A stretch of 38,342 nt of DNA from Alphaproteobacteria bacterium (GCA_030739735.1 JASLYQ010000024.1:2501-40842), one strand, 5' to 3'; counted from the first letter of the stretch, positions 1-38,342 are shown. Program-made: numbers and translations. The notes: a model not told the origin generated them from the sequence alone.

Positions 1-633
1 CGCGGCATCGATAGCCTAGCCGATCTTGATGACAAGGTGCTCGGCGTGGCCGGCGGCTCGGTCGACAAGAGCTGGCTGCTGCTGCGCGCCTACATGATCG
101 AGAAGCACGGTCTCGACCCAGCGGACATGGTCAAGGCCATACACGGTGCACCGCCATTATTACAGGAGAAGTTTTTACAGGGTGAGTTCGACGGCGTACT
201 AAACTTCTGGAACTACACCGCTCGGCTGCGTGCCGGCGACAGCGTCGAGTTGCTGCGCGTCCAAGACATTCTTCCCGCGCTCGGCGTAGCAGGTCGCTTG
301 CCGTTGATTGGATATGTCTTCCGAGAATCGTGGGCGGCCGAAAATCCTAAGGCTTTGCAGGGTTTCCTCGCAGCCTCGGCGGCAGCCCGCAAAATCCTTG
401 TTGAGTCTGATGACGAATGGGAGCGCTTGCGCCCAATGACCCGCGCCGAGAACGATGCGGTCTTGGCCTCACTCCGCCAGGGCTATCGAGACGGGGTGCC
501 GCAGACGAGCGCTGCCACACAACGCGATGCCATCGCAGCCGCTTTCGCCATCGTCGCCAAGCTTGGCGGGCGTGAACTGGTCGGTCAGAGCACCCAGCTC
601 GCTTCCGGAACCGTCTGGCAGGGGACGCCATGA
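1..633 (+). CDS. NitT/TauT-type ABC transporter substrate-binding protein (5' partial)
   Basis: The reading frame is open from the first base and 210 residues are visible, so the N-terminus and any signal peptide lie outside the window. The visible part resembles the C-terminal half of SsuA/THI5/NMT1-type periplasmic binding proteins, which deliver small organic solutes to an inner-membrane ABC importer. The stop overlaps the start of the permease gene by four bases (ATGA), and an ATPase follows, so the three form one import system. The ligand cannot be read from the sequence. The next genes belong to a PQQ-alcohol-dehydrogenase-associated ABC system, so a role near quinoprotein alcohol oxidation is inferred from context only. 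Confidence 0.75.
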   Translation, partial: RGIDSLADLDDKVLGVAGGSVDKSWLLLRAYMIEKHGLDPADMVKAIHGAPPLLQEKFLQGEFDGVLNFWNYTARLRAGDSVELLRVQDILPALGVAGRLPLIGYVFRESWAAENPKALQGFLAASAAARKILVESDDEWERLRPMTRAENDAVLASLRQGYRDGVPQTSAATQRDAIAAAFAIVAKLGGRELVGQSTQLASGTVWQGTP

Positions 634-1400
634 GACGAGCTGCCACCATAGCCCGCGGGCCAAGCCCCGCACAGTTGCGGCTGATCTCTTTCCTGTCGCT
701 GCTGATCATCTGGGAGGTTGCAGCACTGCTGTTGCAGTCGCGCGAGTTGCCGGACCTTTGGCGGGTGGCAAGCACGTTTTGGATCGAGCTCACCGACGGC
801 CCTCTGCTTAGCGACCTCGGCCTCACGCTTTTCCGAGTCTTTACCGCCTTTTTGCTGGCGATGGTCATCGGCACTGCCATCGGCATCGCCATGGGATTCA
901 ACCGCCGTCTCGATCACCTGTTCGACGGCTGGCTAATCCTGTTCCTAAATATCCCCGCCTTGGTCACGATTATCCTTTGCCTTCTCTGGTTCGGCATTAA
1001 CGAGGTTTCCTTTATCGTCGCTGTGGCCCTCAACAAAATTCCCAACGTCGTGGTCACCTTACGCGAGGGCGCCCGCGCCATAGACCGTGACCTGCTGCAA
1101 GTGGCGGAAATCTTTCGGATCGGTTGGAAACGGACATTCTTCCACTTTTTTCTGCCCCAGCTCTATCCCTATCTGATGGCTGCTGGACGCTCGGGCGTGG
1201 CGTTGATTTGGAAGATCGTGCTGGTGGTGGAGTTGCTCGGCGGCTCCAGCGGCATCGGCTTCCGCATGAACCATTTCTTCCAGTATTTCGATATTGCCGG
1301 CCTACTCGCCTACACCATGGCTTTTATCGTGGTCATGCTGCTGATCGAGATCGCTTTCGTTGAGCCGCTGGAGCGGCGCCTGACCCGGTGGCGAAAATGA
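630..1400 (+). CDS. ABC transporter permease, SsuC/TauC-like
   Basis: This 256-residue inner-membrane protein has about six hydrophobic segments. A typical binding-protein-dependent transport EAA loop lies at about residues 155-190, around 'LLQVAEIFRIGWKRTFF' followed by 'LPQLYPYLMAAGRS', where the ATPase docks. Length and layout fit the SsuC/TauC permease family. The ATG overlaps the stop of the binding-protein gene, and its own stop overlaps the ATPase ATG, which indicates translational coupling and a fixed stoichiometry. The transported solute is unknown; nitrate, taurine, sulfonate and other organic substrates are all known in this family. Confidence 0.88.
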   Translation: MRRAATIARGPSPAQLRLISFLSLLIIWEVAALLLQSRELPDLWRVASTFWIELTDGPLLSDLGLTLFRVFTAFLLAMVIGTAIGIAMGFNRRLDHLFDGWLILFLNIPALVTIILCLLWFGINEVSFIVAVALNKIPNVVVTLREGARAIDRDLLQVAEIFRIGWKRTFFHFFLPQLYPYLMAAGRSGVALIWKIVLVVELLGGSSGIGFRMNHFFQYFDIAGLLAYTMAFIVVMLLIEIAFVEPLERRLTRWRK

Positions 1401-2242
1401 CTGCCGCGGGCTCGCAGCTTTCGGTTCGCATTGACCGCAAGGCCTATCCCTCGATGACGACGGACGAACCTGACCGGCTTGCTATCGAGGGGCTGAGCTT
1501 CGATGCGGCCGCGGGTGAGTTCATTTGCATCGTGGGCCCCTCGGGCTGCGGCAAAACCACCATGCTCAATGTGGTTGCCGGCCTCGACCATACTGCCCAG
1601 GCCGCGATTGAGTTCGGCGGCAAAAGCGACGCGAAAACATCGCGCATTAGCTACATGTTCCAGACGCCACGGCTATTGCCGTGGGCGACGGTACGCGAGA
1701 ACGTGAGCCTTGTGCTACCGCCGCAAGAAGCCGATAGAGGCCGCGCCGAAGCCTTGCTTGAGGAAATGAAGCTCGGCGATCGTCTCGACGAATATCCCAA
1801 CCGGCTTTCCGGCGGCATGCAGCGGCGCGTGGCCCTTGCTCGCGCCTTTGTTACCGAACCGGAGTTGCTCTTGCTGGACGAGCCGTTTATCTCTCTCGAT
1901 GGGCCGGTCGCGGACCATTTGCGCGGCATATTACTGCAGCTCTGGCGGGCGCAACCGACGACAGTGCTATTCGTCACCCACGACTTGCGCGAGGCGATCT
2001 ATCTAGCGGATCGTATCCTGTTTCTCTCGGACGCCCCGTCGCGCGTGATCCTTGACGAACCCGTACCCATCAAGCGGCCGCGTGATGTCGAAGACCCGCG
2101 CATCGAGAACTACCGTCAGCAGCTTCTGGCGGGCAATCGCCTGATTCTGCAAGGTCTAAATTCCGTGTCGAATTCACCAGCGCTGGCATTGGGAAATAAA
2201 GAGCAACCGGGCGACCGGCACGTGAGGGAAGAACCGAGATGA
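1397..2242 (+). CDS. ABC transporter ATP-binding protein, SsuB/TauB-like
   Basis: This is the cytoplasmic ATPase of the NitT/TauT-type importer. From the ATG at 1397 the Walker A 'GPSGCGKT' is at about residues 47-54, the signature 'LSGGMQRR' at about 137, the Walker B 'LLLLDEP' at about 157-163, and the H-loop His at about 195 ('FVTHDLREA'). An in-frame GTG nine bases upstream is possible, but the ATG forms an ATGA overlap with the permease stop, the junction style used throughout this operon. The C-terminal tail of about 40 residues after the last core strand is not recognised. It overlaps the next ATPase gene by four bases. Confidence 0.88.
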   Translation: MTAAGSQLSVRIDRKAYPSMTTDEPDRLAIEGLSFDAAAGEFICIVGPSGCGKTTMLNVVAGLDHTAQAAIEFGGKSDAKTSRISYMFQTPRLLPWATVRENVSLVLPPQEADRGRAEALLEEMKLGDRLDEYPNRLSGGMQRRVALARAFVTEPELLLLDEPFISLDGPVADHLRGILLQLWRAQPTTVLFVTHDLREAIYLADRILFLSDAPSRVILDEPVPIKRPRDVEDPRIENYRQQLLAGNRLILQGLNSVSNSPALALGNKEQPGDRHVREEPR

Positions 2243-3000
2243 ACGAAGTTCCCACGGAGACGGTAACACGTTGGGCACTGAAAGCTCGCGACGTGCAGAA
2301 AAGCTACGGCCAGCGCAAGGCGCTCAACGGTACCAACATAGCGCTGTCTGAGGGCGAGTTTGCGGCACTGCTCGGCCCCAATGGCGCCGGCAAGACGACC
2401 CTCTTTCAGCTGCTGACAGGTTTGTTCGTGGCAGACGGCGGCAGCATCGAGGTCGACGGTACCAATATCAGCAACAACGCGGTGCCGGCGTTGTCGGGCA
2501 TCGGTGTGGTCTTCCAACAACCGACCCTCGACCTTGATCTCTCGGTGGCCGAGAACTTACGCTTCCACGCGAACCTACACGGCATCGGCGGTGCCGAGGG
2601 GCAGCAACGTGTCCACTATGAACTCGAAAAACTCAAACTCGCCGATCGCGCCAATGACAAGTCGCGCGCACTGTCGGGTGGCCAGCGCCGCCGGGTGGAG
2701 CTGGCACGAGCACTATTGCACCGGCCCAAGGTTCTGCTCATGGACGAGCCGACCGTCGGCCTCGACCCAACCAGCCGCCGCGACTTGCTGGCCTATGTTC
2801 TGGAACTCAGGCGCAAACGCAAGATGGCGATCCTTTGGGCTACACATCTGGTGGATGAGGCCGAAATGGCCGACCGTGTGGTGGTTCTGCACCGCGGCAG
2901 CGTCCTGACCAGCGGCAACCCGCAGGCTCTGATCGAGGAAACCGGAAAAGCCAATCTGCACGATGCCTTCGTCGCGCTGACCGGCCAGAAAGACAGCTAA
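2239..3000 (+). CDS. ABC transporter ATPase of the PQQ-dependent alcohol dehydrogenase-associated system
   Basis: This 253-residue ATPase has Walker A 'GPNGAGKT' at 46-53, signature 'LSGGQ' at 145-149, Walker B 'VLLMDEP' at about 165-171 and H-loop His203. It is of the drug/polysaccharide-exporter (CcmA/NodI-like) type rather than the importer type. Its neighbours are a YVTN beta-propeller, a dedicated periplasmic binding protein and an ABC-2 permease. That set is the conserved gene group found with PQQ-dependent alcohol dehydrogenases (PedA1A2BC-like in Pseudomonas putida). It should energise the ABC-2 permease encoded at 5273. Assignment to that system rests mainly on gene order and family likeness. 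Confidence 0.85.
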   Translation: MNEVPTETVTRWALKARDVQKSYGQRKALNGTNIALSEGEFAALLGPNGAGKTTLFQLLTGLFVADGGSIEVDGTNISNNAVPALSGIGVVFQQPTLDLDLSVAENLRFHANLHGIGGAEGQQRVHYELEKLKLADRANDKSRALSGGQRRRVELARALLHRPKVLLMDEPTVGLDPTSRRDLLAYVLELRRKRKMAILWATHLVDEAEMADRVVVLHRGSVLTSGNPQALIEETGKANLHDAFVALTGQKDS

Positions 3001-3030
3001 AACGATTCCACGAAGTGGGAGAAAGAGACT

Positions 3031-4017
3031 TTGCGAACTTCAATTCGATTAGCACTTGCCGGACTCATTATCTGTCTTACCGGCAACGGGATGACCTTTG
3101 CCGCCGGCACCGGCTATATCTTTGTCAGTAATGAATCCGACGACACAGTCAGCGTTATAGACGGCGGCAGTTTCGAGGTGATCAAGACTATCGCGACGGG
3201 CGATCGCCCCCGCGACATGCGCTTTAGCCCGGACCGCACACGCCTCTATGTTGCCACCAGTGGCGACGACCATATCGAAGTGATCAACATTGCGACGCTC
3301 GAGGTTGCAGGCACCATCGAGGCCGGTGAGGATCCGGAAATCTTCCAGCTTGACCCGTCTGGCAAGATCTTGGTGGTCGCCAACGAAGACGATAACGAGG
3401 TTACGGTCACCGACGTCGTCAGCGGCAAGCAGCTGCGCGTGATAGAGGATGTTGGTGTCGAGCCCGAGGGCATCACCTTTCGCCACGATGGCAAGGTTGT
3501 CTTCGTCACCTCGGAAGCCACCAATTCGGTCCTTATCATCGACCCCTGGGTCGGCAAAATTATTGACGAAGTGCTGGTCGGTAATCGGCCACGCCGCGGC
3601 ATCGTAACCCCTGATAACAAAGAATATTGGGTGACTAACGAACTCGGCGGCACGGTGAGCATTCTCGACGCCCAGACCTACTCACCACTCGGCCAAGTCT
3701 ATTTTGAAAAGCGGGGTATGCGCCAGGAAGATATCAATCCGGTCGACTTCGCCATGACCAAGGATGGCAAGACGGCCTATGTCACCCTCGGTCGTGCCCG
3801 CCACGTAGCGGTAGTCGACGTGGCCAGCCGCGAGGTTGAGGAATATATCCTCGCCGGCGACCGCGTCTGGGGCGCAGCGCTCAACCGGGACGAAAGCCTG
3901 CTCGTGGTGACGAATGGCGCCAGCGACGACGTCACCATCATCGACACTGACGACAACCGCGCGATCAACGCCATATCGGTGGGCCGCACACCGCACACAG
4001 TGCGGATCGACGACTGA
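3031..4017 (+). CDS. PQQ-catabolism-associated YVTN beta-propeller protein
   Basis: This 328-residue secreted protein has an N-terminal signal peptide (Arg3 and Arg6, then a hydrophobic stretch, probable cleavage near residues 24-25). About seven repeats of the form 'VSNESDDTVSVIDGGS', 'VATSGDDHIEVINIATLEV' and 'VTNGASDDVTIIDTDDN' follow, typical of a YVTN/NHL-like beta-propeller. The start is TTG, preceded by a 'gggagaaag' ribosome-binding site; no better start lies upstream of the signal peptide. The family is known as a companion of PQQ-dependent alcohol dehydrogenase operons, and its biochemical role is not established. A periplasmic scaffold or ligand-holding role is inference. Its stop overlaps the next gene (TGATG). 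Confidence 0.85.
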   Translation: MRTSIRLALAGLIICLTGNGMTFAAGTGYIFVSNESDDTVSVIDGGSFEVIKTIATGDRPRDMRFSPDRTRLYVATSGDDHIEVINIATLEVAGTIEAGEDPEIFQLDPSGKILVVANEDDNEVTVTDVVSGKQLRVIEDVGVEPEGITFRHDGKVVFVTSEATNSVLIIDPWVGKIIDEVLVGNRPRRGIVTPDNKEYWVTNELGGTVSILDAQTYSPLGQVYFEKRGMRQEDINPVDFAMTKDGKTAYVTLGRARHVAVVDVASREVEEYILAGDRVWGAALNRDESLLVVTNGASDDVTIIDTDDNRAINAISVGRTPHTVRIDD

Positions 4018-5207
4018 TGCGTAGACTACTCGCAAGCCTCGTCCTAGTGATGACAGCACCGCTAGCATTGGCCCAGGATGACGGTGCGCCCACCATGACC
4101 ATCGGCTACCTCGATATGGCTGAGGATCCTCGCTACGACGAGTGGGGCATCCATCCGGTCGATATTCGCTCCTCCACCGCGATCGTCGACCGCCGCGGGT
4201 TGGCGGGGGCAGAGCTTGGTATGGAAGATCTCTCTCGCCTGAAGCGCGTGGCCAAGACCTCGTTTGCAATGGATCATGCCCGAGTCACCAATACGGCCGG
4301 AATACTGAGCGAGATCGCGCGTATGCGTGAAGCGGGTGCCGCCGTTTTCGTGCTTGACGCCCCATCCAAAGTGTTAGTCGAAGTGTCCGCTGCTTTGGCC
4401 GCAGAGAATATTCTGCTGCTCAATGCGACTGCCATTGGAGACTCCTTGCGCAATGAAGATTGCCAAACAAATCTGTTTCATATAGCGGCCAGCCGGGCCA
4501 TGCTGACCGATGCTCTGGCACAGCATCTTAAGGAACGGAACTGGCAGGAGATTATCGTGCTTCAGGGTCCGCTGGCTGAGGACGTGGAGAGCGTGGCCGC
4601 GTTTACGCGCTCAGCCGACCTGTTCGGCCTGGAGATTGTCGATGCGCGACTCTTCGTGCTGGGAAACGATCCGCGGGCACGGGAGATGAACGATCTTGAT
4701 TTTCTGACCGGCTCCGAAGATTACGACGCTGTGTTCGTCGCGGACGTACACGGCGAGTTCGCCCTGAGTGTGCCGCATCGCACCCGCAAGCCGGCACCGG
4801 TCGTCGGCGCCTCCGGTCTGGTGCCGCGCATCTGGCATTGGTCCTACACCCGCCACGGCGCACCGCAGGTGCATGGCCGCTTCGAGCGCCTGCACAGCCG
4901 CCGGATGGGCGAGGCGGATTGGGGTGCCTGGGTCTCTATGAAGGCGATCGGCGAGGCGGTCGCCCGTACCAAATCGCGAAACGTCGCCGACATCCGCGAT
5001 TACTTCCGCAGTGAGAAGATGCGTGTCGACGGCTCCAAAGGCCCGGGCATGAGCTTCCGCATCTGGAACAACCAGCTGCGCCAGCCGATCATGCTAGCAA
5101 CCCAGGACTGGGTCAGTGCCCGCGCCCCCATCGAGGGCTTCAAACATCGCACCAACGACCTTGATACCTTGGGTCAGAGCGAGCGCGAAATGGCTTGCGG
5201 ATTTTGA
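4017..5207 (+). CDS. Periplasmic binding protein of the PQQ-associated ABC system
   Basis: This 396-residue protein has a clear signal peptide ending 'ALALAQ' (cleavage after about residue 19). The rest is a periplasmic-binding-protein type 1 (Leu/Ile/Val-like) fold, with recognisable segments 'AENILLLNATAIGDSLRNED' and 'NWQEIIVLQGP'. It matches the binding-protein family that travels with PQQ-dependent alcohol dehydrogenases. The pairing of an importer-style binding protein with an ABC-2 (exporter-style) permease is a peculiarity of this system. The ligand is unknown. A 65-base gap with no obvious hairpin separates it from the permease gene. Confidence 0.82.
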   Translation: MRRLLASLVLVMTAPLALAQDDGAPTMTIGYLDMAEDPRYDEWGIHPVDIRSSTAIVDRRGLAGAELGMEDLSRLKRVAKTSFAMDHARVTNTAGILSEIARMREAGAAVFVLDAPSKVLVEVSAALAAENILLLNATAIGDSLRNEDCQTNLFHIAASRAMLTDALAQHLKERNWQEIIVLQGPLAEDVESVAAFTRSADLFGLEIVDARLFVLGNDPRAREMNDLDFLTGSEDYDAVFVADVHGEFALSVPHRTRKPAPVVGASGLVPRIWHWSYTRHGAPQVHGRFERLHSRRMGEADWGAWVSMKAIGEAVARTKSRNVADIRDYFRSEKMRVDGSKGPGMSFRIWNNQLRQPIMLATQDWVSARAPIEGFKHRTNDLDTLGQSEREMACGF

Positions 5208-5272
5208 CGGTCACCTCCAAGAACGCTAATAGCTGAGACGACAATCGCATCCGAGGGGGAGGATAACCGATA

Positions 5273-6106
5273 ATGCGAGCCGATCATGCGGTCACGGCAC
5301 TCGTCGCCCTGAGCCGGCGCGAGGTGATCAAATTCTTGCAGCAAAAGGGCAGACTGTTTTCCGCCTTCGTCCGTCCGGCGCTATGGTTGTTTGTCTTCGC
5401 GCTCGGATTTCGGAACACCTTTGGTATCGATGCCGGCGATCCCTACCCGCAGCAGAATGTCGTCTACGAATACTACATCCTGCCGGGCCTCGCCTGCATG
5501 GTGCTATTATTCAGCGGCATGCAGTCGTCGCTGTCGATGGTTTACGACCGCGAGATGGGCATGATGCGGCTCTTGCTCACCGCACCGCTACCGCGTTGGT
5601 ACCTGCTCACGGCCAAGCTGCTTTCGGGCACTTTTCTATCTGTGATACAGGCGTATGCCTTCTTGCTGATCTGCCTGCCGTTCGACATGTTTACCGGCCT
5701 GCAAGTGGCGTTTGTCGATCCCTTGGGCTGGCTTTATGCGCTACCGGCATTGATCCTCACCGGCATGATGCTGGGTGCGCTCGGGCTGTTGCTCTCTGTG
5801 CATATCAAGCAGCTAGAAAACTTCGCCGGAACGATGAATTTCGTCATCTTCCCGATGTTCTTTATTTCACCTGCCCTGTTCCCGCTATGGCGACTGTTGG
5901 AGAACGGTGCCGATGTGGTTTGGTGGGTCGCCCAGTTCAATCCCTTCACCTATGGCGTACAGCTGGTGCGCTATGCCGGAGAAGGCCAGTTCTACGGCCT
6001 TGGCGCGCTCGTGGTTTGTGCCTGCACGGTGGCCTTCCTGATCGGCGCCATTTACGGCTACGACCCCCAGCGCGGCTTCGTGCGGCGTAGCCCGCAGACG
6101 GCCTAA
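5273..6106 (+). CDS. pedC: ABC-2 type permease, PedC-like
   Basis: This 277-residue inner-membrane protein has about six hydrophobic segments in the ABC-2 permease arrangement (cytoplasmic N-terminus, last helices near residues 180-265). Segments such as 'LPGLACMVLLFSGMQSSLS' and 'YDREMGMMRLLLTAPLPRWY' are typical of the ABC-2 core. With the ATPase at 2239 it should form the transporter of the PQQ-alcohol-dehydrogenase-associated system; in Pseudomonas putida the equivalent is PedC. The ATG follows a 'gggggagg' ribosome-binding site about 13 bases upstream. Direction of transport cannot be read from sequence: ABC-2 permeases usually export, but the locus also encodes a binding protein. Confidence 0.82.
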   Translation: MRADHAVTALVALSRREVIKFLQQKGRLFSAFVRPALWLFVFALGFRNTFGIDAGDPYPQQNVVYEYYILPGLACMVLLFSGMQSSLSMVYDREMGMMRLLLTAPLPRWYLLTAKLLSGTFLSVIQAYAFLLICLPFDMFTGLQVAFVDPLGWLYALPALILTGMMLGALGLLLSVHIKQLENFAGTMNFVIFPMFFISPALFPLWRLLENGADVVWWVAQFNPFTYGVQLVRYAGEGQFYGLGALVVCACTVAFLIGAIYGYDPQRGFVRRSPQTA

Positions 6107-6125
6107 GGCAATCCGGGAGACTCCC

Positions 6126-7127
6126 ATGGATATTAAACCTGCCTTCACCGATCTCGTAGGTGACACGCCTATGTTACGCCTCAAGCGCGCCTCCGAACTC
6201 ACCGGCTGCGAGATATATGGCAAATGTGAATTCCTGAACCCCGGTCAGTCGGTGAAGGATCGCGCGGCGCTGTTCATCGTGCGCGATGCGGAGAAGCGTG
6301 GTGTGCTCAAGCCTGGCGGCACCATCGTAGAGGGCACCGCAGGTAACACAGGGATAGGGTTAGCGCTGGTCGGCAACGCGCTCGGCTATCGATCTGTCAT
6401 CGTCATGCCTGAGACCCAGAGCCAGGAAAAGAAGGACATGTTGCGCATGTGTGGCGCCGACCTTCGCCTGGTTCCCGCCGTGCCCTATTCGGACCCCAAT
6501 AACTACGTCAAATATTCTGGCCGCCTGGCGGACGAGATCGCGGCCACGGAACCGGCCGGGGCGATCTGGGCCAATCAGTTCGACAATGTCGCCAACCGCC
6601 AGGCACATATCGACGGCACCGGGCCCGAGATTTGGCGTCAAACCAACGGCAAAGTCGACGGCTTCACCTGCGCCGTCGGCACCGGCGGCACGCTGGCCGG
6701 TACCGCTATCGCACTGAAAGAGCGCAACCGCGAGATTCAAGTCTGGGCTTCGGATCCCCTCGGCGCCAAGATCTACGAGCTCTACAAGCCGGGCGCACCG
6801 GTCGTCGAGGGCAACTCGGTCACCGAGGGTATCGGGCAGGGCCGCATCACGGCAAACCTCGAAGGCGCACCCGTCGACGATGCGCAGCAGGTCACCGATA
6901 CGGAAGCGCTGACGGAGATATTTGCCATGATCAAAGGCGAAGGACTGGTGCTCGGCGGCTCCACGGGCATCAACATCGCGGGCGCCATCAAGATGGCTAA
7001 GGCCATGGGGTCCGGACACACCATCGTCACCGTGCTTTGCGATTACGGTGATCGCTATGCCAGCAGCCTCTTCAACCCGGACTTCCTGCGCTCAAAGGAT
7101 CTGCCAGTGCCCGACTGGATGGCATAG
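6126..7127 (+). CDS. cysK: Cysteine synthase family protein (PLP-dependent)
   Basis: The 333-residue protein belongs to fold-type II PLP enzymes that make cysteine from O-acetylserine (or a related activated serine) and sulfide in the cytoplasm. The PLP Schiff-base Lys is K44 in 'NPGQSVKDRAA'. The substrate-carboxylate loop 'EGTAGNTGIGLA' is at about 69-80, and the phosphate-binding loop 'GTGGTLAG' is at about 180. It is close in length to CysK. Cystathionine beta-synthase is an alternative family member, but no regulatory CBS domains are present. It starts 19 bases after the permease gene behind 'gggaga' and is followed after four bases by the AlaX-SseA gene, within a run of sulfur genes. 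Confidence 0.82.
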   Translation: MDIKPAFTDLVGDTPMLRLKRASELTGCEIYGKCEFLNPGQSVKDRAALFIVRDAEKRGVLKPGGTIVEGTAGNTGIGLALVGNALGYRSVIVMPETQSQEKKDMLRMCGADLRLVPAVPYSDPNNYVKYSGRLADEIAATEPAGAIWANQFDNVANRQAHIDGTGPEIWRQTNGKVDGFTCAVGTGGTLAGTAIALKERNREIQVWASDPLGAKIYELYKPGAPVVEGNSVTEGIGQGRITANLEGAPVDDAQQVTDTEALTEIFAMIKGEGLVLGGSTGINIAGAIKMAKAMGSGHTIVTVLCDYGDRYASSLFNPDFLRSKDLPVPDWMA

Positions 7128-7131
7128 CGCG

Positions 7132-8709
7132 GTGACCGAGCTGGTCTTCCGTGACGACGCCTATGCTCAGCGCTGCAAAGCCCGCGTGACGGGCGTCGAC
7201 AAGCGCAGCATTCGGCTCGACCGTACTGTCTTCTACGCCCGCGGCGGCGGCCAGCCGGGCGATATTGGGTGGTTGGAAGGCACCGACGGCAGCCGCGTCG
7301 GGATCGGCGATACGATCAAGGATGGCGATGACGTCCTCCATATCCCCACCGAGAGTGCCAGCCTCCCCACCGCAGGTGATGCCGTGACCGCGATTATCGA
7401 TTGGCCGCGGCGCTATCGCCTCATGCGCTCGCACAGCGCGCTGCATCTATTGTCGTCGCTGGTCGACGGTGCCGTGACCGGCGGTAGCGTCGGCCTTGAG
7501 AAGAGCCGTCTTGATTTCGATCTACCGGATATCTCGCTCGACAAGAAAGCACTGACCGAAGCTCTTAACCGCCTCGTTGCCGGGGACCACCAGGTCAGCG
7601 CATGCTGGATCAGTGATGCCGAGCTGGACGCCCAACCTGAATTGATCAAGACCATGTCGGTAGCACCGCCGCGCGGCGCCGGGAGAGTGCGCCTGATCGA
7701 GGTCGCCGGCATAGATATACAAGCCTGCGGCGGAACCCATATTTCCCGTACCGTCGAGATCGGGCATCTACGCATCGGCAAGATCGAGAACAAGGGCCGC
7801 CATAACCGTCGCATCAATCTAGTGCTGATGGACAAAAACAATAGGAAAGCAACTATGACCTACGTGAATCCAGATGCACTCGTCTCCACAGAATGGCTGG
7901 CGGCGCATCTTGATGGACCAGACGTGTGCGTGGTCGACGGTTCGTGGCACATGCCACAGCTTGAGCGCGACCCGCGCTCAGAATATGACGCGCGACATAT
8001 TCCGGACGCCGTCTTCTTCGATATCGATGAGATTGCCGATACCGACCCGGGCCTACCACATATGTTGCCTAACCCTGCCAAATTCGCCAGCCGCATGCGC
8101 GCACTCGGTCTTGGCGACGGCACGCGGGTCATTGTCTATGACACCACCGGCATGGGCAGCGCGGCACGCGTCTGGTGGACCTTTCGTGTTTTCGGTCATG
8201 ACGATGTTGCGGTGCTCGACGGCGGCTTGCCCAAGTGGTTAGACGAAGGACGACCCATCAATGACCAAAGGGTTTTCCCGCAGGAGCGGCGCTTGACCGC
8301 CCGGCGCAACGGGCTCTTGGTGCGCGATATCGACCAGGTCCTGAGCAATGTGAAGAGCCAGCGTGAACAGGTGCTCGATGCCCGTAGCGCCGGACGCTTC
8401 GCGGCGACCGAGCCAGAGCCCCGGGCGGGACTGCGTGGCGGCCGTATTCCGGGCTCGTTCAACCTGCCATTCCCCGAGCTTTACGAGCCCGAGAACAAGA
8501 CTATGAAGCCGGCCGACGAGTTGCGGGCGCTTTATGACAAAAGCGGCATCAACTGCGACGGCCCCATTGTCACAAGCTGCGGCAGCGGTGTCACAGCCTG
8601 CATTCTAGCGCTTGGGCTCTACCTCATCGGCAAGACCGACGTGGCAGTCTATGACGGCTCGTGGACCGAATGGGGCGGTTGCGAAGACACACCCATCGAC
8701 CAAGGCTAA
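7132..8709 (+). CDS. Alanyl-tRNA editing domain (AlaX) fused in frame to 3-mercaptopyruvate sulfurtransferase (SseA)
   Basis: This 525-residue frame joins two enzymes normally encoded separately. Residues 1-235 are an AlaX-type editing domain that would hydrolyse mischarged Ser/Gly-tRNA(Ala). It carries the zinc motif as H101-x3-H105 ('HSALH') and C199-x3-H203 ('CGGTH'). Residues 242-525 form a complete two-domain rhodanese/3-mercaptopyruvate sulfurtransferase with active-site loop 'SCGSGVTA' (Cys483 of the fusion). The GTG start lies four bases after the cysteine synthase stop and gives the usual 'VTELVFRDDAY' AlaX beginning. Only about six residues link the domains, and Met242 is preceded by a ribosome-binding-like 'aggaaag'. 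A one-base change in the A5 run before it would restore a TAG, so a true fusion, slippage or a sequencing error are all possible. Confidence 0.75.
   Translation: MTELVFRDDAYAQRCKARVTGVDKRSIRLDRTVFYARGGGQPGDIGWLEGTDGSRVGIGDTIKDGDDVLHIPTESASLPTAGDAVTAIIDWPRRYRLMRSHSALHLLSSLVDGAVTGGSVGLEKSRLDFDLPDISLDKKALTEALNRLVAGDHQVSACWISDAELDAQPELIKTMSVAPPRGAGRVRLIEVAGIDIQACGGTHISRTVEIGHLRIGKIENKGRHNRRINLVLMDKNNRKATMTYVNPDALVSTEWLAAHLDGPDVCVVDGSWHMPQLERDPRSEYDARHIPDAVFFDIDEIADTDPGLPHMLPNPAKFASRMRALGLGDGTRVIVYDTTGMGSAARVWWTFRVFGHDDVAVLDGGLPKWLDEGRPINDQRVFPQERRLTARRNGLLVRDIDQVLSNVKSQREQVLDARSAGRFAATEPEPRAGLRGGRIPGSFNLPFPELYEPENKTMKPADELRALYDKSGINCDGPIVTSCGSGVTACILALGLYLIGKTDVAVYDGSWTEWGGCEDTPIDQG
7840..7857 (+). 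promoter_or_regulatory. Internal ribosome-binding site and ATG for separate SseA translation
   Basis: Inside the fused frame, 'aggaaag' lies about five to six bases before an in-frame ATG at 7855. From this ATG a standard 284-residue SseA begins ('MTYVNPDALVSTEWL'). An out-of-frame TAG sits at the same place. This is what an ordinary alaX stop / sseA start junction looks like, so SseA is probably also made alone. Confidence 0.55.
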
Positions 8710-8721
8710 GGGAGGCAGGGC

Positions 8722-9063
8722 ATGGCTATGAATCCTGGCACAATCGCATCCGACAGCGAGCGTGTGATGCTGACGATCTTTCTCAAGCATACGCAGCATC
8801 TCACCCTCGACGAGATGGGTGCGAACTTGCGCAAGAACGGCTTCTTTAAGAACTTTCCGCCCGAGGGCGTGGAGGTGCGCAGCTGGTACCAGCTCATGAG
8901 CTTCGGCCACGTCGTGACCCTGATGGTGCCGCCGGCCAAGGTGCGCGAGGTTAACCGCGCGCTCGAATCTGGTAGCTACACCACATTTAAGAGTGAGGTC
9001 TATGCGGGCTACGACTTCTGGCCCGTGATCCAAGCCATCAAGGCCCAGGAGGCCGAAGGTTAA
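8722..9063 (+). CDS. Uncharacterised 113-residue protein in a sulfur amino-acid gene cluster
   Basis: I do not recognise a family. The protein is soluble, with no signal peptide or membrane segment, and has an alternating alpha/beta pattern. A hydrophobic strand 'VMLTIFLKH', an amphipathic helix 'LDEMGANLRKNGFF', a central 'SWYQLMSFGHVVTLMVPP' strand pair and an aromatic-rich C-terminus ('YAGYDFWPVIQ') would fit a small ferredoxin-like or dimeric-barrel fold, which is inference only. The ATG follows a 'gggaggcaggg' ribosome-binding site, and codon use resembles its neighbours, so it is a real gene. It lies 12 bases after the sulfurtransferase and one base before metC, so it is almost certainly co-translated with them. 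Confidence 0.8.
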   Translation: MAMNPGTIASDSERVMLTIFLKHTQHLTLDEMGANLRKNGFFKNFPPEGVEVRSWYQLMSFGHVVTLMVPPAKVREVNRALESGSYTTFKSEVYAGYDFWPVIQAIKAQEAEG

Positions 9064-9064
9064 G

Positions 9065-10237
9065 ATGAAGAAGGACACGGTTCTGATCGGCGCCGGACGG
9101 ACGCCCGAGGAGAACCACGGGGTGGTCAACCCGCCCGTCTATCACGCTTCGACCATCACCTATCCAAGCCTAGCGGCTCTCGAAGAGACCTCACGCAAGC
9201 GCTTCGACGCTGGCGTGACCTATTATGGGCGCTACGGTACGCCGACCCATTTCTCGCTCGAACGGGCAGTAGCGGCGGTCGAGGGCGGCGACCGTGCCGT
9301 GCTCTGCGGCTCAGGTAAGGCGGCGCTGGTGGCGGCACTGACCGCTTTCGTAAAGCGCCACGACCATCTCCTCATGGTGGACACCGCCTATGCCCCGACA
9401 CGCACCTTTTGCGACGGTTTCCTCGCCCGCTTCGGCGTCGAGACAACTTATTACGATCCATTGATCGGCGCCGGCATCGGCGAGCTGATCCGCCCCGAGA
9501 CAAAACTGGTTTTTATCGAATCACCAGGCTCAGAGACCTTCGAAGTGCAGGACCTCCCTGCCATCGCCAAGGCAGCGCACGCTAAGGGCTGCATCGTGAT
9601 GTGCGATAACACCTGGGCGAGCCCGCTTTATTGCGATCCCTTTGCGCTCGGCGCTGATGTCTCTATTCAGGCCGCAACCAAATATATCGCCGGCCATTCC
9701 GATGCCATGCTCGGGGTAATCACTACCAGGGCGGAGCAGCATCGCGTTGTGCGAGCCGCCGCATATGACCTCGGTGCCTCGGCGGGTCCGGACGACGTCT
9801 ACTTGGCCCTGCGTGGCATGCGCACCTTGCGCGTTCGGCTCGAGCGCCACTGGAAGACCGGGCTGGCACTGGCCGAATGGCTAAAAGCCCGGCCTGAGGT
9901 GACGCGCGTCATGCATCCGGCCTTGCCGAACGATCCAGGGCACGCGCTCTGGCAGCGGGACTTCAGCGGCGCCAGCGGACTTTTCGGCTTAGTGCTCAAG
10001 CCGGGACCGAAGAAGGCGCTGGCGGCTATGCTCGACGGCATGTGTCTATTCGCCATGGGCTATTCCTGGGGCGGCTACGAGAGCCTGATCGTGCCCACCC
10101 ACCCAGCAGCCCATCGCACGGCGTCCGCGTGGAGCGACGAAGGTCAGAACCTTCGCATCCATGCTGGACTTGAGGACGTCGAAGATCTCATCGCCGACCT
10201 CGAAGCCAGCCTCGTGCGCTACGACGCAGCACGCTAA
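9065..10237 (+). CDS. metC: Cystathionine beta-lyase
   Basis: This 390-residue Cys/Met-metabolism PLP enzyme (fold type I) cleaves cystathionine to homocysteine, pyruvate and ammonia in methionine synthesis. The PLP Lys is K206 in 'IQAATKYIAGHSDA', and the pyridine-nitrogen Asp is D181 in 'CDNTWASP'. 'YYGRYGTPTHFSLERAVA' and 'ESPGSETFEVQDLPAI' are typical of the MetC branch rather than MetB or MetZ. Length is normal. It follows the unknown 113-residue gene by one base. No terminator-like hairpin is evident in the 89 bases after it. Members of this family can also desulfhydrate cysteine, which would fit the neighbouring sulfurtransferase. Confidence 0.88.
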   Translation: MKKDTVLIGAGRTPEENHGVVNPPVYHASTITYPSLAALEETSRKRFDAGVTYYGRYGTPTHFSLERAVAAVEGGDRAVLCGSGKAALVAALTAFVKRHDHLLMVDTAYAPTRTFCDGFLARFGVETTYYDPLIGAGIGELIRPETKLVFIESPGSETFEVQDLPAIAKAAHAKGCIVMCDNTWASPLYCDPFALGADVSIQAATKYIAGHSDAMLGVITTRAEQHRVVRAAAYDLGASAGPDDVYLALRGMRTLRVRLERHWKTGLALAEWLKARPEVTRVMHPALPNDPGHALWQRDFSGASGLFGLVLKPGPKKALAAMLDGMCLFAMGYSWGGYESLIVPTHPAAHRTASAWSDEGQNLRIHAGLEDVEDLIADLEASLVRYDAAR

Positions 10238-10326
10238 GGGCACTTGCGTCATGCGGCCGGGTCTGTTCCCCTGTTCGACATGATATGGAACCGCAAGGTT
10301 AGGCCCATGTGGGCAGAAGGCGGCTA

Positions 10327-11391
10327 ATGGCGCTCCCGGCACTGGCACTGGGTCGGCCGGAGACAGCGAATGCGCCGGGCGTCGGCCTGACCCGCTGGCA
10401 GGTCGGCAGCGCCGCCACAGCGACGGCGTTCACGGGCGACGGCGAGCACGCCGCTTTCGGTTTTGTCGACGGCAGCGTGCGCCTGGTAATGCTCAACAGC
10501 TACGACACGCGGCGCATGATCGGTGAACCCATTCACAACGGCGCGGTACGCATGCTGACCCCCGGTGACGGCGGCGAGGTGGCAAGCCTCGGCGCCGACG
10601 GCCGCGCCGTGATGATCGATGGCGGCGGCTTCGCGGCCGAGCTTTACGAGCCTCGTGCCGAAGGCCAGGGCGCCCTAGCCCTCGACGGCGCTGCCGGCCG
10701 TTTTGCAGTAGCGACGTCCACAGGCACCTGGCTGCTCGATGCCACCGGCCGCGAGATTGCACAGTTCCAGGGCCATACGGTCTCCGCCTTGGCGCTGTCT
10801 CCGGATGCGCAAACCATTGCCATCGGCGAGGTTAACTCTGTGCTGCTTTGGCGACCGCGAAGCTATCTCTCGACGCAGCGTCTCTATTGCTCTGCTGTGC
10901 ATGATCTCATCTGGTCAACTGACGGCAGCCGCCTTGCGGCGCGCAGCGAAGCCACCACCACCTGCTGGCAATTTGCCGGCCAAGGGAATTTTGTCGAGAT
11001 GACTTTGCTGGGCCGTGCCGCAAGGCTCTCCTGGAGCAACAGCGGCAAGTATCTTATCGGTAACGGCGAGACCGGTCTACTCTGTTGGCAATCAGATGAT
11101 AAGCCCAACAGTCTTTGCTGGAAGGCCCCGGCGCGACTGGCACCGATGAGCGGGAGTCAGGTGAGTGCGCTAGCCTGTCATCCGTATCACGCGTTAGTCG
11201 CGGTAGCCTATGACAACGGCTGCGTGCTTCTGGCAGAGCTTCGGGACGGCGGTGGGCGCATGGTGCGCCATGCCAGTGGCACCACAACCCGGGCGCTCGC
11301 CTGGTCACCGGACGGAACTAGATTGGCGGCAGCCGGCGAGAAAGATGTCGCTATATTCGATTTTCGCGAGCTGGAAGAAGGCTGGTCGTGA
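10327..11391 (+). CDS. WD40-repeat beta-propeller protein
   Basis: The 354-residue protein contains degenerate WD40-like blades, for example 'TAFTGDGEHAAFGFVDGSVR', 'LALSPDAQTIAIGEVNSVLL' and 'LAWSPDGTRLAAAGEKDVAI'. A propeller usually serves as a protein-interaction platform; no catalytic domain is visible. The ATG at 10327 is preceded by 'agaagg' at good spacing. A GTG 18 bases upstream is in frame but would put that site inside the gene. No signal peptide is clear from this start. Its stop overlaps the DUF192 start by four bases (GTGA), and modE follows, so the three genes form one operon. Confidence 0.75.
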   Translation: MALPALALGRPETANAPGVGLTRWQVGSAATATAFTGDGEHAAFGFVDGSVRLVMLNSYDTRRMIGEPIHNGAVRMLTPGDGGEVASLGADGRAVMIDGGGFAAELYEPRAEGQGALALDGAAGRFAVATSTGTWLLDATGREIAQFQGHTVSALALSPDAQTIAIGEVNSVLLWRPRSYLSTQRLYCSAVHDLIWSTDGSRLAARSEATTTCWQFAGQGNFVEMTLLGRAARLSWSNSGKYLIGNGETGLLCWQSDDKPNSLCWKAPARLAPMSGSQVSALACHPYHALVAVAYDNGCVLLAELRDGGGRMVRHASGTTTRALAWSPDGTRLAAAGEKDVAIFDFRELEEGWS

Positions 11392-11834
11392 GGTGTCTGG
11401 CTATCGTCGTGCTTATCCTCCTGGCAACCCCTGCCAGCGCCGAGGAACCAGTATTCCTCAGCGATGAGCTTTGGATCGAGACCGGCGAGACGCGCCTCCA
11501 TTTTAAGATCGAGCTAGCTGAAGGTGAGCGGCAGATGGCGCGCGGCCTGATGTTCCGCACTGAGCTAGCCGACAATGCCGGAATGCTGTTCGACTTCGGC
11601 CGCACGGGCCCTATCGCCATGTGGATGAAGAACACGCTAATCCCGCTCGACATGCTGTTTGTCGATGAATACGGCGTCATTACCCATATCGCGCGCTGGA
11701 CGACGCCATTGTCGCTGGAGACCATAAGCTCGAAAGGGCCCGCGCGCGCAGTCATCGAGATCAAAGGTGGCATGACGGAGCGCTTCGGCATCATGCCGGG
11801 CGATATCGTCATCCACCGCACCTTCGAACCCTGA
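11388..11834 (+). CDS. DUF192 family protein, exported
   Basis: The 148-residue protein starts at GTG, overlapping the WD40 stop. A signal peptide runs to 'TPASAEEP' (cleavage near residue 18). The rest is a full DUF192 domain with the family hallmarks 'ERQMARGLMFRTEL', 'GMLFDFG' and 'MWMKNTLIPLDMLFVD'. The family is widespread, small and of unknown biochemical function; it is predicted to act in the periplasm. The coupling to a WD40 gene and to modE on one transcript is seen here, but no functional link to molybdate can be shown from sequence. Confidence 0.88.
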   Translation: MRCLAIVVLILLATPASAEEPVFLSDELWIETGETRLHFKIELAEGERQMARGLMFRTELADNAGMLFDFGRTGPIAMWMKNTLIPLDMLFVDEYGVITHIARWTTPLSLETISSKGPARAVIEIKGGMTERFGIMPGDIVIHRTFEP

Positions 11835-11838
11835 TCCC

Positions 11839-12222
11839 GTGGGCAGACAGCGCAAGCTTCGCATGCGGATTCTTTTCGGCCCCGAGATTGCGGTCGGGCC
11901 CGGTAAGGTCGCGCTGCTCAAGGCAATTGGCAAGACCGGCTCGATATCGGCCGCGGCGCGCGAACTCGGCATGTCGTACCGCCGCGCCTGGCTGCTTTGT
12001 GACACCATGAACCGCTGCTTTCGCTCCCCCGTGGTCGAGGCCAATCCCGGCGGGCGCGGTGGCGGCGGAGCGAAGGTGACGGCGCTCGGTGACGAGGTGC
12101 TGGCACGCTACGACGCCATGGAACGCACCGCGATCGAGAGTGTAAGCGAGCAAATCAGAAACTTTTCAACGCTTCTTTCGGACGATCCGCCGACCACCGA
12201 CGATGAGGAGCGTAATGCTTGA
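11839..12222 (+). CDS. modE: ModE-family molybdate regulator, DNA-binding domain only
   Basis: This 127-residue protein is a LysR-like winged helix-turn-helix of the ModE N-terminal type ('GSISAAARELGMSYRRAWLL', about residues 34-53). Escherichia coli ModE is about twice as long and carries two molybdate-binding Mop/TOBE domains; here the protein ends after the DNA-binding domain and a short acidic tail. Short ModE-like proteins of this kind are known in alphaproteobacteria. The GTG start lies four bases after the DUF192 stop. Its last codons overlap a promoter that carries a canonical ModE operator in front of modABC, so it most likely represses that operon; how it senses molybdate is unclear. 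Confidence 0.85.
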   Translation: MGRQRKLRMRILFGPEIAVGPGKVALLKAIGKTGSISAAARELGMSYRRAWLLCDTMNRCFRSPVVEANPGGRGGGGAKVTALGDEVLARYDAMERTAIESVSEQIRNFSTLLSDDPPTTDDEERNA

Positions 12223-12253
12223 CAACAAGCGTTATATTTTTCTATATATATCG
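12219..12253 (+). promoter_or_regulatory. modABC promoter with overlapping ModE operator
   Basis: A -35 'TTGACA' (12219-12224, sharing the modE stop codon) and a -10 'TATATA' (12243-12248) are separated by 18 bases. Laid over the -10 is 'CGTTATAT' (12230-12237), eight bases, then 'ATATATCG' (12246-12253), an imperfect inverted repeat. The E. coli modA operator, as I recall it, has the same 8-8-8 layout (CGTTATAT, eight bases, ACATAACG). Bound ModE would block RNA polymerase, giving repression when molybdate is ample. Confidence 0.8.
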
Positions 12254-12314
12254 ATCACTATATTCGAGGATATACAACAGCCTTCAAACGTCAGGTCGCG
12301 GCCGGAGTTATCTG

Positions 12315-13103
12315 ATGTGTCGTTCCTTGATCCCCCTTGACCGTACACCCTTCCGCTTAATCGGCGGAAGGGTGTGTTTCTTTTTGTGTCTCCTCGGCTG
12401 GATTTCCCCCGTTTGGGCGGAGCAGGTGCTTGTTTTCGCCGCCGCCAGCACGCGCGACGCGGTGTTAGAGGCTATAGAGGTGCATGACGGCAACGTGGTC
12501 GCCTCCTTTGCGGCAAGCTCTACCCTGGCACGGCAGATCGAGAACGGTGCACCAGCGGCCCTGTTCCTGTCCGCCAACGACGCCTGGATGAACCGCCTCG
12601 ATTCCCTCGACCTTCTAGAGATGGGCTCGCGACACAACTGGCTCGGCAACCGCCTAGCGTTGCTAGCCTCACCTGACACCGAACCGCCAGTGGGCGCCAT
12701 TGCACCCGGCTTCCCACTCGCTGACTGGCTCGGCGACGGCAGGCTCGGCCTGGCGGACCCTGACCATGTGCCAGCCGGGCGATATGCCCGCGCCGCACTC
12801 GAAAGCCTGGGGATATGGCAGGCTATCGCGCCAAGGAGCGTGCGCGCGCCCAATGTGCGTGCGGCCCTGGCCCTAATAGAGCGCGGCGAGACACCGCTTG
12901 GAATTGTCTATGAGAGCGATGCCCGCGTCTGTGCCACCTGCCGCCTTGTCGCGGTCCTTCCCGCTGACAGTCACGCGCCCATCCGTTATCCCCTGGCGCT
13001 CATCAAGGGACAGGCGAGCGAGGCGGCACGCGCCTTCCATGCCTTTCTCTTGACCAAGGCAGCCGCCGAAATTTTCGAAAGCTACGGCTTCGTAGTGCAT
13101 TGA
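12315..13103 (+). CDS. modA: Molybdate ABC transporter substrate-binding protein ModA
   Basis: This is the periplasmic molybdate/tungstate-binding protein feeding ModBC. Characteristic segments are 'VFAAASTRDAV', 'SFAASSTLARQIENGAPAAL' and 'LADPDHVPAGRYARAAL'. From the ATG at 12315 (behind 'cggag') the protein has 262 residues, a normal length, with a rather long signal peptide whose hydrophobic core is 'VCFFLCLLGWISPVWA'. The longer frame beginning at 12219 is rejected because that TTG is the promoter -35. A strong hairpin lies inside the signal-peptide codons, so a GTG at 12372 giving a 16-residue signal peptide is an alternative. The modB start lies at or just after its stop. Confidence 0.85.
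   Translation: MCRSLIPLDRTPFRLIGGRVCFFLCLLGWISPVWAEQVLVFAAASTRDAVLEAIEVHDGNVVASFAASSTLARQIENGAPAALFLSANDAWMNRLDSLDLLEMGSRHNWLGNRLALLASPDTEPPVGAIAPGFPLADWLGDGRLGLADPDHVPAGRYARAALESLGIWQAIAPRSVRAPNVRAALALIERGETPLGIVYESDARVCATCRLVAVLPADSHAPIRYPLALIKGQASEAARAFHAFLLTKAAAEIFESYGFVVH
12345..12385 (+). terminator. Terminator-like hairpin in the modA leader (candidate attenuator)
   Basis: Arms 12345-12356 ('ACACCCTTCCGC') and 12364-12375 ('GCGGAAGGGTGT') are perfectly complementary over 12 bp with a 7-base loop, followed directly by 'gtttcttttt'. This is the form of a plus-strand intrinsic terminator. It lies about 90 bases downstream of the predicted transcription start and within the modA reading frame if the 12315 ATG is used. 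The 3' arm also contains the purine-rich 'GGCGGAAGGG'. It may limit modABC transcription or translation. Confidence 0.6.
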
Positions 13104-13108
13104 CAGGC

Positions 13109-13795
13109 ATGCTCAGCCCTGAGGAATGGCAGGCCATACGGCTCAGCCTGCAGGTGGCGTTCTTGAGCGTCAGCGTCAGCCTGCCGTTGGGTATTCTGTT
13201 TGCCTGGGTGCTGGCCCGGCAGCGCTTCCCCGGCAAGACCCTGCTTGACGGCATCATCCATTTGCCGTTGGTTCTGCCGCCGGTTGTCGTAGGCTATGCG
13301 CTATTGGTGCTGTTCGGCCGCAACGGTGCGCTCGGCGCACCGCTTCACGACTGGTTCGGCGTGACGATTGCCTTCACCTGGCAGGGCGCTGCCGTAGCCG
13401 CCGCCGTCATGGGCTTCCCGCTCATGGTCCGCGCCATTCGCCTGTCGCTCGAAAGTATGGACCGCGGCCTAGAGGAAGCCGCGCGCACCCTGGGCGCCGG
13501 ACGCGTCGCGGTCTTCCGCACAGTCACCCTGCCGCTTATCGCACCGGGCGTGCTGACTGGCGTGATCCTCGCCTTTGCCCGCAGCTTGGGCGAGTTTGGC
13601 GCCACCATCACCTTCGTGTCCAACATTCCCGGCGAGACCCGCACCCTACCCATCGCCCTTTACACCTACACCCAGGTGCCTGGAGGCGATGCGCAGGCGC
13701 TGCGCCTAGCGGCAATCGCCGTGGTCTTGGCTCTGGTGGCTCTTCTGGGCTCGGAGATTCTCGCGCGGCGGATGCGCGCGCATATCGGAAACTGA
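13109..13795 (+). CDS. modB: Molybdate ABC transporter permease ModB
   Basis: This 228-residue inner-membrane channel has about five to six hydrophobic segments. The ATPase-docking EAA loop is at about 122-145 ('LEEAARTLGAGRVAVFRTV'), followed by 'SLGEFGATITFVSNIPGETR', the usual ModB/CysT signature. The ATG at 13109 gives the family-typical 'MLSPEEWQAIRLSLQVAF' beginning; a TTG at 13100 overlapping the modA stop is in frame but less likely. It sits between modA and modC, three bases before modC. Confidence 0.92.
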   Translation: MLSPEEWQAIRLSLQVAFLSVSVSLPLGILFAWVLARQRFPGKTLLDGIIHLPLVLPPVVVGYALLVLFGRNGALGAPLHDWFGVTIAFTWQGAAVAAAVMGFPLMVRAIRLSLESMDRGLEEAARTLGAGRVAVFRTVTLPLIAPGVLTGVILAFARSLGEFGATITFVSNIPGETRTLPIALYTYTQVPGGDAQALRLAAIAVVLALVALLGSEILARRMRAHIGN

Positions 13796-13798
13796 CAT

Positions 13799-14884
13799 AT
13801 GCTTGCGCTCGACATCAGCCATCGCCTTGGCAACTTCACGCTCGACGCCACACTATCGGTTACCGAGCCCGGTATAATGGCCTTGTTTGGCCGCTCTGGC
13901 TCCGGAAAGAGCACGCTACTCAACAGCATTGCCGGATTGCGGCGCCCTGACGCCGGACGCATTGTAGTAGATGGCCGAGTTTTGTTCGACTCCGAGATGA
14001 ACGTCAATGTTTCGCCAGAGCGCCGGCGTCTAGGTTATGTCTTCCAGGATGCGCGACTATTTCCCCACCTTAGCGTGCGCGGCAATCTCGATTATGGCTT
14101 GCGGCGTGTATCGCCGGCGCGTCGCCACGTCGCCTACGATCAGGTTGTAGCATTGCTTGACCTCGAGCCGCTGCTCGAGCGTCGCCCGGCGAAGCTCTCG
14201 GGTGGCGAAAAGCAGCGCATCGCCATCGGCCGCGCCTTATTGGCGAGCCCGGGATTGCTGTTAATGGACGAGCCGCTGGCCTCGCTCGATGCGGCACGCA
14301 AGGCGGAGATTTTACCCTTCGTCGAACGCCTGCATGGCGAGTTCGGAACGCCTATCGTCTATGTCAGCCATGCTATAGGCGAAGTCCTCCAGCTGGCCGA
14401 TACCATCGCCGTGATGGAGGCGGGCCGCGTGCGGGCCTATGGCGATGTCGAAACCATCACCAGCCGGCCAGACCTCGCCGATGCGGGCTTTGGCGATGTT
14501 GGCACGGTTATAGCCGCCCGTATCGTTGGCCACGATACCGACAACGGCATCAGCGAGCTGGAAACCGGCGCCGGCAATTTGCTTATCGGCCGCCTCGATG
14601 CACCCGTGGGCGCAGCTGTGCGCCTGCGCCTGCGGGCCCGCGACGTGGCGCTGGCCCTGGACGCACCCGAGCGCATGAGCGTGCTCAATGTTTTTGACGG
14701 TGCTATCGTCGCCATCGAACCCCGCGCCGAAGGCGTTGTCGACGTAGCCGTCGAAATCGCGCCAGGCATGCGACTCTGGTCCGAGGTTACGCGCCTTGCC
14801 CTTGCCAATCTCGGACTCACGCCCGGCACCCATGTCCACACTCTGATCAAAAGCGTCGCCATCGAGCGCTACCCAAGGAGCTAG
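13799..14884 (+). CDS. modC: Molybdate ABC transporter ATP-binding protein ModC
   Basis: The 361-residue cytoplasmic ATPase energises molybdate import. Walker A 'GRSGSGKS' is at 31-38, the signature 'LSGGEKQR' at 133-140 and Walker B 'LLLMDEPLASLD' at about 153-164. A C-terminal TOBE/Mop-like domain (about 290-358) can bind oxyanion and gives regulatory trans-inhibition in some ModC proteins. That matters here because the local ModE has no such domain. The ATG is three bases after the modB stop (TGACATATG). Confidence 0.93.
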   Translation: MLALDISHRLGNFTLDATLSVTEPGIMALFGRSGSGKSTLLNSIAGLRRPDAGRIVVDGRVLFDSEMNVNVSPERRRLGYVFQDARLFPHLSVRGNLDYGLRRVSPARRHVAYDQVVALLDLEPLLERRPAKLSGGEKQRIAIGRALLASPGLLLMDEPLASLDAARKAEILPFVERLHGEFGTPIVYVSHAIGEVLQLADTIAVMEAGRVRAYGDVETITSRPDLADAGFGDVGTVIAARIVGHDTDNGISELETGAGNLLIGRLDAPVGAAVRLRLRARDVALALDAPERMSVLNVFDGAIVAIEPRAEGVVDVAVEIAPGMRLWSEVTRLALANLGLTPGTHVHTLIKSVAIERYPRS

Positions 14885-14926
14885 CTGTCGGATAAGTTGG
14901 GCGCCGTATCCAACGGAGGGTTTCTC

Positions 14927-16615
14927 GTGTCCGAATTGCCGGCGCCGCGCACGGGTGGCGAAATCCTAATCGATGCGTTGCGACAGCATGATGTAGACCA
15001 TGTCTTCGGCGTGCCAGGCGAAAGCTATCTGGCGGCGCTCGATGCGCTCTATGGCGCCCGCAACCAGATTCGCATGATTACCTGCCGCCAGGAAGGCGGC
15101 GCAGGCTTCATGGCCGAGGCCTATGGCAAGCTCACCGGCAAGCCTGGCATCTGCTTCGTTACACGCGGGCCCGGGGCCTGCAATGCGTCGATCGGCGTGC
15201 ACGCGGCGATGCAGGATTCAACGCCGATGCTGCTGTTTATCGGCCAGGTGGCGCGCGAGGTCATGGGCCGCGAGGGCTTTCAGGAGATCGACTTTCGGCA
15301 AATGTTCGCGCCACCGATCTCCAAGCTGGCGTTGCAAATCGACGATGCCGCGCGCATTCCTGAGATCGTCCACTACGCTTTTCGTACCGCCACCTCTGGC
15401 CGTGCAGGCCCCGTGGTCATCGCCCTGCCCGAGGACATGCTGACTGATACCGTGCAGGTAGCGGACGGTCTCCCGGCGACGCCGGTACACGCCTATCCCT
15501 CGCCGACGGCGATGGCGGCGCTGCGTGAAAAGCTTGCCATCGCCGAGCGGCCCCTGATGATCCTCGGCGGCGGCGGCTGGCATGGCGCAACCGCCAATAT
15601 CGCTGCCTTTGCCGAGGCTAATGGCCTGCCGGTCGCCGTCTCGTTCCGCCGCCAGGACCTGTTCGACAATACCAATCCACTCTATGCCGGCGACCTTTCG
15701 ACCAGCGTCGACCCCAAGCTTATAGCCCGGGTCAGAGAAGCCGACCTCTTGCTGGCGGTCGGCGCGCGCCTTGGCGAAATGACGACGCGCGATTACACCG
15801 CCATCAAACAGCCAGTACCGCTACAGACCCTGGTCCACGTCTATCCGGAGGCGGAGGAACTAGGTCACGTCTACCAGCCCGATATTGCAGTGGTCGCCGG
15901 CATGGCAGAGTTCGCACATGCGGCGCGCACCATGGACCCGGTGGGTGGAGCCCGCTGGCGCGACTGGGCCAAAGCCGCACACGCTGATCACGAGGCCAAC
16001 CGCGAGCCCGATACCCTGCCAGGCGAGGTCGACATGGCAGCTATCATGGCGCATCTCGGCAACGTCATGCCGGACGATACGGTGATCACCATCGATGCCG
16101 GTAATTTCTCGGGCTGGCCGCAACGCTTCTGGCGCTTCCGCCGCCATGCTAGCGAGCTGGCTCCAACGCTCGGCGCCATGGGCTACAGCGTGCCGGCGGC
16201 TGTGGCCGCAGCCGTCGCTGCACCCGAACGTGAGGTGATAGGCTTCGTCGGCGACGGCGGCTTCCTGATGAGTGGCCAGGAGCTGGCCACCGCCGTGCAT
16301 CACAAGGCACGCCCCATCATTATACTGATCAACAACGGCGTCTACGGTACCATCCGCATGCATCAGGAGCGCAACTACCCGGACAGACCCATCGCCACAG
16401 ATCTCACCAATCCGAATTTTGCCGCCCTCGCCCGAGCCTACGGCGCCCATGGCGATGTGGTAGAGCGAACGGCCGATTTTGCTCCGGCTCTCGCGCGGGC
16501 CCGTGGCTCCGGCACGGCGGCGGTGATCGAGGTGCGGCTCGAGCCTGAGGTGATCACGACACGCACGACATTGTCCTCCATCCGCAACGCGGCGCGGGAA
16601 CGCACCAACACATAG
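14927..16615 (+). CDS. Thiamine pyrophosphate-dependent enzyme, acetolactate synthase large-subunit-like
   Basis: The 562-residue protein has the three-domain layout of TPP enzymes. The N-terminal pyrimidine-binding domain carries the activating Glu56 in 'CRQEGGAGFMAEAYGKLTG'. A central domain covers about 190-330, and the C-terminal domain has the Mg/TPP motif starting G442-D443-G444 ('GDGGFLMSGQEL') and ending at 'LINNGVYG'. The GTG start is chosen for the 'ggaggg' site six bases upstream; a TTG 30 bases earlier is in frame. No small regulatory subunit gene (ilvH) is adjacent, so biosynthetic acetolactate synthase is not assured. Other carboligases or decarboxylases of this family are possible. 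It follows modC by about 40 bases. Confidence 0.82.
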   Translation: MSELPAPRTGGEILIDALRQHDVDHVFGVPGESYLAALDALYGARNQIRMITCRQEGGAGFMAEAYGKLTGKPGICFVTRGPGACNASIGVHAAMQDSTPMLLFIGQVAREVMGREGFQEIDFRQMFAPPISKLALQIDDAARIPEIVHYAFRTATSGRAGPVVIALPEDMLTDTVQVADGLPATPVHAYPSPTAMAALREKLAIAERPLMILGGGGWHGATANIAAFAEANGLPVAVSFRRQDLFDNTNPLYAGDLSTSVDPKLIARVREADLLLAVGARLGEMTTRDYTAIKQPVPLQTLVHVYPEAEELGHVYQPDIAVVAGMAEFAHAARTMDPVGGARWRDWAKAAHADHEANREPDTLPGEVDMAAIMAHLGNVMPDDTVITIDAGNFSGWPQRFWRFRRHASELAPTLGAMGYSVPAAVAAAVAAPEREVIGFVGDGGFLMSGQELATAVHHKARPIIILINNGVYGTIRMHQERNYPDRPIATDLTNPNFAALARAYGAHGDVVERTADFAPALARARGSGTAAVIEVRLEPEVITTRTTLSSIRNAARERTNT

Positions 16616-16627
16616 CAGGCGAGGCCC

Positions 16628-17036
16628 ATGGCAGATCCACGTCCACGCCGACACTATCAGGGCCCCGCGGGTACTTGCTGACCCTCGCTGCGATAGCGCC
16701 GATCGTGGTTCTACCGAAATTGGTGATGGGCTGGTCGAAGCAGCTTGGCCCCGGTGTCGAGCGCGGCCTAAACTACACTGTCAATATTAGCTCGGTGGCT
16801 GGGCTCTGTCCCTTACACGCGCCACCCTATAGCAGCATCAAGGGCGGCATATATATGATGTCGCATAAAATGCGTGTCGAGTTGGCTGGCACGAACGTGC
16901 GCATGACTGAGATTTTTCCGACCGCATGCACACACCGTTCTTCAACACCAACTGGCGAGATCAGAAGCGGGCGCGCTCCTTCACCGAAGGCCAAGAACTG
17001 CTCAAGATAAATGATATTGTAGACGCGGCAGGCTAA
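16628..17036 (+). pseudogene. Decayed short-chain dehydrogenase/reductase remnant
   Basis: A frame from about 16660 encodes the C-terminal half of an SDR. It has the Ser strand 'TVNISSVAG' and the catalytic 'YSSIK', but the N-terminal Rossmann half with the GxxxGxG cofactor loop is missing. Near 16927 the frame breaks. The downstream continuation 'MHTPFFNTNWRDQ' and 'FTEGQELLKINDIVDAAG' reads in another frame to a TAA at 17034-17036, so a one-base deletion is the simplest explanation. Upstream, an ATG at 16628 opens a 17-codon frame ('MADPRPRRHYQGPAG') that ends in TGA and looks like the start of a different or deleted gene. This stretch holds no intact gene. Confidence 0.75.
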
Positions 17037-17081
17037 CCATCTGCCCGCGCAACAAACCGCGCCCTTAGCGTGAGAGCTTGA

Positions 17082-17375
17082 TCAGATGCCGGTCTCGTCA
17101 AAACGGCGCACGAGGGGAGGCCCGGAAAGCATGCCGACGATCTTGTCGACAACACCGGTCTCGGTGCGCCAGCCCATATATTTGCCGTGGTCGTTAGCGC
17201 TCTCCCATCGCTCTATCAGCACGACCTCGTCCGGCGATTCCATATTGCGCAGAGTCTCGATGCTAATGCAGCCGGCATAGGCGCGCGTATCGGCCAGAAT
17301 ACTTTTGAAAAAACCCAGCAACTCATCGCCCCCACCGGGTTTTGCCTTCGTCTCGAGAATGACCGTAACCGCCAT
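17082..17375 (-). CDS. Antibiotic biosynthesis monooxygenase (ABM) domain protein, putative quinol monooxygenase
   Basis: This small 97-residue protein has the ferredoxin-like dimeric alpha/beta-barrel pattern of the ABM family: 'VTVILETKAKPGGGDELLGF', 'GCISIETLRNMESPDEVVLI' and 'ERWESANDHGKYM'. Family members oxidise quinols or polyketide-like aromatics without cofactors, or act as ligand-binding subunits; the substrate here is not evident. The ATG is preceded by 'gggagataaag'. It is divergent from the enolase-superfamily gene, with 140 bases between the two starts, so the pair may share a control region. Confidence 0.82.
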   Translation of the reverse strand: MAVTVILETKAKPGGGDELLGFFKSILADTRAYAGCISIETLRNMESPDEVVLIERWESANDHGKYMGWRTETGVVDKIVGMLSGPPLVRRFDETGI

Positions 17376-17515
17376 GTCTTTATCTCCCTAGAACCGAATT
17401 TAGCGGGCACAAACATAGCAACAAGACGAAAAGAACGTAAGGTCAGTGCCGCTGTCGTCTAGCGCATTTGTGATGCAACCTTATACTGCGCGCGACACCA
17501 TCGAGGAAACTGGGA

Positions 17516-18607
17516 ATGAAAATCACCACCGTCGAGGCCATACCACTACGCTACCCCTTCCACCACGGCGGCCCACCCTCTGGCTGGGGCGGAGAAGCTT
17601 GGACAGAAATGACCACCTTGCTGGTCAAAGTCGAAACCGACGAGGGAATTACCGGCTGGGGCGAGGCCTTCGGATATAATGCCATTCCCGCGACCAAGGC
17701 GGCACTGGAAACTATGGTTATACCGACCGTCGTAGGGCGCGATGCGTTGCGCATCAGCGAACTTATGCGCGAGCTGCAGCTTTCCCTGCACCTGTTCGGC
17801 CGCTATGGGGTTCCCATTTTTGCACTATCGGGCCTCGACATAGCGCTCTGGGACATTGCCGGCAAGGCGACAGGCGTTCCCCTGCACCAACTCATAGGGG
17901 GCATCGCACGCGAGACTGTACCAACTTATGCCAGCCTACTGAAATACCAAGACACCGGTATTACCTCAGAGCTCTGTAGTGAAGCGTTGGACAAGGGTTA
18001 CCGTTTAATCAAGTTGCACGAGAGCACAGTATCCGAGGTCGCCGCCGCACGCCAGACGGTGGGAGAGAAAATCCCCATTATGCTCGACGTGAACTGCGTC
18101 TGGAGCCCAAAGGAAGGTCGGCTGATGGCAGAGGCGCTGTTTGAATACGATCTGCATTGGCTGGAGGAGCCAATCTGGCCGCCAGAGAACTTCGATGGCC
18201 TCGCCGCGCTTCGCGCCGAAAGCGGCATCCGCATCGCGGCCGGCGAGAACGCTTGCACCGCCTGGCAGTTTCAGGCCATGTTCGAAGCTGGTGCGGTCGA
18301 TTTTGCCCAGCCCAGCGTGACCAAGGTTGGCGGTATCAGCGAATTTCTCAAGGTAGTCACCCTCGCCGAGATAGCGAATGTCACAGTGGCGCCGCACTCA
18401 CCCTATTTTGGCCCGGGTTTTCTCGCCACCCTGCAGTTACTCTCGACGCTCCCCAGCATCGAGGCTATCGAGCGTTTCTATGTCAACCTCGACGAGGACC
18501 TCTACGCTGGTGCGCTCGCTCCCACCGGCGGCGCTATCACGGTCCCCACCGGCCCCGGCCTAGGCCTCGAACCAGACCCAAACTTCATCGAGAAGTATCG
18601 GGAGTAG
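17516..18607 (+). CDS. Mandelate racemase/muconate lactonizing enzyme family protein
   Basis: The 363-residue enolase-superfamily enzyme has an N-terminal capping domain (to about 125) and a TIM-barrel with the three metal ligands D191 ('MLDVN'), E217 ('LEEP') and E244 ('AGEN'). The second-strand base motif is K166-x-H168 ('IKLHES') rather than K-x-K. H294 ('VAPHSP') could be the opposite base, while its usual Asp partner position reads S267 ('QPSVTKVGG'). It should abstract the alpha-proton of a carboxylate, as a sugar-acid dehydratase, racemase or cycloisomerase; the substrate is not predictable. The ATG follows 'ggaaactggga'. Its last 23 bases overlap the convergent ATP12 gene. Confidence 0.85.
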   Translation: MKITTVEAIPLRYPFHHGGPPSGWGGEAWTEMTTLLVKVETDEGITGWGEAFGYNAIPATKAALETMVIPTVVGRDALRISELMRELQLSLHLFGRYGVPIFALSGLDIALWDIAGKATGVPLHQLIGGIARETVPTYASLLKYQDTGITSELCSEALDKGYRLIKLHESTVSEVAAARQTVGEKIPIMLDVNCVWSPKEGRLMAEALFEYDLHWLEEPIWPPENFDGLAALRAESGIRIAAGENACTAWQFQAMFEAGAVDFAQPSVTKVGGISEFLKVVTLAEIANVTVAPHSPYFGPGFLATLQLLSTLPSIEAIERFYVNLDEDLYAGALAPTGGAITVPTGPGLGLEPDPNFIEKYRE

Positions 18608-19301
18608 CGGCGCCCAGAAGAGTCAGGAATCTCTCCGCGTCATGCAGCTGCACCTTTAGTGCGGCAAGGCGCGCTTCAGCTTCAGCGTCCCTCCCCCATT
18701 TCTCGGCCTGATAGGCCTCGTCGAGCTGGCTGGCTACGGCGACGGCGGCGGCGTTGCAGTGGCCGCTGGCGAGCGCTAGGGCCAAAATCAGTGAGCCCGA
18801 GGCGTGGGTGGCAGCATGTAGACCGGCCAGGGCGAAGGAATCGTGTTCCGCCACGACAGCGCGCAGCTTGGCAAGCACCTGGGGGTCTTGGGTAACGGGC
18901 AGGACCCCGTTGGTCACCGCCAGCGGCGCATCGAAGCGGCGTGCCGCCCAGTCCAGCACAGGGTGCCAGATCTCTTTCTGGCGGCGGGCCAGCTCTTGCG
19001 GGTGTTCGATCCGATAACATAGGAGATCGGCGCCGCCATAGTCGGCGACTTCGTCGATCACTACCTCGCGTTGGGTCACGACCCAGTCGAGGGCCATGCT
19101 AGCGAGGCGCATGAGCGGCATGCTCTCGGGCTCAACGTTCTCACTTTGGGCGTTCCATTCATCGGCGATCGCTTCCGCCAGGACCCGTTTCGGCAGCACC
19201 AGAGTCATGTGAGCGGGTGTGCACAGGGGCTTGCCGTCTAAGGTGACGCCATAGCCATCTCCGCAGTCAGATACCGCAGCGATGTCGTAAACACGCTTCA
19301 C
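18585..19301 (-). CDS. ATP12-family F1-ATPase assembly chaperone
   Basis: The 238-residue protein matches the ATP12 family. In mitochondria ATP12 binds the F1 alpha subunit during assembly, and alphaproteobacteria carry the bacterial form. Typical segments are 'GYGVTLDGKPLCTPAHMTLV', 'AIADEWNAQSENVEPESMPL' and 'YGGADLLCYRIEHPQELARR'. The start overlaps the HAD gene stop by four bases, placing it last in a tight operon. Its 3' end overlaps the convergent enolase-family gene, and no terminator is visible between them. Confidence 0.9.
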   Translation of the reverse strand: MKRVYDIAAVSDCGDGYGVTLDGKPLCTPAHMTLVLPKRVLAEAIADEWNAQSENVEPESMPLMRLASMALDWVVTQREVVIDEVADYGGADLLCYRIEHPQELARRQKEIWHPVLDWAARRFDAPLAVTNGVLPVTQDPQVLAKLRAVVAEHDSFALAGLHAATHASGSLILALALASGHCNAAAVAVASQLDEAYQAEKWGRDAEAEARLAALKVQLHDAERFLTLLGAATPDTSR

Positions 19302-19966
19302 TGCATCTTCGCGACCAGCCCCGCAAGTTCGTCAAACGCATCGAGCACGACGGTCGCGCCCGCATCGTACAAGTCCGCCGCATCGTGATAACCCCAAGCG
19401 ACGCCGACAGCGGCAACACTGGCAGCGCGCGCCATAGTCATGTCGAAGGTGGTGTCGCCAACCATCACTGTGGTCTCTGGCACCGCGCCGGCCGCAAACA
19501 TGGCTTGCTCAACCATCGCCGGGTGCGGTTTGCTAGGCGCGTCGTCAGCGGTCTGCAGAACCGTAAAGCGATCATGCAAGCCGAACCGCTCCAAGATCGA
19601 GTCGAGGCCGCGGCGCGACTTGCCTGTCGCCATACCCAGGATATAGCCGTTCGCTTTCAGGTTATCGATTGCCGCCAGCGCACCATCGAAAAGCTCGCCT
19701 TGCGGCTCGCCGGCAAGACGCCGCGCGAGATGGGCGTCCTTGTAGGCTTCTGCCAACCGGCGACACTCGATAGCCTCCGCCTGCGGTAGCAATTTCGCCA
19801 TCGCTGCCGGCAACGACAGGCCGACAACGCGCCGCACTGCAGCATTTTCTGGCGGGGCCAAGCTGCACGCAACGAAAGCATCGGCCATGGCCGCAACGAT
19901 AGCGGCTTGACTGTCGACCAGGGTGCCGTCGCAGTCGAGTAGCACCAGGCGCACGAGTTCGCTCAT
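19298..19966 (-). CDS. HAD-superfamily phosphatase, phosphoglycolate phosphatase-like
   Basis: The 222-residue hydrolase has the HAD motifs in order: nucleophile D11 and acid D13 in 'LLDCDGTLVDSQ', Thr of 'MATGKSRRG' near 114, K147 in 'APSKPHPAM', and acidic residues D171/D175 in 'VGDTTFDMTMA'. A helical cap lies at about 20-90, as in phosphoglycolate phosphatases and beta-phosphoglucomutases. The exact phosphate ester is not predictable. Four-base overlaps with rluC upstream and ATP12 downstream place it in one operon. This HAD gene next to rluC and ATP12 recurs in alphaproteobacteria. Confidence 0.87.
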   Translation of the reverse strand: MSELVRLVLLDCDGTLVDSQAAIVAAMADAFVACSLAPPENAAVRRVVGLSLPAAMAKLLPQAEAIECRRLAEAYKDAHLARRLAGEPQGELFDGALAAIDNLKANGYILGMATGKSRRGLDSILERFGLHDRFTVLQTADDAPSKPHPAMVEQAMFAAGAVPETTVMVGDTTFDMTMARAASVAAVGVAWGYHDAADLYDAGATVVLDAFDELAGLVAKMQ

Positions 19967-20871
19967 GCGGCAGCCTCGTCGAAGCCAAGCGCGGCAAAGG
20001 TCTTGACCATATGCGCCGGTAAAGGCGCGGTTAGGCGCAGGTTACCGCTATCACGAGACAGCACAAGCTCGCGGGCGTGCAGGTGCAGTTGCTTGTGCCG
20101 GGGACCACCATATTTTCGGTCGCCGAGGATCGGCGCGCCGATCAGCGCACAATGAACACGCAATTGATGGGTGCGCCCGGTCAGCGGCGACAACACCAGC
20201 CAGGCCCTGCCCTCGGTCGCAGAGACAGTCCGATAATGGGTCACGGCGGGACGCCCGGTGGCATCCTCTTCGACACGCTCAGTCCCCTTCGTGAGCGGGC
20301 GATCTATCTCGCCAGCAGCCGAACGCGGGACGCCAGCCACGACCGCCCAATAGGTCTTGGCCACTTCGCCGTCGCGAAATAGGCGGGTTAGGTCGCGGGC
20401 AGCGTGGCGATGGCGAGCCAGAAGCAGCACGCCGCTGGTCTCCTTGTCGAGTCGGTGCACGAGGCGCGGCGGCTCCTCGGCGTCGAAGCGCAACGCCTCG
20501 GATAGCGCATCGAGATGACGACGCTGGCCGCTACCACCCTGCACCGCAAGTCCAGCCGGCTTGTTCAGTGCCAGCATGTTGTTATCGCGATACAGTACGC
20601 GCGCGCGCAGATCATCGCGCGTTGCCGCATCAACCGGCGGCGCCTTGCCCTGTGTTGGAGCCGGCCCGCCCACCGGCGGCACGCGCACTATTTGTCCGGC
20701 AAGCAAGCGCATGTTCGCTTTAGCCCTATGCCCATCGACCCGTACCTGACCGGTGCGCAACAGCTTCTGTAACCGACTGTGGGTTACGCTCGGATAATAG
20801 CGGGAAAACCAACGATCCAAGCGCAGTGAATCGTCGTCTCCCACAACTTTTACCGTCGTTACACCGCCCAT
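19963..20871 (-). CDS. rluC: RluA-family 23S rRNA pseudouridine synthase, RluC-like
   Basis: The 302-residue enzyme isomerises uridines in large-subunit rRNA. An S4 RNA-binding domain covers about residues 15-60 ('LRLDRWFSRYYPSVTHSRLQ'). The catalytic domain contains Asp142 in 'LVHRLDKETSGVLLLA', the conserved RluA-family motif, and 'LSPLTGRTHQLRVH'. The ATG at 20871, which overlaps the end of crcB by 13 bases, gives the usual beginning; a longer frame upstream lies wholly inside crcB. RluC (positions 955/2504/2580 in E. coli) is the closest assignment; RluD-like activity cannot be excluded. Confidence 0.87.
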   Translation of the reverse strand: MGGVTTVKVVGDDDSLRLDRWFSRYYPSVTHSRLQKLLRTGQVRVDGHRAKANMRLLAGQIVRVPPVGGPAPTQGKAPPVDAATRDDLRARVLYRDNNMLALNKPAGLAVQGGSGQRRHLDALSEALRFDAEEPPRLVHRLDKETSGVLLLARHRHAARDLTRLFRDGEVAKTYWAVVAGVPRSAAGEIDRPLTKGTERVEEDATGRPAVTHYRTVSATEGRAWLVLSPLTGRTHQLRVHCALIGAPILGDRKYGGPRHKQLHLHARELVLSRDSGNLRLTAPLPAHMVKTFAALGFDEAAA

Positions 20872-21248
20872 CCGATAATCCCGCGCACCAACGACATTCC
20901 AAAGACTAGTCCGGCAATACAAAGCACCACAGAGGCCACGATGTAGCCCATGGCGGGCAACGTCGCGTCACGCTGTACCAGTTCCACGACATCGAGCGAG
21001 AAAGTGGAGAAGGTGGTGAATGAACCGAGCACGCCAACCACAAGCATAGCCCTCAATTCTGGGCTCGGCGACCAGACCAGGGCCCCAAGCTCGACAAGCA
21101 CACCCACGGCCAGCGAGCCCAGCACGTTTACCACCAGCGTGCCGATGGGGAAACCGTACCCCAGCCAATGGCCGATGCCGTTTACAACCAGATAGCGCCC
21201 GACCGCACCGATGGCACCACCCGCAGCAACAACCAGAACCGTGTTCAT
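20859..21248 (-). CDS. crcB: Fluoride ion channel CrcB/Fluc
   Basis: This 129-residue, four-helix membrane protein exports fluoride as a dual-topology dimer. Family motifs are 'GGAIGAVGRYLV' near the N-terminus, 'GTLVVNVLGSLAVGV' (pore Asn) and 'GVLGSFTTFSTFSLD' (the TTFSTF Phe-box region). It overlaps rarA by four bases and rluC by 13, and no fluoride riboswitch is upstream because it sits inside an operon. Expression is therefore probably constitutive with its neighbours. Confidence 0.93.
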   Translation of the reverse strand: MNTVLVVAAGGAIGAVGRYLVVNGIGHWLGYGFPIGTLVVNVLGSLAVGVLVELGALVWSPSPELRAMLVVGVLGSFTTFSTFSLDVVELVQRDATLPAMGYIVASVVLCIAGLVFGMSLVRGIIGWAV

Positions 21249-22566
21249 GTTCCGCCCCCTCCTTCGCTGGCCAGACGCTCACGTAACTCGGCCCAATAGG
21301 CAAGACGCTTGCTAACTTCGTGCTCGAAACCGCGCTCGACCGGGCGGTAGAACTGCTGGCGTGGCATATCATCAGGGAAATAGGATTGGCCCGAAAAACC
21401 CTCATCGCTGTCATGGTCGTAGGCGTAGCCGGCACCATAGCCGAGATCGCGCATCAGGCTGGTGGGCGCGTTGAGGATGTGTTTCGGTGGCATCAGCGAG
21501 CCGGACTCCTTGGCAGCCCCAGAGGCCGCTACCATGGCGCGATAAACGGCGTTGGACTTGGGCGCAATAGCCAGATAGATCACGGCCTGGGCGATGGCCA
21601 GTTCCCCTTCCGGCGAGCCGACGAAATGATAGGCATCCTTGGCCGCCAGCACCTGCGCCAGAGCCTGGGGATCCGCGAGCCCGATATCCTCCGAGGCGAA
21701 GCGCACCAAACGGCGGATAATATAGAGCGGGTCCTCACCGCCCGCTAGCATGCGTGCCAACCAATAGAGGGCTGCATCGACGTCCGAGCCCCGCAGGCTT
21801 TTGTGCAGGGCGCTGACAAGATTGTAGTGACCTTCCTGCGCCTTGTCGTAGACCGGCGCCCGCTTCTGCACGACGCGGCTAAGCACCGCTACGTCAAGAG
21901 GGTTCTCCGGCATCACCTGGGAGACCGCCTCAAACATATTGAGCAGTGCCCGACCATCACCGTCGGCCATGCCCAACAATGCGGTACGCGCATCGTCAGT
22001 GAGCGGTAAGGGGGCTCCTAGAACGGCTTCAGCGCGAACCAACAGCGCCTCCAGCGCAGCTTGGTCCAGGCGGTTGAATACCAATACCTGGCAGCGCGAC
22101 AACAGCGCTGCATTAAGCTCGAATGACGGGTTCTCCGTGGTGGCGCCGACCAACACCACAGTGCCCACCTCGACGGTAGGCAGAAAGGCATCCTGCTGAG
22201 CGCGATTGAAGCGGTGTACCTCGTCCACAAAGAGCAGCGTACCGCGACCTTCGCGATGGCGCGCCTTGGCGGCGGCGAAAACCTTACGCAGATCAGCCAT
22301 CCCAGAGAAAACTGCCGACAGGGACTCAAACTCCAGGTCGCAGGCATCGGCCAGCAAATTGGCGATGGTCGTCTTACCGCAGCCAGGCGGGCCCCAGAGA
22401 ACGATTGAAGCGAGCCGTTGCGCCGCCACCATGCGCGCCAACGGTGCCTCGGGCACCAGCAGGTGGTCCTGGCCCAGCACCTCGTCGAGGCTTTGTGGAC
22501 GCAAACGGTCGGCAAGGGGCCGCGGTGCCGCATCCTCCAATCCCGCCGCTTCAAACAGGGTTGCCA

Positions 22567-22567
<1 letters not shown>
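21245..22567 (-). CDS. rarA: Replication-associated recombination protein A (AAA+ ATPase)
   Basis: The 440-residue RarA/MgsA acts at stalled replication forks and is related to clamp-loader ATPases. Walker A 'GPPGCGKT' is at about 59-66, Walker B 'LLFVDEVHRF' at about 111-120 and sensor 1 'GATTENPSFELN' downstream. The C-terminal part has the RarA-specific 'RRLVRFASEDIGLADPQAL' and 'LMPPKHILNAPTSLM' stretches. The ATG at 22567 shares one base with the degQ stop (TGATG); a longer frame starting at 22624 would run inside degQ and is rejected. Confidence 0.93.
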
Positions 22568-23961
<1,394 letters not shown>

Positions 23962-24024
23962 AACCCAATTCTAGCGTGTTTCCGCTCGACACAGGGAGCA
24001 CCAAGTCGTGCCCTGCCGGCGACG

Positions 24025-24056
24025 CAAAAAAGGGCGTCCCATAATGGAGCCGCCCT
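24025..24056 (-). terminator. Rho-independent terminator after rplQ
   Basis: On the minus strand 'AGGGCGGCTCC', a five-base loop, then 'GGGACGCCCT' form a stem (six perfect outer pairs, one internal mismatch), followed immediately by six Ts. It lies about 30 bases after the rplQ stop and before degQ, and so ends the ribosomal superoperon. Confidence 0.85.
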
Positions 24057-24083
24057 CGTTGTTCGTGATCCCGAAAATGTCGC

Positions 24084-24527
24084 TCAGGCGACTGCGGCCT
24101 GGGCCTCTTCCTCATCGATGTCTTCGCGCTCAGGCACGGGGCCGGAATCCTGACCCTTAGCGTCAGGGTCGCGGTCGACCAGTTCTATGACCGCCATGGG
24201 CGCCGAGTCGCCGTAGCGAAACCCCGCCCGCACAATACGAGTATAGCCCCCGGAGCGCCCCTCGTAGCGCTCGCGTAAGGTGGTAAAGAGCTTCCCCACC
24301 AGCGCGACATCGCCCCCAAGCTTGGCGAGAGCCTGGCGCCGGGCGTGCAGGCTATTGCGCTTGCCAAGCGTGATCAGGCGATCGACGAATGGCCGCAAAT
24401 CCTTGGCCTTAGGCAAGGTCGTGGTGATTTGTTCGTGCTTGATCAGCGCCGCCGCCATGTTCGAGAACATGGCCTTGCGGTGCGAGCCGGTGCGGTTCAG
24501 CTTGCGGCCCCTCAAACGATGACGCAT
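24084..24527 (-). CDS. rplQ: 50S ribosomal protein L17
   Basis: L17 contacts 23S rRNA at the base of the large subunit. The N-terminus '[20 protein letters not shown]' is diagnostic. At 147 residues it is longer than the E. coli protein (127): the conserved core ends near '[10 protein letters not shown]' and is followed by an acidic tail ('[14 protein letters not shown]'), a feature I associate with alphaproteobacterial L17. It is the last gene of the alpha operon, 10 bases after rpoA, with a terminator downstream. Confidence 0.97.
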
Positions 24528-24537
24528 CGGTTTCTCC

Positions 24538-25554
24538 CTAGAACGGCTCCTCGAGTCGCTTGGCCATATCTTCGATATTCTCCGGTGGCCAATCCGGTAT
24601 CTGCATGCCGAGATGCAGCCCCATATGCGCCAACACTTCCTTGATCTCGTTCAGGGATTTGCGGCCAAAGTTAGGTGTGCGCAGCATCTCGCCCTCGGTT
24701 TTCTGCACAAGATCGCCGATATAGATAATGTTGTCGTTCTTGAGGCAATTAGCCGAGCGCACGGATAGCTCAAGCTCGTCCACTTTGCGCAGCAGGTTAA
24801 CGTTAAAGGCGGGCTCGAGCACTTCTTCCTTGTCCGCGCTGATACTCGGCTCCTCGAAATTGATAAACAGCTGCATCTGGTCGGTGAGGATGCGCGCCGC
24901 TAGCGCCACCGCGTCCTCGGGCGTCACCGTGCCGTCGGTCTCGACCTGCATGGACAGCTTATCGTAGTCGGTGACCTGGCCGACGCGGGTGTTTTCGACC
25001 TTGTAGGAAGCCTTGTGCACCGGGCTATAGAGTGCATCCACTGGGATCAAGCCGATGGGCGCGTCGTCCGGTCGGTTCTGGCTTGCCGGCACGTACCCCT
25101 TGCCGCTTTCGACGGTCATCTCGAAATGAATGCTGGCGCCCTTGTCCAGGGTACAGATAACCACGTCTGGCGAAAGAATGTCGATGTCGTGGCCGGTCTC
25201 GATAGCCGCCGCGGTCACCTGCTTGGGGCCGGTAGCCTCAAGGGTGATGCGCTTCGGCCCATCGCCATGCATCTGCAAAGCCACGGTCTTAATGTTGAGA
25301 ACGATGTCGGTCACATCCTCCTGCACGCCAGCAATCGATGAGAACTCGTGTAAGACATTATCGATGCGTAAGGACGTGATGGCCGAGCCGCGCAGGCTGG
25401 ACAGCAGCACACGCCTGAGCGCATTCCCGAGGGTCAGCCCGAAGCCACGTTCGAGGGGCTCGGCCACGATCGTCGCCCGACGACCACGATCGCTTCCGGG
25501 CACCACCTCGAGATTGGTGGGCTTGATCAGTTCTTCCCAGTTCTTCTGAATCAC
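24538..25554 (-). CDS. rpoA: DNA-directed RNA polymerase subunit alpha
   Basis: RpoA assembles the polymerase core through its N-terminal domain (to about residue 230) and contacts UP-elements and activators through its C-terminal domain ('[20 protein letters not shown]'). The GTG at 25554 is chosen: it has 'AAGGA' at about seven bases, gives the usual '[12 protein letters not shown]' beginning and a 338-residue protein, the common alphaproteobacterial length. The in-frame ATG 18 bases upstream lacks a ribosome-binding site. A 147-base gap with a stable hairpin separates it from rpsK. Confidence 0.96.
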
Positions 25555-25657
25555 ACCGTAATCCTTACGCATCGAATGCGTTTCATGATGATCAAATCCA
25601 TCGAGTCATGCCCCGGCGCAGCCGATCCGCCGGCCCGCACTGTGACTTTAACTATTC

Positions 25658-25678
25658 GCGGCGGGCGAACCCGGCCGC
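25658..25678 (-). other. Hairpin in the rpsK-rpoA intergenic region
   Basis: On the minus-strand transcript GCGG, a bulged C, CGGG, a UUCG loop, CCCG and CCGC form an eight-pair GC-only stem. No T-tract follows, so it is not an intrinsic terminator. It may be an mRNA stability or processing element, or part of a leader controlling rpoA-rplQ. The rest of the 147-base gap shows no gene. Confidence 0.5.
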
Positions 25679-25701
25679 TGCCTTCTCAAGCGCACAAGGC
25701 C

Positions 25702-26094
25702 CTATACGCGCCGCCGCTTAGGTGGCCGGCAACCGTTATGCGGGATCGGTGTCACGTCGCGGATCGCAGTGATGGTGAAGCCCACCGTCTGCAACGCGCG
25801 TAGCGCCGATTCGCGGCCCGATCCCGGCCCGCGCACTTCGACCTCTAGGGTTTTCATGCCGTGCTCTGCGGCCTTGCGACCGGCCTCCTCTGCCGCCATT
25901 TGGGCAGCGTAAGGTGTCGACTTGCGCGATCCCTTAAAGCCCTGCGATCCCGCCGACGACCAGGCGATAGTATTGCCCTGAACATCAGTGATGGTGATCA
26001 GCGTGTTATTGAACGTTGCGCTGACATGCGCCACGCCAGAAATGATGTTCTTGCGTTCGCGGCGCTTGACGCGATCGCCGGTTTCTCTCGCCAT
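25702..26094 (-). CDS. rpsK: 30S ribosomal protein S11
   Basis: This 130-residue platform protein of the small subunit lines the E-site mRNA path with S7 and S18. The C-terminus '[17 protein letters not shown]' and the central '[20 protein letters not shown]' are diagnostic. It lies three bases after rpsM in the alpha operon. Confidence 0.97.
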
Positions 26095-26097
26095 AGC

Positions 26098-26469
26098 TTA
26101 TACTTTTTTCTTACCAGTAACCGGACGAGCGCGGCCCTTGCGGGTCCGCGCGTTAGTGTGGGTGCGCTGCCCGCGCACCGGCAGACCGCGCCGGTGGCGG
26201 ATGCCGCGATAGCAGCCGAGATCCATCAGGCGCTTGATATCCATTGCCGTGGCGCGCCTCAAATCGCCTTCGACCCGGTACTCGCTATCGATGATCTCGC
26301 GCACCCGGCCGATCTCGCCCTCGGTTAAATCGTTGACCCGACGACCAGCCGGTAGGCCGGCCTTTTCGCAGATTTCACGCGCCTTTGTCCGGCCTATTCC
26401 GAAGACATAGGTCAGGGCTATTTGCACCCGCTTGTTAGTCGGAATGTTGACACCGGCAATACGCGCCAC
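26098..26469 (-). CDS. rpsM: 30S ribosomal protein S13
   Basis: This 123-residue head protein of the small subunit bridges to the large subunit and contacts P-site tRNA through its basic tail ('[14 protein letters not shown]'). '[20 protein letters not shown]' is the family signature. The start is GTG behind 'AGGGAGA'. It is the first gene after adk and has its own strong promoter and a structured leader. Confidence 0.97.
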
Positions 26470-26485
26470 GAACCGATCTCCCTAT

Positions 26486-26515
26486 AAAAAACACGCCGCT
26501 GCTGACACCACGGCG
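26486..26515 (-). terminator. Hairpin with T6 tract in the rpsM leader
   Basis: On the minus strand 'CGCCG', a 12-base loop and 'CGGCG' are followed by 'TG' and six Ts. It lies between the rpsM promoter's start site and the rpsM ribosome-binding site. It could end read-through from the spc operon or attenuate the alpha operon. The stem is only five pairs, so confidence is moderate. Confidence 0.45.
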
Positions 26516-26533
26516 CACTCTTGAGAACCGCGG

Positions 26534-26561
26534 ATTATATGAGCAGATAGCCTCAAGTCAA
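26534..26561 (-). promoter_or_regulatory. Sigma70-type promoter for the rpsM-rpsK-rpoA-rplQ operon
   Basis: On the minus strand a -35 'TTGACT' (26561-26556, sharing the adk stop codon) and a perfect -10 'TATAAT' (26539-26534) are 16 bases apart. The predicted start lies near 26527, about 57 bases before the rpsM GTG. It would let the alpha operon be transcribed independently of the upstream S10-spc genes. Confidence 0.75.
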
Positions 26562-27217
26562 TGCCCACCGATATCAGCAAGCCGCTGTTCAATTTCCGCC
26601 GTCACCGCGTCGATGATAGCCATGCCGTCGATCGTCGTGAGCAGGCCCTGCTTGTCGTAATAGGGCAGCAGTAGCGCCGTCTCGGCATGATAGGTTTCAA
26701 GTCTTTCGCGCACCGTCTTAACATTGTCGTCTTTGCGGCGCTGAAAGCTGCTACCGTCGCAGGAATCACAGATACCCTCAACTTTGGTGGGCTTGGCGCT
26801 GTCATTGTAGCCGGCACCGCACTCGGCACAGGAAAACCGTCCGCCGATACGCGCCACCAGCGCGTCGTCGTCAACGCCGAAGGCTATCACCCGGTCAATT
26901 TTTATGTCGCGCCTAGCGAGCAACTCGTCCAGCGCCTCAGCCTGAGCCACGGTGCGCGGAAAGCCGTCAAGGATAAAGCCGCTAGCCATGTCTGGCTCAC
27001 CGAGACGGTCAGCGATGATGCCGATCACCACCTCATCGGGCACCAACTCGCCGGCTTCCATGATCGCCTTAGCGCGCTTGCCCACCTCGGTCTCCGCGGC
27101 CACCGCTGCGCGCAGCATGTCGCCAGTGGAGAGATGCACCAAGCCCTGTGAGTCGCGTAGGCGCTCAGCCTGGGTACCTTTGCCGCAGCCGGGTGGGCCG
27201 AACAAGATCAGCCTCAT
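26558..27217 (-). CDS. adk: Adenylate kinase with zinc-type LID
   Basis: The 219-residue enzyme interconverts ATP + AMP and 2 ADP. The P-loop 'GPPGCGKGT' is at 7-15, and the AMP-site motif 'LDGFPRT' is at about 83-89. The LID domain has four cysteines, C130-x2-C133 and C150-x2-C153, expected to bind structural zinc, unlike the zinc-free E. coli enzyme. The ATG overlaps the secY stop by four bases, the usual alphaproteobacterial placement between secY and rpsM. No rpmJ is present here. Confidence 0.96.
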
Positions 27218-28557
27218 CGCCTACGCCCCCGTAGCCGGCTCTTCTGGAGCAGACCCTCATATTGGTGCGCCAGTAGGTGCGACTGCACCTGGGCGACGAA
27301 GTCCATGGTCACGTTGACCACAATAAGCAAGCTGGTTCCGCCAAAGTAGAAAGGTACCGCATATTGCGAGATCAAGATTTCCGGAAGGATACAAACCGCA
27401 GAAAGATAGATGGCGCCGACCGTGGTCAGGCGCGTCAGCACATAGTCGATATATTCCGTTGTGTTTGCGCCCGGACGAATGCCCAGCAGAAAGCCGCCGT
27501 TCTTGCGCAGATTCTCCGCCGTATCCGCCGGGTTGAAAACCACGGCAGTATAGAAGAAGGCGAAGAAGACGATCAGCGAAATATAGAGCAGCAGATAGAG
27601 CGGCTGGCCACGCCCAACGTAGCTGGTAACCGCCGTCAGCCACTCCGGGCCCGTGCCCGCAGAAAAGCTCAGCGCCGTGATCGGCAGCAGTAGCAGAGAG
27701 CTTGCGAAGATCGGCGGGATGACGCCGGCAGTGTTCAGCTTCAGCGGCAGATGTGAGCTTTCGCCACCGAACATGCGGTTGCCCACCTGACGTTTGGGAT
27801 ATTGCACCACGAGGCGTCGCTGGGCCCGCTCAATGAAAACGATGAAGGCGATCACGGCAACCGCCATGACCATCAGGAAGACAATAAACACAACCGGCAG
27901 AGCACCGGTGCGCCCGAGCTCCAAGGTGCTAACGAGCGCGCGAGGCAGCTCCGCCACGATGCCCGCCATGATGATTAGCGAGATACCGTTACCGACGCCG
28001 CGCGCCGTGATCTGCTCGCCGAGCCACATCAGAAAGATAGTGCCACAAGTAAGCGTGACAACGGTGGTAAAGCGAAAGCCGAGTCCGGGATCGATTACCG
28101 CGCTGCCTTGGTTCGAGGTCATGCCCTCGAGCCCAACCGCGATGCCCATGGCCTGGAGTGCCGCCAGAACGACGGTGCCGTAGCGCGTAAACTGAGTGAT
28201 CTTGCGCCGTCCCGACTCGCCCTCTTTCTTCCATTGTTCCAAGGTCGGCGAGACCGTGGTCAGCAGCTGGATCATAATCGAGGCCGAGATATACGGCATG
28301 ATGTTGAGGGCGAAGATAGTCATCCGCCCCAAAGCACCGCCCGCGAACATGTTGAACATGCCAAGGATACCGCCGGCCTGTTGACTGAAGATGTCATCGA
28401 GGATGACCGGGTCGACGCCCGGAATCGGAATGTAGGTGCCGAGCCGATAGACTATCAGCGCCCCCACCGTGAACCAGAGGCGTTTCTTAAGTTCGGTCGC
28501 TTTGGCAAGAGCGCCAAAATTGAACTGGGCAGCAAGCTGCTCGGCCGCCGATGCCAT
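27214..28557 (-). CDS. secY: Preprotein translocase subunit SecY
   Basis: The 447-residue channel-forming subunit of SecYEG spans the inner membrane about ten times. Diagnostic segments are '[12 protein letters not shown]' near the N-terminus, '[18 protein letters not shown]', '[13 protein letters not shown]' and the ribosome/SecA-contacting '[15 protein letters not shown]'. It follows rplO by 41 bases and overlaps adk by four. Confidence 0.97.
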
Positions 28558-28598
28558 GGTCTATCCCTCAGGCTCTACGCGGTTTCGCGCGGTCTTGG

Positions 28599-29084
28599 TC
28601 AGGCGCCACCCTCAGCAGCCTTATCGGCGCCAAGGATGGTAATCGTTCCGCCCGCCTTCTCGACCGCAGCCGCCGCGGCTTTCGAGGCACCGGCAACCGT
28701 GATCGCAAGCTTGGCCTCGAGCGTGCCATTGCCGAGCAAGCGAATTCCATCCCGGATATGGGTGACGACCCCCGCCAACTTCAAGGCCTCTGCCGTCACC
28801 GGCACCTCGGCCTCAAGCTTGCCGGCATCCACAGCCTGCTGCAAGCGGCCGAGATTTACCACCACATAGCGCTTGGCAAAAATGTTGTTAAAACCGCGCT
28901 TTGGCAGGCGTCTGTCGAGCGGCATCTGACCGCCCTCAAAGCCCTTGATGGCAACGCCACTGCGTGACTTCTGGCCTTTCATGCCACGGCCGCCAGTATT
29001 ACCCTTACCCGAGCCGATACCGCGCCCGACGCGGGTCCGCTCACGTCGCGAGCCATCATGGTCCCGGATTTCGTTAAGCTTCAT
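28599..29084 (-). CDS. rplO: 50S ribosomal protein L15
   Basis: L15 (161 residues here) stabilises 23S rRNA late in large-subunit assembly. The N-terminal extension '[20 protein letters not shown]' threads into rRNA and is diagnostic. The ATG at 29084 follows 'GGAGGAAAG' at ideal spacing and gives '[11 protein letters not shown]'; a frame beginning seven codons earlier lacks such a site. The C-terminus ends with an Ala/Gly-rich tail. Confidence 0.96.
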
Positions 29085-29101
29085 CGTCTTTCCTCCGACG
29101 C

Positions 29102-29308
29102 TCAACCAGCATCCTCGACCCGCACAAAGTGCTGGACCTTGGTGATCATGCCGCGCACAGCCGGCGTATCCTCAAGCTCGCGGGTACGATGCATCTTGTT
29201 CAGTCCCAGCCCGACAAGGGTCTGGCGTTGGTCGCGCCGACGTCCAATGGGGCTGCCAACTTGGGTTACTCTCAGGCGCCCTGCGGCGGCCTTCTTCTTT
29301 GCTGCCAT
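29102..29308 (-). CDS. rpmD: 50S ribosomal protein L30
   Basis: This small 68-residue large-subunit protein has the core '[20 protein letters not shown]' and '[20 protein letters not shown]', typical of bacterial L30. A short Lys/Ala-rich N-terminal extension ('[10 protein letters not shown]') precedes it. It lies between rpsE and rplO as in other spc operons. Confidence 0.96.
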
Positions 29309-29317
29309 CTTTGCCCC

Positions 29318-29893
29318 CTACTCCATCGCCGCCGCCGGCTCAACGTCGTCGCGGCGGCCAACCAGATCGCTCACCTTCTTACCGCGCTTGTTGGCGATCA
29401 TGCGCGGCGAGCGCATGCGCCCTAAAGCCTCAAAGGTGGCCCGGATCATGTTGTGCGGGTTAGAGGTGCCGATCGACTTGGTCACAACATCCTGTACGCC
29501 AAGAGTCTCGAAAACGGCACGCATCGGCCCGCCTGCGATAATGCCAGTACCAGGAGGTGCTGCACGCAACACCACGCGCCCGGCACCGTAGTGGCCCGTG
29601 GTATCGTGATGCAGTGTGCGGCCCTCGCGCAGCGGCACGCGGATAAGTTTGCGCTTGGCCTGCTCGGTCGCCTTGCGAATAGCCTCCGGCACTTCGCGGG
29701 CCTTGCCGCTGCCGAAGCCAACCCGACCGCGCCCATCACCGACCACCACCAGGGCCGCGAAGCCGAAGCGACGGCCGCCCTTGACCACCTTGGCGACACG
29801 ATTGATGCTAACCAGCTTGTCGGAAAGGTCGGATTCGGCCTCTTCCTTGCGATTGTAGCGGCGTCTGCCGCGCCGATTCTCGTTTCTCGCCAT
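29318..29893 (-). CDS. rpsE: 30S ribosomal protein S5
   Basis: S5 (191 residues) lies near the mRNA entry site and influences decoding accuracy. The double-stranded-RNA-binding-like N-terminal domain has '[19 protein letters not shown]'. The C-terminal domain has '[18 protein letters not shown]'. A basic N-terminal extension and an acidic C-terminal tail make it longer than the E. coli protein (167). Confidence 0.97.
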
Positions 29894-29911
29894 GCTTAGC
29901 TACCGCCTTGC

Positions 29912-30274
29912 CTAAAACTCGAGACCGCCCTCGCGTGCGGCCTCCGCCAGCGCACGCACGCGCCCGTGATAGATATATCCGCCCCGATCGAAAACCACCT
30001 GAGAGATACCTGCTGCCTTAGCGCGCTCCGCGATCAGCGCACCGACCGCTTTCGCTGCCGCAATATTGTCACCGCCCTTGACCGTGCCGCGCAAGTCCTT
30101 GTCCAGCGTCGACGCGGCAGCCACCGTGCGGCCCTCTCCATCCTCAATCACCTGGACATAGATATTCTTGCCCGAACGGAACACCGACAGCCGCGGCCGC
30201 CCGTCCGCTGCCTTACGGACCTGATAGCGGTTGCGCCGCCGCCGCCGGTCCATCAGTACCCTTGATTTATTCAT
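29912..30274 (-). CDS. rplR: 50S ribosomal protein L18
   Basis: L18 (120 residues) binds 5S rRNA and joins the central protuberance. '[20 protein letters not shown]' at the N-terminus and '[20 protein letters not shown]' at the C-terminus are diagnostic. It lies between rplF and rpsE in the spc operon. Confidence 0.97.
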
Positions 30275-30285
30275 CGCTCGCGCCC

Positions 30286-30819
30286 TTACTTCTTCTTACC
30301 TTCTTTGCGGCGAACATATTCGTCCGAATAGCGCACGCCCTTGCCGTTAAAAGGCTCGGGCTTGCGCAGCCGCCTAATCTCCGCGGCCATCTCACCAACC
30401 CGCTGCTTGTCGATGCCATTCACCGTGATCTCGGTCGGCTGTTCACAGATGATCTTGAGATCGCCCGGGATGGCCAGCTTGATCTCATGGCTATAGCCGA
30501 GCTGTAGGCTAAGAAAATCTCCGTCGGCGGCCGCGCGATAACCAACGCCCGTGATGGCCAGTGAACGCGAAAATCCTTCAGACACACCAGTAACCATGTT
30601 GTTGACCAACGATCGGGACAGGCCCCACATAGCTCGCGAACGCCGGCCGTTCCCACGCGGAGAGACGCGGATGCCGGCATCCTCGTGGGCAACTTCAACC
30701 TCGTCGGCAAGCGTTCGAGAAAGCTCGCCCAGCTTGCCTTTGACGGTCACCATCTGCCCGGCTACCGCTACTTCGACGCCATCGGGAATGGCAACCGGAT
30801 GTTTACCAATACGAGACAC
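30286..30819 (-). CDS. rplF: 50S ribosomal protein L6
   Basis: L6 (177 residues) sits near the GTPase-associated region and contacts helix 97 of 23S rRNA. It is a duplicated domain protein with N-terminal '[17 protein letters not shown]' and the C-terminal signature '[20 protein letters not shown]'. It lies nine bases after rpsH. Confidence 0.97.
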
Positions 30820-30828
30820 GGCACGCTC

Positions 30829-31227
30829 CTAAAATACTTCGCATAGCACTTCGCCACCAACATTAGCGTCGCGGGCCTCGTTGTCGGACATCACGCCGCG
30901 CGGCGTCGACAGGATCGATATGCCGAGCCCGTTATAGAACCGCGGCAAATCCTTGACCGCCGAATAGACCCGCCGGCCCGGCTTGGACACGCGGCTAATC
31001 TCCTGAATAACCGGCGTGCCTTCATGATACTTGAGATCGATCTCGATATGCGGCTTGGCAGCAACATCGTCGAGGCGACGATAGCCTCGGATATAACCTT
31101 CCTTTTCCAGCACTTCGAGCACGTTCGTCCGCAGCCGTGATTCCGGGCAACGCACACTGCGTTTACCCACCATCTGGCCATTGCGGATGCGTGTGAGCAT
31201 ATCGCCGAGGGGATCGCTCATGGTCAT
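30829..31227 (-). CDS. rpsH: 30S ribosomal protein S8
   Basis: S8 (132 residues) binds the central domain of 16S rRNA early in assembly and is the spc-operon repressor in E. coli. The ATG at 31227 gives '[20 protein letters not shown]' behind 'GAGGAGG'. A much longer frame beginning at 31422 runs antiparallel-shadowed through rpsN and is not coding. The C-terminal '[20 protein letters not shown]' is diagnostic. Confidence 0.96.
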
Positions 31228-31240
31228 CGTCGCGTCCTCC

Positions 31241-31546
31241 TCACCAACTCGCCTTGACCATTCCGGGAACTTCACCACCCGACGCCAGCTGGCGCAAGGC
31301 GATACGAGAGAGCTTGAGCTTGCGGTAATAGCCCCGCGGCCGCCCGGAAAACTCGCAGCGATTACGAATTCTCGTTGCCGACCCGTCGCGCGGCAGCGAA
31401 GCCAACGCCAGACGAGCGGCAAACTGTTCTTCCATGGGCGCGGACTTATCCCGCGCCTTGGCTTTCAAGGCCCCGCGCTTGGCGGCATACTTGGAAACCG
31501 TCTTGCGCACTTTCTTGTTTCGTTCGATAGCGCTTCGTTTGGCCAT
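31241..31546 (-). CDS. rpsN: 30S ribosomal protein S14 (zinc-free form)
   Basis: This head protein of the small subunit has 101 residues from the ATG at 31546 ('[17 protein letters not shown]'). It is the long, cysteine-poor form without the two CxxC zinc pairs. '[20 protein letters not shown]' is the signature. The start follows rplE by about 35 bases. Confidence 0.96.
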
Positions 31547-31580
31547 TATTCGAACAACCTCCAATCCTCTCCGAGACGAT

Positions 31581-32138
31581 TTAGCCCAGCCATTGAGCTT
31601 GAGCGGCAAAGGGCATATCGAAACCCTTCAGCAGAGCCCGCGCTTCGGCGTCGGTCTCGGCGGTAGTAACGATGATGATATCCAGCCCGCGCACCTCATC
31701 GACCGTGTCGTAGTCGATCTCTGGAAACACGATCTGCTCCTTCAAGCCCAGAGCGTAGTTTCCGCGGCCATCGAAGCTGTTGGCGGATACACCACGAAAA
31801 TCGCGCACACGAGGCAGCGCCACGGTAACCAGGCGATCAAGAAACTCGAACATGCGGTCACGGCGTAGTGTCGCTTTACAGCCCACGATCATGCCTTCGC
31901 GCAGCTTGAAGTTCGCAATCGACTTCTTGGCCTTGGTAAGAATGGGTTTCTGGCCGGCTATCGCCATCAAATCTGTCTCCGCACCCTTGATCAGCTTGCT
32001 ATCGCGCGCCGCTTCGCCAACGCCCATGTTGACAACGATCTTGCTGAGGCGCGGGATCTCCATCGGATTGGTGTAGCCGAACTCTTCCTGCAAGGCCGGT
32101 CGCACGGTGGTCTGGTAGTGCTCTTGCAATCGGGTCAT
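31581..32138 (-). CDS. rplE: 50S ribosomal protein L5
   Basis: L5 (185 residues) binds 5S rRNA and contacts P-site tRNA. The ATG at 32138 gives '[20 protein letters not shown]' behind 'GAGGAGG'. '[20 protein letters not shown]' and '[20 protein letters not shown]' are diagnostic. A longer frame starting at 32390 overlaps rplX and is rejected. Confidence 0.97.
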
Positions 32139-32148
32139 GACCGCCTCC

Positions 32149-32472
32149 TCAGCGATCCACAATTTCGCCAGAACGCTTGGCGAAACGGACCTTGCGGCCA
32201 TCCTCGATGGTGCGGTAGCCAATTCGTGTCGGCTTACCGTCCTTCGGATCGGCGATGGCCAGATTGGAGATGTGCAACGTCGCTTCCTTCTCCATGATTC
32301 CGCCCGGCGATATCTGGCTCGGCCGGGTGTGCCGCTTGATGATGTTGACACCGCGCACCAGAACCCGACGGTCCTTGCGATGCACCGCAATCACCTCGCC
32401 ACTCTTGCCCTTCTCGCGTCCAGCAAGAACGACCACGGTGTCACCCTTCTTGATTTTGAACTTGGCCGCCAT
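32149..32472 (-). CDS. rplX: 50S ribosomal protein L24
   Basis: L24 (107 residues) initiates large-subunit assembly and lies near the tunnel exit. It has a KOW motif '[20 protein letters not shown]' and '[15 protein letters not shown]'. Its start shares a base with the rplN stop (TGATG). Confidence 0.97.
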
Positions 32473-32840
32473 CAGAGGACCTCCGGAGCGAGCGAGACGA
32501 TGCGCATAAACTGCTTGCTCCTAAGCTCGCGCGTCACCGGCCCAAAAATACGTGTGCCGATGGGCTCACCCTCATGGCTGATCAGCACCGCGGCATTGTT
32601 GTCAAAACGAATAGCGCTGCCGTCAGGGCGACGAATCTCCTTTGCCGTGCGAACGATGACCGCACGGTGGATATCGCCCTTCTTAACCCGGCCACGGGGG
32701 ATCGCCTCCTTGACCGAGACGACGATGACATCGCCGACCGAAGCAGTCCTGCGGCCCGTTCCACCCAGCACCTTGATGCACTGCACCCGGCGGGCGCCAG
32801 AGTTGTCGGCGACGTCCAGGTTGGTTTGCATCTGAATCAT
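32472..32840 (-). CDS. rplN: 50S ribosomal protein L14
   Basis: L14 (122 residues) forms an intersubunit bridge and is the docking site of silencing factor RsfS. '[20 protein letters not shown]' and '[14 protein letters not shown]' are diagnostic. A 52-base gap precedes it after rpsQ, the classical S10/spc boundary; I see no convincing promoter in that gap. Confidence 0.97.
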
Positions 32841-32892
32841 GGCGACTCTTTCTCTTGATCCGATTCGTACGTCGGAAGGTCAGGCAGCGGGC

Positions 32893-33129
32893 TCAGGTGC
32901 CCTCAGCCACAACCTCCCAGGTCTTGCGCTTGGAGATCGGCCGACATTCGCGAATGCGCACCTGATCACCAGCCTTGTGCTGGTTCTCGGGATCGTGCAC
33001 CGCCAAGGTCTTCGATCGCCGCACGAACTTCTTGTACATTGGATGCTTGAAGCGGCGCTCGACGCGGACCACCAGCGTCTTATCGCCGGAATCGCTGACC
33101 ACTGTGCCCTGAAGCGTACGTTTTGCCAT
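32893..33129 (-). CDS. rpsQ: 30S ribosomal protein S17
   Basis: S17 (78 residues) is a primary 16S rRNA-binding OB-fold protein. '[20 protein letters not shown]' and the tail '[15 protein letters not shown]' are diagnostic. It lies five bases after rpmC and ends the S10 gene group. Confidence 0.97.
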
Positions 33130-33134
33130 CTTTG

Positions 33135-33341
33135 CTAAGCCTCGCTTGCGGCAGCGCGCTCGCGCTCGCCGAGAATGCTACGGATGCGCGCGATATCACG
33201 ACGCACCTGACGCACCCGCGCCGTGTTCTCGAGCTGGCCAGTGGCCCGCTGGAAGCGCAGGTTGAACTGCTCCTTTTTCAGCTCAACAAGCTGACCGGAC
33301 AGCTCGTCTTCCGACTTGGCACGCATTTCCATTACACTCAT
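33135..33341 (-). CDS. rpmC: 50S ribosomal protein L29
   Basis: L29 (68 residues) is a helical hairpin at the polypeptide exit, near the docking site for trigger factor and SRP. '[20 protein letters not shown]' and '[16 protein letters not shown]' are diagnostic. Its ATG overlaps the rplP stop by four bases. Confidence 0.96.
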
Positions 33342-33763
33342 TGTTTGTCCTCAGCGCCGACGCGACTCACGAAACGTGTGCGCATTGGAAGCTTCGCCGC
33401 CCCCAGTTCGAAGGCCATGCGAGCGAGCTCTGGCGGCACGCCGTCCAGCTCAAACATGATGCGGCCTGGCTTCACACGCGCCATCCAGAACTCGGGCGTA
33501 CCCTTGCCCTTACCCATCCGAACCTCGGTAGGCTTCTTGCTGACCGGCACATCGGGAAAGATACGGACCCACATGCGTCCAGCACGCTTGATATGGCGGG
33601 TAATGGCGCGGCGCGCGGCCTCGATTTGGCGCGCAGTCACACGCGCCGGCTCTACCGCCTTAAGACCGTAAACGCCGAAATTCAGCGACGTCCCGCCTTT
33701 GGCGAGGCCGTGCAGACGCCCTTTTTGGGCCTTGCGGTATTTAGTTCTCTTGGGGCTCAGCAT
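33338..33763 (-). CDS. rplP: 50S ribosomal protein L16
   Basis: L16 (141 residues) organises the A-site of the large subunit. The ATG at 33763 gives the standard '[20 protein letters not shown]'; a GTG one codon earlier is ignored. '[17 protein letters not shown]' is replaced here by '[20 protein letters not shown]', a normal C-terminal region. Confidence 0.96.
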
Positions 33764-33793
33764 CACACTCGTCCTTGTTCGTCTTCCTCAACC

Positions 33794-34474
33794 TCAAGCC
33801 TGTGCGCCTTGGGCCTCGGCGCGGCGGCGATCCTCGGCCATGGGGTCGTTCTCCATGATGTCGCCCTTGAACACCCAGACCTTGACACCGCACGTGCCAT
33901 AGGCTGTGAGCGCCGTGGCGGTGCCGTAATCGACGTCCGCGCGCAAAGTATGCAGGGGTACACGGCCCTCGCGATACCACTCTGTGCGCGCTATCTCGGC
34001 ACCGCCGAGACGGCCGCCGCAATTGATGCGGATACCGAGCGCGCCAAGGCGCATCGCTGACTGCACCGCCCGCTTCATAGCGCGTCGAAAAGCCACGCGT
34101 CGCTCAAGTTGCTGGGCAATATTGTCGGCTACCAAACAGGCGTCGATCTCGGGTTTGCGGATCTCGACGATGTTGATGTGAACCTCGCTATCAGTCAGCT
34201 TGGAGACGTCCTGGCGAAGTTTCTCGATGTCCGCACCCTTCTTGCCGATGACGACGCCGGGCCGCGCCGTGTGGATGGTCACACGCGCCTTCTTGGCCGG
34301 GCGTTCAATGACCACGCGCGCCACACCGGCCTGGCTCAGCCGCTTGGTCAGGTACTCGCGGATGCGCAGATCTTCGTGCAATAGCTCACCGTAGCTCTCG
34401 TCCGCGTACCAGCGCGAATCCCAGGTCCGGTTAATACCCAACCGAAGGCCGATTGGATTGACTTTCTGACCCAT
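33794..34474 (-). CDS. rpsC: 30S ribosomal protein S3
   Basis: S3 (226 residues) lines the mRNA entry tunnel and supports helicase activity. The N-terminal KH domain has '[20 protein letters not shown]'. The C-terminal domain has '[20 protein letters not shown]' and '[20 protein letters not shown]'. It lies two bases after rplV. Confidence 0.97.
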
Positions 34475-34476
34475 GA

Positions 34477-34854
34477 TCAGTCCTCTTCGTGCTCGCGGAC
34501 AACCACCGTCAGGCGGCTGAAGGGCTTGACAATCCTGCCCATGCGTCCGCGCGCACGCGGACGCCAGCGGCGCATGGTCATCGACTTCCCGACATAGGCC
34601 TCGGCCACATAGAGCCGGTCTACATCAAGATCGTGATTGTTCTCGGCATTAGCGATCGCCGACTGCAATACCTTGCGCACGTCGTCGGCAATGCGGCGAC
34701 GCGAAAAGGCCAGGGTGGCAAGTGCGCTTTCGGCGGATTCTCCACGAATGCTCTGAGCCACTAGGTTCAGTTTTTGCGGGCTGGTACGCAGCATGCGCGC
34801 CATCGCCATCGCTTCGTTTTCCGCTAGGCGGCGGGGTACGCTTTTCTTGCCCAT
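34477..34854 (-). CDS. rplV: 50S ribosomal protein L22
   Basis: L22 (125 residues) has a long loop that lines the exit tunnel ('[20 protein letters not shown]'), a known macrolide-resistance site. The core helix region is '[20 protein letters not shown]'. It lies three bases after rpsS. Confidence 0.97.
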
Positions 34855-34857
34855 AGC

Positions 34858-35136
34858 TTACGTTCTCCGCGCCTTCTTGTCGCCGGCGTGGCCGTAATAG
34901 GTGCGCGTCGGAGAAAACTCGCCGAGCTTGTGCCCAACCATGTTCTCGCTAACCAGCACCGGGATGAACTTGTGGCCGTTGTGGACGTCAAAGGTCAGGC
35001 CGACGAACTGGGGAACGATCGTCGAGCGCCGCGACCAAGTTCTGATCGCGCCCTTGCGTCCATCGCCATGGGCATCTTCTGCCTTTTTCAGCAGGTAGCC
35101 GTCGACAAACGGCCCCTTCCATACCGAGCGTGCCAT
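34858..35136 (-). CDS. rpsS: 30S ribosomal protein S19
   Basis: S19 (92 residues) forms the head-side bridge with S13. '[20 protein letters not shown]' and '[20 protein letters not shown]' are diagnostic. It lies nine bases after rplB. Confidence 0.97.
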
Positions 35137-35145
35137 TGTGTCTGC

Positions 35146-35985
35146 CTAACGCCTCTTCTTGGCACGGTGCCGACTACGTAGGATCAGCTTGTCGGACCGC
35201 TTGTTGTTGCGCGTGCGCTTGCCCTTGGTCGGCACGCCCCACGGGGTCACCGGATGACGGCCGCCCGAGGTACGGCCCTCGCCACCACCGTGGGGATGAT
35301 CGACCGGGTTCATGACAACGCCGCGCACCGTCGGTCGCCGCCCCAGCCAGCGCTTGCGCCCGGCCTTACCCATATTGATGTTCTGATTGTCCGGATTGGA
35401 CACGGCACCAACTGTGGCCATGCACTCGCCGCGCACCATGCGCTGCTCACCGGACGACAACCGCAGCAGAGCGTAGCCCGCGTCCTTGCCGATGAGCTGA
35501 GCGTAATTGCCGGCGGCACGCGCGAGCTGGCCGCCTTTGCCGGACTTCATTTCAATATTGTGGATGATCGTACCGACCGGCATGTTGCGCATTGGCATGG
35601 CATTACCGGGCTTGATATCAGTACGGTCCGCCGCCACCACGACATCGCCAGGATCCATCCGCTGCGGCGCCAGGATATAAGCGATCTCACCATCCTCATA
35701 GCGCAACAGGGCGATAAAAGCACTGCGGTTGGGATCGTACTCCAGACGCTCCACGGTCGCCGGCACGTCGAACTTGCGACGCTTAAAATCGATGGTGCGG
35801 TAGAGCCGCTTGTGGCCACCACCGCGGTGGCGCACGGTCTGGCGGCCCTGGTTGTTGCGCCCGCCCTTCTTGGTCAAGCCCTTGGTCAGCGCCTTGGCCG
35901 GCCTACCTTTGTGCAGGTGGGAACGGTCCACCAGCACGAGTTGCCGCTGCGATGGGGTCGTCGGGCGAAAGGTTTTCAAAGCCAT
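35146..35985 (-). CDS. rplB: 50S ribosomal protein L2
   Basis: L2 (279 residues) is essential for subunit association and the peptidyl-transferase centre. The conserved C-terminal loop '[19 protein letters not shown]' contains the functionally critical His. The N-terminus '[20 protein letters not shown]' is typical for alphaproteobacteria. It lies 16 bases after rplW. Confidence 0.97.
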
Positions 35986-36001
35986 AACAACGTGCCTCGC
36001 T

Positions 36002-36295
36002 CTAAACGCCAGCCGTGTAGTCCAAGCTCTGCCCTTCGGCCAGCCTTACCACAGCCTTCTTGATATCGGGCCGTCGACCGGGTCGGCCGCGGAAGCGCTT
36101 AACCTTGCCCTTGACGGTAATAGTGTTTATGCCCGTGACCTTGACGCCGAACAGGGTCTCCACGGCGGCGCGGATCTGCGGCTTGGTAGCGTCCTTGGCG
36201 ACACGGAAGGCGAACTGGTTATGCTCGCTGAGCTCCGTTGCCTTCTCGGTGATCACTGGACTGAGAATGATGTCGCAGGCGCGTTCGGGGGTCAT
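36002..36295 (-). CDS. rplW: 50S ribosomal protein L23
   Basis: L23 (97 residues) sits at the tunnel exit and is the docking point for trigger factor and SRP. '[20 protein letters not shown]' and '[20 protein letters not shown]' are diagnostic. Its ATG overlaps the rplD stop by four bases. Confidence 0.97.
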
Positions 36296-36912
36296 GACAG
36301 GCGTGTCTCCAGCGCTTCAACCCCGGCCTTGGTCAGCACCAGGGTATCAGCGCGCAGAATGTCGTAAACGTTGGCCCCCTGACTAGGCAGCACGTCGAGA
36401 CCGGGAATGTTTGCCGCGGCGCGCAGGAAGTTGTCGTCAACCTCGCCACCGTCGATGATCAGAGCACGGCCCCAATCGAGTGAAGCGAGGCGCTTGACCA
36501 GGGCCGCCGTCTTGGGCTCGTCAAGCGCGGCAGCGTCGATCACCACCAGCTTGCCCTCGGCCTGCTTGGAGGACAGGGCGGATTTCAGACCCAGCCGCCG
36601 CACCTTCTTTGGCAGGGTGTAGCCATGGTCGCGCAGCAGCGGGCCAAAGGCGCGGCCGCCGCCAACAAAGATACCGGACTTGCGCGAACCGTGGCGGGCG
36701 CCGCCGGTACCCTTCTGGCGGTACGCCTTGGCGCCGGTCGCGGTGATCTCGCCCCGGGTCTTAGTCTTGTGTGTGCCAGCGCGACGTCCGGCAAGCTGCC
36801 AAAGCACCACACGCTGCATAATATCGGGCCGCACTACGATGCCAAAAATTCCATCAGCGAGCTGGATCTCGCCGGCGCGCTCGTTGTCGAGTGAAATGAT
36901 GTCGCACTGCAC
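36292..36912 (-). CDS. rplD: 50S ribosomal protein L4
   Basis: L4 (206 residues) lines the exit tunnel with an extended loop ('[20 protein letters not shown]') and represses the S10 operon in E. coli. The GTG at 36912, five bases after the rplC stop, gives '[20 protein letters not shown]'. A frame from 37023 runs inside rplC and is rejected. Confidence 0.94.
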
Positions 36913-36917
36913 GGCGC

Positions 36918-37688
36918 TTAGTCCTTCTTCTCGTCTTTGGTCTCGAGCGCCTCGGCCTCGGGGAGGATCTCGCTCTCCGCCTCGGCCGGCTCCGGTGTTG
37001 CCTCTTCCACCGCCACAGCCCACAAAGCGGCGGGTAGCGGCGCACCCTCTGGTAGTCCCTTCTTCTTAGCGTCGACTACCCGCACAAAGCCTCCTTTGGG
37101 GCCAGGCACGCCACCCATGACCATAATCAGGCCACGGTCGTCATCGCTGCCAACCACATAAAGGTTCTGCTCTGTCACCCGCGCTACGCCCATCTGGCCG
37201 GCCATTTTTTTGCCCTTAAAGACCCGGCCAGGATCCTGGCACTGGCCGGTCGACCCCAATGAGCGGTGCGATACAGAGACGCCATGGCTCGCGCGCAGGC
37301 CTGCGAAATTGTGCCGCTTCATGGCGCCGGCGAAGCCCTTGCCGATCGAGGTGCCTATAACATCAACGAACTGGCCCTCAATGAAATGTGACGGCAACAG
37401 AGTGCTGCCGACGTCGATCATGCAATCCTCGCTAACACGGAACTCTGCTAGCCGCTTCTTCGGCTCGACCTGAGCCTTGGCAAAATGCCCGCGCATCGCC
37501 TTCGAGATATTTTTCGCCTTGGCCTGGACAGCGCCAAGCTGCACAGCACGATAGCCGTCGCGCTCTGGCGTCTTTTGCGCCACCACCTGGCAGTCCTCGA
37601 CCGCCAGCACGGTCACCGGAAGATGGCGCCCATCCTCCAGATATATGCGGGTCATGCCCATCTTTCGTGCCAGAAGTCCAGTGCGCAT
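36918..37688 (-). CDS. rplC: 50S ribosomal protein L3 with acidic C-terminal tail
   Basis: L3 nucleates large-subunit assembly and reaches toward the peptidyl-transferase centre. '[15 protein letters not shown]' and '[20 protein letters not shown]' are diagnostic; Gln149 matches the glutamine methylated by PrmB in E. coli. At 256 residues it exceeds E. coli L3 (209). After about residue 212 a Pro/Ala/Glu-rich tail follows, with over a dozen acidic residues and a 'KDEKKD' end. It lies 21 bases after rpsJ. Confidence 0.97.
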
Positions 37689-37709
37689 GGTCTTCTCCCC
37701 CGCCTACGC

Positions 37710-38018
37710 CTAGAGCTTGATCTCGACGTCGACGCCCGCAGCGAGGTCGAGCTTCATCAGCGCGTCCACGGTCTGCGGCGTCGGGTCGACAATATCGAGT
37801 AGCCGCTTATGCGTGCGGATTTCGAACTGCTCACGTGACTTCTTATCGATATGCGGCGAACGCAGTACCGTGAAGCGCTCGATATGCGTCGGGAGTGGGA
37901 TCGGCCCACGCACATTCGCACCGGTTCGCTTGGCGGTATTAACAATCTCAAGCGTCGATTGGTCGAGCACACGATGATCAAACGCCTTCAGGCGAATGCG
38001 AATATTTTGATTGTCCAT
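37710..38018 (-). CDS. rpsJ: 30S ribosomal protein S10 / NusE
   Basis: S10 (102 residues) is a head protein of the 30S subunit and also the NusB partner in transcription antitermination. '[20 protein letters not shown]', '[20 protein letters not shown]' and the long loop '[16 protein letters not shown]' are diagnostic. It starts 47 bases after the tuf stop. Confidence 0.97.
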
Positions 38019-38065
38019 ACCGCTACTCTTTTGCCTGACTTGCCCGTCCTACGCCGCGCCCGTAC

Positions 38066-38342
38066 TTATTCTGAGACGTCGGCGACGACACCGGCGCCGA
38101 CGGTGCGTCCGCCTTCGCGGATGGCAAAGCGCAGGCCCTGGTCCATGGCGATCGGCGAAATCAGCTCGACATTCATGGTCACGTTGTCGCCAGGCATCAC
38201 CATCTCCGTACCCTCCGGCAGATGCACCATCCCCGTCACGTCCGTCGTGCGGAAATAGAACTGCGGCCGATAGTTCGTGAAGAACGGCGTGTGGCGCCCA
38301 CCCTCGTCCTTTGTCAAAATATATGCCTCCGCCTTGAACTTG
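38066..38342 (-). CDS. tuf: Elongation factor Tu (C-terminal part, 5' truncated by the window edge)
   Basis: The frame is open to the window edge and shows the last about 91 residues of EF-Tu, domain 3. '[20 protein letters not shown]', '[15 protein letters not shown]' and '[15 protein letters not shown]' are diagnostic. EF-Tu carries aminoacyl-tRNA to the ribosome. The GTPase domain lies outside the window. It precedes rpsJ, the common str-S10 junction. Confidence 0.96.

Follow-up and report, generated by a model that had tools for sequence, protein, structure and literature searches.

The window, that is the whole stretch of 38,342 nt that was analysed, starts at base 2501 of its contig, which continues 2.5 kb upstream. 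Positions 1-6106 of the window hold seven genes in a row on the + strand, and cysK starts 19 bp past the last of them:

1..633, + strand: PqqT-like periplasmic binding protein (NMT1/NitT fold), partial; phmmer match to PDB 9b1u (E=4e-37), blastp, PF09084
630..1400, + strand: importer permease (BPD_transp_1) of the PqqT-like system; PF00528, below the SaoP, SsuC and TauC model cut-offs
1388..2242, + strand: importer ATPase of the PqqT-like system; PF00005, below the cut-off of all specific NCBIfam importer models shown
2239..3000, + strand: PedB/LutE-type ABC-2 transporter ATPase; TIGR03864, above cut-off
3031..4017, + strand: PedA2-type secreted YVTN beta-propeller with a TTG start; TIGR03866, above cut-off
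4017..5207, + strand: PedA1/LutA-type periplasmic binding protein; TIGR03863 (E=2e-111), below cut-off; PF13458
5273..6106, + strand: PedC/LutF-type ABC-2 permease; TIGR03861, above cut-off; PF01061
6126..7127, + strand: cysK (cysteine synthase A); NF007989, above cut-off, and synteny

Four of the six junctions within the block overlap (ATGA at 630, 1397 and 2239, TGATG at 4015-4019), and the remaining two are gaps of 30 and 65 bp. The importer ATPase starts either at the GTG at 1388 or at the ATG at 1397, the latter giving the ATGA overlap. The first gene is truncated at the start of the window, with its 3′ two thirds present and its 5′ end outside. In relatives the block begins with the binding-protein gene, and complete copies are 336-337 aa long. 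A sequence-only reading of this DNA had reported seven consecutive genes with mostly ATGA or TGATG junctions, and both the overlaps and the recurrence of the gene order in relatives bear this out. It had also called the two transport systems fused; the genes are linked and none is actually fused. The seven genes are probably co-transcribed as a single transcript. cysK is found in the same position in the genomes G001, G004, G007 and G008, and was seen downstream of the block in the host family only.

Further downstream, a single 525-aa frame (7132-8709) combines an AlaXM-like tRNA-editing domain with a 3-mercaptopyruvate sulfurtransferase. In G004, G007 and G008 each of the two has a gene of its own, and the joined frame is either a true fusion or the product of a sequencing frameshift. 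At 11839-14884 a gene for a ModE-domain regulator is followed by what appear, by eye, to be molybdate ABC transporter genes. A ModE-like gene was also seen by eye near the Ped locus of family f76 (L131).

The first three genes had been read as a NitT/TauT-type importer. At the level of the superfamily this match stands, and the specific assignment is now PqqT-like. The fragment in the window is 37% identical to PqqT over 198 aa (blastp), and a full-length relative is 40% identical over 293 residues. The sole PDB matches of this relative are 9b1u/9b1v, which are identical in sequence, and 9ooz (E=4e-57); the fragment matches the same entries. 9B1U and 9B1V are structures of PqqT from Methylorubrum extorquens AM1, a periplasmic protein that binds PQQ with a Kd of 50 nM and aids its capture. 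Judged by homology, the 'NitT/TauT' binding protein is a relative of PqqT. A lysine within a DK(S/N)W motif, DKSW in the window, is invariant in 21/21 sequences (PqqT and 20 relatives, the window included). This residue may be K142 of the PqqT PQQ site, as would be expected if the signal peptide is about 27 residues long. The lysine is absent from two other NMT1-type proteins of the host genome. Against the PqqT profile these two reach 17.6 and 0.3 bits, compared with at least 293 bits for the class members listed. Moreover, among the matches listed in the class search none lay between 293 bits and the threshold.

The trio of binding protein, permease and ATPase is present in the window and in most of the family, class and plasmid loci examined. 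Taken together, the importer beside the lanthanide-transport genes is most likely a PQQ-cofactor importer of the PqqT type. Of the substrates suggested earlier (a metal carrier, PQQ or an alcohol-derived solute), PQQ is the one that fits the PqqT homology, and its transport is predicted on that basis. The coupled importer, which the sequence-only reading had left unexplained, was indeed the interesting part of the locus.

The last four genes match TIGR03864, TIGR03866, TIGR03863 and TIGR03861, the PQQ-alcohol-dehydrogenase-associated ABC set. All four components are present, and the resemblance to PedA1A2BC noted in the sequence-only reading was correct. Three of the four exceed their NCBIfam cut-offs: PedB with 321 bits (cut-off 302), PedA2 with 329 (287) and PedC with 304 (241). 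PedA1 matches its family with E=2e-111 yet reaches 372 bits against a cut-off of 414. By sequence, neither PedA1 (best E=0.02) nor PedC has a convincing relative in the PDB. In Pseudomonas putida, PedA1A2BC is required for growth with PedH at nanomolar lanthanum and not for growth via the Ca2+ enzyme PedE; deletion of pedA1A2BC raises the La3+ requirement 100-fold and leaves PedE-dependent growth unaffected. In M. extorquens, lutA, lutE and lutF mutants accumulate La as periplasmic deposits. Because of these published mutants of Ped/Lut homologues, the PedA1A2BC/LutABEF-type set described here is likely to be a lanthanide transporter.

The direction of transport by PedBC is probably import. 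The reverse has some appeal, given that PedC is an ABC-2 permease, that the ATPase and permease are DrrA/DrrB-like and that a PQQ exporter is not yet established, the literature discussing a different candidate, META1p2359. PedBC would then export PQQ or a lanthanide chelator to the periplasm, the PqqT importer would recover PQQ, and PedA1 and PedA2 would act as periplasmic acceptors, in the manner of NosD with NosFY. We regard such an arrangement as very improbable. The periplasmic La deposits of the lut mutants are a sign of blocked import, and PedE-dependent growth goes on without pedA1A2BC, which means that PQQ export persists.

Both G001 and G008 carry the full order binding protein-permease-ATPase-PedB-PedA2-PedA1-PedC, and the seven genes recur in a second family, f76. 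The order is nearly complete in G006, where PedC is cut by the contig end, and in G003, where PedA2 was not found, and it is partly seen in G007; two of the host-family genomes show losses from the block. Upstream of the block lie a DUF1489 gene and carboxylase genes in G001, and a YccV-like gene and an MsbA-like gene on the opposite strand in G008. The seven-gene arrangement is not a matter of chance, since further members of the family, and f76, share it.

Beyond these families the two systems also travel together. In a class sample of 385 genomes PedC was found in 56, PqqT in 45 and both in 42, giving PedC in 42/45 PqqT genomes (Fisher 2.7e-40), and the association is kept when only genomes with a PQQ dehydrogenase are considered (40/3/12/45, p=1e-13); these genomes are related by descent, so that the Fisher values overstate independence and serve as no more than a guide, and most of the loci behind the PqqT profile adjoin PedC. 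In a phylum sample of 383 genomes all 34 PqqT genomes carry PedC. PqqT and PedC lie within 15 kb of each other in 21/42 genomes of the class sample and 23/34 of the phylum sample, and linkage at this distance spans 13 families of the class sample and is also seen beyond the class. Co-occurrence of the importer with the PQQ-ABC genes, proposed earlier as a check, is therefore strong, and the importer proved to be strongly conserved beside the Ped set, where a lack of conservation had been named as evidence to the contrary.

This distribution bears on a simpler reading of the first three genes, in which they encode an ordinary taurine, sulfonate or nitrate importer that feeds the downstream sulfur genes, with PedA1A2BC inserted by chance. 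The NitT/TauT superfamily match is compatible with it, as are the sulfur genes found downstream in the family (cysK, mercaptopyruvate sulfurtransferase and cystathionine lyase), some of which are present in f76 too. However, the binding protein is far under the relevant cut-offs, scoring 20 bits against 304 for TauA (TIGR01729) and 19 against 164 for SsuA (TIGR01728); these scores come from the window fragment, which is without its first third, and the full-length relative was checked against the PDB, where PqqT is the only relative. Moreover, PqqT tracks PedC across the phylum, and many loci adjoin PQQ dehydrogenase or pqq genes and not cysK. A taurine or sulfonate importer is thus improbable, and was rejected on scores and distribution.

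Neither the window nor the flanking sequence fetched for host-family relatives has a quinoprotein gene. The sequence-only reading had held that the lack of such a neighbour would count against it; the lack is real locally, whereas other families have quinoprotein or pqq genes beside the block. The PqqT importer adjoins pqqBCE at four loci (L046, L099, L137 and L177) and a PQQ dehydrogenase at seven (L046, L050, L095, L117, L122, L191 and L192). An adjacent quinoprotein gene is the usual context of the Ped/Lut families and not a condition of membership. Elsewhere in its own genome the host encodes five PQQ dehydrogenases, all with a D-x-D motif (WDYDG, WDYDG, YDYDS, YDYDA and WDWDE). D-x-D is a mark of lanthanide enzymes, established for XoxF and PedH. 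The first WDYDG dehydrogenase was aligned to XoxF (4mae/6dam) and the YDYDS dehydrogenase to 6zcw/6dam, as XoxF and PedH comparisons. The host also has pqqB, pqqC and pqqE, all above cut-off, on contig C4, and the idea of a PQQ-scavenging auxotroph was therefore rejected.

Two further genes for PqqE-like radical SAM proteins, above the PqqE cut-off, are present on contig C1 of the host genome (L094:8396-10777). They lie near a PQQ dehydrogenase and apart from the pqqB-pqqC-pqqE cluster on C4.

One oddity of the block concerns PedB. In families f1, f30, f76, f79, f131 and f162 it comes immediately after the gene for the importer ATPase, and in f79 and f162 the other Ped genes are separated from it. 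G037 has the PqqT trio, PedB and a PQQ dehydrogenase together (L179:5765-9083), and neither PedC nor PedA1 was detected in that genome. In G004 the locus on contig C57 has suffered a PedA2-PedA1-PedC deletion, in which PedA1 and most of PedC were lost; remnants of PedA2 and PedC lie between PedB and cysK (L178:5303-5837), and the importer, PedB and cysK are retained. Another PedA2-PedA1-PedC set, without PedB beside it, is found on contig C98 of the same genome. Since G037 and G004 keep the importer and PedB without the full Ped set, the pairing of importer and Ped genes is not obligate. PedB could have a role with the importer.

The persistence of PedB behind the importer ATPase in six families, including cases in which PedC lies apart, has been deleted or was not detected, would suit a single machine made of the importer and PedA1A2BC, with a PQQ-lanthanide complex as its one substrate and PqqT capturing PQQ.Ln. 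In addition, 9B1V holds both PQQ and Gd(III) in PqqT, and wild-type PQQ-PqqT binds La3+ with a Kd of about 6 uM. However, a micromolar affinity for La3+ is weak, loss of pedA1A2BC in P. putida affects lanthanide-dependent growth only and not PQQ-dependent growth with Ca2+, and the two systems lie apart in about half of the genomes. We therefore consider one machine unlikely. We give equally little credence to PQQ serving as a lanthanide carrier, with the importer and PedA1A2BC coupled, PedB working with the importer, and PQQ and Ln3+ entering together or being exchanged.

We favour, with reasonable confidence, two systems with separate cargoes, the operon being a probable cofactor-acquisition locus in which PQQ salvage by the PqqT importer is joined to lanthanide uptake by PedA1A2BC, in the service of lanthanide-type PQQ dehydrogenases, periplasmic enzymes that oxidise alcohols. 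The binding protein would capture PQQ that was synthesised in the cytoplasm and escaped through the periplasm, or PQQ from outside, and the permease and ATPase would pump it into the cytoplasm. The PedA1A2BC/LutABEF-type system would move lanthanide, perhaps chelated, across the inner membrane, where it may serve sensing, storage or further use. Joint expression would balance both halves of the active-site cofactor, PQQ and Ln3+. The dehydrogenase and PQQ biosynthesis genes are located elsewhere in the host genome. Linkage on one transcript fits this proposal because the enzyme cofactor consists of PQQ plus Ln3+. Gene content, homology, conservation and co-occurrence all point to the pairing, with PQQ and lanthanide as the predicted substrates.

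A TonB-dependent receptor plug has a single match in the whole host genome (contig C10:67742-68080, L193). This lone receptor is a candidate for outer-membrane entry of PQQ or a lanthanide chelate.

The conserved operon bears on how periplasmic lanthanide enzymes obtain the two halves of their cofactor. It offers a concrete gene set that ties a PqqT-type importer to a lanthanide transporter, and it gives names to genes for which many genomes have no annotation beyond NitT/TauT or generic ABC components. Moreover, the pairing suggests that PQQ salvage accompanies lanthanide use. We found no description of the joint PqqT-importer/Ped operon in the open-licence literature, and earlier notice in subscription papers is possible; in the accessible literature we likewise found no description of an inner-membrane partner of PqqT.

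The binding protein resembles PqqT of M. extorquens AM1 in its homology over the full length, its DK(S/N)W lysine and its NMT1/NitT-type fold. Unlike PqqT as known, it is encoded first in an operon that also holds a permease and ATPase of its own and PedB-A2-A1-C, and its PQQ binding is predicted. The last four genes share with PedA1A2BC of P. putida KT2440 and LutABEF of M. extorquens AM1 a binding protein, a YVTN propeller, an ABC-2 ATPase and an ABC-2 permease. They differ from both in being joined to a PqqT-type importer, in their order B-A2-A1-C, in a PedA1 under its family cut-off and in the absence of an adjacent quinoprotein, regulator or TonB receptor in the host family.

Because a search of genome contigs with a single permease sequence gave remote homologues only (23-27% identity), named relatives were drawn from plasmid records, all from Alphaproteobacteria, which is presumably the class of the host too. 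Phaeobacter gallaeciensis pGal_A255 and Pseudosulfitobacter pseudonitzschiae P1 carry PedA1A2BC beside a PqqT-like protein, as here. Unlike the host operon, both of these roseobacter plasmid copies are without a recognised importer permease, having a PqqT-like gene and an ATPase (L188:8947-10604 and L189:9935-11548), and the roseobacter PqqT may be a PQQ buffer instead of part of an importer. On Rhizobium leguminosarum pSK01, PedA1-A2-B-C, the PqqT trio and a methanol/ethanol PQQ dehydrogenase stand in a row. All three of these alphaproteobacterial plasmids carry a PQQ methanol/ethanol dehydrogenase, in contrast to the host operon.
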